NCBI RefSeq assembly: GCF_023051145.1
Contig: NZ_JALKFS010000005.1
Coordinates: 1,612,001 to 1,676,000 of the forward strand
DNA from: Williamsia sp. DF01-3
GTDB taxonomy: Bacteria; Actinomycetota; Actinomycetes; Mycobacteriales; Mycobacteriaceae
Length of the DNA: 64,000 nucleotides
Direction of reading: 5' to 3'
Under the pieces are notes generated by a model. It worked only from the letters and a program-made list of their open reading frames with translations, was not told the origin of the DNA and ran no database searches. The translations under genes and the position numbers were made by a program. Positions 1-64,000 of this stretch are shown here, piece after piece (the stretch's first letter is position 1; every line of letters starts with the position of its first letter).

Positions 1-434
1 AAAGCTTTCACTGAATTGCGCGCGGTAATATGCGCGAGCTGATCAATTCGTGCCTCCAAAATCTCGAAACTGTGGTCGATGTTTGATATCTGGGTCTCGG
101 ACAGCATTTTCTCGAGCGTAGCGACAGGGGAAAGTGGATACTTCATTGGGAGAGCGGCGGCCACTGCACAAACTAAAGCCACGAACGATGCAATCAACGA
201 AGTGACGAACAGGCCCGCCACCCACCCTTGATAGTCGCTCGGTGAGAGTTTGAGTTGAGTTTGAAGAACGAAATAGAGGGATATTAAAGAAATTGTGGCC
301 ATGACGATCGAAAAGGATCGAGTTTCAAAAGAGCTTTTTCTAGCCCAAGCGTCCGATACTTCCTTATCGATGAAGTCGGATAGTATTTTGTAGTTGGCAG
401 CGTCGGCGCCATGAACGTCGACCACGCTATTCAT
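1..434 (-). CDS. Two-helix membrane protein, partial (runs off left edge)
   Basis: About 144 codons are visible from an ATG at 434, open to the window edge with no stop. A polar N-terminus of about 40 residues is followed by two hydrophobic segments, roughly residues 42-58 and 71-95, then a charged region that looks helical (LEARIDQLAHI). The codons are rich in AAA, ATA and TTA, unlike the rest of the window, which suggests foreign DNA. A GGAG lies directly against the ATG, so the GTG at 425, with better spacing, may be the true start. The gene overlaps the small upstream reading frame by 8 bases. I do not recognise the family; a membrane protein of a mobile element or defence locus is possible but unproven. 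Confidence 0.65.
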   Translation of the reverse strand, partial: MNSVVDVHGADAANYKILSDFIDKEVSDAWARKSSFETRSFSIVMATISLISLYFVLQTQLKLSPSDYQGWVAGLFVTSLIASFVALVCAVAAALPMKYPLSPVATLEKMLSETQISNIDHSFEILEARIDQLAHITARNSVKA

Positions 435-615
435 CTCCGCGTTTGCCAAACTTTTGGATCTGGCTGTCCTTGAGGCTTTCCCGGTAATCAGGCTCCGAGT
501 CGTTAGCCTGCGCGTCACCGTTTTTTCCGTTGCCGATCGCTCCTTGCTGGTCGTTGGGGGTCGCCGTCACCTGACGGACCACTTTGTCCCGCATTCGAAG
601 CATGAACTTGCGCAT
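427..615 (-). CDS. Small hypothetical protein, 62 aa
   Basis: A 62-residue frame beginning MRKFMLRMRDKVVRQ. The start is basic, the middle is rich in Asn, Asp and Gly, and the end is Lys-rich. Its stop overlaps the start of the downstream membrane-protein gene by 8 bases, the arrangement expected for translational coupling, and this is the main support for it being real. The ribosome site upstream is weak (GGTAGAA). No family is recognised, and it could be chance. Confidence 0.35.
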   Translation of the reverse strand: MRKFMLRMRDKVVRQVTATPNDQQGAIGNGKNGDAQANDSEPDYRESLKDSQIQKFGKRGDE

Positions 616-866
616 GACCGATTCTACCGCGTACCACGTCAGCTCCGTGGTTCATCGCTGAGTAGAACCGGTGTACGTCGATGCCGGCAAACTGGGACGC
701 CGAGGCGAGGCAGCAGTCGTTCTTGCGTTCGCATGAGACCTGTAGGCCATCGGCAATCGATGGGGGCTCGTGCTGATAATCTACGGTCCAGCTTTCTGCA
801 ACTTTTTGATCGCGGCTCGAAGCCCGCCGCAACCGTTGCGAGAGCACTAATCGCATGTGCGCTCGC

Positions 867-990
867 CTAACTAAACGAATCAAGCGCGATTGCAACGACG
901 TCGAGTTCGTCGTATAGGTCAGCGTAGATGTTGGCTGTCACCGTGATCGAAGCGTGCCCCACGCCTTCTGTAGAACTGCGCGTCGCCCCG
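867..990 (-). pseudogene. Tyrosine recombinase (integrase) C-terminal remnant
   Basis: Read on the minus strand, 965 to 867 encodes GHASITVTANIYADLYDE followed by about a dozen residues and a stop. This matches the C-terminal end of phage-type tyrosine integrases (LGHxSIxxTxxxYxHL), including the catalytic-tyrosine region (NIY). The preceding piece AVLQKAW lies in a neighbouring frame and would join if one base were missing near 963-967. Further upstream the sequence is no longer integrase-like and the next gene ends at 1035, so only about 40 residues survive. It is probably the scar of an element whose cargo extends left of the window. Confidence 0.6.
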
Positions 991-1034
991 CCATTCTGAG
1001 TCGAGCTGACTCCCTGACCTTGACTGGCCAGCCG

Positions 1035-2327
1035 CTATGGCCGCGCACTCGAGAGCATCGGGAAAGCGTCTGCGGGCTGCGCGGGAGACCAGTGATAGCC
1101 CTGCCCATAGCGGGCCCCGACGACGCGCGCCTGGTGTGCCTGTTCAGCGGTCTCGATGCCCTCGATGACCAGGAACTGGCCGAGCTCGGCGGTGAGTGCG
1201 GTCAAGGCGCGGGCGATCGCACGTCCGGTCGGCGTGTGTAGCGACGACCCGACGGTGCGGTCGGCTTTGAGGCCGTTGACGCCGATCGCAAGCAGGTGTT
1301 CGGCAGGTAGCCACGGCCCACCGATGTCGTCGAAGACGACGAGGTAGCCGCGCTCCCGGAGATCATCGATCACGTGGGCATCGATGAGCGCCGTGGTGGG
1401 TACGGCGACGGATTCGGTGATCTCGAGGGTGACCGATCCGGGGGCCACGCCGGCCGCTGTGGTCACCTTGTCGATCCGGTCGGCGCAGTCGGGACGGTAG
1501 AAGTGGTGGGCGGAGAAGTTGACGGCGACGCCGACGTGGTCGGCATCGGTACGTTCGCTGCGCCACCGCTGCAGATCGGCGACTGCTCGGGCCAGCATGG
1601 TCAGGTCGAACTCGATGATGAGATCGGTGTTCTCGACCAGAGGGATGAAGGCGTCGGCGGCCAGTACCCTGCGCTCAGGGTGCAGCCACCGGGCCAACGC
1701 TTCGACGGCCGTCAGCTCGCCGGTCTGCAGGTCGACGATCGGCATGTACCACGGCACGATCTGGCCGTTGTCGATCGCCGCGGCAACCTCACCGATGCCG
1801 AGCGCGGCATCGCCGTGGTCACGGGGTGTCCGGGCGTCGGTGGCTATCCGACTGCTCAGTGACCGTGCCGCGTCGAGGGCCTCACCCGCCAAGACTGCGC
1901 AATGTTGCAGTGCCACCAGATCGAAGTCCTGTGCCGCGTGCGGCGTGGTGTCGAGGACGCACAGTGTGGCGACGGGCAGATTCTCACGGCTCAGCAGGGG
2001 AATGCCGGCGTATGCTCGAAACCCCAAGCGGCGCAATGAATCGGCGACGATCTCGTCAGCATCAGGGCTGGCTGCGTCGGGAATGACGACCGGTGTGCCC
2101 CGTGCGATCACGCCGGCACACGCGGACATGTCCAGCGGAACGACGATCCCGGTGTCGAATCCGTGAGCGGCCACAGTGTATTGGTGCGTCCCGTCGATCA
2201 CGTTGATCAACGCGATCGGGCACCCGGTCACCTGCGCAGCGAGTGCGAGCACAGAAGTGAGTCCGCGAGAAGGTGTGATCCGCGTGTAGTGCGACGCCGA
2301 CTGCGCGCGTCGGTCGTCTTCGGCCAT
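1035..2327 (-). CDS. GAF-EAL protein, putative c-di-GMP phosphodiesterase
   Basis: 430 aa from the ATG at 2327, chosen because GAGGAG lies seven bases upstream; a longer frame to 2426 has no comparable site. A GAF-type sensor domain (about residues 20-150) is followed by an EAL domain (about 185-425). EAL hallmarks are present: MPIVDLQTGELTAVEAL with the signature Glu near residue 209, the Asn of VNFS, LEITES, FDDIGG in place of DDFG, LKAD, EGIE and GQGYH. Metal-binding positions look intact, so hydrolysis of c-di-GMP is plausible. There is no GGDEF domain. It sits near a second EAL protein (4037-5308), so this end of the window may set local c-di-GMP turnover. Confidence 0.88.
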   Translation of the reverse strand: MAEDDRRAQSASHYTRITPSRGLTSVLALAAQVTGCPIALINVIDGTHQYTVAAHGFDTGIVVPLDMSACAGVIARGTPVVIPDAASPDADEIVADSLRRLGFRAYAGIPLLSRENLPVATLCVLDTTPHAAQDFDLVALQHCAVLAGEALDAARSLSSRIATDARTPRDHGDAALGIGEVAAAIDNGQIVPWYMPIVDLQTGELTAVEALARWLHPERRVLAADAFIPLVENTDLIIEFDLTMLARAVADLQRWRSERTDADHVGVAVNFSAHHFYRPDCADRIDKVTTAAGVAPGSVTLEITESVAVPTTALIDAHVIDDLRERGYLVVFDDIGGPWLPAEHLLAIGVNGLKADRTVGSSLHTPTGRAIARALTALTAELGQFLVIEGIETAEQAHQARVVGARYGQGYHWSPAQPADAFPMLSSARP

Positions 2328-2468
2328 GACCACACTCCTCGGGTTGGATGACAACTCAACCACCCCCACCGAATTCCCGCGCGGGCAACCTGCCCGGATC
2401 CATCTATCGGACAACTTGTCTCGCATCCGCGGTGCGAGGCCGCCGCTATTTCGACGGCCGATAACCCC

Positions 2469-2681
2469 TTAGTTGTATTCGGGCCGCAGTGGTCTCGGGT
2501 GCGTGTCGATCAAGACCGACGCGGCATCGAACAACGACACCTTCGACACAGTCGCGACCTGCGTCAGTCGCCGCGCTGCATCAGTGCGTCTGAGCTTGCA
2601 TCGTTGCATCAGCATCCCGACGGCGATTGCGATGACGTGCCGCTCGATCAATACGCCGTCGAGCCCACTACTGGTGCCCAT
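2469..2681 (-). CDS. ANTAR-domain protein (RNA-binding antiterminator type)
   Basis: 70 aa from the ATG at 2681, with AAGGGAA seven bases upstream; a GTG nine codons earlier lacks a site. Nearly the whole protein is an ANTAR helical domain: IERHVIAIAVGMLMQR, then an Ala/Leu-rich helix pair ending in SVLIDTHPRP. ANTAR domains bind paired hexaloop RNA structures and prevent transcription termination. Most are attached to a receiver, GAF or PAS sensor; here no sensor is fused. The divergently arranged next gene and the GAF-EAL gene downstream on the same strand are possible partners, but no RNA target was identified. Confidence 0.75.
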   Translation of the reverse strand: MGTSSGLDGVLIERHVIAIAVGMLMQRCKLRRTDAARRLTQVATVSKVSLFDAASVLIDTHPRPLRPEYN

Positions 2682-2812
2682 GCGGGGTTCCCTTGTTCGA
2701 TGCGACACCGAAGGATGCCTGCGTGAAACTCCATTGTGCGCTTCTGGCTGCGTAGAAGGCGAACCACGATGATTTGACCGTCACGCGCTGACCGTAAAGA
2801 TCACTATGACCA

Positions 2813-3022
2813 TTGTCTGTTCGGCAGATTTTTCGGTACGACATACTTTCTCTGGTGTGGTGGTGGATCGGCGTCGGAGCCGTCGTCTGGGTGGTCTTGT
2901 CGATCGGCGTCGCAGTTGTTGTTGCGCGTGTGATCAGCCATGCCGATCTCGAAGACGAAGCCGAGGCCCTGCGCCGCCGCGAACACCACCGCGGGCTTCG
3001 CGATGTGTTCCGCCGCCGCTGA
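2813..3022 (+). CDS. Small single-helix membrane protein
   Basis: 69 aa from a TTG at 2813; a GTG at 2855 is an alternative, and neither has a convincing ribosome site. A strongly hydrophobic stretch (WWWIGVGAVVWVVLSIGVAV, about residues 16-40) is followed by a charged tail rich in Glu and Arg (DLEDEAEALRRREHHRG). The domain layout and the codon bias support a real gene, but no named family was recognised and the start is uncertain. Confidence 0.5.
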   Translation: MSVRQIFRYDILSLVWWWIGVGAVVWVVLSIGVAVVVARVISHADLEDEAEALRRREHHRGLRDVFRRR

Positions 3023-3115
3023 GGCGGCCGGACGACGTGTGTAGCTTCTACCCCGATGAGTATGTATATGCGCCCACCGGCACGGCTGTGCTCCGTGGCC
3101 GGTTGAGGACCGGGT

Positions 3116-4009
3116 ATGAGACACGCGCGGTGGCGCGAACGCAGCATGCTTGTTCGATGGTGGCGGCTCACGCAGACACGGAAGCCGGGAACGTTCACCG
3201 AGAAAGTCCGTTACAAAATGCTGCGAGACCATCGCGAACTCGTGGTGACGTTCGCTGACAAGGTCGCTGTACGAGACCACGTCGCGACCACCGTTGGCAC
3301 GGGGTACCTTCCGACGGTGTATGCGATCGTGGACGATCCGGAGCAGCTTCTCGCCGAAGCTTTGCCGCGACAATATGTCGTGAAGCCGTCCCACGGGAGC
3401 GGGGCTGTCGTGGTGGTCTCCGACGCTGCCGATCTCGGCGCACGTCTACCCGGTGTGGAGGCGTGCTGGTCCTACATCCATGTCCGCCCCGAGCACGCAG
3501 ACCGTGGCCAGTTGACGGCGATCGCGCGCTACTGGGTACAGCAGTTGTACGGGCAGGGCCCGAACCGGGAGTGGGCATATGGCCATGTTCCTCGGCGGGT
3601 CATCGTCGAAGAACTGCTGATGAATGACCTCGGTAACGTACCCGACGACTACAAGTTCTTCGTCTTCCACGGCAGATGTGAGTTCATTCAGGTCGACACA
3701 GGGCGTTTTGGCAAGAGAACCCAGAACTTCTACCGAAGGCCCTGGACCCTTTTGCCGCTGAGTGGTGGTCCTCCGCCCGCTGAGCATCCCCAGGCGGCAC
3801 CGGCGTGCTTGGACGAGATGATCATCGTGGCCGAGAAACTGGCCGCCTCCACCGATTTCGTCCGGGTCGACCTGTACGTCGTCGACGGGCGAGTGGTGTT
3901 CGGCGAGATGACGAACTACCCCGCCGGTGGGGAGAGTCCCTTCCACCCGGAGTCGTTCGATCGAGAGTTCGGTCGAACGTGGCGGGTTCCGAAGGCTTAC
4001 GTCGACTGA
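3116..4009 (+). CDS. TupA-like ATP-grasp protein (cell-surface glycan or polymer synthesis)
   Basis: 297 aa, ATG at 3116 with GAGGA seven bases upstream. The protein resembles the TupA-like ATP-grasp family: an N-terminal FTEKVRYKMLRDHRE-type segment, KVAVRDHV, the nucleotide-binding VVKPSHGSGAVVVV near residue 90, VEELL, DYKFFVFHG, and a C-terminal acidic metal site (FVRVDLY, GEMTNYPAGG). Members are found in teichuronopeptide and capsular polysaccharide loci, where they join an amino acid or sugar to a surface polymer. It stands alone between two c-di-GMP genes, so surface-polymer regulation by c-di-GMP is a possible link, not shown. Confidence 0.8.
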   Translation: MRHARWRERSMLVRWWRLTQTRKPGTFTEKVRYKMLRDHRELVVTFADKVAVRDHVATTVGTGYLPTVYAIVDDPEQLLAEALPRQYVVKPSHGSGAVVVVSDAADLGARLPGVEACWSYIHVRPEHADRGQLTAIARYWVQQLYGQGPNREWAYGHVPRRVIVEELLMNDLGNVPDDYKFFVFHGRCEFIQVDTGRFGKRTQNFYRRPWTLLPLSGGPPPAEHPQAAPACLDEMIIVAEKLAASTDFVRVDLYVVDGRVVFGEMTNYPAGGESPFHPESFDREFGRTWRVPKAYVD

Positions 4010-4036
4010 CGGAGCCTCGCCGCAGCACGATCGATT

Positions 4037-5308
4037 TCAGTGATGATGTTGTGACGCAGAGTCATTCCGATGGTGTATCCGTCGCATGAGGGCTCGGGCA
4101 GCGGTGGTCACAGTGGTCCGGTCGTGTGTGAGCGTGTACGCATACCGGCGGTCCGGGTCGTCAGGAGGGTCGCCGAGGTCGCGGGCGATGAGCGCTCCGA
4201 AGAAGTGCGGGCCGGTGACCGTGATCGTCCACTCGTTGACCAGGTCGTCGTCGATGCCTAGTGGGACCCCGATGACGCCGCGCGCCGGACGAGTCGGCAT
4301 GCCGACGCCGAAGGCTGCAACAAAGGCATGGGAGTGGGTTGCGGCCAGGGCTGAGAATCGCGCTGCGACAACGGGTCCGAAGCTTGTGGCGTCTTGAAAG
4401 GTGGCCAGGACCGTGACCGGGGCCCGAAGTGTCGCGGCCATGTCCTCGAGGTGGCGGGACAGCGTGATGAGCAGGCTCTTGCGGCCGATGCGCGGTCTGA
4501 TCGTCTTCAGGGCCTCCGACGGTGGGCTCGGCGGCGCGTTGCGCACGTCAGTGAGTGGGAGCATCCTGTTCGACACCGCTGGGAAGACGTGGGGCAGGGG
4601 TGCGGGATGTCCGAACAGCCAACCTTGGCCGTGTGTCGCGCCGAGCGCCAGAGCCTGTTCGAGGTCGGCCTCGGTTTCGATACCCTCCGCGATCAGCTCG
4701 GTGGCAGGGGTGGCTTCGATGTAGGCGGCGATGGCAGCGAGGGTCGCAGTGTGTATCGGGGTCGGGCGGCGAGTCCGGGTCAGTGGGCCGTCGATCTTGA
4801 TGATCTCCGGTGCAACGAAGTCCAGCATGGTGAGGCAGTCCGGATTGGAGCCGACGTCGTCGAGGGCCACCCCCCATCCGAGCGCCCTGGCTTCGTCGGC
4901 GATTTCCAGAACACGACCGGGGTCGACAAGCAGCGCGCGCTCAGTGATCTCGATGACCACGCGGCCAGGCCACGCGTCACCGTTCGACGCCACGCCTGCG
5001 GTCGGCGACAGGCTCGACGATGTGTCGGCTTCGACGTTGATGAAGAGGGTGTACGAGCCGGGTAGCCCCGCATCGCACGCTCCGCGCAACGCAGCTCGCT
5101 GCGCCGCGCGATCAAGGGTTGCCAGTGTGCCGTCGTCCCGAGCAGAACCAAACACGTTGCCTGGGTTCAGGTCTGGTCGGCTGGGCCACCGTGCGAGTGC
5201 CTCGTACCCGGCTGTCTCCCCGTCGCGCAAGTCGACGATCGGCTGGTAGACGCATACGACGGGAACAGTGAGGATCCCCGACGGTGGATCTTCACTTCGG
5301 TCCGTCAT
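4037..5308 (-). CDS. EAL-DICT protein, putative c-di-GMP phosphodiesterase
   Basis: 423 aa. An N-terminal EAL domain (about residues 15-250) shows YQPIVDLRDGETAGYEAL, FINVE, VIEITERAL, ALDDVGSN, IIKIDGPL, AEGIET and HGQGWLFGHP. The C-terminal part (about 275-410), starting IGRKSLLITLSRHLEDMA, resembles the DICT sensory domain found fused to GGDEF/EAL and HTH modules in actinobacteria and cyanobacteria. Loop 6 reads DDVGSN instead of DDFGTG, which may affect activity. DICT is thought to respond to light or other signals together with two-component systems. The gene is convergent with the TupA-like gene, which ends 27 bases away. Confidence 0.85.
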   Translation of the reverse strand: MTDRSEDPPSGILTVPVVCVYQPIVDLRDGETAGYEALARWPSRPDLNPGNVFGSARDDGTLATLDRAAQRAALRGACDAGLPGSYTLFINVEADTSSSLSPTAGVASNGDAWPGRVVIEITERALLVDPGRVLEIADEARALGWGVALDDVGSNPDCLTMLDFVAPEIIKIDGPLTRTRRPTPIHTATLAAIAAYIEATPATELIAEGIETEADLEQALALGATHGQGWLFGHPAPLPHVFPAVSNRMLPLTDVRNAPPSPPSEALKTIRPRIGRKSLLITLSRHLEDMAATLRAPVTVLATFQDATSFGPVVAARFSALAATHSHAFVAAFGVGMPTRPARGVIGVPLGIDDDLVNEWTITVTGPHFFGALIARDLGDPPDDPDRRYAYTLTHDRTTVTTAARALMRRIHHRNDSASQHHH

Positions 5309-5425
5309 GGGCGCGTATCTCCGCTGTCAGCAGGCCTGCCGAGCTGTCGTCGAAAGCCTAGCCGACGATCTCGTGGGGAGTGGGGCATGCGTGTGTCAGG
5401 ACGTGGAGAGGTGAGTCCCTGCGCA

Positions 5426-7048
5426 TCACTTGCTCTGGGCCTGCTGGAACGCAGCCGCGACCATACCCACGTCGTCACCTACCTGGAAGATCCCGCGGGG
5501 GAGATCAGGGAACACCGCGTTGCTGACCCCGACGACGAAGAGCAGTCGACGGCCGTCAGCGACTTCGAGATAGCCCGACAGCCCCTGGATCGTCATCACC
5601 AACCGTCCCGTGACGGGCTCGGCGTCGGCGGAGGTTCCCGTCTTACCGACGACCTTTCCCTTGGCGGGACTGTCGACCCCCACCCCACTGAGGGAGCCGC
5701 GCTCGCCCAGGATGGGTTGTCCCGCCCAGAAGGTGTCGGCCCACGGTCGTCCGTCCACCCACTTGAACCACTGTGTGATCGCGGTGGGCGTGGCCGACGA
5801 CGGGTCGCTGCCCTGCCCGTCGACGATGACGAAGTCGGACGGCGAGATGCCGGCTTCGGTAGCGAGGTCCCGGATCGCGGGCAGGCCGTCGGAACAGTCC
5901 TTCGACCCTGCCTCGACCGCCAGCAGGCAGAGGAAATCGTTTGCGCCCGTGTTGTAGCTGGTGGCCAGGATCATCGAACCCATCTCTTGGAGCGGTACGG
6001 ATTCGAGTTTCGCGAGGCGCAGATCGTCTCGATAGCTGTTCTCGGCCGGGAGTGCGGCCTGCTCGTTCACCTTGGCAGTCGATGAGACCGTTACGCCCTT
6101 GCGCTGCAGGGCTTCGATGAACAGCTGCCGCGCCCAGGTCGGAGCGTCGGTGATGCGGAAGACCGTCAGAGTCGACTTGCCCGCGGGTACCGATCCGGTC
6201 ACCCGGATGAGGGTGGGATCGAGCTCGTCCGCGCTGACCGTCATGGTGGAGTCGCTGTCGGCCGCGCCCGTGGTGACTTGCGAGTCGAGTCTGAAAAGCC
6301 CGTTGCCAGGCAGCATCTGGATGGTCGCCGGCTGTCCGGGCTGCCCTGGTGTGGCTTGGATGTCGACCAGGTTGTCGTTGACGTAAATCGACGGGACCAC
6401 CCCTTCGACCGTTGTGTAGCGCTCCCACAACCGCGGGTCGACGAGTACGTCACCGTCGACGCGGGTGACCCCGGATGCGACAACCTGGGCGGCGAGGTCA
6501 TCGAGTCCGGCGAGTGGATCGCCGGGTGCCAGTACGGCACCCGGGATGGCATCGGCGTACACGTGGTCGATGCCGTCGGTGGCGAAGTCGAACCTGCCGT
6601 CGGGTGCATTGCGCCCGCCGAGCGCCAGATCGCCGGAACCCACCAGGACGAGGTCTCCACTGAGCGTTCCTCCCACAGGAGCTTCTGTTGCGTAGACAGG
6701 ACTGGTCAGTCGCCGGTCTACGCCTAGATTCTGGTAGACCGTCCCGACGGTGAAATGCTTTGTCTGTGAGGCCATGAACATGAACTCGTCGGCCAAATTG
6801 CTGTAGACGACCTCGTCGGTCTCCGGGTCCACCACCAGATATGACCACCGCGCAGCCTTGTACTGTTCGGTCTCCATGATCGCCGTCGCGGCGGCAGGCA
6901 GCGCCTGACCTTGCCCACTAGGCGACTTCTTGTCGGATTCCGACGAGTCGCCTGAGCACGCGGCGGCGAAGAGCAGACCACCGACGGCGAATGCAGCCAG
7001 CGTCGTCCTTGCGCGATACGTCTTTGTTTGGGGTTCGACTGATGGCAT
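5426..7048 (-). CDS. dacB: D-Ala-D-Ala carboxypeptidase/endopeptidase, PBP4 type (peptidase S13), lipoprotein
   Basis: 540 aa with a lipoprotein signal: basic start, hydrophobic stretch and lipobox FAAAC with Cys31. The penicillin-binding triad is present: SxxK as SQTK at residues 94-97, SxN as SYN (in SYNTGAND), and KTG in GKTGTSAD. Family knowledge places it outside the membrane trimming peptidoglycan cross-links. ATG 7048 has AGGAAG upstream at a slightly long spacing. It is divergent from the serine hydrolase gene at 7255, and the intergenic region carries a clean inverted repeat (7101-7118) that may control both. Confidence 0.9.
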   Translation of the reverse strand: MPSVEPQTKTYRARTTLAAFAVGGLLFAAACSGDSSESDKKSPSGQGQALPAAATAIMETEQYKAARWSYLVVDPETDEVVYSNLADEFMFMASQTKHFTVGTVYQNLGVDRRLTSPVYATEAPVGGTLSGDLVLVGSGDLALGGRNAPDGRFDFATDGIDHVYADAIPGAVLAPGDPLAGLDDLAAQVVASGVTRVDGDVLVDPRLWERYTTVEGVVPSIYVNDNLVDIQATPGQPGQPATIQMLPGNGLFRLDSQVTTGAADSDSTMTVSADELDPTLIRVTGSVPAGKSTLTVFRITDAPTWARQLFIEALQRKGVTVSSTAKVNEQAALPAENSYRDDLRLAKLESVPLQEMGSMILATSYNTGANDFLCLLAVEAGSKDCSDGLPAIRDLATEAGISPSDFVIVDGQGSDPSSATPTAITQWFKWVDGRPWADTFWAGQPILGERGSLSGVGVDSPAKGKVVGKTGTSADAEPVTGRLVMTIQGLSGYLEVADGRRLLFVVGVSNAVFPDLPRGIFQVGDDVGMVAAAFQQAQSK

Positions 7049-7100
7049 GGTGGCGCACCACTTCCTGGGTCCGACTCGACACCCACTCCCGACGTGGGCG

Positions 7101-7118
7101 GTAATTACTGTAAATTAC
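7101..7118. promoter_or_regulatory. Inverted repeat in divergent promoter region
   Basis: The arms GTAATT and AATTAC flank ACTGTA, an AT-rich palindrome in otherwise GC-rich DNA, 53 bases from the dacB start and 137 bases before the serine hydrolase start. It is placed like an operator for a dimeric repressor. The PadR gene at 10390 is the nearest regulator, but a link is only a guess. Confidence 0.4.
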
Positions 7119-7254
7119 ACCGTGCAAGTTGCATTTGATGCGATTATGGTCAGCACATTGGCTCGAAGCGTCCACGGCGGGGTGGATCGGCGCGTGCCGT
7201 ATCGGGTTTCGACGGGTCGCCACGGCGGGCCGCCTTGTGTGACGGAGCGAAGAA

Positions 7255-8898
7255 ATGACCACTCGGCCGGCCCTTCTCACCCGACCTGGGCAACGAAGAC
7301 GGCCTCCGCTCACCTATTCGCTGGTGCTGGGAGTCTCGATCACACTTGTTCTCTCCGGGTGCAGTTCGTCGTCTGAGGGGTCGTCGAGGTCACTCGCAGA
7401 GTCGCCGACCAATGTTTCCGCACCACAGATCGATCGGGCAGCGGTGGATGCGGCGACCGATCAGATCGACGGGTTCGTGGGCGACATGATGTCCCGTACG
7501 GGGGCCCCGGGTATCGCCGTGGCGGTCGTCTACAAGAACGAGGTGGTCTACGCCAAGGGTTTCGGTGTCCGCAAAGTGGGTGAACCCGAACCGGTGGACA
7601 CCAGCACGATGTTTCAGCTCGCATCGGTGTCAAAGCCTTTGGCTTCCAGCGTGATCGCCACACTCGTCGGCGATGGCAAGATTTCTTGGGATGAGCCGGT
7701 GAAGATGTACGAGCCAGGATTTGTCGTCGCAGACCCGTATGTCACGGAGAACGCCACCTTCACCGATCTGCTGTCGCATCGATCGGGTCTTCCCGACCAC
7801 GGCGGCGACCTGCTCGAAGACCTCGGCTACGGCTACGAGGAGATAGTGTCGCGGCTCGATCAGCTTCCACTCGATCGTTTCCGGGACAACTACGCCTACT
7901 CGAACTATGGCTTCACCGTCGCCGGAGTTGCTGCTGCCAAATCCGAGAACACGACGTGGGCCGAGTTGTCGGAGCAGACGATCTACGAACCGCTGGGGAT
8001 GTCGAACACGACATCGAGTACCGACGAGTGGCGAAACGCTCCGAACCACGCGTACAACCACGTGCTCACCGATCCCACAACCAACACGTGGGAGGCGAAG
8101 TACGTCAGCAATCCGGAAGCGCAATCACCGGCGGGCGGCGCGAGTTCGTCGGTCGACGACATGGCCGCCTGGATTCGCATGGAGCTCGCCGATGGGATGT
8201 TCGACGGTCGTCAGATAGTGGATCCCGAAGCGCTTCAGTACACACACCAGGCCCACTCGTTCTCCCGTCCGGCGACCGAACCCGGTGCACGAGAAAGCTT
8301 CTACGGCACCGGCTTCTCGATCAACACCGATGATCGAGGCCGCGTGCAGGTTGCTCACGCCGGCGCGTTCGCGCTGGGCGCCAGCACCGATGTCGAGTTG
8401 TTGTCGAGTGAAGATCTCGGGATCGTGGTGCTCGCCAACACCGCACCCATCGGGGTCTCGGAAGCGATTTCCGCTCAATTCATGGACTACGCAAAAAACG
8501 GCGAGCTGACCGTCGACTGGGTGCCACACGTGTCAGGCCAGTTCAAACAGCTCGTCGAACATGGTCGCTCCGAGACCGATTACACCAGCCCGCCGGCCGG
8601 TGCCATGCCGCCACAAGACGCCTCGGTGTACGTGGGCAAGTTCGTGAGCCCGTTCTATGGCGCCGCCGAAGTGGTGAACGAGGGTGGTGATCTCGTGTTG
8701 AGGCTGGGCCGAGATCAACAGCTGAGCTATCCGCTCATCCACTACGACGGTGATACCTACTGGTTCCAGACGTCGGGGGAGAACGCAGTCGGGCCCACGA
8801 GTATCCAGTTCGCCGCCGCTGACGGCACTGCCGCGTCATTCACCGTCGAGTATCTCGACGCGCAGGGCCTCGGTACCTTCACGAAGGTTCCGGCATGA
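7255..8898 (+). CDS. Serine hydrolase lipoprotein, beta-lactamase/class C PBP fold
   Basis: 547 aa with a lipoprotein signal (LVLSGC, Cys36). The fold is the class C beta-lactamase/D-Ala-D-Ala peptidase superfamily: SxxK as SVSK (124-127), YxN as YSN in YAYSNYGF, and HAGA near residue 370 in the KTG-equivalent position. A C-terminal region after about residue 430 resembles the DUF3471-type beta domain often attached to this family. The ATG has GGAG upstream. It is followed closely by a second, related lipoprotein gene, and both probably act on peptidoglycan or small esters outside the membrane; the substrate cannot be read from the sequence. Confidence 0.85.
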   Translation: MTTRPALLTRPGQRRRPPLTYSLVLGVSITLVLSGCSSSSEGSSRSLAESPTNVSAPQIDRAAVDAATDQIDGFVGDMMSRTGAPGIAVAVVYKNEVVYAKGFGVRKVGEPEPVDTSTMFQLASVSKPLASSVIATLVGDGKISWDEPVKMYEPGFVVADPYVTENATFTDLLSHRSGLPDHGGDLLEDLGYGYEEIVSRLDQLPLDRFRDNYAYSNYGFTVAGVAAAKSENTTWAELSEQTIYEPLGMSNTTSSTDEWRNAPNHAYNHVLTDPTTNTWEAKYVSNPEAQSPAGGASSSVDDMAAWIRMELADGMFDGRQIVDPEALQYTHQAHSFSRPATEPGARESFYGTGFSINTDDRGRVQVAHAGAFALGASTDVELLSSEDLGIVVLANTAPIGVSEAISAQFMDYAKNGELTVDWVPHVSGQFKQLVEHGRSETDYTSPPAGAMPPQDASVYVGKFVSPFYGAAEVVNEGGDLVLRLGRDQQLSYPLIHYDGDTYWFQTSGENAVGPTSIQFAAADGTAASFTVEYLDAQGLGTFTKVPA

Positions 8899-8966
8899 AC
8901 CACGAACACGCCACCGAAGATCTCTGCAGCCCTACCGAAGTCGACCGCCACACCAGGAGAGAGCAC

Positions 8967-10297
8967 ATGTCATCACCTTCTACTTTGATCCGCGTAGGCG
9001 GCGGCGCCGGAACCGAAAGGCCGCGGCCGTCGCCGTGATGCTCACAGCGGCTCTTGTCGCCACCGCATGCTCGTCCGACTCGAGTAGTTCGTCGACGTCG
9101 TCGTCGCCGAGCAGTGCCGCGCCAGGTGGTGCGCTGGTGCCTCTCGACCCTGCCGCGATGGACAAGCTGGTCGACGAGATGGCGACCGAGTTCCGCGAGA
9201 TCGGCATGATGGTTTTGGTCCGGACGCCCGAGGGCGACTACACGAAGTCATGGGGCACCCTCGGAATCGGTTCCACCGAAGCGCCGACGGCCGATACGAA
9301 GGTACGAATCGGTTCGAACACCAAGACCTGGACCGGCACGGCCATCATGCAGATGGTCCAAGAGGGCAAGATCTCCGTGGACGACCCGGTCAGCAAATAC
9401 CGGCCCGATGTCCCCAATGGGCAGAACATCACAATCGGCCAGCTGCTGGACATGCGCAGCGGACTCTACAACTACACCGCCACGCTGGAGCTCAACACAG
9501 CACTCGACACCGAGCCCCAAAAGGTTTGGACGCCTGAGCAATTGCTGGCTCTGGCGTTCGCGAACCCGCCCTTGGCGCCGCCCGGTACCGAGTACAACTA
9601 CTCCAACACCAACACGGTGTTGCTGGGCCTCATCGCCGAGGAGCTCGACGGCAAGCCCCTTGCCCAGATCTTTCAGGACCGCTTCTTCTCCAAACTCGGA
9701 ATGACCGGCACGTCCTTCCCGGCCAACACGGACACCTCCATTCCGGCGACCTACGTCAACGGTTACTCGTACAGCGGCAACGTCGAGACGTTGGGTGAAG
9801 GCAAGGAGTCGCTGTCGCCGGAGAGGCTGGCGGCGATCGAGGCGGGTACGGTCACACCGCGGACGACAACCAACGACAACCCGTCGTGGACATGGGCTGC
9901 AGGACAAGGCATTTCGACCGCCAACGACCTGGCCACCTGGGTCAAGGCGATCGGTAAGGGCGATCTGCTCGACGAGAAGACCCAGAAGCTGCGGATGGAC
10001 AGCGTGCAACCGTCTGATCCCGAGGACCCATCGGGGAGTAGCTACGGCTACGGGATCGCCCAGATGGGACCGATGTACGGACACATCGGCGAGATGCCCG
10101 GCTACAACTCCTTCATGGGCTATGACCCGGTGAACGACGTCACCATCGTGGTGTGGGGCAATCTTGCTCCGACCGCAGAAGGGTTCCCGCCGGCCGCGAT
10201 GGTTGCCAAGTCCTTGGTTCCCTTGATTTACGCCGGCCCGGCCACCGACACCGGTGAGGACATCGATGATGCGGCAGAGGACACAAGCGGCGGCTAG
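8967..10297 (+). CDS. Serine hydrolase lipoprotein, beta-lactamase family (reading frame broken in signal peptide)
   Basis: The body of the protein reads cleanly to 10297: SNTK as SxxK, YSN in YNYSNTN, and HIGEMPGY as the third motif, typical of D-Ala-D-Ala carboxypeptidase/class C proteins. The best start is ATG 8967 with AGGAGAG upstream, but that frame hits a stop at 9036. The frame holding the body reads RRRRRRNRK and then a lipobox (LVATAC) yet has no start before GTG 9035, which would lose the basic part of the signal. One missing base near 8990-8996 would join the two. I therefore annotate one gene of about 443 codons with a probable sequence error, not two genes. Confidence 0.75.
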
Positions 10298-10389
10298 CAG
10301 CCGGCGGTCGCGGCGGCTCGCGGCAGCGTCTCGGTAGGATTGGCTCTCGCGGCCGTATCGAAACACGACGCTCCGCGGGAAGGAGATCA

Positions 10390-11031
10390 GTGGCCCAGGG
10401 CGACCTCAACACGACGTCGTATGTGATCTTGGGTCTCCTGACGGCCAAGGACAGATCGGCCTACGAAATCGCCGAGCAGGTCGGACGCGGGGTCTCCGCG
10501 CTGTGGCCGCGTGCCGACAGGCAGCGCTACAACGCACCGAAGCGACTCCTCGAACGTGGCCTCGTCACTGCGCGAACCGAACCGGCGGGTAAGCGCCGCA
10601 ATCGGACGATCTACTCGATCACGCCACAGGGGCGTGCCGCGCTCACCGAATGGCTGGCCACCCAGTCGCAGCCGCCTGCTTTGGTTTTCGAGGGAATGAT
10701 CCGGGTGTGCTTCGCGGAACAAGGGTCGATCGAGGATCTGCGGGCGAACCTGCGCAACATGCGTGATCAGGCCGAGGCGGCCCGGAACCTGTTCATCTCC
10801 AACGCCGAACGGATGTTGGAACCGGATCGGGGTTCACATCCTGAACGCCGCCATCTGCTGACCTTGGCCAACCGCTACATGGTCGGGCACTACGCCCACA
10901 TCATCGAGTGGGCGGAGTGGGCATTGTCGGAGACCGATTCATGGCCCGACACCGTCAGTCCGGCCGATACATCGCGCGGCCGTACCGAGGAGATCCTCAA
11001 AGCCGTGGTGCGTCAGGGCAGGGAAGGGTGA
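10390..11031 (+). CDS. PadR-family transcriptional regulator
   Basis: 213 aa from GTG 10390 with AAGGAG upstream. An N-terminal winged helix (about residues 5-90) shows the PadR features TTSYVILGLLTAKDRSAYEI, LWPRADRQRYNAPKRLLERG and the wing YSITPQGRAAL. The helical C-terminal dimerisation half follows. PadR proteins are mostly repressors that respond to aromatic or envelope-stress ligands. It lies 92 bases after the serine hydrolase gene on the same strand and could regulate it; the effector is unknown. Confidence 0.88.
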   Translation: MAQGDLNTTSYVILGLLTAKDRSAYEIAEQVGRGVSALWPRADRQRYNAPKRLLERGLVTARTEPAGKRRNRTIYSITPQGRAALTEWLATQSQPPALVFEGMIRVCFAEQGSIEDLRANLRNMRDQAEAARNLFISNAERMLEPDRGSHPERRHLLTLANRYMVGHYAHIIEWAEWALSETDSWPDTVSPADTSRGRTEEILKAVVRQGREG

Positions 11032-11044
11032 ATGACACCTGTCC

Positions 11045-12553
11045 TCACGTGCCGCAGAACGTCTGAAAGTTCTCGCTGAACACCAGCGGGGCGGGCCCGC
11101 TGTATTCGGACCACTCGTCGCGCCGCTCGAACGGATGCGTGACCACTTCCAGCAACCTCGCGAAGGGACCGAGATCGCCGTCCGTGGCGGCGCGCAACGC
11201 GGCGTCGAGGTGGTGATTGCGCGGAATGTAGATCGGGTTCACGCGGTCCATCGCATCCGCGGCTTCCGGCAGCTCCACCCCCGCGTCCGCCAGAGCGCCG
11301 CGCCATCGTTGTAACCACAAAGCGGTGCGCTCACGAGACAACAGATTGTCCAGGGGTGCGGAGTCCCCGCGGAGTTCATCGGAGAGGGCGCGGAAGGTGC
11401 TCGTCCAATCGACGCCGTGGTCGGCCAACAGAGCGAGGAAGTCGTCGATCAATTCTTGGTCGACGGCTGCGCCGGCCAAGCCGAGTTTTGCCGCCATGCC
11501 CGCCGAGTAGTGACTCGCGTAGCGCGCATCAAAAGTGTTCAGCACTTCGGTCACCGCGGCAATGGCGGCGTCTGGTTCAGAGTCGATCAGTGTCAGTAGG
11601 GTTTCTGCGAGGCGAGCCAGGTTCCACTTCACAACGGCAGGTTGGTTGCCGAACGCATACCGGCCACCGCGGTCGATGGAGCTGAAGACTGCGTTCGGGT
11701 CGAATGCGTCGAGAAAGGCGCAGGGGCCGTAGTCGATGGTCTCGCCCGAGATCGTCGTGTTGTCCGTATTCATCACGCCGTGCACAAAGCCTGCGAGCAT
11801 CCACTGCGCAACCAGCGAGGCCTGCGCATCCACCACCGCATCGAAGAAGGCCAGGTATCGACTGTCTGCACCTTGCGCGGGCAGATCGGCCACTGCCGGG
11901 TAATGGCGGGCGATCGCGTAGTCGGCGAGTGGCTGCAGGATCTCGCCCTGTCGAACCGCGAACTCGAAGGTGCCCACGCGCAGGTGGCTTGACGCAACCC
12001 GCGCGAGGACGGCTCCTGGCTCGAGCCCGTTTCGGCGAACGGCTTGTCCGGTGGCAACCACCGACAATGAGCGGGTCGTGGGGATTGCGAGGGCGTGCAT
12101 GGCCTCGCTGACGAGGTATTCGCGCAGCATCGGCCCGACCACGGCGAAGCCATCGCCGCCGCGGGAGAACGGTGTACGTCCTGAACCCTTGAGGTGCAGG
12201 TCGAGGCGGCGACCGTCGTCGGTCATCAGTTCGCCGAGGAGCAGTGCCCGACCGTCGCCGAGGAGCGGCGTGTATCCCCCGAACTGGTGGCCTGCGTACG
12301 CCATCGCGACGGGCTTTGCCCCGGGTGGCGCTGACGTCCCGGATAGGACGGCGACTCCGTCGGCGGTGCGCAACGTGTCTACATCGAGATGCAGCGACTC
12401 GGCGAGTTGCTCGTTCAGCACCAGCAGGGTGGGGTCGGGTGCGGGAGCGCCCTGCCATGGAACGGTGAGTGCGGTCAGCTCGTCGGCGAATGTGCTCTCG
12501 AGGTCGGCTATCGCGGCCTTTGTGTCCACTGGGGGATGCGGTGTTTCAGCCAT
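11045..12553 (-). CDS. selO: SelO family protein adenylyltransferase (pseudokinase; UPF0061/YdiU)
   Basis: 502 aa. The pattern [20 protein letters not shown] followed by [16 protein letters not shown] and [17 protein letters not shown] is diagnostic for the SelO/YdiU family. [21 protein letters not shown] contains the Asn and Asp used for metal binding in the flipped ATP-binding mode. SelO transfers AMP to Ser, Thr or Tyr residues of target proteins and is linked to redox homeostasis. The E. coli-type protein carries a C-terminal Cys; here the end reads FQTFCGT, so that Cys is present. It is convergent with the padR gene, with 13 bases between the stops. Confidence 0.93.
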
Positions 12554-12613
12554 CAGCCGAGGGTAGCGATCGACAGTGGCGGGACGCCGTTTGCTTCTTG
12601 TCGGACGCCGACA

Positions 12614-12865
12614 TCAGAACAGGCCTACGACGCGAGCGATGAGACCGATCGCAATGAGGAGCACGATGAACGAGATCACGCCGATGGCGATGATCGGCCC
12701 GGTGCGGCCACGTTGAGGCGGCTCATGATTCGGGCCACCGACACCTGTTTCGGCGGGCGGGGTGTCACCGGGAGTGACGCTGCCCCCGGCTTCGAGCCCC
12801 GTGGTGTTGTTGGGTTCGGGGTTCTGTGGTTCGTACTTGGAGTTCTCAGGAGCGTCAGCAGGCAT
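12614..12865 (-). CDS. Small membrane protein, DUF6480-like
   Basis: 84-codon frame from ATG 12865. A Pro/Asn/Glu-rich N-terminus (EPNNTTGLEAGGSVTPGDTP, PPAETG) precedes a single hydrophobic helix of about 25 residues at the C-terminus (IIAIGVISFIVLLIAIGLIA). This layout matches the small actinobacterial DUF6480 proteins as I remember them. The longer frame starting at 13003 would add unconserved sequence. The function is unknown. Confidence 0.65.
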   Translation of the reverse strand: MPADAPENSKYEPQNPEPNNTTGLEAGGSVTPGDTPPAETGVGGPNHEPPQRGRTGPIIAIGVISFIVLLIAIGLIARVVGLF

Positions 12866-12929
12866 GGGTGACGAGTACCCGAATCGACGATTGTGAACCA
12901 GTGGTGGCAGCGGTCCGGACTTGACTGCT

Positions 12930-13313
12930 CTACTTACCCCGGTATTTCTGTTCGTACGCTTCGTAGAGATGGGCATCGCGCTTTCGGGCGATCGCGTTGA
13001 CAAGGTCGGGATCCAACCCGTGTTGGGCCAGCCGGTGACGGCGGTACACGCGGTTCAGAGCGATCGAGAACATGACGTACGGCAAGAAGATGGGAACCGT
13101 CATGTTCAGGCGGACGTAGATCGACGCGTCCACGAAGAACATCGGCGCGAGTAGGAGGATGCAGGGTATCGCCCAGCGAGTGATCATCCGCCGGGTGGCG
13201 CCGGGGCCGGCCTGGTCGTTGGCCACCCACTCACTCATGCTGTCGGGCAATTTGGCTCCGTAGCAGTACTTCACGTACTGGAAAAAGGCCGGTCGATCTG
13301 CCTCGGATGTCAC
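12930..13313 (-). CDS. DUF5313 family membrane protein
   Basis: 127 aa from GTG 13313, with GGAG six bases upstream; GTG 13319 is an alternative. The sequence fits the actinobacterial DUF5313 pattern: FFQYVKYCYGAKLPDSMSEW, NDQAGPGA, RWAIPCILLLAPMFF, then YRRHRLAQHGLDPDLVN. There are two hydrophobic segments, about residues 50-70 and 80-97. The family is widespread in mycolate actinobacteria and has no known role. It is transcribed away from the OhrR-like gene. Confidence 0.78.
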   Translation of the reverse strand: MTSEADRPAFFQYVKYCYGAKLPDSMSEWVANDQAGPGATRRMITRWAIPCILLLAPMFFVDASIYVRLNMTVPIFLPYVMFSIALNRVYRRHRLAQHGLDPDLVNAIARKRDAHLYEAYEQKYRGK

Positions 13314-13418
13314 GCTCACTCCACTTCTAAGTCTCCGGCGTCGCCAGGTGGGACGGCGTCGGTCTGAGTTCGATCGGGCTGAACCGGACTCGCCACTGGT
13401 GCGCACCGGCAATATATA

Positions 13419-13441
13419 GTGCGCTATTTAATAGCACGCTA
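13419..13441. promoter_or_regulatory. Imperfect inverted repeat upstream of OhrR-like gene (candidate MarR operator)
   Basis: The arms AGTGCGCTATT and AATAGCACGCT surround a single T, matching at 9 of 11 positions, with a perfect 13-base core GCTATTTAATAGC. It lies between the divergent DUF5313 gene and the OhrR-like gene, in an AT-rich patch beginning AATATATAG that may be a promoter. Its size and symmetry suit a winged-helix dimer of the MarR family, so autoregulation is the simplest idea. Confidence 0.5.
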
Positions 13442-13605
13442 CGCCGATGGCAGGGCGGGAGCCAGTGATGATGATAGAGGTCACAACGTCGAGTCAACGA
13501 GTGAATAAGGCGCGATTGAATCGCGTGCGATGCAGTAGATTGGGTGTCAATTCGGGTCATCATGCGCTGCAAGCGGTGCTGACCGTTCGATCGAGGAAGA
13601 GTTTC

Positions 13606-14064
13606 GTGAGCACAAGTTCGAAGCAAGAAGCAGACCATGTTGATCCCCTGGCTCTCGAACGGCAGGTCTGTTTCGCGTTGGCCGTCGCCAACCGCTCGGT
13701 GCTGGCTGTCTACCGGCCGTTGCTCGAACCGCTCAATCTGACCCACCCGCAATACCTTGTGATGCTCGCGCTGTGGGAGCAGTCGCCGCGCTCGGTCAAA
13801 GAGATCGGCCACGCCCTGCAACTCGACTCGGCCACGCTCTCGCCGCTCCTGAAAAGACTGGAGACAACCGGGTACCTGACCCGCCGCCGCGATCCGGCAG
13901 ACGAGCGATTGGCCGTCATCGATCTCACCGCACAGGGTCTCCGAGTCCGCGAGAAAGCACTTCTCATTCCCGATGCGGTCGTCGAGGCTCTCGGCGTCGA
14001 CCTGGACACGCTCGAGCGGCTGCATTCGGTTCTCACGACTGTGAACGCCGCCGCACGGCGCTGA
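13606..14064 (+). CDS. MarR/OhrR-like transcriptional regulator with reactive-cysteine position
   Basis: 152 aa from GTG 13606, preceded by GAGGAAG. The segment ERQVCFALAVANRSV then YRPLLEPLNLTHPQYLVMLA matches OhrR-type peroxide sensors, and Cys22 is in the place of the reactive Cys. The winged helix continues with LQLDSATLSPLLKRLE and the wing RRRDPADERL. OhrR proteins repress organic hydroperoxide resistance genes until the Cys is oxidised. No ohr gene is nearby; the next genes, 166 bases downstream on the same strand, are the mycosporine operon. Control of that operon by oxidative or light stress is therefore an attractive inference. Confidence 0.85.
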   Translation: MSTSSKQEADHVDPLALERQVCFALAVANRSVLAVYRPLLEPLNLTHPQYLVMLALWEQSPRSVKEIGHALQLDSATLSPLLKRLETTGYLTRRRDPADERLAVIDLTAQGLRVREKALLIPDAVVEALGVDLDTLERLHSVLTTVNAAARR

Positions 14065-14189
14065 GTGCGCAAGGCGAACCTCCTTTTCCGAACGACGCTT
14101 GCTTTATAGTTCTGTGACTTTTCGTTACCTTTCCGTTACTTGCGGTCCCATCATGTCGACACATCGGCTGTCCACACTCGAGTTGGTCT

Positions 14190-14204
14190 AGCAAAGGCAT
14201 TGCT
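14190..14204. promoter_or_regulatory. Short inverted repeat before the mycosporine operon
   Basis: AGCAA and TTGCT flank AGGCA, 26 bases before the first start codon of the operon. Just upstream (about 14120-14141) a near-repeat TTCGTTAC/TCCGTTAC occurs. Either may be a regulator or promoter element; neither resembles the palindrome before the OhrR-like gene closely. Confidence 0.25.
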
Positions 14205-14230
14205 ACCGAACGTTTTTCGAAAGGGACACG

Positions 14231-14896
14231 ATGGCTGCCATTCTGTTCGGATCAATCAGCACTCTCGTCGACACCTCAGAGTTTCAGCGTCGTGCATTCA
14301 ACGAAGCCTTCGCCGCACACGGTCTGGACTGGACGTGGGACCGCGAAGAATACCGATCGATGCTGTCCGGTAACGGCGGTGCGCAGCGGATCGCCGATTA
14401 TGCCCAGCTCCGTGGCGAGCAGGTCGACGCCGATGGGATCCATGCCACGAAGTCGGAGATATTTCAGGAACTTCTGAAGAACACGCCGGTCTCGCCGCGA
14501 CCGGGCGTCACGGACGTGATCACAGCCGCACAGGCCAACAACGTCAAGCTGGGCCTGGTCACCACGACATCGCCCGACAATGTCGCTGCGCTCCTCGGCG
14601 CACTCCCGGACGTCTCCCGCGAGGCATTCGACGTGGTGGTCGATTCGGCCAGCGTGGACGCGGGCAAGCCGGACCCTGCGTCCTACCTGTACGCACTCGA
14701 TCAACTCGGGGAGGACGCGGGGTCGTGTATTGCGATCGAGGACAACGTCGGTGGGGTGAAGTCGGCCAATGCGGCTTCGGTCACGTGTGTGGCCTTCCCG
14801 AACGAGAACACCGCGGGCGGCGACTTTGCACAGGCAAGCGAAGTCGTCGACACCCTCGACGCCGACCACCTGCGCGCGCTGACCAGCCGCCGATAG
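14231..14896 (+). CDS. HAD-superfamily (CbbY-like) protein with degenerate motif I
   Basis: 221 aa, ATG 14231 with GAAAGGGA upstream. The overall fold reads as a beta-phosphoglucomutase/CbbY-type HAD: helical cap, then [11 protein letters not shown] (motif II), DAGKPDP (motif III Lys) and [11 protein letters not shown] (motif IV). Motif I, normally DxDGT with the nucleophilic Asp, reads [10 protein letters not shown], so both Asp residues are replaced. Ordinary HAD phosphatase chemistry is thus unlikely. As first gene of the mysA-D operon, 31 bases before mysA, it may bind a sugar phosphate such as sedoheptulose 7-phosphate or play a structural role. That is inference. Confidence 0.8.
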
Positions 14897-14927
14897 TGCC
14901 CCTGATCTGCGAAAGAAAGGTATCTCC

Positions 14928-16154
14928 GTGAGCGCCATCGAAGCACACGTCACTGCCACCGACCGCGCCTTCCATGTCGAGGGTTACGAAAAGATCGAGT
15001 ACGACCTGCTGTATGTCGACGGGGTCTTCTCCGTGGACCAGCCGGAACTGGCAGACAGCTATCGTCGGTACGGGCGCTGCCTGATGGTGATAGACGAGAC
15101 GGTCTATTCGATCTATGGGCAGGACATCCACCGGTACTTCGACCATCACGGGTTGGACCTGGTGATCGTTCCGGTCGGAATCGCCGAAACTGCGAAGTCG
15201 CTCAGCACCTTTGAGACCATCGTGCAGAAGTTCGACGAGTTCGGGCTCGTCCGAACCGAGCCCGTGTTGGTGGTGGGCGGTGGGCTCACCACGGACGTTG
15301 CCGGTTTCGCGTGCGCCAGCTACCGCCGCAACACGCCCTATATTCGTATCCCGACCACGCTCATCGGGTTGATCGACGCGAGTGTGTCGATCAAGGTGGC
15401 GGTCAACCACGGCAAGCACAAGAACCGTCTGGGCGCCTACCACGCATCGCAGAAGGTGTTGTTGGACTTCGCTTTCCTACACAGCCTGCCCGAGGATCAG
15501 GTACGCAACGGCATGGCCGAGCTGATCAAGATCGCCACGGTCGGCAACGCCGAGATCTTCGACATGCTCGATGAGCACGGACCCGAACTGCTGCGCACAC
15601 GGTTCGGCCATCTGGACGGCAGCGCCGAATTGCGCGCCGTGGCAGACCGTCTGACCTATCTGGCCATCGAGACCATGCTTGAGCTCGAGGCACCGAATCT
15701 GCATGAGCTCATGCTCGACCGTGTCATCGCGTTCGGTCACACCTGGAGTCCGACTCTGGAACTGACTCCGCCGGCGCCGTTCTTTCACGGCCATGCCATA
15801 AATATCGACATGGCGTTGTCCACAACACTCGCCGAACGGCGCGGCCTCATTTCGGTGAACGACCGCGACCGCGTGCTCGGTGTCATGAGCCGCCTCGGCC
15901 TGGCTTTGGACAGTCCTTATCTCACAACTGAGTTGCTGGTGTCGGCAACCGATTCCATTCTCAGGACTCGCGACGGTCTCCTTCGAGCTGCAGTTCCGAA
16001 GCCGATCGGTCGGTGCGAGTTCCTCAACGATGTCACCACCGATGAACTGGCCGACGTTCTCACCGCTCACCGGAAGATCTGCTCGGAGTTCGACCGCGAG
16101 GGTGCAGGGATCGAGATGTTCACCGGTGCGCAACTGGCCGACATCGATGGCTGA
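14928..16154 (+). CDS. mysA: 2-demethyl-4-deoxygadusol synthase (sedoheptulose 7-phosphate cyclase)
   Basis: 408 aa from GTG 14928 (AAAGG upstream). A dehydroquinate-synthase-fold cyclase: NAD site [32 protein letters not shown], metal ligands in [13 protein letters not shown] and FHGHAIN. Segments such as [28 protein letters not shown] and [10 protein letters not shown] agree with cyanobacterial DDGS (MysA) as I recall it better than with the EEVS enzymes of aminocyclitol antibiotic clusters. It converts sedoheptulose 7-phosphate to 2-demethyl-4-deoxygadusol, the first step to mycosporines. The stop overlaps mysB by 8 bases. Confidence 0.93.
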
Positions 16155-16974
16155 GGCCGTGGCCACCGTTCCACGGCCCGTCACGCCGTCGACGATCCTC
16201 GCGGCCGAGTTGACGGAATTGTCCCGATTGCTCAACAGCGCACCAGATCTGGACCCGGGACTCAAGGCACGGTTGCGCAAGGCCAGAGATCTCGCTGCCG
16301 GACTGGACCCCTACCTCGACGAGTGCACGACCCCGCAGTCTCCTGAGCTGGCAGCGCTTGCCGAACGGACGCGAGAGGTGGCATGGGACGAGCATGAACC
16401 GGTGTCCGGGTCGCGGTCCCTGGAGCAAGAGATGCTGTCCGGGCACGTGGAAGGCCAGCTGTTGAAGTTTCTCGTACACATCACGCGAGCTCGGCGGGTT
16501 CTCGACATCGGTATGTTCACGGGGTACTCGGCGCTCGCCATGGCTGAAGCGGTACCCGCTGACGGGGAGGTGGTGGCGTGCGAAGTGGACCCGTTCGCGG
16601 CCGACATCGCCCGGCAGGGCTTTGCCGAGTCGGTCGCGGGTGCGCGCATCATCGTTGAGATCGGCCCCGCACTCGACACCCTGCAGCGCCTCACCGGTCG
16701 ATTCGACCTCGTCTTCATCGATGCCGACAAGGCGGGCTATCTCGAGTACTTTCATCAGATCGTCGACAGCGATCTGCTCGCGCCGAACGCCGTGATCGTC
16801 GTCGACAACACGTTGCTCCAGGGAGAGCCCTACGCGCCGAGCATGACCAGGTCGGTCAACGGACAGGCGATCGCCGACTTCAACTGGATCGTCGCCGACG
16901 ACCCGCGGGTGGAGCAGGTGATGCTCCCGCTGCGTGATGGAGTGACGCTTATCCGGCGAAGCGGCACGGAGTAA
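16147..16974 (+). CDS. mysB: O-methyltransferase forming 4-deoxygadusol
   Basis: 275 aa from ATG 16147, inside the end of mysA. A class I, caffeoyl-CoA-type methyltransferase: [39 protein letters not shown] loop [16 protein letters not shown], acidic CEVDPF, metal-site FIDADKAGY and VVDNTLLQG, and the end [18 protein letters not shown]. These match the MysB partner of MysA in cyanobacteria. It methylates demethyl-4-deoxygadusol to 4-deoxygadusol. Overlap with mysA implies coupled translation; six bases separate its stop from the mysC start. Confidence 0.93.
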
Positions 16975-16979
16975 ATGCG

Positions 16980-18281
16980 ATGAGCCTCAACTCGGCGACA
17001 CGCACCCTCGGTGCACTGGCCGCATTGCTCGGCACGCTGCCGGTGGATGTTGCGATCGTCGCCTGTGCACTGATTCGCCGGCCCGCGCGTCCGCACGCCT
17101 CACGGGCGCCGAGGCGCCGGACGGTTCTGATCACCGGCGGGAAGATGACAAAGGCACTCACGCTCGCCCGTGCCTTTCACCTTGCCGGACATCGTGTGGT
17201 GCTGGTTGAGTCGCCGAAATACCGGTTCTCCGGTCACCGGTTCTCGAAAGCGGTCGACCGGTTCCACTGCATTCCCGAATCCACCTCGCCGCACTACGCC
17301 GACGCCCTGCTCGATGTGGTCAAGCGTGAAGAAGTCGACGTGTTCGTTCCGGTCTCCAGTCCCGCGTCCAGCGTTCACGATGCCGACGCCGGCGAGTTGC
17401 TGGCCGGGTTCTGCGAAGTGGTCCACGGCAACTCCCGAACTGTGCGCACCGTCGACGACAAGGCCCGGTTCTCTGAGATCTCGCGTTCCTATGGGGTCCG
17501 AGTGCCCGATTCGCGGCGGATCACCGACCCACAGCAGATCGCCGAGTTCGACTTCCCCGCAGGCCGTGAGTACATCCTCAAGAGGATCGCCTACAACCCT
17601 GTCGGTCGGATGGACCTGCGCAAGCTCTCGCGCGAGACGCCTGAGTGGAATGTGGAGTTCGCGCGGTCTCTGGACATCACCGAGGACGACCCGTGGATTC
17701 TGCAGCAGTATGTGGAGGGGCAGGAGTACTGCACACATGGAACGTCGCGCTCCGGACGCCTGCAGGCCTACGCGTGCTGCGAGTCATCGGCCTTCCAGGT
17801 CAACTACCAGATGGTCAGCAGACCCGAGATCTATTCGTGGGTCGAGGCATTCGTCGGGCAACTCGGCGCCACGGGCCAGTACTCGTTTGACTTCATCGAA
17901 GACGTGGACGGCCGGGTGTACGCAATCGAATGCAACCCGCGCACCCACTCCGCCATCACGATGTTCGCCGGCCACCCTGACCTCGCAGCGGCATACCTGG
18001 ACGACGACCACCCCATGATCACCCCGGTTCCGGGTTCGCGGCCCACGTACTGGATCTATCACGAATTGTGGCGGCTGCTCACCGAACCCGGCAAGAAGCG
18101 ATGCTTCGGTGTCCTCCGCCGGGGTCGCGACGCCATCTACGAATCGTGGGATCCGTTGCCGTATCTGATGGTTCATCACCTGCAGATACCCATCCTGCTC
18201 TTCAGGAGTCTGTACCAGGGAACCGAATGGTCGCGGATCGACTTCAACATCGGAAAGCTTGTCGAGATGGGCGGCGACTGA
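16980..18281 (+). CDS. mysC: ATP-grasp mycosporine-glycine synthase
   Basis: 433 aa. An N-terminal hydrophobic helix (about residues 9-32) is followed by VLITGGKMTKALTLARAFH, KYRFSGHRFSKAV, the ATP-grasp core (EYILKRIAYNPVGR, WILQQYVEGQEYCTH) and IECNPRTHSAITMF with metal-binding Glu and Asn. The end DFNIGKLVEMGGD is also typical of MysC. The enzyme activates 4-deoxygadusol with ATP and adds glycine. The helix suggests membrane association. Its TGA overlaps the mysD ATG by one base (TGATG). Confidence 0.93.
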   Translation: MSLNSATRTLGALAALLGTLPVDVAIVACALIRRPARPHASRAPRRRTVLITGGKMTKALTLARAFHLAGHRVVLVESPKYRFSGHRFSKAVDRFHCIPESTSPHYADALLDVVKREEVDVFVPVSSPASSVHDADAGELLAGFCEVVHGNSRTVRTVDDKARFSEISRSYGVRVPDSRRITDPQQIAEFDFPAGREYILKRIAYNPVGRMDLRKLSRETPEWNVEFARSLDITEDDPWILQQYVEGQEYCTHGTSRSGRLQAYACCESSAFQVNYQMVSRPEIYSWVEAFVGQLGATGQYSFDFIEDVDGRVYAIECNPRTHSAITMFAGHPDLAAAYLDDDHPMITPVPGSRPTYWIYHELWRLLTEPGKKRCFGVLRRGRDAIYESWDPLPYLMVHHLQIPILLFRSLYQGTEWSRIDFNIGKLVEMGGD

Positions 18282-19312
18282 TGGGACCGCTGAATGTCCT
18301 CGTGCTCGTGGGGTCACCGGTCGATGAATTCCGCGCCGACCTCAGTCGTGTCTATGCGCACGGGTTTCTTGCCACGTTCTCCGGGCATGTCGACTACCGG
18401 ATCGAGATCGCTTATGTGTTACCGGACGGGGACTGGAGGTTTCCGTCCGGCCTGACTGACGCGGATATCGCTGCATCGCAACCTGTGTCGATTCCCGACG
18501 CGATGACGTATGTCTTCGACCGGGGTTACGACGTCATGGTTCCCGAGATGTTCTGTCTTCCAGGGATGACGTCCTATCGCTCGTTGTTCGATCTGTTGGG
18601 TGTGGCCCACCTCGGCAATCGTTCCGACCTGATGGCTCTGAGTGCTGACAAACGGCTGACCCGCGCAGTGGTTGCCGCAGCAGGCGTCGCGGTTCCGGCG
18701 GGTGAGGTGCTCCGGGAAGGAGAGAACTACAGCGGCCACCTGCCCGCAGTGGTGAAACCTGTTGATTCGGACAACTCGATGGGGGTGTCGCTGGTGCGGG
18801 AGGGGTCCGCGCTGAAGGCTGCGATCGGCGATGCGCTGGTGTACTCCACGTCTGCGCTCGTCGAGACGTATGTCCCACTGGGACGAGAAGTCCGCTGCGG
18901 CATCATTGTTCGGGACGGGGAACTTGTTTGCTTGCCTCTCGAGGAGTACTCGGTCGACGAGTACGATCATCCCATCCGCTCTCGGGCCGACAAATTGGAG
19001 CGCAACGCGGACGGGCAGTTGTATCTGGTGGCCAAGGACACCGCCAAAGCGTGGATTGTCGACGTCGACGACCCGGTCACCGAGGTGGTGTGGGATGCCG
19101 CCCGGCGATGCCATGCCGCGCTCGGATGTCGTCATTACAGTCTGTTCGACTTCCGTATCGACCCGGCGGGGACACCCTGGTTTCTCGAGGCGGGGTTGTA
19201 CTGCTCGTACTCACCGAGCAGTGTGATCGCTGTGATGGCCTCCGCGGCTGGGATTTCCGTCGAGGAACTGTTCGCCGGCAGCCTTCGAGAACTGGAACGT
19301 GAGGGGCGTTGA
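18281..19312 (+). CDS. mysD: D-Ala-D-Ala ligase-like enzyme adding the second amino acid
   Basis: 343 aa from ATG 18281, sharing one base with the mysC stop. A D-Ala-D-Ala ligase-like ATP-grasp protein: VLVLVGSPVDEFRADLSRVY, PEMFCLPGMTSYRSLFDLLG, ADKRLTRAVVAAAGVAVP, VVKPVDSDNSMGVSLV and the metal site LFDFRIDPAG with FLEAGLYCSYSPSSV, where the usual Glu-x-Asn is Glu-Ala-Gly. MysD attaches Ser, Thr or another amino acid to mycosporine-glycine through an imine, giving shinorine-type molecules. No NRPS-type alternative (mysE) is present. Confidence 0.9.
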   Translation: MGPLNVLVLVGSPVDEFRADLSRVYAHGFLATFSGHVDYRIEIAYVLPDGDWRFPSGLTDADIAASQPVSIPDAMTYVFDRGYDVMVPEMFCLPGMTSYRSLFDLLGVAHLGNRSDLMALSADKRLTRAVVAAAGVAVPAGEVLREGENYSGHLPAVVKPVDSDNSMGVSLVREGSALKAAIGDALVYSTSALVETYVPLGREVRCGIIVRDGELVCLPLEEYSVDEYDHPIRSRADKLERNADGQLYLVAKDTAKAWIVDVDDPVTEVVWDAARRCHAALGCRHYSLFDFRIDPAGTPWFLEAGLYCSYSPSSVIAVMASAAGISVEELFAGSLRELEREGR

Positions 19313-20073
19313 TGCACCAGCAGGTACTCGATCCGATCGGAGTCCGCGTCACGGGGGCACCGCTCGACAAGTGCGATCCGGCACTCGCTGAGGACATCCG
19401 GGGACTCCTCGCCGAACACGGGGTGGTCGTGTTCGATGGCCAGAACATCGACACCCCAACTTTCCTCGCCTTTCTGCAATCGTTCGGCGAGTTGATGTTC
19501 ACCGCGGGCGAGACCCCCGTTCCGGACTTCCCAGATCTCAACGTCATCAGCAATGTCGGACGTACAACTGCTCCGAGGTCCACATTCCACGTCGACACCA
19601 CCTACGTCTCGCATCCTCCGGCGTATACGGCTCTGCGTGCGGTTCGTGTACCCGCCGTCGGCGGGCACACGTTGTTCAGCAACCAGTACGCGGCTTACGA
19701 TTCATTGCCGTCAGACCTTCGGAACGATCTCGAGGGGCGGTTGATGACGCATGTGGTCACCGGTGTCGACCCGGGTGCGGGTGCGGAGACCTGTGCCGAG
19801 CACCCGATTTTCCTCACGCACCCACTCTCGCGGCGCGTTGCGCTGTACCTGACGGCTCCGGCCAGGTGCCGGGCCATCAGTGGCAAGTCCGCGACGGAGA
19901 CGGCGCGCATCGTGCACCTTCTCGTCGCGCATTCGACTGCGCCGGGCAATGTGCTGACACACACCTGGTCCGGGGGAGACGTCGTGATGTGGGACAACCG
20001 GGTTGTGATGCATCGTGCCGATCACAGCGGTGTCATCGGCGACCGGGTGATGTATCGCGGAATGGTCAGATGA
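19312..20073 (+). CDS. TauD/TfdA-family Fe(II)/2-oxoglutarate dioxygenase, last gene of mycosporine operon
   Basis: 253 aa from ATG 19312, again in a TGATG overlap with mysD, so it is part of the operon. The fold features are HxD as FHVDTTY, a distal His in RVVMHRADHSG and a following Arg (DRVMYRG) for 2-oxoglutarate. The family hydroxylates or oxidatively trims small acids, including alpha to amine or sulfonate groups. The known cyanobacterial mycosporine-tailoring oxygenase MysH belongs to the phytanoyl-CoA branch, so this would be a different family in the same position. A role in hydroxylation, decarboxylation or deglycylation of the imine-linked amino acid is inference. Confidence 0.85.
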   Translation: MHQQVLDPIGVRVTGAPLDKCDPALAEDIRGLLAEHGVVVFDGQNIDTPTFLAFLQSFGELMFTAGETPVPDFPDLNVISNVGRTTAPRSTFHVDTTYVSHPPAYTALRAVRVPAVGGHTLFSNQYAAYDSLPSDLRNDLEGRLMTHVVTGVDPGAGAETCAEHPIFLTHPLSRRVALYLTAPARCRAISGKSATETARIVHLLVAHSTAPGNVLTHTWSGGDVVMWDNRVVMHRADHSGVIGDRVMYRGMVR

Positions 20074-20182
20074 TGGTGCAGAGTTCGCTGAACATTCACG
20101 CCTTGTTCGTCTGACGTTCTCCGGCGCACCCGAATCCCCGCTCCATGCCGCGAATTCCCCGGTCGCGGTAGAGACTTGAGGT

Positions 20183-20413
20183 ATGACCCCACGTATCCCG
20201 CCAGCGGATCATGCGCGTTTGGTTGAGTTCGCAGAGCGGTGGTACCCGTTCGGGGGAGGCTCGGCCGAGGACATCTTTGTCGAATTCGGGCTCACCGTGG
20301 ACGCTTTCTTCGAACGGTTGTCCGATGCGCTCGACGTCGGTGCCGGTGGTTTGTCCCCCGAGGTGCACGAGGCTCTTCAAAGGATTTGTAATCAGCGGCT
20401 GCGTAGCGCATAG
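20183..20413 (+). CDS. Small protein, DUF3263-like
   Basis: 76 aa from ATG 20183. The pattern LVEFAERWYPFGGGSAEDIF, FGLTVDAFFERL and a C-terminal LQRICNQRLRS resembles DUF3263, small actinobacterial helical proteins. The match is from memory and moderate. It begins 110 bases after the dioxygenase and may have its own promoter; no functional link to the mycosporine genes is evident. Confidence 0.6.
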   Translation: MTPRIPPADHARLVEFAERWYPFGGGSAEDIFVEFGLTVDAFFERLSDALDVGAGGLSPEVHEALQRICNQRLRSA

Positions 20414-20424
20414 GATCTACGACC

Positions 20425-20649
20425 ATGCCGTCAGTGTCCGATAGCGTCAGTCCCAGCGAAGAGCAAGCGCGGTACTTCGCAGACCAGCTCGAGCGGTGGG
20501 CGGACCAACTCGAGGCCGAGCTGTCGGGCCGAGCGGCGGTGCCGGTTGCCGTGCAGCACGCCAAGCGCCGCGAGTTGTACGACGTCCAGCGCCAGATCAA
20601 AGCCCTGCGAGATCGCTTCCCGAATGCCTTCGAACCCAGGCGGCGCTAG
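20425..20649 (+). CDS. Small hypothetical helical protein
   Basis: 74 aa from ATG 20425, 11 bases after the previous gene on the same strand. Charged and helical: QARYFADQLERWADQLEAEL then KRRELYDVQRQIKALRDRFP. The heptad-like spacing suggests a short coiled coil. It overlaps the stop of the convergent MFS gene by four bases. No family recognised. Confidence 0.6.
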   Translation: MPSVSDSVSPSEEQARYFADQLERWADQLEAELSGRAAVPVAVQHAKRRELYDVQRQIKALRDRFPNAFEPRRR

Positions 20650-22172
20650 CTGCGATTGCTGGTCAGCGGAAGGCTGGGAGACCCGGCAGGCGGCGAGAGG
20701 TCGTGCATCCGGTCGACCTGCTCCAGACTGATCCCCGTCGTCTCGACCCGGAATCTCCAGGTGATCAGGGCGCCGAGCATTGAGGTGCCCGCCAGGATCA
20801 GGACGATGACGGCCGTGCCCCATTCTTCGAGAAGGATCGGGAACAGGAAGGCGGTGAGGACAGCGCCCACCTTTGCCACCGAGGCCGCCATGCCTGCGCC
20901 GGTGCCTCGCAGGTGGGTGGGGAACACCTCGCCTGCCAACAGGTATGTCATCGAGTTCGGGCCGAGATTGGTCATCAGGTTGAACAACATGAACCCGGCA
21001 AACACCAGGACGATCTGCAGGGTTCCCGTCATGACCGTCGACAGGGCTGCGATGAGGAGACCGACTGCGCAGCCGAGGAATCCAAAGACCTGCAGTCGGA
21101 TGCGGCCGAACCTGTCCACCAGGATGACAGCGAGGACGATGCCGATCAACAAGAAGGCGTCGATCATCACGGCACCTTCGGTGCCCTGGAGGTCGGCGTC
21201 GACGACGGCGGTGACGGTCGACTCGTTCGCGGTGGCCGTGCCCACAGTCGCGGCGATGACGGTAGGTGTGAAGATACCGATGCCGTAGGTGCCGAGGTCT
21301 TGGAGAAACCAGGGAACACTCGCGAGAATGGTCGACCGTCGCCATGGTGCGCGCAGCAACATTCCGACGCCGGAACGGGAGGGTGCTCCAGTGGCCGGAT
21401 CGCTGCGGTCCAACGTCACCGTGGCGGGATACACCGGCTCCCGGGCAAGCAGGCGCTGGAGCTCGGCTTCGGCCTCGTCGACTCGTCCGATGTGGAGCAG
21501 CCAGTGGGGGCTCTGCACGATGAACACGCGCCCGATCATCACCAGCAGCGATGGGATGACCACCACGGCGAACATCCAGCGCCAGTCGGACAGCTCGTCT
21601 CGATTGCCGAGGATGAGCACGCCGACCAGAGTGCCCGCCAGCGCTCCGACGGCTTGGAAGCCGAAGGCCGCCAACACCCCTCGGCCGCGCACGCTGGTCG
21701 GCATCGTCTCCGAGATCATGGTGTGGGCGGTGGGGTAGTCACAACCCAGCGCCAGACCCATACCGATCAGGCACACGACGAGGCTGCCGTACCCCGGGCT
21801 GACGGTGACGCCCACCAGGAAAACCGTGAACAGCGCCATCTCGGCTAGGAACATCTGGCGGCGTCCCCATCGGTCGGACAGACCGCCGAGGGCGCTCGCG
21901 CCGATCATGATGCCGAGCAGTGGTGCGGCCGTTGTCAATCCGGCCTGGGCGGAGGTCAGGTCGAACTCGGCGGTGATCAGCGGCAGCGCCACCCCGACCA
22001 TGAAGACGATCATTCCCTCGAAGAACTTGCCTGCCGACGCCAACAGCCAGATGCGCTTCTGCATCGAGGTCATCGCCCCGGCGGTGGCCGGTGTGCCGTC
22101 GCGCCAGGCCGGCACCTCGTCGATGTACTGCTGCACCGTTGTCGGGCGGCCATCCCGATCAGTCGCTGTCAT
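20646..22172 (-). CDS. MFS transporter, sugar-porter/metabolite-transporter type
   Basis: 508 aa with about twelve hydrophobic segments. MFS motif A is GGLSDRWGRRQ after helix 2 with a second copy VDRFGRI in the C-terminal half. A central cytoplasmic loop contains VQSPHWLLHIGRVDEAEAEL, the PESPRWL-type signature of sugar porters and aromatic-acid carriers. The substrate cannot be read from sequence. The gene is convergent with the mycosporine operon, so a role in exporting its product would need separate regulation and is only a guess. Confidence 0.88.
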   Translation of the reverse strand: MTATDRDGRPTTVQQYIDEVPAWRDGTPATAGAMTSMQKRIWLLASAGKFFEGMIVFMVGVALPLITAEFDLTSAQAGLTTAAPLLGIMIGASALGGLSDRWGRRQMFLAEMALFTVFLVGVTVSPGYGSLVVCLIGMGLALGCDYPTAHTMISETMPTSVRGRGVLAAFGFQAVGALAGTLVGVLILGNRDELSDWRWMFAVVVIPSLLVMIGRVFIVQSPHWLLHIGRVDEAEAELQRLLAREPVYPATVTLDRSDPATGAPSRSGVGMLLRAPWRRSTILASVPWFLQDLGTYGIGIFTPTVIAATVGTATANESTVTAVVDADLQGTEGAVMIDAFLLIGIVLAVILVDRFGRIRLQVFGFLGCAVGLLIAALSTVMTGTLQIVLVFAGFMLFNLMTNLGPNSMTYLLAGEVFPTHLRGTGAGMAASVAKVGAVLTAFLFPILLEEWGTAVIVLILAGTSMLGALITWRFRVETTGISLEQVDRMHDLSPPAGSPSLPLTSNRS

Positions 22173-22293
22173 CGGCTCTCGCCACCGCCCGCCCCTGTAC
22201 TCGGCTACCCAGACGGGGGCACCCTACAACGTCACGGTGAACCCGGGTTGTCCTGCACAAGAACGTAATCGGCAGCGGCCGCCGCTTGTCGCG

Positions 22294-22983
22294 CTACTGG
22301 TTGTATCCGCTGACCGGCTGCTTCAGTGCTTCGAACACCCCTGGATGCAGACCACGTTTGATGTCACCGAGTACCTCAGACCGGGTGCTGGCGTTGGAGC
22401 GAGCCCACTCGACCGCCGCGGTCAGCACGTCGGCCTCTTCCGCGACCTCGTCGACCAGCCCTGACCGAAGTGCCTCTTCTCCGCCGTATCGCCGGCCTGT
22501 CATCAATGCTTCATGTCCGGCACGTGCAGGCAGACGCGCAGCGGTCAGCGCCAGCACCCCGGGTGCGTAGGCTGCACCCAGGGTGATGCCGGGGAAGCAG
22601 AGATAACCGCGGTCGGCCCGCATCACCGAGTGGTCGTGGGCGATGGCGAGAAAGGCACCTGCGCCGAAAGCGTGACCTTGCATCGCCGCCACCGTCGGCA
22701 TCGGAAACGCCAGGAAACGCGCGAGCAGAGCCTGGATCTCACTCAGGCACCGGTCGATTTGGTCCGGATTCTGCGCGCCCCAGCTCAGGTCTGCTCCGGT
22801 GGAGTAGTACTTGCCGTGGCCGGTTGTGACCAGCGCGCGCGGCCCGGCCTCGGCTTCCACCTCGTCGAGCAGAGCATGAACCGTCTTGAGCCAGTCCGGA
22901 TTGAAACGGTTCTGGGGATCGGGGGAGTCGTGTCCGCCGAAATGGAGAACCGACACCTCGCCGTCTTTGTCCAAGTAGGGCAC
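22294..22983 (-). CDS. Enoyl-CoA hydratase/isomerase family protein
   Basis: 229 aa from GTG 22983, six bases after the methyltransferase stop, so the two are an operon. Crotonase-fold features: LVTTGHGKYYSTGADLSW, AMQGHAFGAGAFLAIAHDHS (oxyanion-hole region), FPGITLGAAYAPG and MTGRRYGGEEALRSGLVDEV. The usual catalytic Glu after FPE is not obvious, since the region reads FPGITLG, so hydratase activity is uncertain and an isomerase or other crotonase reaction is possible. Confidence 0.82.
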   Translation of the reverse strand: MPYLDKDGEVSVLHFGGHDSPDPQNRFNPDWLKTVHALLDEVEAEAGPRALVTTGHGKYYSTGADLSWGAQNPDQIDRCLSEIQALLARFLAFPMPTVAAMQGHAFGAGAFLAIAHDHSVMRADRGYLCFPGITLGAAYAPGVLALTAARLPARAGHEALMTGRRYGGEEALRSGLVDEVAEEADVLTAAVEWARSNASTRSEVLGDIKRGLHPGVFEALKQPVSGYNQ

Positions 22984-22989
22984 TGGTTC

Positions 22990-23892
22990 TCAGCCCTGCG
23001 AGAACTTCGCTGGAAGCGGCCGCGCGGTCGGCTTGGCGAGACTGAACTGCATGATGTCGATGTATCCCTTACGGAAGTAATCGGCGCAACCGGTCAAGTA
23101 CTTTACGTAGGTGTTGTAGGTGTCCACCGAGGCGACCTCGATCGCCTCGTCGCGCCGCTTCTGCAACGTCTCCGCCCAGCAATCGAGCGTGCGCGCGTAA
23201 TGCAACTGCAGCGGATGGACGCGCTCGACGTTGAAGCCGGCTCGATTCGCGCCGTCCACCACCCACTGTGGTTCGGGCAGTTGGCCACCGGGGAAGATCT
23301 CGAACTGGATGAACTTCCCGAACTCCATGATCTCCCGGTTGATCGGCAGGCCCTTGTCCCGGATCTGGTGACGGTTGAAGCCGACGATGGTGTGCAGCAA
23401 CATCCGGCCGTCGTCGGGCAGAAGCGTAGTGCAGCGGTCGAAGAATGCGTCGTAGCGTTCGCGCCGGAAGTGCTCGAATGCGCCGATCGACACGATCCGG
23501 TCAACCGGTTGGTCAAAATCCTCCCAGCCTTGCAATCGCACCTCTGCAGTGCGATTTGTGGCGGTCCGGTTCTCCAGCAATTCGCTGGCGTAACGATGCT
23601 GATTGCGGCTGAGGGTGAGTCCGATGACGTTCACGTCGTACTTCTCTACTGCGTGGAGCAGGGTCGATCCCCACCCGCAGCCGACGTCGAGCAGTGTCAT
23701 CCCCGGCTCCAGGTCGCATTTGCCCAGTGCCAGATCGATTTTGGCGATCTCTGCTTCCTCGAGTGTCATGTCGTCGCGCTCGAAATACGCGCAACTGTAT
23801 GTGCGGGTGGGGTCGAGGAACAACGCGAAGAACTCGTCTGACAAGTCGTAGTGGGACTGCACGTCATCGTAGAACGGCGTCAATTCGGTCAT
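22990..23892 (-). CDS. Cyclopropane-fatty-acid/mycolic acid methyltransferase family
   Basis: 300 aa from ATG 23892, with AAGGA upstream; upstream in-frame ATGs fit less well. It begins like mycobacterial mycolic acid methyltransferases (LTPFYDDVQSHYDLSDEFFA, LFLDPTRTYSCAYFERDDMT), followed by the SAM motif LLDVGCGWGSTLLHAVEKY, GLTLSRNQ and EHFRRERYDAFF. The C-terminal YNTYVKYLTGCADYFRKGYI is family-typical. It transfers a methylene or methyl group from SAM to an unsaturated or hydroxylated acyl chain. Together with the crotonase homologue downstream it points to envelope lipid modification, a sign of the mycolate group. Confidence 0.9.
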   Translation of the reverse strand: MTELTPFYDDVQSHYDLSDEFFALFLDPTRTYSCAYFERDDMTLEEAEIAKIDLALGKCDLEPGMTLLDVGCGWGSTLLHAVEKYDVNVIGLTLSRNQHRYASELLENRTATNRTAEVRLQGWEDFDQPVDRIVSIGAFEHFRRERYDAFFDRCTTLLPDDGRMLLHTIVGFNRHQIRDKGLPINREIMEFGKFIQFEIFPGGQLPEPQWVVDGANRAGFNVERVHPLQLHYARTLDCWAETLQKRRDEAIEVASVDTYNTYVKYLTGCADYFRKGYIDIMQFSLAKPTARPLPAKFSQG

Positions 23893-24241
23893 CGAAGGCA
23901 TTCCTTCCATGCCTGCGGCGGATGCCGCCCACACGGGTTTGGTTTGGTTTCGATTCACCAGCGCGGGGCACGAACATCGGCGCAGACAGATTCCGGTGTC
24001 TGGCGGCGACCCGCGTTCTTGGAGCCGGTGTGACGGCAGTCACTTTGCCATAGAACGCACCGATTTTCCATTCATGGATTGCGCGCGTCCGATGCCGGGT
24101 GTTGGTTCGAGACCGCGGTGCGGATCGGTGGCACCCGGAAACGACAAGGACGGATCACGGGAAACCTCAGGTCTCCCACGATCCGTCCATGTCAAAAGGG
24201 TTGCTGTTCAGACGATTTTGTCCGTCAGCGCTGCGGGCACG
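23893..24241. other. Intergenic region between methyltransferase and icd
   Basis: 349 bases with no convincing gene on either strand. It holds the icd terminator at 24148-24188 and must hold the methyltransferase promoter nearer 23900-24050. No repeat or palindrome of note was seen in the latter part. Confidence 0.5.
24148..24188 (-). terminator. Stem-loop terminator after icd
   Basis: GGACGGATC and GATCCGTCC form a nine-base stem, extended inside by GGGA/TCCC across a small internal loop. On the minus strand it starts about 54 bases after the icd stop and is followed by TTGTCGTTT, so it fits an intrinsic terminator for icd. Confidence 0.65.
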
Positions 24242-26479
24242 TCACTTCTGGACAGACTCCAGGGCCTCGTTGAAGGTCTTGCTCGGCCGCATGACGGCGG
24301 TCGCGAGCTCGGGGTCGGGCGCGTAGTACCCGCCGATGTCCGCTGGTTGTCCCTGGGCCTCGTTGAACTCCTTGACGATGGTGTCCTCGTTCTCGGCCAG
24401 CGTCTTGGCCAGCGGTGCGAAGTGCTTGCGCAGTTCCTCGTCCTCGGTTTGGTCGGCCAGCTCCTGAGCCCAGTACATCGCGAGATAGAACTGGCTGCCC
24501 CGGTTGTCGAGTTCGCCGGTGTTGCGCGAGGGCCCCTTGCTGTTCTCCAGCAGCTTTCCGGTTGCGGCATCGAGTGTCTTCGCCAGAATGGTCGACCGCT
24601 TGTCGCCGGTCTTGGTGCCGAGGTCCTCCAGGCTGACGGCGAGCGCCAGGTACTCGCCGAGCGAATCCCACCGCAGGTGGTTCTCTTCGAGCAGCTGCTT
24701 GACGTGCTTGGGTGCCGAACCGCCGGCGCCCGTCTCATACAGTCCGCCGCCGGCCATCAGCGGCACGATCGAGAGCATCTTGGCGCTCGTGCCCAGCTCG
24801 AGGATCGGGAACAGGTCGGTGAGGTAGTCGCGCAGGATGTTGCCGGTCGCGGAGATGGTGTCGAGACCGCGGACAAGCCGTTCCATCGTGTACCGGATGG
24901 CCCGCACCTGCGACATGATCTGGATGTCGAGTCCCTCGGTGTCGTGATCGGCGAGGTACGTCTTCACCTTCGTGATCAGTTCGTTCTCGTGCGGACGGTA
25001 GGGATCGAGCCAGAACACCACGGGCATCCCCGACTCACGTGAACGCCGAACGGCCAGCGCCACCCAGTCGCGGATCGGCGCGTCCTTGACGATGCAGAGG
25101 CGCCAGATGTCGCCTTCTTCCACGTTCTGGGTCAAGAGCACCTCGCCCGTGGCGAGGTCGGTGATGTTCGCGACGCCGCCTTCGGGAACCTCGAAGGTCT
25201 TGTCGTGTGAACCGTATTCCTCGGCCTTCTGTGCCATCAGGCCGACATTGGGGACGGTGCCCATCGTCGCCGGGTCGAACGCGCCGTTGGTCTTACAGAA
25301 GTTCACCATCTCCTGGTAGATGCGGGAGAAAGTGGATTCAGGGTTCACGGCCTTGGTGTCCTTGGGGCGGCCATCGGCGCCGTACATCTTGCCGCCGGCC
25401 CGGATCATCGCCGGCATGGAGGCATCGACGATCACGTCGCTCGGCGAATGGAAGTTCGAGATGCCACGGGCCGAATCCACCATGGCCAGCTCGGGACGGT
25501 GCTCGTGGCACTTGTGCAGGTCGTCGATGATCTCTTCTTTTTTCGACGCCGGGAGTGACTCGATCTTGTCGTACAGATCGGACAAGCCGTTGTTGACATT
25601 GACACCCAGCTCATCGAACAGCTCGCCGTGCTTGGCGAACGCGTCCTTGTAGAAGACCCGCACCGCGTGCCCGAAGACGATGGGATGCGACACCCGCATC
25701 ATGGTCGCCTTGACGTGGAGCGAGAACATGACGCCCGTCTTGTAGGCGTCTTCCATCTGTTCTTCGTAGAACTGGATCAGGGCCTTCTTGCTCATGAACA
25801 TGCTGTCGATCACGTCGCCGGCGTTGAGCGTCACCTTGGGCTTGAGCACAAGTGTCTGGCCGCTCTCGGTCAGCAGTTCCATCTTGACCTCGCGGTCACT
25901 GTCGACGGTCATCGACTTCTCGCCGTGGTAGAAATCGCCCTCGCGCATGTGTGCCACGTGGGTGCGTGACGCCATCGACCACTCGCCCATGCTGTGAGGG
26001 TGTTTGCGCGCGTACTCTTTTACTGCCTTGGGTGCGCGCCGGTCCGAATTGCCTTCGCGCAGAACGGGATTGACCGCACTGCCGAGGCACTTGACGTAGC
26101 GATCGTGGATCTCTTTTTCTTCGTCCGTCTTCGGGTTGCCCGGGTAGTCGGGGAGTTTGTACCCCTTGGACTTGAGCTCCTTGATCGCGGCGAGCAACTG
26201 CGGCACAGAGGCACTGATGTTGGGCAGCTTGATGATGTTGGTGTCGGGCAGTTGGGTGAGCCGGCCCAGCTCGCCCAGGTTGTCCGGAATGCGCTGATCT
26301 TCTGGCAGGTAATCGGGGAACTCGGCGAGGATGCGGCTCGCCACGGAGATGTCGGTTGATTCGACGTTGATGTCAGCCGCACCGGCGAAAGCACGGACCA
26401 CCGGCAGGAATGCGTGGGTCGCAAGCATCGGCGCCTCGTCCGTCAGTGTGTAGATGATGGTGGGCTGCTTAGCGTTCAT
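24242..26479 (-). CDS. icd: Isocitrate dehydrogenase (NADP+), monomeric type
   Basis: 745 aa from ATG 26479 ([17 protein letters not shown]); a longer frame begins with TTG at 26515. Length and sequence are those of the monomeric IDH class: [100 protein letters not shown] and the C-terminal [12 protein letters not shown]. It oxidises isocitrate to 2-oxoglutarate and CO2 with NADP. Mycolate actinobacteria such as Corynebacterium use this form. A terminator follows at 24148-24188. Confidence 0.96.
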
Positions 26480-26696
26480 AATTTGCTTCGTCTCCGGTTT
26501 CCGTAGCGTTTTCAAGAGGGGTTTTGCCCCTAGTTACCAGTATCACGGCGAATGGGACATCATGCGAGCAAAGGGGTGGGTGGGTGCTGACCGCCCGCAA
26601 ACCGGTGTGTGAACGGCGGGCGATCGCGGACCGTTCCTGTCCGCAATCGGCCATAACGTCATGGGCGTTCAGTTCCCTCCCCGAAAGGACCACACC

Positions 26697-27265
26697 ATGG
26701 CGGCACATACACCCCCGTCACCCTCAGCGTCCCCGTCACCGGCGAGAAAGCCGACATCCTGACGCTGCTCGCCGATCAGCGAGCGCTGCTGAAGGTCACC
26801 GCACGCGGCCTCACCGACGCTCAGTCCCGCACGCGGTCGACGGTCAGTGGACTCACCATCGGCGGCTTGATCAAGCACCTCGCCCGTGGCGAACGCGAAC
26901 ATGCCGCGACCATCCGCGAGCGCGACGAGAACGCCGAGTTCGACATGAACGCGGCTGTGGACGCGTACGCCCTCAATGAGGGCGAGACGCTCGCGGATTG
27001 GCTGGACGAATACGACCGGGCCGCCGCGGACTACGACCGTGTGATCGCGGAGGTGGAGAGTCTCGACGATCTGATCCCCCAGCCGACCGCACCCTGGCAG
27101 CCCGAGCGGGAGTGGTGGTCGGTCCGCAAGATGGCGCTGCATCTGCTCCGTGAGACCGCGCACCACTGCGGCCATGCCGACATCATCCGCGAGGCGCTCG
27201 ACGGTCAGAGCACCATGTCGGCCATCTCCGGCGACATGGATTGGGGTGACGGACTCGGCGAGTGA
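26697..27265 (+). CDS. DinB/DUF664 family protein (frame broken near start)
   Basis: ATG 26697 with GAAAGGA upstream gives 21 codons and a stop. The real body, VTLSVPVTGEKADILTLLAD, then LKVTARGLTDAQ, GGLIKHLARGEREH and LLRETAHHCGHADIIREALD, lies one frame away and has no start of its own before TTG 26867. Adding one C to the five-C run at 26712-26716 makes a single frame of about 190 codons. The body is a DinB four-helix bundle with the His residues that bind metal in this family, often tied to mycothiol or bacillithiol transferase activity. A homopolymer deletion in the sequence is the best explanation. Confidence 0.75.
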
Positions 27266-27340
27266 CCGTGGCGTCCGCTCGACCGGGACTGTTGTCCGGC
27301 GGCCGGTTGTCAGAGGCCGTGTGTCAGAGGCCCGTGATAG

Positions 27341-28435
27341 ATGTCGGCCGTGACCTCTCCGTCGTCTGCGCACCCCCACTCACCGCTGCTGCAGGTGCGC
27401 CGGATCTGGGCCGAGCCGGAGGCCCAAGCCGATCTGCGCGGCCAGCAGGTGCTCGCGCGATTCCCCGACGCCGAGATCATCGACGTCGAGTCGCACTGGC
27501 AGATCCCGTCGTTGCACGGCAACGAGGGCAATGTCGATCGATGGGTGAGGGTCAAGACCGAAGATCTTGTCCTCGGTGTGAAGAAGTCGCTGACGGCGCG
27601 ACCCAACGGGAGGTCGGCTGACTGGATCGCGCCGTCGACGGCCAACGGGTGCGCCATGGCCTGCGCCTACTGCTACGTACCGCGGCGGAAGGGTTACGCC
27701 AACCCGGTCACCGTGTTCACCAACATCGACGCCATCATCGGCTATCTCGGCAGGCACATCCGGCGGCAGGGCGCCAAGCCCGCGCCCAATCAGTGCGACC
27801 CGATTGATTGGGTCTACGACATCGGCGAGAACAGCGACTGCAGCGTGGATGCGACCATCAGCGACAACGTCGCCGACCTCATCGCGTTCTTCGCCAGACA
27901 GGCCGGCGCCAAGGCCAGCTTTGCCACCAAGTACGTGAACCGGGACCTGCTCGACCTCGACCCGAGGCGGGGCACCCGCATCCGGTTCTCGCTGATGCCG
28001 GAGGCGGACTCGAGGTTGCTCGACATCCGTACGTCGACCATCGACGACCGCCTTGCGGTGTTGAACGACTTCGTCGACGCCGGGTACCAGGTGCACCTGA
28101 ACTTCTCGCCGGTGGTCCTCTCGGCCGGATGGCGGGAGCGCTGGACGGAGCTGCTCCGCCGTCTGGACGATGCGACGGATGAACGCTTCAAACAGCAGGC
28201 GGCTGTCGAGATCATCACGCTCACCCACAACCGCGACCTGCACGAGGTGAACCTCGGCTGGCACCCCAAGGCCGAAGAGGTGTTGTGGACTCCGGGCATC
28301 CAGCAGACCAAGCGGTCGCAGACGGGCGGTATCAACGTGCGGTATCGCAACACCGTCAAAGCCGACGCCGTGCACACGATGGTCGAGCTGATCGCGACGC
28401 ACGCCCCGTGGCTGACTGTCCGCTACGCGTTCTGA
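27341..28435 (+). CDS. Spore photoproduct lyase family radical SAM protein
   Basis: 364 aa. The radical SAM cluster motif is CAMACAYC with cysteines at residues 104, 108 and 111, in the setting STANGCAMACAYCYVPRRKG that is characteristic of spore photoproduct lyase homologues. It continues with YDIGENSDCSVDA, where a Cys could serve as a hydrogen donor, and SFATKYVNRDLL. In Bacillus the enzyme reverts the UV lesion 5-thyminyl-5,6-dihydrothymine. This organism type does not sporulate, so the substrate is uncertain, but UV repair is plausible. The stop overlaps the convergent kinase gene by 13 bases. Confidence 0.85.
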   Translation: MSAVTSPSSAHPHSPLLQVRRIWAEPEAQADLRGQQVLARFPDAEIIDVESHWQIPSLHGNEGNVDRWVRVKTEDLVLGVKKSLTARPNGRSADWIAPSTANGCAMACAYCYVPRRKGYANPVTVFTNIDAIIGYLGRHIRRQGAKPAPNQCDPIDWVYDIGENSDCSVDATISDNVADLIAFFARQAGAKASFATKYVNRDLLDLDPRRGTRIRFSLMPEADSRLLDIRTSTIDDRLAVLNDFVDAGYQVHLNFSPVVLSAGWRERWTELLRRLDDATDERFKQQAAVEIITLTHNRDLHEVNLGWHPKAEEVLWTPGIQQTKRSQTGGINVRYRNTVKADAVHTMVELIATHAPWLTVRYAF

Positions 28436-29949
28436 CCAGTCGGATCCGGATCGTCGCCGAGGGGGAGATGGAACTCGAACACGGCGCCTCGAGGGAAGTT
28501 CTCGCGCGCCGACAGGGTGCCACCCTGGCGGGTGATGATCCGGTGGCTCAGGGCCAGCCCGATGCCGTGGCCGGTCGACTTGTCGGTGAACGCGCCGTCG
28601 AAAATGCGGCCGGAAGGCATGTGTGACAAGCCTTTCCCTTGATCGGTGACGGTGAAGACGCCGAAGTCGCGCTCCCGCCGCACCGCCACCGACACCACTC
28701 GTTGCTCCGCCGGCCACTCCGCCATCTCCTCGATGGCGTTGAAACACAGGTTGAGCACCACCTGCCCGGTCAGCACCCGCTCGCACACCACTTCGACCGG
28801 GTCTTCGGCTGGGGCGTACTGCACGATGACGCCGCGCTCCCGGGCGCGCAGGTCGATGAAATAGGCACACTCCGCGACGATGTCGTTGAGGTCGGTGTGC
28901 TGCTGTGACTCCTCGAGAGTGGTGACGTACTCCCGAAGGCTCCGCACGATGTTGTTGGCCCGATCGAGTTGTCTGCGTGCATGTTCGAGTCCGCGGTGGA
29001 TGTCTTCCTGCCCCGACTGGCTGTCGCCGAGGCGGCTCTGTGTACCCGCCAGGTAGTTGGTGGCGGCAGCGAGCGGCTGGGCGAGTTCATGAGCGATGGC
29101 CATGGCCATGTCGCCCATCGCGTTGTACCGGGCCAGATGATTGAGGTACTGGGCGTCACGGCGATGCGCTTGCTCGGTGAGGACGTGCTCGGTCACGTCA
29201 TGACACAGCAGAAGAGAACCGCTGAGGTCGTTCTCGATCTCGATGTGCTGACAACTACCCGAATGCCATCGCACACGTCCACTCGGCAGAGCCAGCTCAT
29301 AGCGGATGCTCTCTGGTTCACCGTGGCGCGCTGTGCGCCCCAGCGCGGCCTGCACGCTCAGTCTGGATTCTCCCGGGCGGCAGAAGTTGATGAACTGTGC
29401 GCCGACCAGGTCGTCGACCGACGAGTCGAGCAACGCGGCCGCTGCCTCACTGGCGTACGTGATCAGGCCGTCGTCGTCGAGGACAAGAATGCCTTCGCTC
29501 ATGCTCCGTAGAAAGGCCGCCAGACGTGCCTCGGTTCTGGTCAGGTCGGCCTCGGTGCGTACCAGGTTGCTACGCATCAGCGCTTCGTGCTCGATGTCGC
29601 GGAACTGGACCATCACCACCGGGCGGGCGGACAGCTCGACGCGAATGGCGATCGCCTCGGTGAGGATGACCCGGCCGCTCTTGGCCCGGTACGCCCATTC
29701 GGTGACCGCCACACCGTTGTCCGCGGCGTCCTGCAGCCATTGGCGGCCGACCGACCGCCGGTACCGGCGTTCGCGGGCACTCATGTCCGGTGCCTTGAGG
29801 GGACGCAGTTCTTCCACGCTGAACTCCAGGAGTTCGGCGGCCGCCGGGTTGGCCCACAGGATGTCTTTCGTCACCGCGTCGTGTACGAGGACGCAGTACC
29901 GCAATGACCTGACCAGGCGCTCGTAGTCGCTTGCCGTCAATTCGGGCAC
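28423..29949 (-). CDS. FixL-like PAS sensor histidine kinase (iac regulator)
   Basis: 508 aa without clear membrane segments, so cytoplasmic. Two PAS domains (about residues 5-125 and 145-255) are followed by a FixL/DctB-type transmitter: H-box AMAIAHELAQPLAAATNYLA, N-box region LCFNAIEEMAEWP, G1 FTVTDQGKGLSHM and G2 KSTGHGIGLALSHRI. A heme-binding His typical of true FixL was not identified. It is divergent from iacA, and the cognate regulator is probably 32533-33183, within the same cluster. PAS sensing of an aromatic ligand, such as indole-3-acetate or a breakdown product, is the likely but unproven signal. Confidence 0.88.
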   Translation of the reverse strand: MPELTASDYERLVRSLRYCVLVHDAVTKDILWANPAAAELLEFSVEELRPLKAPDMSARERRYRRSVGRQWLQDAADNGVAVTEWAYRAKSGRVILTEAIAIRVELSARPVVMVQFRDIEHEALMRSNLVRTEADLTRTEARLAAFLRSMSEGILVLDDDGLITYASEAAAALLDSSVDDLVGAQFINFCRPGESRLSVQAALGRTARHGEPESIRYELALPSGRVRWHSGSCQHIEIENDLSGSLLLCHDVTEHVLTEQAHRRDAQYLNHLARYNAMGDMAMAIAHELAQPLAAATNYLAGTQSRLGDSQSGQEDIHRGLEHARRQLDRANNIVRSLREYVTTLEESQQHTDLNDIVAECAYFIDLRARERGVIVQYAPAEDPVEVVCERVLTGQVVLNLCFNAIEEMAEWPAEQRVVSVAVRRERDFGVFTVTDQGKGLSHMPSGRIFDGAFTDKSTGHGIGLALSHRIITRQGGTLSARENFPRGAVFEFHLPLGDDPDPTGQNA

Positions 29950-30002
29950 ATCCGCCTCCTTTGCAGGCCTTCAGCATCGGGTGCCCGGGGCCGGGGTGCA
30001 AG

Positions 30003-30018
30003 TAAGGAATTGCTTAGT
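30003..30018. promoter_or_regulatory. GTAAGGA-type palindrome before iacA
   Basis: GTAAGGAATTGCTTAG contains the near-perfect dyad TAAG-AATT-CTTA, 87 bases before the iacA start in the divergent region with the kinase gene. Related GTAAGGA-like sequences occur before iacG (34612) and iacC (37005). A binding site for the FixJ-like regulator is inferred. Confidence 0.4.
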
Positions 30019-30104
30019 CGCCACGCGGGAAGTCCCGATACCGCGGAATCGGCCGCGTCCATAGCGTTTGCGGCAGAGCGATTTCGAACGAATGGGAGAC
30101 AGCG

Positions 30105-31277
30105 ATGACGACCGAGAGCGTGACGCAGAAGGTGTCCGCGGAACCGGCGGGTCCGGCACGAGACGCGGCTTTTGATCACGCACTCGAGGTGCTCCGAGCA
30201 CGTCGCGACGAGTTCAACGAGCAGCGGTTTGTGCCGAAGGACTACATCGAACTCCTCAAGCGCGCCGGGATCTATCGGGCCTCCACGCCTGCCGCGTTCG
30301 GCGGTGAGCCCGTGCCGCCCGCCGACTTCATGCGACTGATCGAGCGCATCTCCGCTGTCGATCCGGCCACGGGATGGGTCTCGAGCTTCGGTTCGGCGCT
30401 GGTCTACTTCGCGGCTCTGCCCGTCGAGACCCAGGAGAAGATCTATGCCGAAGGGCCCGATGTCGCCTATGCCGGTGGTCTTTTCCCGATGCAGAAGGCC
30501 GAGAGGGTCGACGGTGGCTTCCTCTGCTCGGGCGTATGGCAGTTCGCCAGCGGATGCCGCGGCGCGGACATCCTGGGCATCGGACTCGTCGGTGGGCCGG
30601 ACACCGGAGGCAAGCCACTGACCGCCCTCGTCCACCCCGACGATGTGGAGATCGTCGACAACTGGTCGGTGGCCGGGATGAAGGCCACCGGAAGCCACTC
30701 GATCCGCGCTGAGAGGCTGTTCGTCCCCGACGAGATGACCTTCGTCCGGGGCGGGGCCCCGCAGGTCGACGAACCCCTCACCCGGTATCCGTCGCTGGCC
30801 TACGCCGCGCAGGTGCTTGCGGTGGTGGCGCTGGGCGCGGCCAGGGGAGCTCTCGATCACGTCATCGAGGTGGGGGCGGCCAAGTCGTCCATCACCGGCG
30901 GAGAGGCGAAGGGCAATCGGCCCGCCTACAAGTCGGGAGTTGCCAAGGCCGAGGCGGAGTTGCGGTCGGCGCGCGCGTTCTTCTACGAGACCTCCGAGCA
31001 GGTATGGCGCAAAGCTGTTGCCGATGAGCCCATCTCGGACACGGACCGCGCGATGTTGAGGCTGTGTGCAACACACGCCGCGCATGTCGGGCGTGCTGTG
31101 GTGCTGCAGGCGTTCGACCTTGCGGGCACCGGCGCGATCTACGAGACCCACCCACTGCAGAGATATGTGCAGGACGCACTTGTTCCCGCACAGCACGCCA
31201 TGCTGCAGACCCATACGTACGAGGCAGCCGGCGCGCTGATCCTCGGGCTGGACGCCGGGATTCCCAGCTTCCCCTGA
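30105..31277 (+). CDS. iacA: Acyl-CoA-dehydrogenase-fold flavin monooxygenase, IacA-like
   Basis: 390 aa, ATG 30105 with GGGAG upstream. The fold is that of acyl-CoA dehydrogenases and group D flavin monooxygenases: LKRAGIYRASTPAAFGGEPV, DPATGWVSSFGSALVYFA, FLCSGVWQFASGCRGADI and the C-terminal FDLAGTGAIYETHPLQRYVQD. Within an iac cluster this protein performs the first oxidation of indole-3-acetate, using reduced flavin from IacG. Similar proteins oxidise indole to indoxyl, so indole or skatole are alternative substrates. It leads the iacA-iacB-iacE operon. Confidence 0.88.
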   Translation: MTTESVTQKVSAEPAGPARDAAFDHALEVLRARRDEFNEQRFVPKDYIELLKRAGIYRASTPAAFGGEPVPPADFMRLIERISAVDPATGWVSSFGSALVYFAALPVETQEKIYAEGPDVAYAGGLFPMQKAERVDGGFLCSGVWQFASGCRGADILGIGLVGGPDTGGKPLTALVHPDDVEIVDNWSVAGMKATGSHSIRAERLFVPDEMTFVRGGAPQVDEPLTRYPSLAYAAQVLAVVALGAARGALDHVIEVGAAKSSITGGEAKGNRPAYKSGVAKAEAELRSARAFFYETSEQVWRKAVADEPISDTDRAMLRLCATHAAHVGRAVVLQAFDLAGTGAIYETHPLQRYVQDALVPAQHAMLQTHTYEAAGALILGLDAGIPSFP

Positions 31278-31339
31278 ACCCTGCCTTCCCCAGGCATTGT
31301 GCAGCAGCAACATTCACCTCGACCAAGGAGTAGGACATC

Positions 31340-31705
31340 ATGGCCACCGAGCCGCTACGCACACTCTTCTGCATCGGCAACAACCAGAATTTCTTCGACC
31401 TGCCGAAGTCCGAGATCGGCCCCGTCTGGGTCGCCATCTCGACGATGCTGTCGAACCTCAAGAACATGGACGGCGTCGACATCATCGGCACGTTCGACGA
31501 CGATTCGCACATGGTGGGACCGTCGGACGGTTGGCCCTGGACGTGTTACGTGCTGGCCGATGTGCGTGATCAGCCGACGGTCAAGGAAGCCTGCAACCTG
31601 CTTCGCACCACCATGATCGGCGAGTACGCCCTGTGGAAGTACTTCAAGATCGAGGCCCGGATGGGCCGCGAGTTGACTATTCGCGACGACGTCGCACTTG
31701 ACTGA
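31340..31705 (+). CDS. iacB: IacB-like small protein
   Basis: 121 aa, ATG 31340 with AAGGAG upstream. The sequence RTLFCIGNNQNFFDLPKSE, then PVWVAISTMLSNLKNM and WPWTCYVLADV resembles IacB, a small conserved protein of indole-3-acetate clusters with no assigned reaction. Its conserved position between iacA and iacE supports the call. No catalytic motif is evident; ferredoxin-like alpha/beta folding is possible. Confidence 0.75.
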   Translation: MATEPLRTLFCIGNNQNFFDLPKSEIGPVWVAISTMLSNLKNMDGVDIIGTFDDDSHMVGPSDGWPWTCYVLADVRDQPTVKEACNLLRTTMIGEYALWKYFKIEARMGRELTIRDDVALD

Positions 31706-31735
31706 CCACACGAGCGCCGACCACGAGGTGAATCG

Positions 31736-32500
31736 ATGATGCGAGACGAGCACGCCACACAGACCGGGATCGCGGTGGTGACCGGGGCGGCAGGGGGGAT
31801 GGGCCGTCACATCGCCAGCCGACTGCACGCGGACGGCCATCAAGTTCTCCTCACCGACATCGCGGTTGATGCGGCCGAGTCGTTCGCGGCCGAACTGTCA
31901 CCCGATGGCACCACCGCACGTGCGGTGGCACTGGATGTGGCCCACCGAGCAGAGTTCGCCCGCGTGCTCGACGAGTGCCGCGAACTCTGGGGTGTACCAA
32001 CCATTCTGGTGAACAACGCCGCAGTCACCCAGGCTGCCGACCTGATGACCCTCGGCGAAGAGGACTTCACGCGGGTGCTGACGACAAACGTCAACAGCAT
32101 CTTCTTCGGTTGCCAGATATTCGGTGCGGCAATGGCCGCGGAGGGGTACGGCCGAATCGTCAACATGGCCTCGCTGGCCGGTCAGAACGGTGGGACCGCG
32201 ACGGGTGGTCACTATGCGTCGTCGAAAGGCGCGATCCTCACGGCCACCAAGATCTTTGCCCGAGAGCTCGCAGCGCAGGGGGTGACGGTGAACGCCATAG
32301 CGCCTGGCCCACATGATCTTCCGGTGGTCCGCGCCACCGTACCGCCCGAGAAGCTGGATGCGGTGATCGCGGGTATCCCGGTCGGCAGGCTCGGCGACCC
32401 GGCGTTCATCGGTGACGTGGTCAGTTTGCTGACCTCCGTCGGCGCGAGTTTTGTCACGGGCGCATGCTGGGACGTCAACGGCGGTCTCTACCTTCGCTGA
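31736..32500 (+). CDS. iacE: Short-chain dehydrogenase/reductase, IacE-like
   Basis: 254 aa, ATG 31736 preceded by GAGGTGA. Classical SDR signatures: GAAGGMGRHIA for the cofactor, VNNAAV, catalytic YASSK (in GGHYASSKGAI) and the preceding Ser region MASLAGQNGG. The Asp at the end of beta-2 (LLTDIAVD) suggests NAD preference. In the iac pathway an SDR acts on an oxidised indole-acetate intermediate. It closes the iacABE operon, facing the response-regulator gene. Confidence 0.85.
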   Translation: MMRDEHATQTGIAVVTGAAGGMGRHIASRLHADGHQVLLTDIAVDAAESFAAELSPDGTTARAVALDVAHRAEFARVLDECRELWGVPTILVNNAAVTQAADLMTLGEEDFTRVLTTNVNSIFFGCQIFGAAMAAEGYGRIVNMASLAGQNGGTATGGHYASSKGAILTATKIFARELAAQGVTVNAIAPGPHDLPVVRATVPPEKLDAVIAGIPVGRLGDPAFIGDVVSLLTSVGASFVTGACWDVNGGLYLR

Positions 32501-32532
32501 CCTGCCGTGGGAAGGACGGCGGCGTGGGGGCT

Positions 32533-33183
32533 CTAGTCGTGGTCGACGGCGATGTCGACGTCGAAGCGCAGGACGTCACGCACCAGCGTGCTGATGCTGT
32601 CCGCGTCGGTCTTGCTCTTGATCCGCGCGCGGTGCACGTCGACCGTCTTGACACTCATCCCGAGACGACGGGCGATGTTCTGGCTGGGTAGCCCCTCGAC
32701 CACCAGCGCGAGGATCTGGCGTTCTCGAGGTGTCAGCGACGCCACCTTGAGCTGCACCGCCTGCTGCAGACGGAACTGCCGGAACCTGCTGTCGGCCTTC
32801 TCGACGCCCGCCTGCACCGCGTCGAGCAAGCGCTGCGGTTCGTATGGTTTCTCGAGGAAGTCGAGTGCCCCGGCCTGCAGGGTACTCACCGACATCCGGA
32901 TGTCGCCGTGGGCGGAGACGAAGATGATCGCCACGTGGGGCGCAAACGCAGTCAGCTTCTCCTGCAAGCGGGTTCCGCTGATCTGGGGCATCCGGACATC
33001 GAGCACGATGCACGCCGCGTGGTCGCCGTTGTACGCCGACAGGAACTCGTCGGCGCTGTGGAAGATCCGCGGAGTGATGCCGATGCTGTCGAGTAACCAA
33101 GCCACCGACTCGCAGAGTTCGGGGTCGTCATCGACAACGTAGACCGTTGCCGGTCGTGGGTCATCGGTTGGCTGATCGGACAT
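32533..33183 (-). CDS. FixJ/NarL-type response regulator (iac regulator)
   Basis: 216 aa. The receiver domain (about 12-130) has VYVVDDDPELC, phospho-acceptor Asp in IVLDVRMPQISG, the Ser of FVSAHGD and the Lys of EKPYEP. A LuxR-type helix-turn-helix follows (LTPRERQILALVVEGLPSQN, IARRLGMSVKTVDVHRARI). The FixJ-like arrangement matches the FixL-like kinase at 28423-29949. Proteobacterial iac clusters often use a MarR repressor (IacR); here no MarR lies in the cluster, so this pair probably activates it. Confidence 0.9.
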   Translation of the reverse strand: MSDQPTDDPRPATVYVVDDDPELCESVAWLLDSIGITPRIFHSADEFLSAYNGDHAACIVLDVRMPQISGTRLQEKLTAFAPHVAIIFVSAHGDIRMSVSTLQAGALDFLEKPYEPQRLLDAVQAGVEKADSRFRQFRLQQAVQLKVASLTPRERQILALVVEGLPSQNIARRLGMSVKTVDVHRARIKSKTDADSISTLVRDVLRFDVDIAVDHD

Positions 33184-33252
33184 TTCTCCTCGGATCTCCG
33201 CATCTCGAACCTGGCAATGGAGACGAGTCGACTCTACCCTCTCTGCTGCGCG

Positions 33253-34557
33253 TCAGCCCTGAACCGGCGGCAGAGACCGTAGGACGGCTTCGAGGGCAAT
33301 CGCAACGTCGAAGAGCTCGCCCTCGTGGCCAGGATGGCCGATGAGTTGCAGTCCGAGTGGAAGCCCGGCGACAGTACGTGCACCGGGCACGGTCACCACC
33401 GGGGCCCCGAGTAACTGCCACGGCCGACTCAAGACAGGCGATCCGGTGGCAGCGAGGCCGGCGGGTGCCGGCCCGAGTGCGGCCGGGCCGACGATGATCG
33501 ATCGCCCGATGCGGTCCACGAGTTGCTCTCGCAAACGCTCACGTCGGTCGAGGGCGGCATCACGGTCACCTTCTGATGTGTTCCGGCCGTCGTCGATCAG
33601 CTGTCGAAGAGGATCGCTCAGAGTCTGGGAGTGCTGGTTGTACACGGCGTCGAGCGTGATGGCCGCTTCATGGGCCATCACGGTGAGGTGATCTCGGGCG
33701 AGCTCACGCACCTGATCATCCCACTCCAAACGTGCAGTCGCACGGCCTGCTTCACGGAAGAGCGTGGGCGCCTGCTCGATCAATCGCGCCATCGGCGGTT
33801 CGATGTCCCCGAGTGCCGTTCCGTCCCAGACGAATACGGTGTTGGTGTCTGTGCTGCTCGGCTGCAGTTCCCGGCCGGTGAACGACGAGTACACGTACGC
33901 CAGGTCGGACACCGTACGGGTGAGCATCCCCAGCGAATCGAGCGATTCGCTCAATCCGCACACACCCGCCAGGTCGGTTGTGCCGTGCGCGAATACCATT
34001 CCTGCCGCGCCGCAGAACGACGCCGGACGGGTGAGTGACCCTGCGGTTTGGGTACCCAAGGCAAGCGGCACCGCGCCGGCTCCCACGGCAGCCGCGGAGC
34101 CGCTCGAAGAACCGCCAGGCGTGTGATCGATCGCGAAGGGGTTTCGCGTCGGACCTGGTGCGAAGTACCCGAATTCGGTTGTGACGGTTTTGCCCTGGAC
34201 CACGGCGCCGAGCTCGCGCAGCCGGGCGACGCAGGGTGCGTCGGCGAGGACAGGGTCGGCCGACGTGGTCGACGATCCGGCGCGCGTAGGGATTCCGGCG
34301 ACGTCGATGAGGTCCTTGACCCCCACGGAGACTCCGCGCAGTGGCAGTGAGCCGTTGTCCCGATCCCGGTCCCGGTCTCGTTCGCGTGCTTCGTCCACCG
34401 TCTCGGTCGACAGGTGAACCCAAGCCGCGATACGCGTTTCGGCGGCTTCGATCTCCTGGCGGACTGCTGAGGCGAGTTCCTCGGCGGTCACGTCACCGTT
34501 GCCGACGGCGGCCGCCTGATCCTCGATCGACCGTGTCAGGTGCTCAGCGATCACCAT
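33253..34557 (-). CDS. iacH: Amidase signature family protein, IacH-like
   Basis: 434 aa from ATG 34557, chosen over 34569 because GGAGGAG precedes it. Amidase signature features: the Lys of GVKDLIDVAG, Ser-rich PGGSSSGSAAAVGAG and GTQTAGSLTRPASFCGAAG with the catalytic Ser pair, and SLDSLGMLTR. Its position in the cluster fits IacH, the amidase-like protein of indole-3-acetate loci. A run of alternating Arg-Asp (ERDRDRDRDN) near residue 65 is a low-complexity insert. Which amide is cleaved is not established. Confidence 0.87.
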   Translation of the reverse strand: MVIAEHLTRSIEDQAAAVGNGDVTAEELASAVRQEIEAAETRIAAWVHLSTETVDEARERDRDRDRDNGSLPLRGVSVGVKDLIDVAGIPTRAGSSTTSADPVLADAPCVARLRELGAVVQGKTVTTEFGYFAPGPTRNPFAIDHTPGGSSSGSAAAVGAGAVPLALGTQTAGSLTRPASFCGAAGMVFAHGTTDLAGVCGLSESLDSLGMLTRTVSDLAYVYSSFTGRELQPSSTDTNTVFVWDGTALGDIEPPMARLIEQAPTLFREAGRATARLEWDDQVRELARDHLTVMAHEAAITLDAVYNQHSQTLSDPLRQLIDDGRNTSEGDRDAALDRRERLREQLVDRIGRSIIVGPAALGPAPAGLAATGSPVLSRPWQLLGAPVVTVPGARTVAGLPLGLQLIGHPGHEGELFDVAIALEAVLRSLPPVQG

Positions 34558-34611
34558 TGTCTCCTCCATCTCCGGTGCCGCCAGTGTGCCCGCCCGCGGC
34601 GACGGGGAACA

Positions 34612-34643
34612 GTAAAGATTTCTCTCCTACCGGTGTAGGGGAG
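34612..34643. promoter_or_regulatory. GTAAAGA/CTCCTAC dyad before iacG
   Basis: GTAAAGATTT is followed by a dyad of CTCCTAC and GTAGGGGAG around CGGT, in the divergent region between iacH and iacG. The GTAAAGA and GTAGGGGA parts resemble the GTAAGGA boxes before iacA and iacC. Confidence 0.38.
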
Positions 34644-34705
34644 GTGAGCAATACGTTGCTGCCAGCACAGTGTCCAGCTCGCATCCTGACCACAGGAAGG
34701 CAATC

Positions 34706-35881
34706 ATGTCCCATCCCGCTACGGCTCCGGTGGACCCGCACGTGTTCCGAGAAGTGATGGGACACTACCCGACCGGCGTCGTGGTGGTGACCGGCCGCGA
34801 CAGTGAAGGCGACATCCTCGCCATGGTCGTCGGCACGTTCAACTCGGTGTCTCTTGATCCGCCTCTGGTGTCGTTCATGCCGATGATGACCTCGCGCACT
34901 TTTGCGAAGATGCGTGAGTGCTCGTCGCTGTGCATCAACATCCTGGGAGGGGAACAGGAAGACATCGTGCTGACCATCGCGCAGCGTTGGGAGAACAAGC
35001 TCGATGGCATCGATTGGTTCCCCTCGCCGTCGGGCGACCCCGTGCTGTCGGAATCGATCGCATGGATCGACACGACCATCTGGAACACCGTTGAGGCAGG
35101 CGATCATTGGATCGTCCTGTGTCGGGTCAACGACATGGCGGTGGCGAATCCGGTGTCCCCCCTGATCTTCTTCCAGGGCGGCTACGGCAGTTTCGTATCC
35201 ACGTCGTTGATGGCACGCATGGATCACGAGATCCTGCCTGCCATCCACGCCGCTCACGGTGCTCGTGCCGAGGTCGAGGCGCTGGCCAACTCGATCGGAT
35301 GCGAGGTGTCGGTGTTCACCGCGGTCAGCTGCGACGAGATGGCCACCGTGCTGTCTGCCACCGGGGTAGGAGTCGACCGAGAAGAAGGGCTTGCCCACCG
35401 GGTGCCGATGGTCCCGCCGATCGGGGACAGCTACGTCTTCTCCCGGCCCATCGAGGAGCAGGAGCGCTGGGTCGACAAACTGCGCGAGGCAAGTGCAGAG
35501 ATCAAGGACATGCATCGGATGCGGCTCGAGTTCGTGCGTGAGCATGGCTACCTGCTGTCGTTCCTGCCCGTGGAGGGGAGCGCGGCGTACGACGAGATGC
35601 GGGACGCGACAAAACGTTACGAGAAGGGCCGGTTGACCCCATCGCAGGAGCGCAACATACGCGAATCGATCGGCCGGGCATCGGTCGACTATCGGGTCCG
35701 CGAGGTCGACGAGCAGCAGGTCTACGACGTCGGCTCGATCGTGTTGCCGGTGCGAGACCCTGCGGGTGAGTACTCATTGACGCTGCGCCTGGGCCAGCTG
35801 CCGCCCCAGAGCGCGGGGTCCACGATCAACACCTGGCTGGACGAGGCGCGGGCAGTCGTCCGCGTGCTGGAAGCCGGATGA
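34706..35881 (+). CDS. iacG: Flavin reductase domain protein with long C-terminal extension, IacG-like
   Basis: 391 aa from ATG 34706 (AGGAAGG upstream). Residues 1-165 are a flavin-reductase (FMN-binding split barrel) domain: FREVMGHYPTGVVVVTGRD, FNSVSLDPPLVSFMP, and HWIVLCRVNDMA. It would supply reduced flavin to IacA. The remaining 220 residues are unusual for a flavin reductase: a helical section, then YDVGSIVLPVRDPAGEYSLT, which looks like part of an IclR-type ligand-binding domain. The extension may sense a pathway molecule. The gene precedes iacI by 13 bases. Confidence 0.82.
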   Translation: MSHPATAPVDPHVFREVMGHYPTGVVVVTGRDSEGDILAMVVGTFNSVSLDPPLVSFMPMMTSRTFAKMRECSSLCINILGGEQEDIVLTIAQRWENKLDGIDWFPSPSGDPVLSESIAWIDTTIWNTVEAGDHWIVLCRVNDMAVANPVSPLIFFQGGYGSFVSTSLMARMDHEILPAIHAAHGARAEVEALANSIGCEVSVFTAVSCDEMATVLSATGVGVDREEGLAHRVPMVPPIGDSYVFSRPIEEQERWVDKLREASAEIKDMHRMRLEFVREHGYLLSFLPVEGSAAYDEMRDATKRYEKGRLTPSQERNIRESIGRASVDYRVREVDEQQVYDVGSIVLPVRDPAGEYSLTLRLGQLPPQSAGSTINTWLDEARAVVRVLEAG

Positions 35882-35894
35882 GGAGGAACTGACG

Positions 35895-36473
35895 ATGACG
35901 ATGAACACGACCGACGCCGGTGGAGACGAAGCGTTGGCGGCCCTCGCCGCACGCGTCGAGGTACTCGAAGCAGAGGCCGAGATACGAAGACTGCAGGCAC
36001 GTTACATGCTCTTGTGCGACACGCCCTGCCCTGACCCCGGCATAGTCGATGACGCCCAGCGCATCGAGGCGATCGTCGATCTCTACACCGCCGACGCCGT
36101 GTGGGAAGGCGTTGGCGAGTACTACAACGGTCAGTTCGGTCGCGCGGTGGGCCGCGATGCAATACGGGCCCACTTCCAGAACTTCTGGGGTGAGAAGCAA
36201 GATCCCGCCCTGCTGTTGAACGCGCACTACCTCACCTCGGAACAAGTCCACGTCGACGGTGACACGGCAGAGGGTCACTGGATTCACATGCAGCCGTGGT
36301 TGTTCTCCGACGGCAGGAGTCTGCTGCGGTCGAGTCGGTTGAACAACGCGTTCCGGAAAGAGTCCGGGACCTGGAAGATATCAAGGACCCGCACCGAGAA
36401 CGTTTTCATCGCGCCGCTGCCCGAGGAGTTCGCCGAGAGCTACCCATCCACCTCCGTGGTCATGAAGCCCTGA
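35895..36473 (+). CDS. iacI: SnoaL-like protein, IacI-like
   Basis: 192 aa. An N-terminal helix (LAARVEVLEAEAEIRRLQAR) leads into a SnoaL/NTF2-type alpha+beta domain: FQNFWGEKQD, NAHYLTSEQVHVDGDTAEGH, RSSRLNNAFRKESGTWKIS. IacI of indole-3-acetate clusters is a SnoaL-like protein, and the neighbourhood supports this. A cone-shaped pocket could cyclise, hydrate or isomerise an intermediate. It is followed by a strong terminator. Confidence 0.8.
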   Translation: MTMNTTDAGGDEALAALAARVEVLEAEAEIRRLQARYMLLCDTPCPDPGIVDDAQRIEAIVDLYTADAVWEGVGEYYNGQFGRAVGRDAIRAHFQNFWGEKQDPALLLNAHYLTSEQVHVDGDTAEGHWIHMQPWLFSDGRSLLRSSRLNNAFRKESGTWKISRTRTENVFIAPLPEEFAESYPSTSVVMKP

Positions 36474-36497
36474 GTCGTTCTCACGCAGGGCTTTCTG

Positions 36498-36531
36498 CCC
36501 GAAGAAACAAACGTTCCCGAAGAAACAAACG
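36498..36531. repeat. Tandem 18-bp direct repeat
   Basis: CCCGAAGAAACAAACG occurs twice, at 36498-36513 and 36516-36531, separated by TT. The second copy runs into the terminator stem. It lies after iacI and may be a duplication scar. Confidence 0.7.
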
Positions 36532-36562
36532 CCCCCGAGTCTCGACCGGATCCGGGGGCGTT
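36528..36562. terminator. Strong stem-loop, probably bidirectional terminator
   Basis: AACGCCCCCG and CGGGGGCGTT form a perfect ten-base stem with a 15-base loop, then TGTTC on the plus side and GTTTGTTTC on the minus side. It separates iacI from the convergent small gene at 36579, so it can serve both. Confidence 0.8.
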
Positions 36563-36578
36563 GTTCGTGCGGGAGCGC

Positions 36579-36875
36579 CTATACGTCGTCGTCCGCCCAG
36601 ACTGCATCGGCTTCCCAGTAGTCCATTCCGCCGGCGCTGACCTTGTGGCGCCAGTCAGACGTGCGCCGAAGGGTCGGCTCGACACGGGCGGTCACCGCGT
36701 CGGCGGCGTCGGGCCCGTCGGCCGGCACCGTCCAGTGGACCCAGTTCAGCTCCCGACCGGAAGCATCACGGGTGAAGAGATCGACGTGCCGCCATCCGTA
36801 CCCAAAGGTGTCGTTGTAACAGGTGAGGGTCATCCGGTGCTCGCCGGCGACGGCAGTGCGGGCTGTTGAGGTCAT
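36579..36875 (-). CDS. Hypothetical protein embedded in iac cluster
   Basis: 98 aa from ATG 36875; a start at 36914 is also possible. Beta-rich and polar: LTCYNDTFGYGWRHVDLFTR, GRELNWVHWTVPADG, MDYWEADAVWADDDV. The Trp/Tyr/Asp richness and normal codon bias support a real gene. It sits alone on the minus strand between iacI and iacC, sharing a terminator with iacI. I recognise no family; a small regulatory or binding role in the pathway is possible. Confidence 0.6.
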   Translation of the reverse strand: MTSTARTAVAGEHRMTLTCYNDTFGYGWRHVDLFTRDASGRELNWVHWTVPADGPDAADAVTARVEPTLRRTSDWRHKVSAGGMDYWEADAVWADDDV

Positions 36876-37188
36876 TTCGATTCCGTGGATCTTTCCTCGC
36901 ATGGGTTGTGGCATCTACGAGTTCGGCTCTGTCGCTGCCTGAGCGTGCGGCCGGCCACTGCCCGAGTCTACGGCGGAAGAGGCTCGTCCGGGCCCACTGC
37001 GGGGGTAAGGAAATCACCTACCCGCGGTTGTGTCTTTTCTGATTTCGCACCCGGCCGCGCCCCCGTACCGTGGGCGGGGAAGGTGCGAGAAGTCGCAAGA
37101 TCGCGGTAGGTGTGCGCATCCGGTAACGCAGTGCCACAACCCGTTTCGTCTTGCGACGCACATAGTCTATCCACTGGAGCGATCACCG
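36876..37188. other. Intergenic region before iacC
   Basis: 313 bases without a convincing gene. It carries the GTAAGGA-type box at 37005-37021 and presumably the iacCDF promoter. The start of the small minus-strand gene lies at its left end. Confidence 0.5.
37005..37021. promoter_or_regulatory. GTAAGGA-type box before iacC
   Basis: GTAAGGAAATCACCTAC has outer arms GTA/TAC and a GG/CC-containing middle, 167 bases before the iacC start. It shares GTAAGGAA with the palindrome before iacA. Confidence 0.4.
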
Positions 37189-38487
37189 ATGACCATCGAC
37201 TTCTCCGCGGAGAAGGTCTTTGACCTCCCTCCCGCCGACCTGGTGCGCGAAGATCGCGTAGCGGGCCGTATGTACACCGACCCCGAGATCTTCGAGCTCG
37301 AGATGACAAAGATCTTCGAGAAGACATGGGTGTGGGTTGCACACGAGAGTGAGCTCCCCAAGGCCGGCAGCTTCAAGTCGACGCACGTCGGACGCCAGCC
37401 CGTCATCGTCAGCTGTGACCGCAAGGGCAACATCCACACGCTGCTCAACAGGTGCCGCCACCGCGGGGCCAGCGTGTGCGAGAAGCGTTCGGGCACCACC
37501 AATGGCTTCACCTGTCCCTACCACGCGTGGTCGTACGGACTGGACGGAACGCTACGCGGCATTCCTTACCCCGACGGTTACGAAGACGTCATGGGCAAGG
37601 AAGGCATGGGCCTGAAGAAGCTGCGGACCGAGTCGTACGCGGGCATGGTGTTCGCCACGCTCGACCACGATGCTGCGCCTCTCGAGGATTTCCTGGGCGA
37701 TGCCAAACTCTGGATGGACAGATTCTTCAAGCAGGGTGGCGGTTACCCCGTCAAGGTCCTCGGCACACACCGGTTCAAGTTCCGGGGCAACTGGAAGATC
37801 CAGCTCGAGAACACCACCGACGGTTATCATTTCCCGATCGTCCACCGTTCGTGGATGGCCTCGGTCGACTCCGAGACCTCGGACATGATGAGCTTCATGA
37901 CCGACCCGGCGGCCATCACCCACGACCTCGGCAACGGTCACTCGGTCATGCAGATGGTGCCCGAGCACTCCGATCTCGACATCGACGACGGCAGCGAGCC
38001 CCTGCAGGCGCGTTTCGACGGCCTGGTCTCCGAACTGAAGTCGGCCGGTCTCGACGACTCCGCGGTTCGAAAGCTGGTGCGGGCCATGCACGGAACAGGG
38101 TTCAACCTCAACCTGTTCCCGAATGTGTCGATGTCGATCTCGTTCTTCCGGGTCATCCGGCCGATCTCGGTGGACGAGACATGGATCGAACACGTCGCGC
38201 TCGGATCGGACGGCCCGGCCGACATCGTCGGCCCGGTCAACCGTGAGCGGCTCAGGGTGCACGAGCACTTCCAGGGCCCCTTCGGTTTCGGAACCCCTGA
38301 CGATGCGGAGGGCTGGGACCGTGTGCAGCGGGGCGCGATCGGCGGACCCGAACTGCCGATCATGGTCAATCGTGGTCTCGGCCGGGAACAACTCTCACCC
38401 GAGGGCTGGCCCACCTCACACGTCACAGACGAAACCGGTATGCGCGCTGCATACGGCAAATGGAAGGAGATGATGAGCGATGACTGA
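37189..38487 (+). CDS. iacC: Rieske aromatic-ring oxygenase, large subunit, IacC-like
   Basis: 432 aa from ATG 37189. A Rieske [2Fe-2S] domain contains CRHRG and CPYHAW (Cys-x-His and Cys-x2-His) within residues 85-115. The mononuclear iron site is NTTDGYHFPIVH, near residue 210. The organisation LEMTKIFEKTWVWVAHESEL is typical of ring-hydroxylating oxygenases. In iac pathways the IacC-IacD-IacF system makes the dihydroxylation or oxidative step that leads to catechol. Electrons would come from IacF at 39072-40025. The stop overlaps the start of iacD. Confidence 0.9.
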   Translation: MTIDFSAEKVFDLPPADLVREDRVAGRMYTDPEIFELEMTKIFEKTWVWVAHESELPKAGSFKSTHVGRQPVIVSCDRKGNIHTLLNRCRHRGASVCEKRSGTTNGFTCPYHAWSYGLDGTLRGIPYPDGYEDVMGKEGMGLKKLRTESYAGMVFATLDHDAAPLEDFLGDAKLWMDRFFKQGGGYPVKVLGTHRFKFRGNWKIQLENTTDGYHFPIVHRSWMASVDSETSDMMSFMTDPAAITHDLGNGHSVMQMVPEHSDLDIDDGSEPLQARFDGLVSELKSAGLDDSAVRKLVRAMHGTGFNLNLFPNVSMSISFFRVIRPISVDETWIEHVALGSDGPADIVGPVNRERLRVHEHFQGPFGFGTPDDAEGWDRVQRGAIGGPELPIMVNRGLGREQLSPEGWPTSHVTDETGMRAAYGKWKEMMSDD

Positions 38488-39075
38488 CACGGTCACCACC
38501 TCGAAGCCCAAGGCGAAACCCAGCCGGGGGCGTGGGCAGCCGCCACCGAGGGCCGCGATCTTCCTGTCTCCTTCGTGCCGACAACGGATCCCCGCATCGT
38601 GCGGGCCACCGACCTCATCGCGCGCGAGGCCGAACTACTGGACCAGAAATCGTACGAGCCCTGGCAGCAGCTCTACTCCGATGATGCCCTCTACGTCATC
38701 CCGATCGACCCGGACGAAGAAGACTTCGCCAACAGCCTGAACATGGTCTACGACGACGCCCGAATGCGTCAGTTGCGCGTGACGCGGATGACCGAGGGTT
38801 ACGCGATCGCGGCGGTCGACTCGGCGACGACAGCGCGCACCGTCTCGCGCTTCGTCCCGGCCGGCGTTGTCGACACCGAGGACGGCTCCACCGTCGAGGT
38901 TCGCGCCGCGCAGGTCCTGATCGCGTACAAGCGTGGCAGGCATGACATCTGGGCAGCCAACGTCGACTACACGATTCGGGTGGCGGCGACTGCGCAGGAG
39001 GACAAGATCGTCCGTAAGGTGATTCGCCTCATCGACGGCAGGGACGAGGTCCCGGCGGCCGGATTCCTGCTATGA
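38480..39075 (+). CDS. iacD: Ring-hydroxylating oxygenase small subunit, IacD-like (frame broken near start)
   Basis: ATG 38480 overlaps the iacC stop, as expected for a coupled beta subunit. Its frame is lost before 38575; the body (TTDPRIVRATDLIAREAELL, ALYVIPIDPD, TARTVSRFV) lies in another frame. Adding one G to the five-G run at 38526-38530 gives one continuous frame through TEGRDLPVSFV, about 198 codons. The body is a beta-subunit, SnoaL-like cone fold that stabilises IacC. A GTG or internal start is less likely because none has a ribosome site. The alternative is a genuine frameshift mutation. Confidence 0.8.
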
Positions 39076-40025
39076 GCGTGCTCGTACGGGTGGCGGAGGT
39101 CGTCGAGGAGACGCCGGACATCCGCACTCTCCGGTTGACTCGCGAGGACGGCACCCCGTTCGTCCGGTATGAGGCGGGCGCCCACATCGACGTGGTCGGC
39201 CCCACCGGTGTGCTGCGGCAGTACTCGCTGTGCAGCCCGCCGAGCGACCCGTCGTCGTTGCTGATCGCCGTGAAGCGGGAAGCGAAGTCCCGTGGTGGAT
39301 CGGTGGCGTTGCACGAGGTGAGCACCGGCGACCACATCAAGATCAGCGAGCCGCGAAATCTGCTCACGATCGCGAAGGGCGCCGACCGGCACATCTTGAT
39401 TGCCGGAGGCATCGGTGTGACGCCGTTGCTTAGTATGGCCTACGAGATCTATTCGTGGGGAGAGGAATTCGAGCTTCACTACTTCGCCCGATCGCGTGAT
39501 CAGGCGGCATTCGTGGACCTGCTGGAGAACCGGGTCGACTTCTCCGAGCGCGTGCACCTGCATTTCGGGACACCGCGGTCGGAGCAGCCCGGTGTGCTCG
39601 CCGACGTGGCGTCAACCGTGACAAGCGCGACCCACGTCTACACCTGTGGTCCGGACGGATTCATGGAGCAGGTCGCAGCCGTGTTTGCACCGGTGGTCGG
39701 AGAGGATCACGTTCACACCGAGCACTTCGTCGCGACGGTGATCGACTCGAGTGACGACAAAGCCTTTGCTGTGGAGCTGGACACCGGTGAAGAGTTCGAG
39801 ATCCCGGCCGACCGGTCCATCCTCGAAGTCCTCGAGGACAACGGCATCGAGGTGTTCAAGTCCTGTGAGGAAGGCATCTGCGGTTCGTGTGTATCCGGTG
39901 TGCTCGAAGGGACGCCGGACCACCGCGACAACTGCCTGTCTGCGGCAGACAAGGCCGCGGGGAATCAGATGGCGCTCTGCGTGTCACGAGCGTTGTCGGA
40001 GAAACTGGTGATCGAGCTCTACTGA
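39072..40025 (+). CDS. iacF: Ferredoxin-NAD(P)H reductase, IacF-like (FAD, NAD, C-terminal 2Fe-2S)
   Basis: 317 aa, ATG 39072 in an ATGA overlap with iacD. The order is FAD-binding barrel (GAHIDVVGPTGVLRQYSLCS), NAD domain (ILIAGGIGVTPLLSMAYEI, VYTCGPDGFMEQV) and a plant-type ferredoxin domain with CEEGICGSC and a later Cys in HRDNCLS. This is the class IA phthalate-dioxygenase-reductase/VanB layout. It passes electrons from NAD(P)H to the Rieske centre of IacC. A strong terminator follows at 40044. Confidence 0.9.
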   Translation: MSVLVRVAEVVEETPDIRTLRLTREDGTPFVRYEAGAHIDVVGPTGVLRQYSLCSPPSDPSSLLIAVKREAKSRGGSVALHEVSTGDHIKISEPRNLLTIAKGADRHILIAGGIGVTPLLSMAYEIYSWGEEFELHYFARSRDQAAFVDLLENRVDFSERVHLHFGTPRSEQPGVLADVASTVTSATHVYTCGPDGFMEQVAAVFAPVVGEDHVHTEHFVATVIDSSDDKAFAVELDTGEEFEIPADRSILEVLEDNGIEVFKSCEEGICGSCVSGVLEGTPDHRDNCLSAADKAAGNQMALCVSRALSEKLVIELY

Positions 40026-40043
40026 GCGAACAGGCACCCGATA

Positions 40044-40077
40044 CGGGCACCACATCGTAGTGACGATGTGGTGCCCG
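40044..40077 (+). terminator. Intrinsic terminator after iacF
   Basis: CGGGCACCACATCG and CGATGTGGTGCCCG form a perfect 14-base stem with a six-base loop, followed by TTCTTGTTG, 19 bases after the iacF stop. Confidence 0.9.
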
Positions 40078-40109
40078 TTCTTGTTGCGGGACTGAGTGCG
40101 GTGGCCATT

Positions 40110-40346
40110 CCCTCCGACTCCGGCGACTTCCTCCGGTTGCAACGGGAGGGTCTGCATGGAGTCGGAGGACCTGTGCCCGCCGGCCAAACCCTCCGACTGT
40201 GGCCATTTCCTCCGGTTGCAACCGGAGGATCTGCTTGAAGTCGGAGGGACTGCATGGGGTCGGAGGACCTGTGCCCGCCGGCCAAACCCTCCGACTGTGG
40301 CCATTTCCTCCGGTTGCAACCGGAGGATCTGCTTGAAGTCGGAGGG
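40110..40346. repeat. Intergenic palindromic repeat cluster, three units
   Basis: Three units of about 59 bases each begin CCCTCCGACT and end AGTCGGAGG. In the middle of each is TCCTCCGGTTGCAAC followed by (C)GGGAGG or CGGAGGA, itself a dyad around TTGCAA. Units lie at about 40110-40169, 40189-40247 and 40287-40346. The second and third are nearly identical with a 98-base period; the first is diverged. Linkers share ACCTGTGCCCGCCGGCCAAA. Each can fold into a long hairpin. It resembles REP or MITE-like intergenic elements; it is not CRISPR, because the units are palindromic and lack unique spacers. Confidence 0.8.
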
Positions 40347-40369
40347 TTTGGGCTGGGCACAACACAAGA

Positions 40370-40404
40370 CACCTCCCGCGGGCTGGGTGCCCGGCCGGGA
40401 GGTG
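40370..40404 (-). terminator. Stem-loop terminator after the SSS permease gene
   Basis: CACCTCCCG and CGGGAGGTG form a nine-base stem with a GC-rich loop, 35 bases after the permease stop on the minus strand, followed there by TCTTGTGTTGTG. Confidence 0.65.
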
Positions 40405-40438
40405 CCTGGTGTCGAAAGGTCGGCGGCTGCCGCCCGGA

Positions 40439-41989
40439 TCAGCTGACCTGGGCCGAATCCGGTGTCCGCACCACGGGCGGTTTGCCGGTGAGCGCGGTGA
40501 TCCGCATGTCGTCGAACGTCTCGGTGGCGTCTTTCGCACGGTCTCCGCGCGGTGCCGTCATCAACGCGACCACGATGGAGACGATGAGCGCGATCGGCGC
40601 GACAACAAGAGCCGGGTTGGAGAAGCCGAGAGGCGCATCGGGGCCGTGGATGGCCGGGCTCGCGAGGATGATCGCGATCGACAACGTCAGTCCCACAACG
40701 ATTCCGCTGATCACCGCAGATGCCGTCATCCGGCGCCAGTACATCGTCAACAACAATGCCGGCAGGTTGGCGCATGCCGCGATCGACATTCCGAGGGAGG
40801 CCAGGAACGCCACGTTCTGCTTCTCCGCCGCGAGTGCGATGAGGACGCCGATGGCGCATGTGGCCACAGTGGCGATGCGGGCGGCGCGATGCTGACCCAC
40901 CTCGGACACCTTGCCGCGCCGGAACACCTGCGCATAGAGATCGTGGGCGATCGCGCCCGACGTGGCGATGACCAGACCGGAGAGTGCGGCGAGGATGGTG
41001 ACGAAGGCGACTGCGGCCACGAAGGCGAGAAGCAGTGAGCCACCCAGTGATTCGGCCAGCTGAGCCACGGCCAGGTTTCCGCCCTTGTTCTCCTTGGCGA
41101 TGTCCTCACGTCCGACGATGTTGGCGGCTCCGTAACCCAGGATCGGAATCATGAGATAGAACGCGAAGAACACCCAGATCGCCGTGTAGGCAGATGATCT
41201 GGCCTGCTTCGAATCCGGGACGGTGAGGAAGCGGATCATCACGTGCGGCAGACCGAGAACACCCAAAACCAGTCCGACGATCTGCGACAGCTGATCGAAC
41301 GAGGCCATGTCCGACGACCGGGCCGGGCCGACAAACGACTTGCCGAACTCGCTGAGCGCCGACGAGAACGGGCCCAGGGGGTTGAAGTCGAACCGAAAGA
41401 GCACCAGCAGGAACATCGCGACCGCGCAGCAGATCAGAAGTCCCGTCTTGATGATCTGGATCCAGCTGGTCGCCAGCATGCCACCGATCATGGTGTACGC
41501 CGTGGTCAGCACGCCGATGATGAGTACGGCCACGTAGTACTTGATGTCGAACAGCAGCGACACGATGAGCGCGGCTCCGACGAGTTGCGCAACCAGGTAG
41601 ACCACGCTGATCACAACGGTGCTGGTGGCCATGGCGGAGCGCACGGCCGACCCCTGAAAGCGCGTCGCGAGAACGTCGGCGAGGGTGAAGCGCCCGAGGT
41701 TGCGCAAGGGTTCGGCGACGATCAACATCGCGAGCAGGAAAGCGATCGGGACGAAGACAGCCAGATAGAACCCGTTGAATCCGGTGAGCGCGATGGCTCC
41801 GGTCACACCGAGAAATGATGCGGCCGAGATGAAGTCACCAGCGATCGCGACGCCGTTCTGTCTGCCGGAGAGTCGACCGCCGGCGACATAGTGGTCGGCG
41901 GCTGTCTTGTTCCGCTTGGACGCCCACCACGTGATGATCAGGGTGACCACCACAAGGGCGCCGAAGAGCAGTGCTGAGGAAAGTGTCAT
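40439..41989 (-). CDS. Sodium:solute symporter (SSS family), ActP-like
   Basis: 516 aa from ATG 41989, in an ATGA overlap with the DUF485 gene. About thirteen hydrophobic segments and the SSS features NGVAIAGDFISAASFLGVTG, RFTLADVLATRF, GGMLATSWIQIIKTGLL, PHVMIRFLTVPD and a helix with FVTILAALSGLVIATSGAIAHDLY. Closest in style to ActP acetate permeases, which pair with a YjcH-type DUF485 partner. Located between iacF and catA, it may import indole-3-acetate, another aromatic acid or acetate. Substrate is inferred only. Confidence 0.9.
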   Translation of the reverse strand: MTLSSALLFGALVVVTLIITWWASKRNKTAADHYVAGGRLSGRQNGVAIAGDFISAASFLGVTGAIALTGFNGFYLAVFVPIAFLLAMLIVAEPLRNLGRFTLADVLATRFQGSAVRSAMATSTVVISVVYLVAQLVGAALIVSLLFDIKYYVAVLIIGVLTTAYTMIGGMLATSWIQIIKTGLLICCAVAMFLLVLFRFDFNPLGPFSSALSEFGKSFVGPARSSDMASFDQLSQIVGLVLGVLGLPHVMIRFLTVPDSKQARSSAYTAIWVFFAFYLMIPILGYGAANIVGREDIAKENKGGNLAVAQLAESLGGSLLLAFVAAVAFVTILAALSGLVIATSGAIAHDLYAQVFRRGKVSEVGQHRAARIATVATCAIGVLIALAAEKQNVAFLASLGMSIAACANLPALLLTMYWRRMTASAVISGIVVGLTLSIAIILASPAIHGPDAPLGFSNPALVVAPIALIVSIVVALMTAPRGDRAKDATETFDDMRITALTGKPPVVRTPDSAQVS

Positions 41990-42285
41990 GAGCTGGTCTC
42001 TCCGGTGGTCAGGGCCGCGAGTCGCTGGTCGAACCGAGCCGACCAATGCGAATACCAGCGGGCGACGACGATTGCGACGACGAACTGGGCAAACGCATAG
42101 ACCCAGGCGACGGTGAGTCCCTGGAAGAGCACCCCGTCGAGTACAGAGGTGAATCCACCGAGGATGGGCAGCGGCAGGAAGAAAGCCAACACTGCTGCGC
42201 TCAGGGTGAGTGTGAGTCGAGTGCGCTCTTTGCTCAACGCGTAGTAGTCCGCGCGATCGGCGCGGGGGTGTTCATGCACGGTCAT
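41986..42285 (-). CDS. DUF485 family membrane protein, permease partner
   Basis: 99 aa from ATG 42285 (AGAGGTA upstream). Two hydrophobic helices (LSAAVLAFFLPLPILGGF and GLTVAWVYAFAQFVVAIVVA) joined by a short loop, and the end VARWYSHWSARFDQRLAAL typical of DUF485/YjcH proteins. The gene is translationally coupled to the SSS permease. It is divergent from catA across a 444-base region with TGCGTAC boxes. Confidence 0.88.
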   Translation of the reverse strand: MTVHEHPRADRADYYALSKERTRLTLTLSAAVLAFFLPLPILGGFTSVLDGVLFQGLTVAWVYAFAQFVVAIVVARWYSHWSARFDQRLAALTTGETSS

Positions 42286-42381
42286 GGGGTACCTCTGCCG
42301 TCGGCCGCGGACAGGCCGCGACTCCGGTGATCCAGGGGCTGGCATGCCCTTTGAGATAGTTCATCGAAACTCCAAGGTGGG

Positions 42382-42420
42382 GTACGCGATGCGTACATGG
42401 CTGACCTTCTGCGTACGTGA
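42382..42420. promoter_or_regulatory. GTACGC inverted repeat and TGCGTAC box before DUF485/permease genes
   Basis: GTACGCGATGCGTAC (42382-42396) is a perfect six-base inverted repeat with a GAT spacer, and TGCGTACG follows at 42410. The site is 97 bases upstream of the DUF485 start. The same box recurs near catA, the CoA-transferase genes and the second IclR gene. Confidence 0.5.
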
Positions 42421-42606
42421 TCGTGACTGCTGTCACAGATGCGAGGCAATTGGGAATTCCCTTAGCGAGACGCAGGGAGTATCGGGTCTGCCAATGGCCA
42501 TGAGGGCAGGGCGATGCCGATCAAGGTCGAATACCATTGTGTTGCAGCACCACTCATCAACGGCTTAATAGGCGAACGATGTCCCCGTTCGTTGACTCCA
42601 CCGTGA

Positions 42607-43584
<978 letters not shown>

Positions 43585-43591
43585 GCGGGCT

Positions 43592-44713
43592 GTGCCGGAT
43601 CTGAAGATCGTCGGCGTCGACACCCGCATCATCGACGTCCCGCTTGTTCGCCCGCACAAGTTCGCCACCACATCGATGGACGCCCAGCCGATCCTGCTGG
43701 TGTCGGTTCGTGTCGACGGTGGGGTCACCGGCGTGGGCGAGGGTGTTGTCCCCGGTGGGCCGTGGTGGGGCGGTGAGTCGGTCGAGACGATGAAAGTCCT
43801 CGTCGACCGCTACATCGCCCCGGTGCTGGTGGGCCGCACCGTAGACGACATCACCGGGATCATGCTCGACATCGAGCGAGTGGTCGCAGGTGCTCGCTTC
43901 GCGAAGGCCGCTGTCGAGATAGCGCTGCACGATGCGTGGGCGCGGTGTCTGGATGTGCCGGTACACACGTTGCTCGGTGGTGCATTTCGAAGCAGCATCG
44001 ATGTCACGTGGGCGCTGGGGGCCGCGCCGGTCGAGGAGATCCTCGCCGAGGCTGCCGAGAAGCTCGACCGCAGAGAGCACTTCAGCTTCAAACTGAAGAT
44101 GGGCGCCATCGAGCCGGCCGACGACACGGCGCGAGTCCTTGCCATCGCAGAAGGCCTCAAAGGCAGGGCCGGGGTACGGGTGGACATCAATGCCCGGTGG
44201 GATCGGTTCACCGCGCTGCGGTATCTACCGGCTCTGGCTGATGGTGGCGTCGAGTTGATCGAACAACCCACGCCCGGCGAGCAGATCGAGGTGCTGGCCG
44301 AGTTGAATCACCTGCTGCCGATCCCGGTGATGGCCGACGAGAGTGTGCAGACCCCACACGATGCACTCGATGTGGTGCGCCAAAGCGCGGCCGACGTAAT
44401 CGCTGTCAAGACCACCAAATGTGGTGGTCTGCAACGCAGCAAGGAGATCGCCGCGATCGCCAAGGCGGCCGGTGTTGCGTGTCATGGTGCCACGTCCATC
44501 GAAGGCCCGATCGGGACCGCCGCGTCGATCCATTTCGCGTGTTCGGAGCCCGCGATCAACTATGGAAGCGAACTGTTCGGTCCGCTACTGTTCTCGGTCG
44601 AGTTGCTACAAGAGCCACTTCGGTATTCGAACGGTGCGGTCGCGCTCCCCGAAGGTCCCGGGCTGGGCATCGAGCTCGACATGGACGTCGTCAACTCGCT
44701 GACCCGCGAGTGA
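43592..44713 (+). CDS. catB: Muconate cycloisomerase
   Basis: 373 aa from GTG 43592. Enolase-superfamily, muconate lactonising type: catalytic KxK in SFKLKMG, metal ligands DINARWD, LIEQPTP and MADESV, and the second Lys VIAVKTTKCGG. It converts cis,cis-muconate to muconolactone with Mn. The order catA-catB-catC is that of other actinobacterial catechol operons. Confidence 0.95.
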   Translation: MPDLKIVGVDTRIIDVPLVRPHKFATTSMDAQPILLVSVRVDGGVTGVGEGVVPGGPWWGGESVETMKVLVDRYIAPVLVGRTVDDITGIMLDIERVVAGARFAKAAVEIALHDAWARCLDVPVHTLLGGAFRSSIDVTWALGAAPVEEILAEAAEKLDRREHFSFKLKMGAIEPADDTARVLAIAEGLKGRAGVRVDINARWDRFTALRYLPALADGGVELIEQPTPGEQIEVLAELNHLLPIPVMADESVQTPHDALDVVRQSAADVIAVKTTKCGGLQRSKEIAAIAKAAGVACHGATSIEGPIGTAASIHFACSEPAINYGSELFGPLLFSVELLQEPLRYSNGAVALPEGPGLGIELDMDVVNSLTRE

Positions 44714-44740
44714 CAACACTCGAACCGAAAGGACAAACCG

Positions 44741-45022
44741 TTGGCACTCTTCCATGTTAGTATGGATGTGAACATCCCGCGTGACCTCGACCCCGACCAG
44801 CGGGGCGAGACCATCGCGCGAGAAAAGGCCTACTCGCAGGACCTGCAGCGGCAGGGCAAGTGGGTTCACCTGTGGCGCATCGCGGGTCAGTACAGCAACA
44901 TCAGCATCTTCGATGTCGCCGATCCCGACGAGCTCAACGACCTGCTCTGGGGATTGCCCTTGTTCCCGTACATGGACATCGTGGTCACCCCGTTGGCCAA
45001 GCACGGATCTTCGATCAAGTAG
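44741..45022 (+). CDS. catC: Muconolactone isomerase
   Basis: 93 aa from TTG 44741 with AAAGGA upstream; the internal ATG at 44762 would remove a conserved beta strand (ALFHVSMDVNIPRDL). Other family features: IFDVADPDELNDLLWGLPLF and the end PLAKHGSSI. It isomerises muconolactone to 3-oxoadipate enol-lactone. A long stem-loop follows. Confidence 0.94.
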   Translation: MALFHVSMDVNIPRDLDPDQRGETIAREKAYSQDLQRQGKWVHLWRIAGQYSNISIFDVADPDELNDLLWGLPLFPYMDIVVTPLAKHGSSIK

Positions 45023-45037
45023 ACAGCCCAAAGACAT

Positions 45038-45078
45038 CCAGCCACATCGGCCGGTTCAACGCCGGCTGATGTGGCTGG
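45038..45078. terminator. 17-bp stem-loop between catC and the convergent CoA-transferase genes
   Basis: CCAGCCACAT plus CGGCCGG pairs with CCGGCTG plus ATGTGGCTGG (one G-T pair) around the loop TTCAACG. No clear T run follows, but the position between two convergent operons suggests a bidirectional terminator. Confidence 0.8.
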
Positions 45079-45127
45079 AATGCGTTGTGCGAGGTGCTGG
45101 CCGCGGGACCACACCCTTACGCACTTC

Positions 45128-45769
45128 TCACACAACGCTGTCGACGAGGATCGTTGCCCCGGTCTTGCCGTGGACTTCGTCGATACCCACTCCGGGTGCC
45201 AGTTGCACCAAACGCAGTCCCTTGCCGGTGATGTCGAGGACGGCGAGGTCGGTGATGATGCGCTGAACACACGCCTTGCCCGTGAGGGGCAACGTGCAGT
45301 GCTCGAGGATCTTGGGGGCGCCTTTGCGGGTGACGTGCTCCATCATGACGATGACCTTGCGGGCACCGTGGACCAGGTCCATGGCGCCTCCCATCCCCTT
45401 GACCATCTGGCCCGGGACCATCCAGTTGGCGAGATCGCCGGTGGCGCTGACCTGCATTGCGCCGAGTACCGCGACATCGACGTGGCCTCCGCGGATCATG
45501 CCGAACGAGGCGGCGGAGTCGAAGTACGAGGCGCCGGGGTTGACGGTGATGGTCTCTTTGCCGGCGTTGATGAGTTCGGGGTCGAGTTCGTGCTCGGTGG
45601 GATAGGGGCCGACTCCGAGAACTCCGTTCTCCGAGTGCAATTCGACCGAGATGCCGGGTGAGATGTAGTTGGGGACCAACGTGGGCATGCCGATGCCGAG
45701 GTTGACGTATTGCCCGTTCTCGAGTTCGTCGGCGACGCGTGCAGCCATCTCTTCGCGTGTCCAGCTCAT
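45128..45769 (-). CDS. pcaJ: 3-oxoadipate CoA-transferase, beta subunit
   Basis: 213 aa from ATG 45769, in an ATGA overlap with the alpha-subunit gene. SENG with catalytic Glu occurs in [16 protein letters not shown]. Other features: [36 protein letters not shown], and [20 protein letters not shown]. It transfers CoA from succinyl-CoA to 3-oxoadipate; ScoB-type acetoacetate activity is a close alternative, but the cat/pca neighbours favour PcaJ. Confidence 0.9.
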
Positions 45770-46515
45770 GGGCGTACCGTCCTTTTCTCGATGCCTACCT
45801 CGACCTTGCCGACGTGCACAACGCGTTGCACGTGGATGCCGGGGGTGTGTACCGCGTCGGGGTCGATCTCGCCGGGTTCGACGAGTTCTTCGACCTGGGC
45901 GATGGTGATCCGTCCTGCGGTCGCGGCGGGGGGATTGAAGTTGCGGGCGCTGCGGCGGTAGACCAGGTTGCCGTGGCGGTCGCCCTTCCATGCGTGCACC
46001 AGGGCGAAGTCGGTGACGATGCCGTGTTCGAGAACGTATGTGGTGCCGTCGAACTCGCGGGTTTCTTTCGGCGGGCTGGCTGTGAGGACGCCGCCGGTTC
46101 CGTCGTATCGCAGGGGAAGACCACCCTCGGCGACGGGCGTTCCGACTCCCGCGGGGGTGAAGAATGCGGGTATTCCTGCGCCGCCGGCGCGCATCCGCTC
46201 GGCCAGTGTGCCCTGTGGGGTCAATTCGACCTCCAGTTCACCGGACAGATACTGCCGGGCGAATTCCTCGTTCGACCCGACGTAGGAGGAGATGGTCCTG
46301 CGGATCCGGTGTTCGGCGAGCAGCATTCCCAAGCCGAATCCGTTTGTGCCGCAATTGTTGCTGACCGTTTCCAGGTTGGTCGCACCTTGATCGAGGACGG
46401 CGCGGATGAGTACCTCGGGTACGCCGACCAGGCCGAATCCACCGACGGCGATGGATGCGCCGTCGGGTATGTCGGCGACTGCGGCCGCTGCTGTGCTGAT
46501 CACTTTGTCGAGCAT
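45766..46515 (-). CDS. pcaI: 3-oxoadipate CoA-transferase, alpha subunit
   Basis: 249 aa. [78 protein letters not shown] and [18 protein letters not shown] are hallmarks of the alpha subunit. It works as a heteromer with PcaJ. The operon is divergent from pcaD, and GTACG boxes lie between them. Confidence 0.92.
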
Positions 46516-46534
46516 GGCGCAAGAATAGCGTGGT

Positions 46535-46568
46535 GTACGCTACAAGTACAGTCGTACGCAGTACGTAC
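46535..46568. promoter_or_regulatory. GTACG boxes between pcaI and pcaD
   Basis: GTACGC at 46535-46540 and CGTACGCAGTACGTAC at 46553-46568 lie in the 87-base divergent region. They match the boxes before catA and the permease pair, so one IclR-type regulator may bind all. Confidence 0.5.
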
Positions 46569-46602
46569 AGACAAACGAACACTTCAACGAGGAGGGTTGT
46601 GC

Positions 46603-47376
46603 ATGTCGATTGATCTCGCGCGCACGGTGGCCGGGGCACAGGACGGCCGGGACACGGTGGTGCTCCTCGGGTCGCTGGGCTCGAACCGCTCCATGTGGAA
46701 CCCGCAGATCGAAGCGCTTGCCGATGGCGGGCTGCACGTGATCGCCTTTGAGCATCGCGGACACGGGGATTCACCGACTCCACCGGGGCCGTATTCGGTG
46801 GACGACCTTGCCACCGACGTGCTGTCGACCCTCGGTGCCCTCGGTGTCGAGCGGTTTCACCTGGTGGGGTTGTCGCTCGGCGGCGCTGTGGCGCAGCACA
46901 TCTCGATATCGGCCGCAGACCGGGTCGCCACCTTGTCGCTGCTGTGTACCGCTGCAAAGTTCGGGGAGCCGGCGGGGTGGATAGAACGGGCGGCAACCGT
47001 GCGGGCACAGGGGACAGGTGCGATCACCGATGCTGTTGTCGGTCGGTGGTTCACGGCCGATTTTGCCGAGTCGCATCCAGGCGTTGTCGACGAGGCGGTC
47101 GCCATGGTGCGAGGTACCGACGACGAGGGGTACGCGGCATGCTGCGAAGCTCTCGCGGAGTGGGATTCGCGTGCCGATCTGACGGCGATCTCGGCCCGCA
47201 CCCTGGCCATCGCGGGAGCGCAAGACCCTTCCACCCCACCCGACACGGTGCAAATCCTGGCCGATGGCATCACCGGGGCCCGGTTCGAAGTGCTCGACCC
47301 CGGCGCCCACCTGGTGAACCTGGAACGGGCAACAGAGGTCTCGGCTCTGCTCCGGGCTCATATCGTGGACGCATGA
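46603..47376 (+). CDS. pcaD: 3-oxoadipate enol-lactonase
   Basis: 257 aa from ATG 46603 with GAGGAGG upstream. Alpha/beta hydrolase fold: VVLLGSLGSNRSMW (oxyanion), FEHRGHGDSP, nucleophile elbow GLSLGGAVAQH, Asp in IAGAQDPSTPP and His in DPGAHLVNLE. It hydrolyses 3-oxoadipate enol-lactone to 3-oxoadipate. The stop overlaps the IclR gene start by four bases, so regulator and enzyme are co-translated. Confidence 0.93.
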   Translation: MSIDLARTVAGAQDGRDTVVLLGSLGSNRSMWNPQIEALADGGLHVIAFEHRGHGDSPTPPGPYSVDDLATDVLSTLGALGVERFHLVGLSLGGAVAQHISISAADRVATLSLLCTAAKFGEPAGWIERAATVRAQGTGAITDAVVGRWFTADFAESHPGVVDEAVAMVRGTDDEGYAACCEALAEWDSRADLTAISARTLAIAGAQDPSTPPDTVQILADGITGARFEVLDPGAHLVNLERATEVSALLRAHIVDA

Positions 47377-48152
47377 CACCCACTCCTGGCGATCATGTCC
47401 AGTCACTGGCCCGAGGGCTGGCGGTGATCCGGGCATTCGATGCAGACCACCCGAGGCAGACGGTCAGCGAGGTCGCGGCAGCAACCGGACTGTCCCGGCC
47501 GGCGGCGCGGAGGTTTCTCCTCACGCTCGTCGACCTCGGCTATGTGCGCTCGGACGGTAACGCCTTCTGGCTCACACCACGCGTTCTCGACCTGGGGTAC
47601 AGCTATCTGTCAAGTCTGTCCCTCCCGGAACTGGCGGGCCCGCACCTGGAGGCGCTCACCGCGAAAGTGCATGAGTCGGCGTCGGTGTCGATTCTCGACG
47701 GCGACGACATCGTCTACGTCGCACGTGTTCCGGTGAGTCGCATCATGGCGGTCTCCATCACCATCGGCACCCGGTTTCCGGCATACGCCACATCGATGGG
47801 GCGCGTGCTGCTGGCGGGTCTGAACGACCACGAGCTGGACGATCACCTCGCCAGGGTTTCGCCCGTGGCACTGACCGAACACACCAAAACCACTGTGCGC
47901 GAGCTCCGAGAGGAGATCGACCGGGTCCGCCACGACGGCTATTGCATCGTCGACGAGGAACTCGAACTGGGATTGCGCTCGCTCGCCGCGCCGGTGCACG
48001 GACGTGACGGAGCGGTGATCGCAGCGATCAACATATCGACCCAGTCGGCTCGATACAGCGTCGACGCCGTCCACGCTGATCTGCTCCCGCACTTACAGAC
48101 GACGGCCGCGGAGATCACGGCCGACCTCGCCCGAACCCCGAACTCGCACTGA
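47373..48152 (+). CDS. IclR-family regulator (PcaR/CatR type)
   Basis: 259 aa, ATG 47373 in an ATGA overlap with pcaD. N-terminal winged helix (VQSLARGLAVIRAFDADHPR, AAATGLSRPAARRFLLTL, WLTPRVLDLGYSYLS), then an IclR effector domain (VYVARVPVSRIMAVSITIGT, PAYATSMGRVLLAGL, LRSLAAPVHGRDGAVIAAIN). Such regulators control the 3-oxoadipate pathway. Candidate operators are the GTACG boxes at 42382, 42651, 46535 and 49433. Confidence 0.92.
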   Translation: MTPTPGDHVQSLARGLAVIRAFDADHPRQTVSEVAAATGLSRPAARRFLLTLVDLGYVRSDGNAFWLTPRVLDLGYSYLSSLSLPELAGPHLEALTAKVHESASVSILDGDDIVYVARVPVSRIMAVSITIGTRFPAYATSMGRVLLAGLNDHELDDHLARVSPVALTEHTKTTVRELREEIDRVRHDGYCIVDEELELGLRSLAAPVHGRDGAVIAAINISTQSARYSVDAVHADLLPHLQTTAAEITADLARTPNSH

Positions 48153-48200
48153 ACGAATTCCCGCAAAACGATTCCCCGCAGACCGATTCAGGAGCCACCC

Positions 48201-49412
48201 ATGCCAGACGCCGTCATCTGTGAACCGTTGCGTACACCCGTCGGGCGTTTTGGTGGTTTGTTGAAAGATGTTCCACCGCAGACGTTGGCGGCGACTCTCA
48301 TCCGGGAGTTGCTGCAGCGTACCGGGATATCGGGCAATCAGATCGACGACGTGATCTTGGGTCAGGCGACGCCGGGTGGTGAGGCTCCGGCGATCGGCCG
48401 GGTCGCGGCTCTCGACGCCGGCCTGGGGATCTCGGTGCCGGGTATGCAGGTGGATCGACGGTGCGGATCGGGTCTGCAGGCAGTTCTTGTGGCGTGTATG
48501 CAGGTGATGACTGGGGCTGGTGAGGTGGTGATTGGCGGTGGTACCGAATCGATGAGTCAGGCGGAGTTCTATACCGATTCGATTCGGTGGGGTGTCAAGG
48601 GCGCCGGGGTGGAACTGGCCGATCGCCTCGCGCGGGCTCGCGTCACTGCCGGTGGCGTCAACTTCCCTGTCCCGGGCGGGATGATCGAGACCGCGGAGAA
48701 CCTGCGGGCCGAGTTCGGCATCAGTCGCGCCGACCAGGATGCGTTGGCTGTCCAATCGCACCGTCGGTCCGTTGCGGCGCAGGACAACGGTGTGTTCGCA
48801 GAAGAGATTGTCGGTGTCGAGGTGCCGCAGCGGCGGGGCGCGGCGGTGTTGGTCGGTCGAGATGAGCATCCACGTGCGGACACCACGATCGAGTCGTTGG
48901 CGGCGTTGCGGCCGATCCGGAGTGCAGTTGATGCCGACTCGACGGTGACTGCGGGTAACGCCAGTGGTCAGAACGACGGTGCCGCAGCGTGTGTGGTGAC
49001 GACCCCGGCGAAGGCGGCGGCGCTCGGACTGCGTCCGCTGGCCCGGTTGGCCGGGTGGGCGACAACCGGGGTGGAGCCGGGGCGGATGGGTTTGGGACCG
49101 GTGGGCGCGGTCGAGAAGGTGCTGGGTCGACTCGATCTCACGCTTGGGGACATGGACGTGATCGAGCTGAACGAGGCCTTTGCGGCGCAGGTGCTGGCCG
49201 TTGTGCAGGCATGGGGGATCGACGCCGGCGATGAGCGACTCAATCCGCACGGGTCAGGCATCTCGCTGGGTCATCCGGTCGGGGCCACGGGTGCGCGGAT
49301 CCTGGCGACCCTGCTGCGCGAACTGGACCGTCGAGAAGGCCGGTACGCCCTGGAGACCATGTGTATCGGTGGCGGACAAGGTCTGGCCGCGGTCTTCGAA
49401 CGCACAACCTGA
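48201..49412 (+). CDS. pcaF: 3-oxoadipyl-CoA thiolase (acetyl-CoA acetyltransferase family)
   Basis: 403 aa from ATG 48201 (AGGAG upstream). Thiolase features: reactive Cys in VDRRCGSGLQAVLVACMQV, GGTESMSQAEF, NEAFAAQVLAV, GHPVGATGAR and the second Cys in ETMCIGGGQG. In context it cleaves 3-oxoadipyl-CoA to succinyl-CoA and acetyl-CoA, the last step. Sequence alone cannot exclude acetoacetyl-CoA thiolase, but the flanking cat/pca genes and two IclR regulators support PcaF. Confidence 0.9.
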   Translation: MPDAVICEPLRTPVGRFGGLLKDVPPQTLAATLIRELLQRTGISGNQIDDVILGQATPGGEAPAIGRVAALDAGLGISVPGMQVDRRCGSGLQAVLVACMQVMTGAGEVVIGGGTESMSQAEFYTDSIRWGVKGAGVELADRLARARVTAGGVNFPVPGGMIETAENLRAEFGISRADQDALAVQSHRRSVAAQDNGVFAEEIVGVEVPQRRGAAVLVGRDEHPRADTTIESLAALRPIRSAVDADSTVTAGNASGQNDGAAACVVTTPAKAAALGLRPLARLAGWATTGVEPGRMGLGPVGAVEKVLGRLDLTLGDMDVIELNEAFAAQVLAVVQAWGIDAGDERLNPHGSGISLGHPVGATGARILATLLRELDRREGRYALETMCIGGGQGLAAVFERTT

Positions 49413-49432
49413 GCGGCCACCAACTGCCCGCA

Positions 49433-49442
49433 TTGCGTACGG
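49433..49442. promoter_or_regulatory. TGCGTACG box before second IclR gene
   Basis: TTGCGTACGG lies 26 bases before the start of the second IclR gene, as expected for autoregulation. It matches the boxes near catA and pcaD. Confidence 0.4.
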
Positions 49443-49467
49443 TTGAACCGCGACTACCGAGGGGGCA

Positions 49468-50259
49468 ATGGTGACCGAAGTCGGGGCCGAGCGGGATCGG
49501 GACCACATCCAGAGCATCGAGCGCGGCTTTGCGGTCCTTCTGGCCTTCAACGCTGATCGTCCCAACCCGACGTTGGCGGAATTGGCCGCAGCCACTTCGC
49601 TTTCTCGGCCCGCGGTACGTCGCATACTGCTGACACTGCAGCGGCTCGGTTACGTGTCCGGTGGCGACGGCCGCTGGTCGCTCACCCCGCGCGTCCTGAG
49701 CATCGGCCAGCACTACACCGCGTCGCATTCGCTTGCCGATACCGCGATGCCGCATCTGCTCAAGATCGTCGAGACCGTTCACGAGTCAGCATCGCTCGGC
49801 GTGCTCGACGGAGCCGAAGTGGTGTACGCAGCGCGCGTTCCGGTGCGCCGGATCATGAGCATCAACGTGTCGGTGGGAACCCGGATCCCTGCATACGCCA
49901 CATCGATGGGCCGGGTTTTGCTTGCCTGGGCTCCGGCCGGTGTGGTCCGGTCGGTGATCGAGAACTCGGATTTTGCGCATGCTCTGACGCCTGCGACGGT
50001 GACGTCAGGTGAAGAGCTCCAACGCGAGCTGGCCAGGGTGCGAGAGCAGGGTTACGCACTGACCGAGCAGGAACTGGAGGTGGGCCTGATCTCACTGGCC
50101 GCGCCGGTTCGCGACGCCGGCGGATCGGTGGTCGGCGCATTGGCGTGCTCGACATCGTCGGCGCGTGCCACGGCGGAGTCGTTTGCCGCCGACACCGCCG
50201 GGTTCCTGGTATCGGTGGCGCAGGAGTTCAGTGCCGATCTGGGCAACGGATACCGCTGA
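49468..50259 (+). CDS. Second IclR-family regulator
   Basis: 263 aa from ATG 49468. It is clearly a paralogue of the 47373 regulator: IQSIERGFAVLLAFNADRPN, AAATSLSRPAVRRILLTLQR, VYAARVPVRRIMSINVSVGT, PAYATSMGRVLLAW and LISLAAPVRDAGGSVVGALA. Two IclR paralogues flanking pcaF may divide control of the catechol (cat) and 3-oxoadipate (pca) branches; which controls which cannot be read here. Confidence 0.92.
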   Translation: MVTEVGAERDRDHIQSIERGFAVLLAFNADRPNPTLAELAAATSLSRPAVRRILLTLQRLGYVSGGDGRWSLTPRVLSIGQHYTASHSLADTAMPHLLKIVETVHESASLGVLDGAEVVYAARVPVRRIMSINVSVGTRIPAYATSMGRVLLAWAPAGVVRSVIENSDFAHALTPATVTSGEELQRELARVREQGYALTEQELEVGLISLAAPVRDAGGSVVGALACSTSSARATAESFAADTAGFLVSVAQEFSADLGNGYR

Positions 50260-50272
50260 GCGCGAGCGGAAT

Positions 50273-52003
50273 TCAGGGCGCGACTGCCGAGTGTACGTGC
50301 ACCGGTACGTCGTCGTCCCACGGCTGACGGGTCACCATGTCGGCCACCCGAACCTCGCCGCGCTCGAACTCTCCTGTGGCTGCGTCGACGAGCCGGTACT
50401 GCTGGGTTCCGCGGTGGATCGGCTGGGCTTCGAGCAGCACGATCCGTACCTCGCCGGGGTCGAAATGACACCTCTCCTGTAGCGCTGCGATGAGCTGTTC
50501 GCTGTGGAGGTGGCCGTCACCGAAGTTCCATCCGAGCGCCGTGCTGCAGATGCGTTCTCCGTCCGTGAGCAGGTAGTCCGACTCGTTGCGTCCGGTCATC
50601 GCTCGATGCGCCAGGGTGAACAGGGCGCGGCCGTGTGTGTTCATCGCGCGGAAGGCGTAGCCGAGATACAACGGGATCTCCAGGCGTTCCTTGCCGTAGA
50701 CACGCTCGAGCTGGGCGGCGGGCATGCTGGCGATCGAGACGATGCCTGCTTCGATCTTGGCCGAGCCGGAGGGCGTGATGCACCACAGGGTGGTGTCCCA
50801 ATTGCCTGCGTAGTAACGCATTGCCGGCAGGAACGAGATCTTGCCGGGAAAGAGGTTGCCCGCCACCACTACCGCCGCGCTCACACCGGTGAGTGCAAGA
50901 ACAAGCCAGAGATGGTCGGCATCGGAGGGTGCGACGTCCGCGTGGCCGACAAACAGGAACAGCAGCCCGAAGATCATGAAGACGTTCCACTCCAGCGGCA
51001 CGCCCATCGGGATGGCACTGAGAATGCCCAGATGGAAGACCACCATCACGGTGGCCGCGATGGCAGTGGGCCAGCCGCCGTGCGAGAAGAAGAGGATCAG
51101 GGGCACACCCATCTCGATCACTGTGGCACCGTGCGCCACCACACGTGAGAGGCGGCCTGGGCGCAGGTCATCGGGGAAGTGCTCGAAGAACTTTCGCTTG
51201 ATCCTCTGTGGTCGCACGATCGGGTTGTTCGACATCATCGTGGACACCACAAACGGGAAGTGCTTGTTCAGTTTGGAGGTCGCCGCGCCCATCCAGATGA
51301 TGACAAAGACGATCTTCGCGGCAAGGATCATGTCGGCGCCTGCGAGCAAGAAAGTCACCACGAGTGCGCCGTAGACCTCACCGCGAGCTGCGAGGAAGAC
51401 CGTCTTGTCTCTCAGCCCGATCAGCGCGAGCGCGAGAAGCACAGCAATCGGGATCCAGATGGGAAGCGGGCCGACATCGCTGCCGAGATCGGGCGCCGGT
51501 CCGTCACCGCCCGAGAACAAAGCGAGCACGCACGTCACGAGGAGCGCAGCGTAGAGCAGTACATCGACGGGAGTTCGGTTGCTGCCCGCGGTGAATGGGA
51601 TCACCCGAGGCCACGGCGGCAGTCGAATGGTGTTCGGTCGCAGCCAATAGAGGGCCGATCCCATCGGGGGCGAGTACCGGTTGTTGAGTGGGCCGAATCC
51701 GCAGCCGAGGCCGAGCACTTCGAAGAGCAGGGTGTAGATCACGATCTTCTGGAAGACGATGGGCTCGTCCCACCAACTGCTGATCTGCGTGACGCCGCCG
51801 AGGCCGGACGTCGACCCGGCGATCAGCCCACCCACCACGATGTACAGGAGGATCTTCACCACGTAGAAGAGGTGCAGCACAACAGGAGTGCCGAAGCCGA
51901 TCTCCGCCCAATGCCGGGCCAACGGGCGGATCTTCTCCGCGCGGGTCCCGCGGCTCCACTCGTCCATCTCGAGACTGGGCAGAGTTGGCGTGGTGAATCC
52001 CAT
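50273..52003 (-). CDS. DUF3556 multi-pass membrane protein
   Basis: 576 aa from ATG 52003 (GAAGGTGA upstream). About eight to ten hydrophobic segments in residues 40-380, then a soluble C-terminal half of about 190 residues (YGKERLEIPLYLGYAFRAMN, THGRALFTLAHRAM, EQLIAALQERCHFDPGEVRI). NKHFPFVVSTMMSNNP and AVSH-like surroundings match the actinobacterial DUF3556 family as I recall it. The role is unknown. It is convergent with the second IclR gene, 14 bases away. Confidence 0.8.
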   Translation of the reverse strand: MGFTTPTLPSLEMDEWSRGTRAEKIRPLARHWAEIGFGTPVVLHLFYVVKILLYIVVGGLIAGSTSGLGGVTQISSWWDEPIVFQKIVIYTLLFEVLGLGCGFGPLNNRYSPPMGSALYWLRPNTIRLPPWPRVIPFTAGSNRTPVDVLLYAALLVTCVLALFSGGDGPAPDLGSDVGPLPIWIPIAVLLALALIGLRDKTVFLAARGEVYGALVVTFLLAGADMILAAKIVFVIIWMGAATSKLNKHFPFVVSTMMSNNPIVRPQRIKRKFFEHFPDDLRPGRLSRVVAHGATVIEMGVPLILFFSHGGWPTAIAATVMVVFHLGILSAIPMGVPLEWNVFMIFGLLFLFVGHADVAPSDADHLWLVLALTGVSAAVVVAGNLFPGKISFLPAMRYYAGNWDTTLWCITPSGSAKIEAGIVSIASMPAAQLERVYGKERLEIPLYLGYAFRAMNTHGRALFTLAHRAMTGRNESDYLLTDGERICSTALGWNFGDGHLHSEQLIAALQERCHFDPGEVRIVLLEAQPIHRGTQQYRLVDAATGEFERGEVRVADMVTRQPWDDDVPVHVHSAVAP

Positions 52004-52126
52004 TGCACAATCACCTTCTTGACAAATCGCGGCCATCGTCTGTCGCGACCGTAAACGAAGTGGTTGTGTGCAGGCAGCAAAATGCGATTTGTCGCGGGGA
52101 CGTGTGGTTCTCGGTGTTTTACTGGC

Positions 52127-52822
52127 CTACCGGTCGGACAGCGCGAAGTCGACGGCGGCCTGCGCGTGCAAGAGGGTTGTCGGGAACACAGGGACGGTGA
52201 CGTCCTCCGGGCCGATCAGCAATTCGACCTCGGTGCACCCGAGAATGATCCCTTCGACGCCCTCGGCCAGCAATCGGCCGACCACCTCAAGGTAGAGCGC
52301 GCGCGACTCAGGACGTATGACGTTGTGGCAGAGCTCGTTGTAGATGATCGAACTGACCTGGTCGCGGTCTGCGGCGTCTGGCGTCAACACGTCGAGACCG
52401 TGAGAGGCGACGCGGTCACGGTAAAACGACGACTCCATCGTGAATGCGGTGGCCAGTAACCCCACGCGCGATGAACCCGCCGCGGTGATTGCCCTGGCTG
52501 TTGTATCGGCGATGTGGATGAACGGGATGGACACCGCATCCTCGATGGTCTCGGCCACGTAGTGCATCGTGTTGGTGCACAGCACGATCGCGTCTGCTCC
52601 ATGCGACTCGAGCCGGGTGGCCGCCGCGGCGAGGTGGGCTCCGACGTCGGCCCATCGCCCGGCGAGTTTCAGCTTCTCGATCTCACCGAAGTCGACGGAC
52701 TCCAGGATTATCTGCGCCGAATGAAGCCCGCCGAGCCGATCCGCGACGAGTTCGTTGATCATGCGGTAGTACTCGGCAGTGCTGACCCAGCTCATTCCAC
52801 CGATCAGCCCCAACGTCTTCAT
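52127..52822 (-). CDS. Aspartate/glutamate racemase family protein
   Basis: 231 aa from ATG 52822. LGLIGGMSWVSTAEYYRMIN, first catalytic Cys in AIVLCTNTMHYVA and second in GIILGCTEVELL, plus the end FPTTLLHAQAAVDFAL, are those of the PLP-independent Asp racemase (YgeA/RacD) group. It interconverts L- and D-amino acids by a two-base mechanism; substrate preference is not readable. It stands alone between unrelated genes. Confidence 0.9.
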   Translation of the reverse strand: MKTLGLIGGMSWVSTAEYYRMINELVADRLGGLHSAQIILESVDFGEIEKLKLAGRWADVGAHLAAAATRLESHGADAIVLCTNTMHYVAETIEDAVSIPFIHIADTTARAITAAGSSRVGLLATAFTMESSFYRDRVASHGLDVLTPDAADRDQVSSIIYNELCHNVIRPESRALYLEVVGRLLAEGVEGIILGCTEVELLIGPEDVTVPVFPTTLLHAQAAVDFALSDR

Positions 52823-52994
52823 GGCCCGCTCTCCTCGCCGTCTCTTCGATGCTCGATCTGCCGCGCCCAGTGTTGCGCGGCGGGGAGGGCCGGGCAATCA
52901 ATTTTGCTCTCGACGCGTGATCGCAGACCGATATGCGGCCGACCGAATGACGTGTGCGTCGATCTGCCCCACGTCAACCTTGTTCTGATTGAGG

Positions 52995-54287
52995 TCAGGG
53001 TGTGCGCAGCACTTCCGCAAGCATGTGCATGGCAACTGTCGTGGACAGTGCCCGGACGCTCGTCCGGTCGCCGGGCAGGCGTCGAGTCCTCGTGACGGTC
53101 GGCTGACCCGTCACCGCGACGCCGAAGCACACCGTGCCCACCGGTTTGAGGTCGGATCCACCGCCGGGCCCGGCGATCCCGGTTGTGGACACCGCCACGT
53201 CAGCGCCGACCCGGCTCAGCGCACCCTCGGCCATCCGTGCGGCGACCTGTTCACTCACGGCGCCGTGCTCGGCGATCATCTCCGCGGGGACGTCGAGAAG
53301 GCCGGACTTCACCTCATTCGCGTACGAGACGACGCCGCCCATTACGTATGCCGATGATCCGGGCCGTTCGGTGAGTCGGGCCGCGACGAGGCCGCCAGTG
53401 CATGATTCTGCGGTCGCGATACGACGGCCGGCGAGCGCTGTCGCCACCAGATCGTCGATGGTCGACCCATCGGTCGAGAAGATCCGGTCGCCATGACGGG
53501 CGGTGACCTGCTCTGCCAATCGGGAGTACGCCCCCGCAGCAGACTCTGGGTAGCGAGTCACCATCTCGAGCTCGCCGAGCCGCAGGCAGGTGGTGATCTC
53601 CAGATCATCGAAGCCGCTGACCTCGTGCTCGATGGTCCGAAGCGTTGCTGCCAGATCTGCTTCGGACAAGCCGTACGCGAAGATCGTCGACTGATTGAAC
53701 TCCGACCGACCCGCCAGAGCTTCGACCACCGGGGCGGTATCGAGCGCCGTCGGCCACATCGTCTGGAGTTCTCGGGGCGGCCCCGGCAACACCAGGATGG
53801 CGGGCCGAACCGGAACGGAATCGACCACCTCGGCGGCGATGGCCACTCCGGGGGCGGTGCCGGTAGGCGGAATGGATTCTGCGCCTTCGGGAACCATCGC
53901 CTGCTTGCGGATACCCTCACGCAGTGGCGCAGCGTCGGGCGCAGAAGTCATCCGTCCACGCCACCGTTGCACGATGGAATCGATGTGCTGCTCGAGTTCG
54001 GTGTCGAGGTGCAGTTCGCGACCGCAGAACGCGGCAACCGTTGCAACGGTCAGGTCGTCGGCGGTCGGGCCGAGACCACCCGTGGTGACGATGAGGTCCA
54101 CGCGCTGGTCGGCCAGAAACTGGAGCTGTGCGGTGAGGTCATCCGGGCGGTCGCCGCACACGGTGATGTGCGCGACGTCGACACCGAGGTCGAGGAGATG
54201 CTGAGCGACCCACGGGCCGTTCTGGTCGGTGACCCGGCCGGTGAGGACTTCGGTACCGGTCACCACGATTCCTGCCCGCACTGTCAT
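52995..54287 (-). CDS. cinA: CinA-like protein (nicotinamide-nucleotide amidohydrolase)
   Basis: 430 aa from ATG 54287. The N-terminal MoCF/COG1058 domain (about 1-170) has [20 protein letters not shown] and [18 protein letters not shown]. The C-terminal CinA/PncC domain has [48 protein letters not shown] and [12 protein letters not shown] with the catalytic Ser/Lys-type residues. The enzyme deamidates nicotinamide mononucleotide and hydrolyses ADP-ribose in NAD repair. Confidence 0.95.
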
Positions 54288-54373
54288 CTTGCCGAGCTTA
54301 GTGGTGGGTGCTGTCGGTGTCTGGTCACCCACGTCCAACAACGGCTACGCGTACGCAGACTCGACCGGGACCA

Positions 54374-54676
54374 TCAGCGGTGACGGTCCCGCACCTTGCG
54401 CCGCAGCCGCAGGATGCCGCTACCGAGCAGCGCGATCAGGAATCCGACCACGGCGGCGAGGAGCAGGGCGACACCTTGCGCCATGTCGAGGTTGAGTCCG
54501 AAGAACTCGATATGTACTTGCTCGGTGTTCTGGACTACGAAGACGATCAGCGCGATCACCAGAAGCGCAGCGAGGATGAGCCCCAGAATCGTGGAGATCT
54601 TTCGGCCGCTGCCGGACGCGGGGGCAGTGGTGGTGGTCGTCGCGGGTGGGGCTGCATCGTAATTGGGGTTGCTCAT
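54374..54676 (-). CDS. LapA-family (DUF1049) membrane protein
   Basis: 100 aa. A Thr/Pro/Ala-rich N-terminus, then two hydrophobic helices (ILGLILAALLVIALIVFVV and VALLLAAVVGFLIALLGSGI) separated by QNTEQVHIEFFGLNLDMA, the signature of LapA/DUF1049 lipopolysaccharide-assembly-like proteins, which are also common in actinobacteria with unknown role. The basic tail RLRRKVRDRHR follows the second helix. Confidence 0.88.
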   Translation of the reverse strand: MSNPNYDAAPPATTTTTAPASGSGRKISTILGLILAALLVIALIVFVVQNTEQVHIEFFGLNLDMAQGVALLLAAVVGFLIALLGSGILRLRRKVRDRHR

Positions 54677-54757
54677 GGCGTCCTTTCCGGTGCTGTCAGA
54701 GGCGAAGAGCCTTTACCCACCCGCAACGGTTCACAAACGGGCCGGTTGCGGAGGGCT

Positions 54758-55933
54758 TCAGCCCACTGCCTGCTGTAGTCCCGCCGATACGGCCGGGGCC
54801 GGAAACGCTTCCTTGCCGTCGACCGTGAACGTGTTGTCGCTGTTGGTCAGCACGATGATCGTGGTGTCGGACTCGTAGCTGTGGAACAACACGCTGTTGT
54901 ATCCGGGGATGTCGCCGTCGTGGCCCCACCAGCCGCCCCGATCGCCGATCCCGATGCCGTACCCCGCCGTCGCGGTGTTCGGTGGGATGTCGCGGATGAT
55001 CGAATCCCTCCGGAACTGTTGGCTCGATGCGTCCAGGACACCTTCGCCGGTGAACAGCGCGTGCCCCCATTTCTTCAGGTCGTCGAGAGTCGAGATGACC
55101 GCGCCCGCGGTGAAGGCGAACGATGGGTTCCAACGGGTGGAGTCGACGTTCTGCCCGGGCGGCTGGTTCTGGTCGGTCAAACCGTCCATGTGTGGATTGC
55201 CGATCTCGGTGGAGCCGCCGGGGAACGAGGTGTCGGCCATCCCCAGAGGGCCGAACAGTCGCTGTTCGAACACGTCGGCAATCGGCTGACCCAGCACCTT
55301 CTCGATCACCATGCCCAAGAGCACGTAATTGGTGTTCGAGTACTCCCACCCTTGGCCCGGAGCGAAGTCGGCCGGGAGTCCCTTGACGCCGTCCACCAGT
55401 TCCTGTGGAGGCCAGGCATATTCGGGATTCGCGAAGAACTTGTTCACGATCGCGTCGGACTTCGTGTAGCTCGGGATACCGCTGGTCATGTCGGACAGTT
55501 GCAGCAGAGTTGCGACGTCGCCGTTGGGCAAACCCGGCACGTACTTGTCGATGGTCTCATCGAGGGAAAGCTTGCCTTCTTGTACCAACTGCAGCAGGAC
55601 CGTCGCGGTCATCGTCTTGGTCAAGGATCCGATCCGGGTCTTGTCGGTGACCGCGGGTGCCTGGGTCTTTCCCTGACCGATGGTTCCCGATGTGCCGGTC
55701 CAGGTTCCGTCAGGCGAGGCGACTTGCGCGATGACGCCGGGAAAACCTGCCTGGCTGCGGGTGTCGTCGAGAACCTTTTGAAATGCGGCGGCTTCGGAGG
55801 GGGCCACAGTCGTTGTGGGCGTTGTCGTCGACGATGCTGTCGACTCCTCTGATGAGGACGAGCAGCCGCTGAGTACCAATGAGACCAATGCCATCACGGT
55901 GATGGCTGAACCAAGTCGCTTGTGTGTTTTCAT
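54758..55933 (-). CDS. Serine hydrolase lipoprotein, D-Ala-D-Ala carboxypeptidase/class C PBP family
   Basis: 391 aa. Lipoprotein signal with LVLSGC (Cys24), a Ser/Thr-rich linker, SxxK as SLTK (in RIGSLTKTMTA), YSN in GWEYSNTNYVLLG and HDG in WWGHDGDIPGYNSV as the third motif. It is closely related to the 8967-10297 gene (same TRIGS, YSNTN and PGYNS blocks), suggesting duplication. It is secreted and anchored; the substrate is unknown. Confidence 0.88.
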   Translation of the reverse strand: MKTHKRLGSAITVMALVSLVLSGCSSSSEESTASSTTTPTTTVAPSEAAAFQKVLDDTRSQAGFPGVIAQVASPDGTWTGTSGTIGQGKTQAPAVTDKTRIGSLTKTMTATVLLQLVQEGKLSLDETIDKYVPGLPNGDVATLLQLSDMTSGIPSYTKSDAIVNKFFANPEYAWPPQELVDGVKGLPADFAPGQGWEYSNTNYVLLGMVIEKVLGQPIADVFEQRLFGPLGMADTSFPGGSTEIGNPHMDGLTDQNQPPGQNVDSTRWNPSFAFTAGAVISTLDDLKKWGHALFTGEGVLDASSQQFRRDSIIRDIPPNTATAGYGIGIGDRGGWWGHDGDIPGYNSVLFHSYESDTTIIVLTNSDNTFTVDGKEAFPAPAVSAGLQQAVG

Positions 55934-56190
55934 GTTGCCCTTGAGTCGTGTGAGCGCGTCAGAACCGTCTCATAATGCCCTCCGCGCGTACGACGTTCGA
56001 CACGTTTGGGCGAACACGCACCAAAAAGTTGTCGGCGATCCGGTATAGACCGCGTGGCGTGCCGAGATCGACCAGCGTGGTGGGTGCGGGTACGGCCCTC
56101 GCGCCTCAGAGCTGAGGCTTTCTGACACACTGCGGCGTATGAGCTGCAGGCGCGAGACCAATACTGCTGCGCGCACATCGAGGATTCAGC

Positions 56191-57479
56191 ATGGTGAATA
56201 GGGTGCTGGTCTCGGCCGCGGTCGCAGTGGGTGCGTTCATCTCCGTTGTGGTGCTCCTGACCCGTCTCGGTGGCGGAGAGTCGGTGTTCGAGTCAGATCC
56301 GTGGCGAGTGCTGTACCAGGGTGACGTCGCGTGTGTTGCGTTGTGTGCAGTGGTCGCGGTTGTTGTCAGTGTGTTGATGGATCGTTCTCTTGGGTTCTTC
56401 GTCGGCGGCGCCGGCTTGGTGGCCCTTGGTGCCGTGGCTGCCGTTGGCACCTCAACGAATTGGGCAAGCTACGCCAGCGCCGTGGCCGCGGGACTGTTGA
56501 TCGCTGCGACGGGATCGTTGGCAGTACAAGGAGACAGCCGAGAGTTGTTGCAGAGTTGGCTCTTTGCTGGTGCCTTGGTCGGCGCTTGGTTGGCCCGGCC
56601 TCTCGAGCAGTACCGTTCATCGGTCACGTACTCCGGCGCCTACACCTCAACTGGCACGCCCCCGGACTGGCCGCTGGTTGTCGGTGTAGTTGCCGCACTC
56701 GTGCTGTTCGCTGCCGCCTGGTTCACGGCACCTCCACACTCCCGATTCCCCGACGAGAACGGCCGATCAGCTACGCAGCGATCTGCTCTGGGGCCCAGTT
56801 TTATGCTCGGCATCGGTGTGCCGGTCGTCGCGTTGTTGTCATGGTGGTGGTTCATCGCCACCCTGGCTTCCGGCGACGGCATCGAGGGCGGTACGTGGGC
56901 ATATGGCATGGTCTTGCTGCCGGTGGTCATCGTCGGCGTGTGGTGGTTGCCGCACCGCAACGGTCTGGTGTTACTGGCGATGCTCGCGACGTTAACCGTC
57001 GCAGCTGGCCTACCCAAATGGCAAGGATCATGGCCGATGCTCCTTGTCTTCGTCCTTTGATCGCTGGTGGTCTGGTCTCCGGACGCCGCTGGACACACCC
57101 CATGATCGCCATGGGCGTGCTCCTGGCCTGCACACTCATGACCGCGATAGATGAATCGCCCTGGAACACCGCGGGGATTGTCGTCGCATTCATCGTTCCC
57201 GTAGCTGGAGCGCACGCGGTCGCAGCTTGCTTACCCACGACCGCACCTGTCAGCACGATCGCGGTCGCCGGGCCGGCCACTCTGTTCCCTGTCGCCGGCA
57301 TTACGGTCGCCTACAGTTTCTCGAGCTCGTCGGGCTCATCGGGCTTCGACGGTTATCAGCCCACCACCACTGAAGTGATCCTGGCCGTAGTCACCGTTGC
57401 CGCGTGCGGAATGGCCGTTGCTTTCCTGACTCGCCGCCGACCGCCGAGCGACCTCGACGAGAACGGTCTGCTCGCATAG
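56191..57479 (+). CDS. Multi-pass membrane protein (frame broken at 57056)
   Basis: ATG 56191 gives 289 residues with about eight hydrophobic helices, ending in WPMLLVFVL and a TGA at 57058. Directly after, in another frame, coding resumes with LIAGGLVSGRRWTHPMIAMG, three or four more helices and a tail RRRPPSDLDENGLLA to 57479. A single extra T in the TTT at 57056-57058 would fuse them into about 430 residues. Alternatively a second gene starts at TTG 57057. I favour one gene with a missing base. No family recognised; small and membrane-only. Confidence 0.6.
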
Positions 57480-57501
57480 TCGAAGAGCGTTTGTTGATCG
57501 C

Positions 57502-57532
57502 GGTCGCAGTGGCAGTGGCAGTGGCAGTGGCG
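57502..57532. repeat. Hexanucleotide tandem repeat (GTGGCA)
   Basis: About four to five copies of a GTGGCA unit, the first and last imperfect, lie in the 141-base gap between two convergent genes. It may vary in copy number. Confidence 0.75.
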
Positions 57533-57620
57533 TCTGACGTCTAAGTCGCTGCGCGACAGCCATGTTCAGATCCAGCGCAAAGCGCCCGAGATCACAGGAA
57601 AGTGGGGGTTCTGGTGGCCG

Positions 57621-59191
57621 CTATTCTTCGACCTGTTCTACCGGGTCGTCGGCGGTGTCGTTTGCGTCCGCAATCAACTCGGCCGTGTTGTGTTGCTGGA
57701 GCTGCATGCGTTCTTCGCGTTCGTTGAGTGCCGCTTGGCGTTCGGTGATGATTCGCTGCCATGCCGCCTCGATGGTGTGGTCGGTGTGGTGGGCCCGGTT
57801 GATCCGGGGTTGTTGGTCGGGATCGATGTATTTCGGTGGGATCCACGCGACGCGGCCGGCGTCGGGGCCGTCGGTGACCATCTCCGTTTGCCATTGGTCG
57901 TCGCCGGGTCCGATCATCTTGTGGTGAGGCGGACACGCGGGTGCGAGCTCGTCGATGTCGGTGTGTCCGCCGTCGGCCCAGGCGGTGGTGTGGTGGATTT
58001 CGGTCCAGGAGATGGGGTTACGGCAGCCTGGGCTGGTGCACCCTCGGTCTTTGGCGAACAACGCCATCCGCTGACCTTGCTGGGCAGTGCGTTTAGCCCG
58101 AGCGAAGTAGAGAACGTCCGCGGAATGGTCGGCGAACACCGCCAACGACCACTCCGACCGCACCGCCAACTCCAGCGCATCCTTCACCGGTACATCCACC
58201 CCCGACGCGGTATGCGCGATACCCGCAGCCTCATCAAGCTGCTGCTTGGTCATCGTGACGATCACCTGCACCGGCAGGCCACGATGGGAAGTACCCAACA
58301 GCTTGTACTCGAGGATGGTCTTCAGGATCGCTTTGAACGCATCATGTTGACGTTGGGCACGCGAACGGGTGTCACGCCCGGCCGCGGCTTCGATGATCGC
58401 TGGATCCATGCTTGGGTCGTCGACGGCACCGGTCGGTGAGTTCGGGTCGTCAGGGTTGTTCATTCCCGGTGCTGCCCAAACATCCATCACCGTCCGAAAC
58501 AGCGCCAACGTCGCCGGGTCAAGGTTTCCGGACAGCTTGGCTGTCATGTCCAACCCCTGCGCACCGTCCGATAGGCCGCGGTTGCGTTGGCGGTCGGTGT
58601 CGTCAGTGAGCGATCCGTCCGGGTCGACCCGGGCCAATACTTCCCGCCCGCATACTTCGAGTTCGGTGGGCCCCAGGGTGCGGGCGTTGTCGGTCATCCA
58701 GGCATCGACCACGTCATACACTTCCGGCGCTGACTTGTGCGGGATTTTGTCACGCACTTTGAGCATCACATCCATGTGCGCCAACCCAATCGCACCGTCG
58801 GCCAACGCTTCGGCCGCGGCCGGGCATTTCGCGGGCAGTGCCTCGCCCTGCATCGACAACAACTCACCGGCAGCATCAAGTGCTTTCAACCGCGAGGAGG
58901 CATCGCCACGAGAGACCCGCAGTTCATTCATCACAAACCGGTGCAACGTCGAATGACCAGCCTTACGGAACAAGCCGCGGTCGTTCACCTCCTGCAACCG
59001 CCGAAGGCCTGGAAGGTCAGTGCCCGAACCACTCTCTCGTTCACCCGCACCAACTCAGCAACCTGCACATCATCAACATCAGCCGATGACGCGCCAGCAA
59101 TCCGCTGCAACAGCGCATCGAGATCGCGATACAACCCCACCAACACAGGCATTGACGGTGGATCCACCGTCACCGAATCAGTCATCGACAA
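57621..59191 (-). CDS. DUF222 / 13E12-type protein with HNH endonuclease domain (frame broken)
   Basis: Two overlapping minus-strand frames make one protein. From 59191, VLVGLYRDLDALLQRIAGAS, VAELVRVNERVVRAL reads as the DUF222 N-terminus and stops at 58985. From 58997, LQEVNDRGLFRKAGHSTLHR continues the domain and ends in an HNH motif with CTSPGCRNPISWTEIHHTTA, ELAPACPPHHKMI. One base missing in CCGCCGAA (about 58998-59005) explains the break. Family members are multi-copy in mycolate actinobacteria (13E12 repeat family) and their HNH domain suggests nuclease activity, perhaps of mobile or toxin-like nature. Total about 523 codons. Confidence 0.8.
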
Positions 59192-59385
59192 GCCCCCCCA
59201 GCCCTCGAACCCCTTGCCTCAAGTCTACCAACAGAACTGGGTGTTGTCGAACATACATTCGAACAACGTGCAGGCGGGGAAGTCCGCAAATCGGCGGGTG
59301 GGGTCACCTCGGGTGGTCGAGAAAAGCCTCTGTCTGCGTTGAGCTTTCGTCCGCCCACGACCCGGATCGGGCCGTCGCCCTACCT

Positions 59386-60258
59386 CTACCAGTCCGCGAT
59401 CACGGGAATGACGCGGTCACCGAGGATCTCCAGCGGCGTGATTTCGGCAACCCCCGGAACCCAGCCGTGAACGTGGGTGACACCCAGATCTGCCAGCGGT
59501 TTGAGTTGCCCGAGCAGCTCGTCGACGTTCGCGCCACCTGTCCCCGGGTCGAGAGGGAACATGACGGTTTTCTCGATCGCGTCATAGTCGGTGCCGAGTG
59601 ACTCACAGTGCGAGCGAAGGACATTCAGCTTGTGTTCCACATCGGGTCCGCCGAACAGGTTGCACGCCTGCGCATACTGAGCGACCATCCGCAGGGTCTT
59701 CTTCTCTCCGCTGCCGCCGATCAGGATCGGCGGGTGGGGCCGGCGCAACGCTTGTGGCACATTGAGTGTGCTTCCAAGACGGTAGTGCTTGCCGTCGTAG
59801 GCCCCGTTGTCATCGCTCCACATCTGGAGGCAGATCTGCAAGGTCTCTTCGAGGCGCTCGAACCGCTCGGCCGTGCTCGGGAACGGCAGACCCAGGCCCA
59901 CGCATTCTTCTTCGTTCCAGGCCGCGCCGATGCCCAGATAGGCCCGACCCTTGGACAGCACATCAAGAGTCGTGACTGCTTTGGCGAGCAGTCCGGGCTC
60001 GCGATAGACGGTGGCCGTCACCCAGGCGAGGAGGTCGACCTTCTCGGTCACGGCGGCCAGGTAGCCGAGCGCCGTGTAGGCCTCGAGCATGTCGGTGTCG
60101 ACAGGGCCGACGGGGCCGATCTGCCAGAGGTGGTCCATCACGCTGAGCTTGGCGAATCCCTGCGCCTCAGCTGTCTGCGCGATGGTGACCAGATCGTCGG
60201 CCAGTCCGGACGGTCCGGCAGGGTAGGTGAAGTCCGCGATATGCAATCCGAGTTCCAT
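59386..60258 (-). CDS. LLM-class F420-dependent oxidoreductase
   Basis: 290 aa from ATG 60258; GTG 60267 is an alternative. Luciferase-like TIM barrel: FAKLSVMDHLWQIG, DLLAWVTATVYREPGLLAK, LDVLSKGRAYLGIGAAWNEE, RFERLEETLQICLQMW and HPPILIGGSGEKKTLRMVAQ. The family uses F420 or FMN and is common in mycobacterial relatives. The substrate is unknown. It is divergent from the SDR gene that follows. Confidence 0.9.
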   Translation of the reverse strand: MELGLHIADFTYPAGPSGLADDLVTIAQTAEAQGFAKLSVMDHLWQIGPVGPVDTDMLEAYTALGYLAAVTEKVDLLAWVTATVYREPGLLAKAVTTLDVLSKGRAYLGIGAAWNEEECVGLGLPFPSTAERFERLEETLQICLQMWSDDNGAYDGKHYRLGSTLNVPQALRRPHPPILIGGSGEKKTLRMVAQYAQACNLFGGPDVEHKLNVLRSHCESLGTDYDAIEKTVMFPLDPGTGGANVDELLGQLKPLADLGVTHVHGWVPGVAEITPLEILGDRVIPVIADW

Positions 60259-60384
60259 GGTCGCCACGGTATCCGCGATCGTGGGACCTAGTCAGGGACT
60301 GGTAGTCCTACCCTTAGCCGTTGCTGACACCGGGGCGCTCGAAGCGGCACGTGAAGCCCCGCCCGGATGATAGAACCTGAAGAT

Positions 60385-61164
60385 ATGACTGAAGTGACTC
60401 AGGGCATGAGCCGCAACCTATTTGACGTCGCAGGCAAGACTGCGCTGGTCACCGGCGGTACCAGCGGTATAGGGGCGATGATCGCCCACGGACTGCACGA
60501 TCACGGCGCACGCGTTGTCATCGCAGGACGAAAGCAGCCGGCGCTCGAAGCGGCCGAGGCCGACGGCTTGATGGCGATCCAGGCCGATCTCTCGACAACA
60601 GAAGGCTGTCGCGAACTGGCCGAGAAGGTTGCCGACCGGGTGGACGGTCTGGACATCCTGGTCAACAACGCCGGCGCCACGTGGGGTGCTCCGCTGGATG
60701 AATTCCCGGACTCGGCGTGGTCCCGCGTCCTGGATCTGAATGTTCGGGCGCCGTTTGTCCTGACGCAGGCCCTGCTCCCGATGCTGGAGCGAACGGCCAC
60801 CGCAGACGATCCTTCGCGGGTGGTCATGATCGGCAGCATCGACGGAATCCGCGTGCCGCGCACAGCTTCCTACTCCTACTCGGCGAGCAAGGCCGCCGTA
60901 CACCAGCTCACGCGCCACCTGGCCCGCGATCTCAGCGAGCGTCACGTGACCGTCAACGCCATAGCGCCAGGACCATTCGAGTCGCGGATGATGGCGCCCA
61001 TCCTCAAAGACCTTCGCGCCGAGATCGAGGCTGCGTCGCCGTTGGGTCGGATCGGCCGTCCGGACGACATGGTCGGCGCTGTCATCTACCTGGCGAGCCG
61101 TGCGGGCTCCTATCTCACCGGCACAGTGATTCCGGTGGACGGCGGGATGGCGACAACGCTGTAG
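60385..61164 (+). CDS. Short-chain dehydrogenase/reductase
   Basis: 259 aa from ATG 60385 (GAAGAT nearby). Classical SDR: TALVTGGTSGIGAMIA, DILVNNAGATW, VVMIGSIDGIRV, YSYSASKAAVHQL with Tyr and Lys, and VTVNAIAPGPFESRMM. IAGRK after the second strand suggests NADP. Substrate unknown; it is convergent with the hydrolase gene. Confidence 0.9.
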   Translation: MTEVTQGMSRNLFDVAGKTALVTGGTSGIGAMIAHGLHDHGARVVIAGRKQPALEAAEADGLMAIQADLSTTEGCRELAEKVADRVDGLDILVNNAGATWGAPLDEFPDSAWSRVLDLNVRAPFVLTQALLPMLERTATADDPSRVVMIGSIDGIRVPRTASYSYSASKAAVHQLTRHLARDLSERHVTVNAIAPGPFESRMMAPILKDLRAEIEAASPLGRIGRPDDMVGAVIYLASRAGSYLTGTVIPVDGGMATTL

Positions 61165-61188
61165 CGCGCTGATGCGGGGCCGGATCCT

Positions 61189-61968
61189 TCAGTTCGAACG
61201 GGCCGCACCGATGGTGCCGATGATGGTGTCGGCCACGAGAGCCGGGTCGTCGATCATCGGAACATGACCGACGCCGGTCAGCACCGTGAACGCGGCCTGC
61301 GGAATGCGATCTCGCGCGATGGCGCCGTTGACGTCGACAGGGAAGATCCGGTCGTGCTGCCCCCATGCGACAGTGATCGGGCACGGCAGGGGGTCGAGCG
61401 GTTCGAGGTGCTCGCGGGTACCGAGGAGATCGACGGTCACCGCGCACCCCAGAAGGTCATCTGCCGCAGTGAGAGCCGCGGCAGGTGTCAGTCGATCCGC
61501 GCGCCAGGCGATGTCGCGCATGGCAATTCGCCGCACGGCTGCGAGTTTCAGTGCCAGTGGGGCGATCGGCCTGCTGACCCTTGTCAGAGCGACCTCGCGA
61601 CGTAGACGCGCAACCGCGTGATCCTGGCTTGCGCTCCCGATCGACCACATACCTGCCGGAGACAACGCACAAACGCTTGCAGCGCGACCGCGGCGTGCCA
61701 ATTCGATGGACATCCAGCCACCCATCGAGTTGCCTGCCAGATGTGGTCGGTCGAGACCGAGATCGTCGAGGATGCGCTCGGCATCGTCGACCATGTCGCC
61801 GAGGGTGACAGGTCGGCGGTCCGGTGCCGGCGCGCCGCCTCGATGACCGAGTGCGGTGGGCGCATGTACTCGGTGAGCCTGCGACAACAGTGGGATCACG
61901 TCGGACCACGCCGATCCGGACATCGTCACGCCGTGGAGTAGGACCAGGTCGGGTTTGCTCTCGGTCAT
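61189..61968 (-). CDS. Alpha/beta hydrolase
   Basis: 259 aa from ATG 61968. LVLLHGVTMSGSAW (HG oxyanion), nucleophile elbow GNSMGGWMSI, Asp in VAWGQHDRIFP and His in LTGVGHVPMIDDP complete the triad. Esterase, lactonase or C-C hydrolase are all possible. It is followed on the same strand by no gene, and preceded by the MOSC gene, so the two could be co-transcribed. Confidence 0.88.
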   Translation of the reverse strand: MTESKPDLVLLHGVTMSGSAWSDVIPLLSQAHRVHAPTALGHRGGAPAPDRRPVTLGDMVDDAERILDDLGLDRPHLAGNSMGGWMSIELARRGRAASVCALSPAGMWSIGSASQDHAVARLRREVALTRVSRPIAPLALKLAAVRRIAMRDIAWRADRLTPAAALTAADDLLGCAVTVDLLGTREHLEPLDPLPCPITVAWGQHDRIFPVDVNGAIARDRIPQAAFTVLTGVGHVPMIDDPALVADTIIGTIGAARSN

Positions 61969-62028
61969 GCGCGAAGTCTGGCACGTCTCCGGCGGTGTTC
62001 GGGCGGCACCGTCCGGATGGCCGCGCAC

Positions 62029-62577
62029 TCAGGTCGGTTGCGCCCGGCGCACCTGATCTGCGGCCCGGGAAGGATCCAGTTCCGTGTTGCATCGAATGAT
62101 CGCGGGGCCAGTTGTGAGGATCCCGGAGGTCAGTGGCTGCGCACGCAACCCACCCCGGCCGATGAGCGCTTTTCTGGTGCCGTCGCCGGCCATCGAATCC
62201 ATCCAGCTGCACGGATGTGCGGGCCGGCCGCCACGGAACCGAACCGGGCCGTCACCGGAGTCGATCTCGAACTCCTCAGCGCGCAGCGGATCGAGCTCGA
62301 GTCCGCGCACCATCACGTTGCGCCGGGCCACGGCGGGGTCGACACCACCAGCCGCGGCCTCCCACGCTTCGAGCGCCAGAAAGGTCACCGCTGCTTCGGT
62401 ATGGGCACGGACGCCGAAGAAGCGGTCACCGCGAATACCCTTGTCTGCCACGATCTCGACGGAATCGGGTGTCTGGGTGGCAACGTGCGCCGCAGGTCCG
62501 TCTTTCGCTCGACCGAAGTACGCGTGGGCGGGGGAGACGAGAAACGACACCACGTCGAAGCGGTATTCGTAGAGCAT
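62029..62577 (-). CDS. MOSC-domain protein
   Basis: 182 aa. The MOSC fold reads FLVSPAHAYFGRAKDGP, VEIVADKGIRGDRFFGVR, RRNVMVRGLELDPL and RPAHPCSWMDSMAGDGTRKA, with Cys in HPCSWM at the position that binds sulfur or molybdopterin in this family. MOSC proteins handle molybdenum-cofactor sulfur transfer or N-hydroxylated substrates. It may share a transcript with the hydrolase gene downstream. Confidence 0.85.
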   Translation of the reverse strand: MLYEYRFDVVSFLVSPAHAYFGRAKDGPAAHVATQTPDSVEIVADKGIRGDRFFGVRAHTEAAVTFLALEAWEAAAGGVDPAVARRNVMVRGLELDPLRAEEFEIDSGDGPVRFRGGRPAHPCSWMDSMAGDGTRKALIGRGGLRAQPLTSGILTTGPAIIRCNTELDPSRAADQVRRAQPT

Positions 62578-62659
62578 GTGATCACCGTGGCATATCGCGA
62601 AGGGGTAGGTCAGGCGAGGCCGTGTCCGGAGTGCAACCGGGGGTGCGATCCGAGGACCC

Positions 62660-63277
62660 TCAGAGCTGGCGAACCCGTGCGCACACCTGGCGATAGATGG
62701 TCAGCAAGTCGGCGTCCGGCAGGCTCGGGGCGCACGAGTTGACCCACTCGTCGAAGGCACATTGCAGGGCCAACTGTGCGATCTCGAGGATCATCCGGAT
62801 GTGGGAGCGCCGCCCGGGCGTACCGTCGTCGTCGATCAGTGTGAGTAGGTGATGCGATGAGTCCGCGCACCGGCCCATGGCCGCTTTGCTCAACGACGGA
62901 TTGGCCGACACCAGTTTCTGAATTCGCAGGATCGTGGTTGCCAGTTCACCCTGCTCTTCGCGAATGCTCGCGATGACGCCCTCGAGGGCCCGCTCGACGT
63001 CCGCGAGTTCAAATCGTCCGGGTTCGGCGCCTGCGACGCAGGCTCGCAAGGCCTCGTCGAAGCCGTACATGTCGAACAGGACCGAGTCCTCTTTGGTGGC
63101 GAAATAGCGGAAGAAGGTCCGCGAGGACACGCCCGCAGAGGCCGCGATCTCGTCGACGGTGGTCACCTCGAAGCCCTGCTGCTCGAACAGGTCCAGCGCG
63201 GCCTGCTGAATCTGCAAGCGAGTCTCGGTGCGACGTCGCGTGCGCAGATCGGGCGCGGCGAGCGGCTGGGCTGTCAT
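62660..63277 (-). CDS. TetR-family regulator, divergent from MFS exporter
   Basis: 205 aa from ATG 63277. N-terminal HTH: RLQIQQAALDLFEQQGFEVT, TVDEIAASAGVSSRTFFRYF, ATKEDSVLF. The C-terminal part fits the MftR-like ligand-binding domain (LEGVIASIREEQGELATTIL). It is divergent from the DHA2 exporter at 63381; the palindrome at 63317-63331 lies between, the standard arrangement for a drug-responsive repressor. Confidence 0.92.
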   Translation of the reverse strand: MTAQPLAAPDLRTRRRTETRLQIQQAALDLFEQQGFEVTTVDEIAASAGVSSRTFFRYFATKEDSVLFDMYGFDEALRACVAGAEPGRFELADVERALEGVIASIREEQGELATTILRIQKLVSANPSLSKAAMGRCADSSHHLLTLIDDDGTPGRRSHIRMILEIAQLALQCAFDEWVNSCAPSLPDADLLTIYRQVCARVRQL

Positions 63278-63316
63278 GGTGCGGAGCTTAGCTGTCAAAT
63301 GGTTTTTCGTCACCCT

Positions 63317-63331
63317 CTGCCAATGTGGCAG
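63317..63331. promoter_or_regulatory. Candidate TetR operator
   Basis: CTGCCA and TGGCAG flank ATG, a perfect 15-base dyad between the TetR gene and the exporter. CTGACAG follows at 63335-63341, possibly a second half-site or part of the promoter. Confidence 0.55.
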
Positions 63332-63380
63332 TCACTGACAGTTGGTATATGCTGCACGAGTTGTGAAGGACTAGTGGGGG

Positions 63381-64000
63381 ATGAAACCTGTGACCGAAAA
63401 CGTGACCGTGGGCGCTGAGGCGCCACGGAAGAATGGCGGAAGTCCCGCGGGCAGCGTGCTTTTGATCAGCCTCCTGCTCGTGGCGACTTTCGTGGTGATC
63501 CTGAACGAGACGATCCTCAGCGTTGCACTACCGACCCTGATGGTGGATCTGGACATCAGTGCGCCCACGGCGCAGTGGTTGACCAGCGGCTTCTTGCTGA
63601 CCATGGCGATCCTGATCCCGACCACCGGGTTCATCCTGCAGCGCTTCGCGCTCAGGTCCGTCTACATAGCGGCGATGGCCGCGTTCACCGTGGGAACGCT
63701 GGTCGCTGCGTTGGCGCCCGGTTTCGAGCTGTTGATGGTCGCTCGCGTCATCCAGGCCTCGGGCACCGCGCTCATGATCCCGCTACTGATGACCACCATC
63801 CTGACCGTCGTACCCGAGCACTCCCGTGGGCGGGTGATGGGCTTGGTGACCATCGTGATCTCGGTGGCACCGGCGATCGGACCCACCGTGTCCGGTTTGA
63901 TCCTCCAGTCGCTGAGTTGGCGAGCGATGTTCTGGATCGTCCTGCCGATCGCCGTGGTGGTCACCATCATGGGCGGGATCTTCGTCCGCAATGTCACCGA
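63381..64000 (+). CDS. MFS drug exporter, DHA2 (EmrB/QacA) family, partial
   Basis: About 206 codons visible from ATG 63381, running off the right edge. Five or six hydrophobic helices; VVILNETILSVALPTLMVDL is the DHA2 motif D1, AQWLTSGFLLTMAILIPTTG follows, and IGPTVSGLILQSLSWRAMFW is motif C. The GFILQRFALRSVYIAAMAAF stretch holds a weakened motif A. Likely a proton-driven multidrug exporter repressed by the divergent TetR protein. Confidence 0.9.
   Translation, partial: MKPVTENVTVGAEAPRKNGGSPAGSVLLISLLLVATFVVILNETILSVALPTLMVDLDISAPTAQWLTSGFLLTMAILIPTTGFILQRFALRSVYIAAMAAFTVGTLVAALAPGFELLMVARVIQASGTALMIPLLMTTILTVVPEHSRGRVMGLVTIVISVAPAIGPTVSGLILQSLSWRAMFWIVLPIAVVVTIMGGIFVRNVT

What the first reader, a model, noticed from the sequence alone, without database searches (positions are those of the whole stretch)
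14231..20073. Complete mycosporine-like amino acid (UV sunscreen) operon in a mycolate actinobacterium, with two extra genes
Seen: four genes in the order cyclase, O-methyltransferase, ATP-grasp, D-Ala-D-Ala-ligase-like, joined by 8-base or 1-base overlaps, with a HAD-like gene before and a TauD-like dioxygenase after. Known: mysA-mysB-mysC-mysD make shinorine-type molecules in cyanobacteria and a few actinobacteria (Actinosynnema, Pseudonocardia). Inferred: this organism makes a disubstituted mycosporine that is then modified by the dioxygenase, so the product may be new.
Basis: partly seen in the sequence, partly recalled or inferred. Interest (0 to 1): 0.88.

Follow-up and report, generated by a model that had tools for sequence, protein, structure and literature searches.

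The report
Bacterial sunscreen operon with dead phosphatase
The window holds a six-gene sunscreen (mycosporine-like amino acid) operon of a kind already reported in actinobacteria, and its first gene encodes a phosphatase-like protein that has lost its catalytic residues yet is strictly conserved next to the pathway, which suggests a job other than phosphate removal.

Summary
Window 14231-20073 carries, on one strand, HAD - DDGS cyclase - O-methyltransferase - MysC-like ATP-grasp - MysD-like ligase - TauD dioxygenase. The cyclase is a DDGS (PDB DDGS E 4e-165 against EEVS 2e-78). The operon type is not new: the GATOR-GC preprint (PMC11888242) already reports HAD and TauD as conserved extra genes of actinobacterial MAA clusters and cites unpublished work in which the Rhodococcus fascians operon gave shinorine, palythine and palythine-serine. 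MysD here has the Leu-Ala pair tied to shinorine, so the product is probably a known palythine-type compound. What I did not find in print is that the HAD lacks both catalytic aspartates: motif I is GSIST instead of DxDGT. Gly7-Ser8 is invariant in 70 of 70 distinct operon HADs, motifs II-IV are intact, the gene is under strong purifying selection, and it lies directly upstream of the DDGS gene in all 70 distinct loci holding both. It cannot work as a standard HAD phosphatase. I think it is a non-hydrolysing sugar-phosphate-binding partner of the pathway; that role is inferred. One relative with the same lesion lies outside any MAA operon (Roseobacter plasmid).

The parts
14114..14139 (+). Array of three GTNAY boxes (10 and 11 bases apart) upstream of the operon, candidate operator for an OmpR/PhoB-type regulator
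   Evidence: 3-4 box array in the window and 16 of 74 other HAD upstream regions (13 distinct), expected 0.015 of 75 in dinucleotide shuffles; the motif was chosen after seeing these sequences. Place in own genome C5:1626114-1626139. Regulator class is recalled resemblance.
14231..14896 (+). CbbY-type HAD protein without the catalytic aspartates (motif I GSIST); putative non-hydrolysing partner of the pathway
14928..16154 (+). Desmethyl-4-deoxygadusol synthase (DDGS, MysA)
   Evidence: phmmer: 5tpr E 4e-165, 552.6 bits; EEVS ValA 4p53 267.2 bits; 61% identity to the cyclase of a Nostoc sp. HK-01 plasmid mys cluster
16147..16974 (+). O-methyltransferase (MysB)
   Evidence: Methyltransf_3 E 5.7e-45; 54% to Nostoc HK-01 OMT
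16980..18281 (+). ATP-grasp ligase (MysC), mycosporine-glycine formation
   Evidence: NF005315 409.1 bits, cut-off 406; 50% to Nostoc HK-01
18281..19312 (+). D-Ala-D-Ala-ligase-like MysD, predicted serine-preferring
   Evidence: Dala_Dala_lig_C E 1.3e-16; 53% to Nostoc HK-01; Leu-Ala at the two omega-loop positions of PMC11983340
19312..20073 (+). TauD-family Fe(II)/2-oxoglutarate dioxygenase, predicted palythine-forming enzyme

Best explanation
This is the standard actinobacterial mycosporine-like amino acid operon. Shown by sequence: DDGS, OMT, MysC-type and MysD-type ligases and an intact TauD-family dioxygenase, tightly packed on one strand. Inferred from the characterised homologues: sedoheptulose 7-phosphate is cyclised and methylated to 4-deoxygadusol, glycine is added to give mycosporine-glycine, serine is added to give mainly shinorine, and the dioxygenase hydroxylates one amino-acid arm so that it falls off, leaving palythine or palythine-serine. 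The first gene encodes a CbbY-fold HAD protein that should not hydrolyse phosphate by the HAD mechanism, because nucleophile and acid/base aspartates are replaced by Gly and Ile, while the residues that hold phosphate and metal are kept. My inference is that it binds a sugar phosphate (sedoheptulose 7-phosphate or a close relative) without cleaving it and serves the cyclase step as a carrier, sensor or subunit.
For: DDGS identity; ligases and OMT match a Nostoc mys cluster at 50-54%; shinorine-type MysD pair; dioxygenase triad invariant in 17 of 17. R. fascians D188 MysABC gave mycosporine-glycine in Streptomyces albidoflavus (PMC11284840, passages); whole-operon products shinorine, palythine and palythine-serine are unpublished, cited in PMC11888242 (passages and section 36). 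HAD: G7 and S8 70 of 70, I or L at 9 70 of 70, S10 69 of 70; T111, T113, K146, E170, D171 70 of 70. Non-MAA HADs read at motif I (L095-L099, L103-L106, L108, host's own L034, L035, L036, L038, Acidovorax L141) keep the first Asp. HAD dN/dS 0.044-0.152 in 8 pairs, lower than OMT, MysC, MysD and TauD in 7 of 8. HAD next to and upstream of DDGS, same strand, in 74 of 74 fetched loci with both (69 distinct) and in the window, while TauD changes place. In a 201-genome family sample the 30 genomes with a HAD of 53% or more identity all have DDGS, and 0 of 6 with a 34-36% HAD.
Against: No product or expression was measured. HAD binding to a sugar phosphate is inferred from retained residues only; a scaffold role would fit as well. 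The pathway works without the HAD elsewhere: PMC11888242 found no HAD or TauD in Cyanobacteriota clusters, and two genomes (G083, G150, one genus) have DDGS-OMT-MysC-MysD without HAD and TauD. In one genome of another family (G1139) the HAD sits between a divergent cyclase (38% identity) and OMT, so it is neither tied to canonical DDGS nor always upstream of the cyclase. Partial distance correlations did not single out DDGS as the HAD's partner (0.22 DDGS, 0.47 OMT, 0.32 TauD). In the pair window-L003 the HAD is less constrained than DDGS, OMT, MysC and MysD. A Roseobacter plasmid HAD with the same lesion is not near MAA genes.
Confidence: 0.8

Rival explanations
1. The HAD is a structural partner (scaffold or stabiliser) of DDGS, OMT or TauD and binds no small molecule in its old active site.
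For: Fixed place beside the DDGS gene; 42 positions are invariant in 70 distinct sequences, not only motif residues; partial distance correlation highest with OMT (0.47) and TauD (0.32).
Against: A scaffold does not need motif II Thr, motif III Lys and motif IV Glu-Asp, all invariant.
Confidence: 0.25
2. The HAD is a repurposed enzyme that uses Ser8/Ser10 or the retained metal site for another reaction (for example isomerisation or an editing step on a pathway intermediate).
For: Ser8 invariant in 70 of 70 and Ser10 in 69 of 70; several residues that align with CbbY are kept.
Against: No step of the known pathway lacks an enzyme; the Roseobacter copy and one actinobacterial copy (L092) have Gly at the Ser10 position.
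Confidence: 0.15
3. The dioxygenase makes a compound not yet described.
For: The family (TauD/TfdA) differs from MysH, and its substrate arm is untested; MysI of Nostoc UHCC 0926 is proposed to act on a different carbon (PMC10510106, passages).
Against: The R. fascians operon with HAD and TauD is reported (unpublished, cited in PMC11888242) to give shinorine, palythine and palythine-serine; the MysD pattern predicts shinorine as substrate.
Confidence: 0.12

Closest known systems
Actinobacterial MAA clusters with HAD and TauD (GATOR-GC, PMC11888242; Pseudonocardia alni, Rhodococcus fascians D188)
   Same: Gene content; operon type; wide presence in Actinomycetota
   Different: The preprint names the HAD only by Pfam domain; in the passages and the section I read it does not say that the catalytic aspartates are missing
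Cyanobacterial mysABCD (Nostoc sp. HK-01 plasmid, L140; DDGS 5tpr)
   Same: DDGS, OMT, MysC, MysD at 50-61% identity in the same order
   Different: No HAD or TauD match in the 17.2 kb read; MysD there has Phe-Ser, here Leu-Ala
MysI, TauD/TfdA dioxygenase of Nostoc sp. UHCC 0926 (PMC10510106)
   Same: Same dioxygenase family recruited to MAA synthesis; proposed palythine formation
   Different: MysI sequence not held here, so orthology untested; MysI sits with an NRPS (MysE) and MysF
CbbY, xylulose-1,5-bisphosphate phosphatase (4uar/4uat; PMC10212915, passages)
   Different: Catalytic Asp nucleophile and acid/base replaced by Gly and Ile; beside DDGS rather than Calvin-cycle genes

Membership tests
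MAA (mysABCD) biosynthetic cluster | Cyclase belongs with DDGS rather than EEVS or dehydroquinate synthase | tested here: met
   552.6 bits to DDGS 5tpr, 267.2 to EEVS, 120.9 or less to DHQS. Where EEVS ValA has Asp (VDFGH), 5tpr and the window have Ala (IAYGH/IAFGH); that this is a fingerprint site is recalled, the passages of PMC4426668 only say that two such sites exist. No tree with EEVS was built
MAA (mysABCD) biosynthetic cluster | OMT, MysC-type ATP-grasp and MysD-type ligase in the same operon | tested here: met
MAA (mysABCD) biosynthetic cluster | Makes a UV-absorbing cyclohexenone/cyclohexenimine | not testable with these tools
   No chemistry here; R. fascians D188 MysABC make mycosporine-glycine in Streptomyces albidoflavus (PMC11284840)
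MysH (phytanoyl-CoA dioxygenase-type palythine synthase) | Belongs to the phytanoyl-CoA dioxygenase family | tested here: not met
   The only Pfam match at E <= 0.001 is TauD, E 2.1e-51
MysI / TauD-type MAA dioxygenase | TauD/TfdA fold with intact Fe(II) facial triad and 2-oxoglutarate Arg | tested here: met
MysI / TauD-type MAA dioxygenase | Orthology to Nostoc MysI | not tested
   MysI sequence not available
HAD phosphatase (CbbY subfamily) | HAD core with cap, CbbY-like | tested here: met
HAD phosphatase (CbbY subfamily) | Motif I DxD: nucleophile and acid/base aspartates | tested here: not met
   GSI in window; G7-S8 in 70 of 70, I or L at 9 in 70 of 70
HAD phosphatase (CbbY subfamily) | Motif II Thr/Ser, motif III Lys, motif IV acidic residues | tested here: met
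   T111, T113, K146, E170, D171 in 70 of 70
HAD phosphatase (CbbY subfamily) | Phosphatase activity | not testable with these tools
   Needs assay of purified protein

The most novel reading that the evidence does not exclude
The first gene defines a conserved branch of HAD proteins ('GS-HAD') that lost hydrolysis once and was kept as a non-hydrolysing sugar-phosphate-binding protein serving sunscreen synthesis, a dedicated pseudoenzyme of a natural-product pathway, with at least one offshoot outside MAA operons (Roseobacter litoralis plasmid).
Probability: 0.45. Interest if true: 0.65.

Novelty: new member of a known kind. Interest (0 to 1): 0.43.

Why it matters
The preprint that found the HAD left its role open and suggested it may expand MAA diversity. 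The missing aspartates speak against the obvious reading (a phosphatase) and turn an open question into simple tests: does the protein bind sedoheptulose 7-phosphate, and what does the operon make without it? It also warns that automatic 'HAD-IA family hydrolase' names mislead for this branch. The dioxygenase and MysD evidence give a product forecast (shinorine to palythine type) for many soil actinobacteria.

Tried and rejected
Rejected: cyclase as EEVS or DHQS. Rejected: HAD as a decaying pseudogene (dN/dS 0.044-0.152 in 8 pairs, some dS above 1 and rough). Rejected: HAD lesion as a start-codon or annotation slip, since motif I aligns to CbbY residue by residue and is the same in 70 distinct proteins. 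Rejected: HAD as partner of TauD only. Of 44 genomes found with the DDGS query, 36 have both, 6 have HAD without TauD in the stretch read (G267, G939, G951, G962, G982, G421), 2 have neither (G083, G150), 0 have TauD alone; of the 36, G971 and G1013 have only a divergent TauD (32-33%) and in G664 only residues 133-252 of TauD aligned. TauD elsewhere in those genomes was not searched for.

Led nowhere: the distance-correlation test did not single out a partner; a search for a regulator gene shared by loci with the operator array (16 sources) gave mainly antisense shadow frames and lineage-specific neighbours; the MarR gene before the operon had no match at the blast cut-offs used in any fetched relative except the window's own copy L002; Rfam and tRNA scans were empty; a window pattern search with 11-11 spacing gave no match because the spacing here is 10-11. 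Of the host's own seven HAD matches, L037 gave no blast hit in the script and L039 could not be aligned at motif I. Of 17 plasmid records with a HAD match I read motif I in two (Roseobacter GSIGT, Acidovorax DVDGT). Of 14 phylum-sample HAD matches, 3 weak ones (G1221, G1209, G1114) were not read. Foldseek/VIA lists were not used to exclude any family.

Sampling bias: 23 relatives (L003-L025) were found with the TauD query and 9 loci (L071-L079) were fetched from HAD-query matches, so presence counts are given for the 44 genomes found with the DDGS query. The set of 78 fetched loci plus the window holds 73 distinct DDGS genes; six loci repeat another. One locus (L015) begins inside DDGS, so its HAD could not be seen. 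L109 (G1139) is outside this set.
Full report
What is there. The window carries HAD, DDGS, OMT, MysC-type, MysD-type and TauD genes on one strand at 14231-20073. The host genome is 5.59 Mb; its other DHQ-synthase-family gene lies elsewhere. The nearest homologues are in Williamsia (nearest DDGS rows); that the host is a Williamsia is inference.

Core pathway. The cyclase scores 552.6 bits against the DDGS structure 5tpr, 267.2 against the EEVS ValA and at most 120.9 against dehydroquinate synthases (that 5tpr is the Anabaena DDGS and 4p53 is ValA is recalled, the listing names them 3-dehydroquinate synthase and Cyclase). Against the mys cluster on the Nostoc sp. HK-01 plasmid the four proteins have 61, 54, 50 and 53% identity in the same order. 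At the two omega-loop positions that PMC11983340 ties to MysD specificity (passages read), Nostoc HK-01 has Phe-Ser and the window Leu-Ala, a pattern for shinorine. Leu stands in 78 of 79 aligned rows (all but HK-01, repeats included); the second position is Ala in 61, Val in 11, Ser in 7. The mapping rests on HK-01 numbering matching that of the paper's Np.MysD, which is likely but not checked on the Np sequence.

Linkage and selection. In the 44 genomes found with the DDGS query the HAD is next to DDGS in 42, all 42 with the GS motif; the two without it (G083, G150, one genus) also lack TauD and are nested in the quick DDGS tree, one change for HAD presence, though their neighbour there is a long-branch row. 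In 78 fetched loci the HAD precedes DDGS on the same strand in 74 of 74 that have both (69 distinct), at 8-180 bases between aligned ends in 73 and 577 in one, whereas TauD lies at the end, in the middle, on the other strand, before the HAD or is absent. In a 201-genome family sample the 30 genomes with a close HAD (53% or more) all have DDGS, and the 6 with a 34-36% HAD and 4 same-genus genomes without a HAD match do not. In a 246-genome phylum sample the 4 close HADs are all in MAA operons, one of them (G1139) with a divergent cyclase, 38% to the window's and still nearer DDGS than EEVS, and with the HAD downstream of it. HAD dN/dS is 0.044-0.152 in 8 pairs that share some members: lower than OMT, MysC, MysD and TauD in 7 of 8 and lower than DDGS in 3 of 8; in the window-L003 pair only TauD is higher.

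Interpretation. A HAD without the nucleophile cannot form the phospho-aspartate of this superfamily (established mechanism, recalled). Retention of the phosphate- and metal-site residues argues for binding without cleavage. Since the DDGS substrate is a sugar phosphate (sedoheptulose 7-phosphate, PMC4426668 passages) and the gene is nearly always beside the cyclase gene, I favour a sugar-phosphate-binding partner; scaffold and repurposed-enzyme rivals remain open. A partial distance correlation did not favour DDGS, and this counts against a DDGS-only partnership.

Literature. That the extra genes are known rests on PMC11888242. That I did not find the missing aspartates in print rests on searches of an open-access library, which excludes most subscription journals; supplements were not read.

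Operator. An array of three or four GTNAY boxes (spacing 10 and 11 here, 10 or 11 between the four boxes elsewhere) lies upstream of the operon in the window and 16 of 74 other upstream regions (13 distinct; Williamsia and some Rhodococcus), expected 0.015 of 75, with the motif chosen after the fact. In the host genome the 10-11 pattern has four matches (control, pattern read backwards, one), and only this one has TTTTC/CTTTCC spacers. It resembles sites of OmpR/PhoB-type regulators (recalled); no regulator was identified.

Verdict. Known kind of operon, ordinary product forecast, with one point that deserves a bench test: a conserved dead phosphatase as its first gene.

Noticed in passing
window 14114-14139; upstream of HAD in L003-L008, L011, L013, L019, L021, L023, L024, L074 (and repeats L040, L041, L078): Tandem GTNAY boxes 10-11 bases apart before the operon in Williamsia and some Rhodococcus, likely a dedicated regulator site.
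   Followed up: partly
L139:4989-5660 (Roseobacter litoralis plasmid pROLI81): HAD with the same kind of motif I (GSIGT) outside any MAA operon, next to TrkAH and an L,D-transpeptidase; annotated as HAD-IA hydrolase.
   Followed up: partly
L043 and L046 (genomes G207, G281): HAD-DDGS-MysC-MysD-TauD with no OMT match at the cut-off between DDGS and MysC, so the product may lack the O-methyl group or another methyltransferase is used.
   Followed up: no
L109 (genome G1139), reverse strand: MAA-like operon with a divergent cyclase (38% to the window's DDGS) and the HAD placed between cyclase and OMT; possibly a different ring product.
   Followed up: partly
L069, L074, L091: TauD only partly alignable (L069), TauD-like match at 28% (L074), and DDGS aligned only from residue 170 on with 577 bases to the HAD match (L091): possible frame breaks or sequence errors.
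   Followed up: no
L098, L099: HAD proteins in DDGS-less genomes that keep the first Asp but have odd motifs III and IV, perhaps another inactive HAD branch.
   Followed up: no
window 13606-14064: MarR/OhrR-like regulator just before the operon, with no match beside the operon in the fetched relatives.
   Followed up: partly
window 11048-12553 (-): SelO protein adenylyltransferase near the operon; ordinary neighbour.
   Followed up: no
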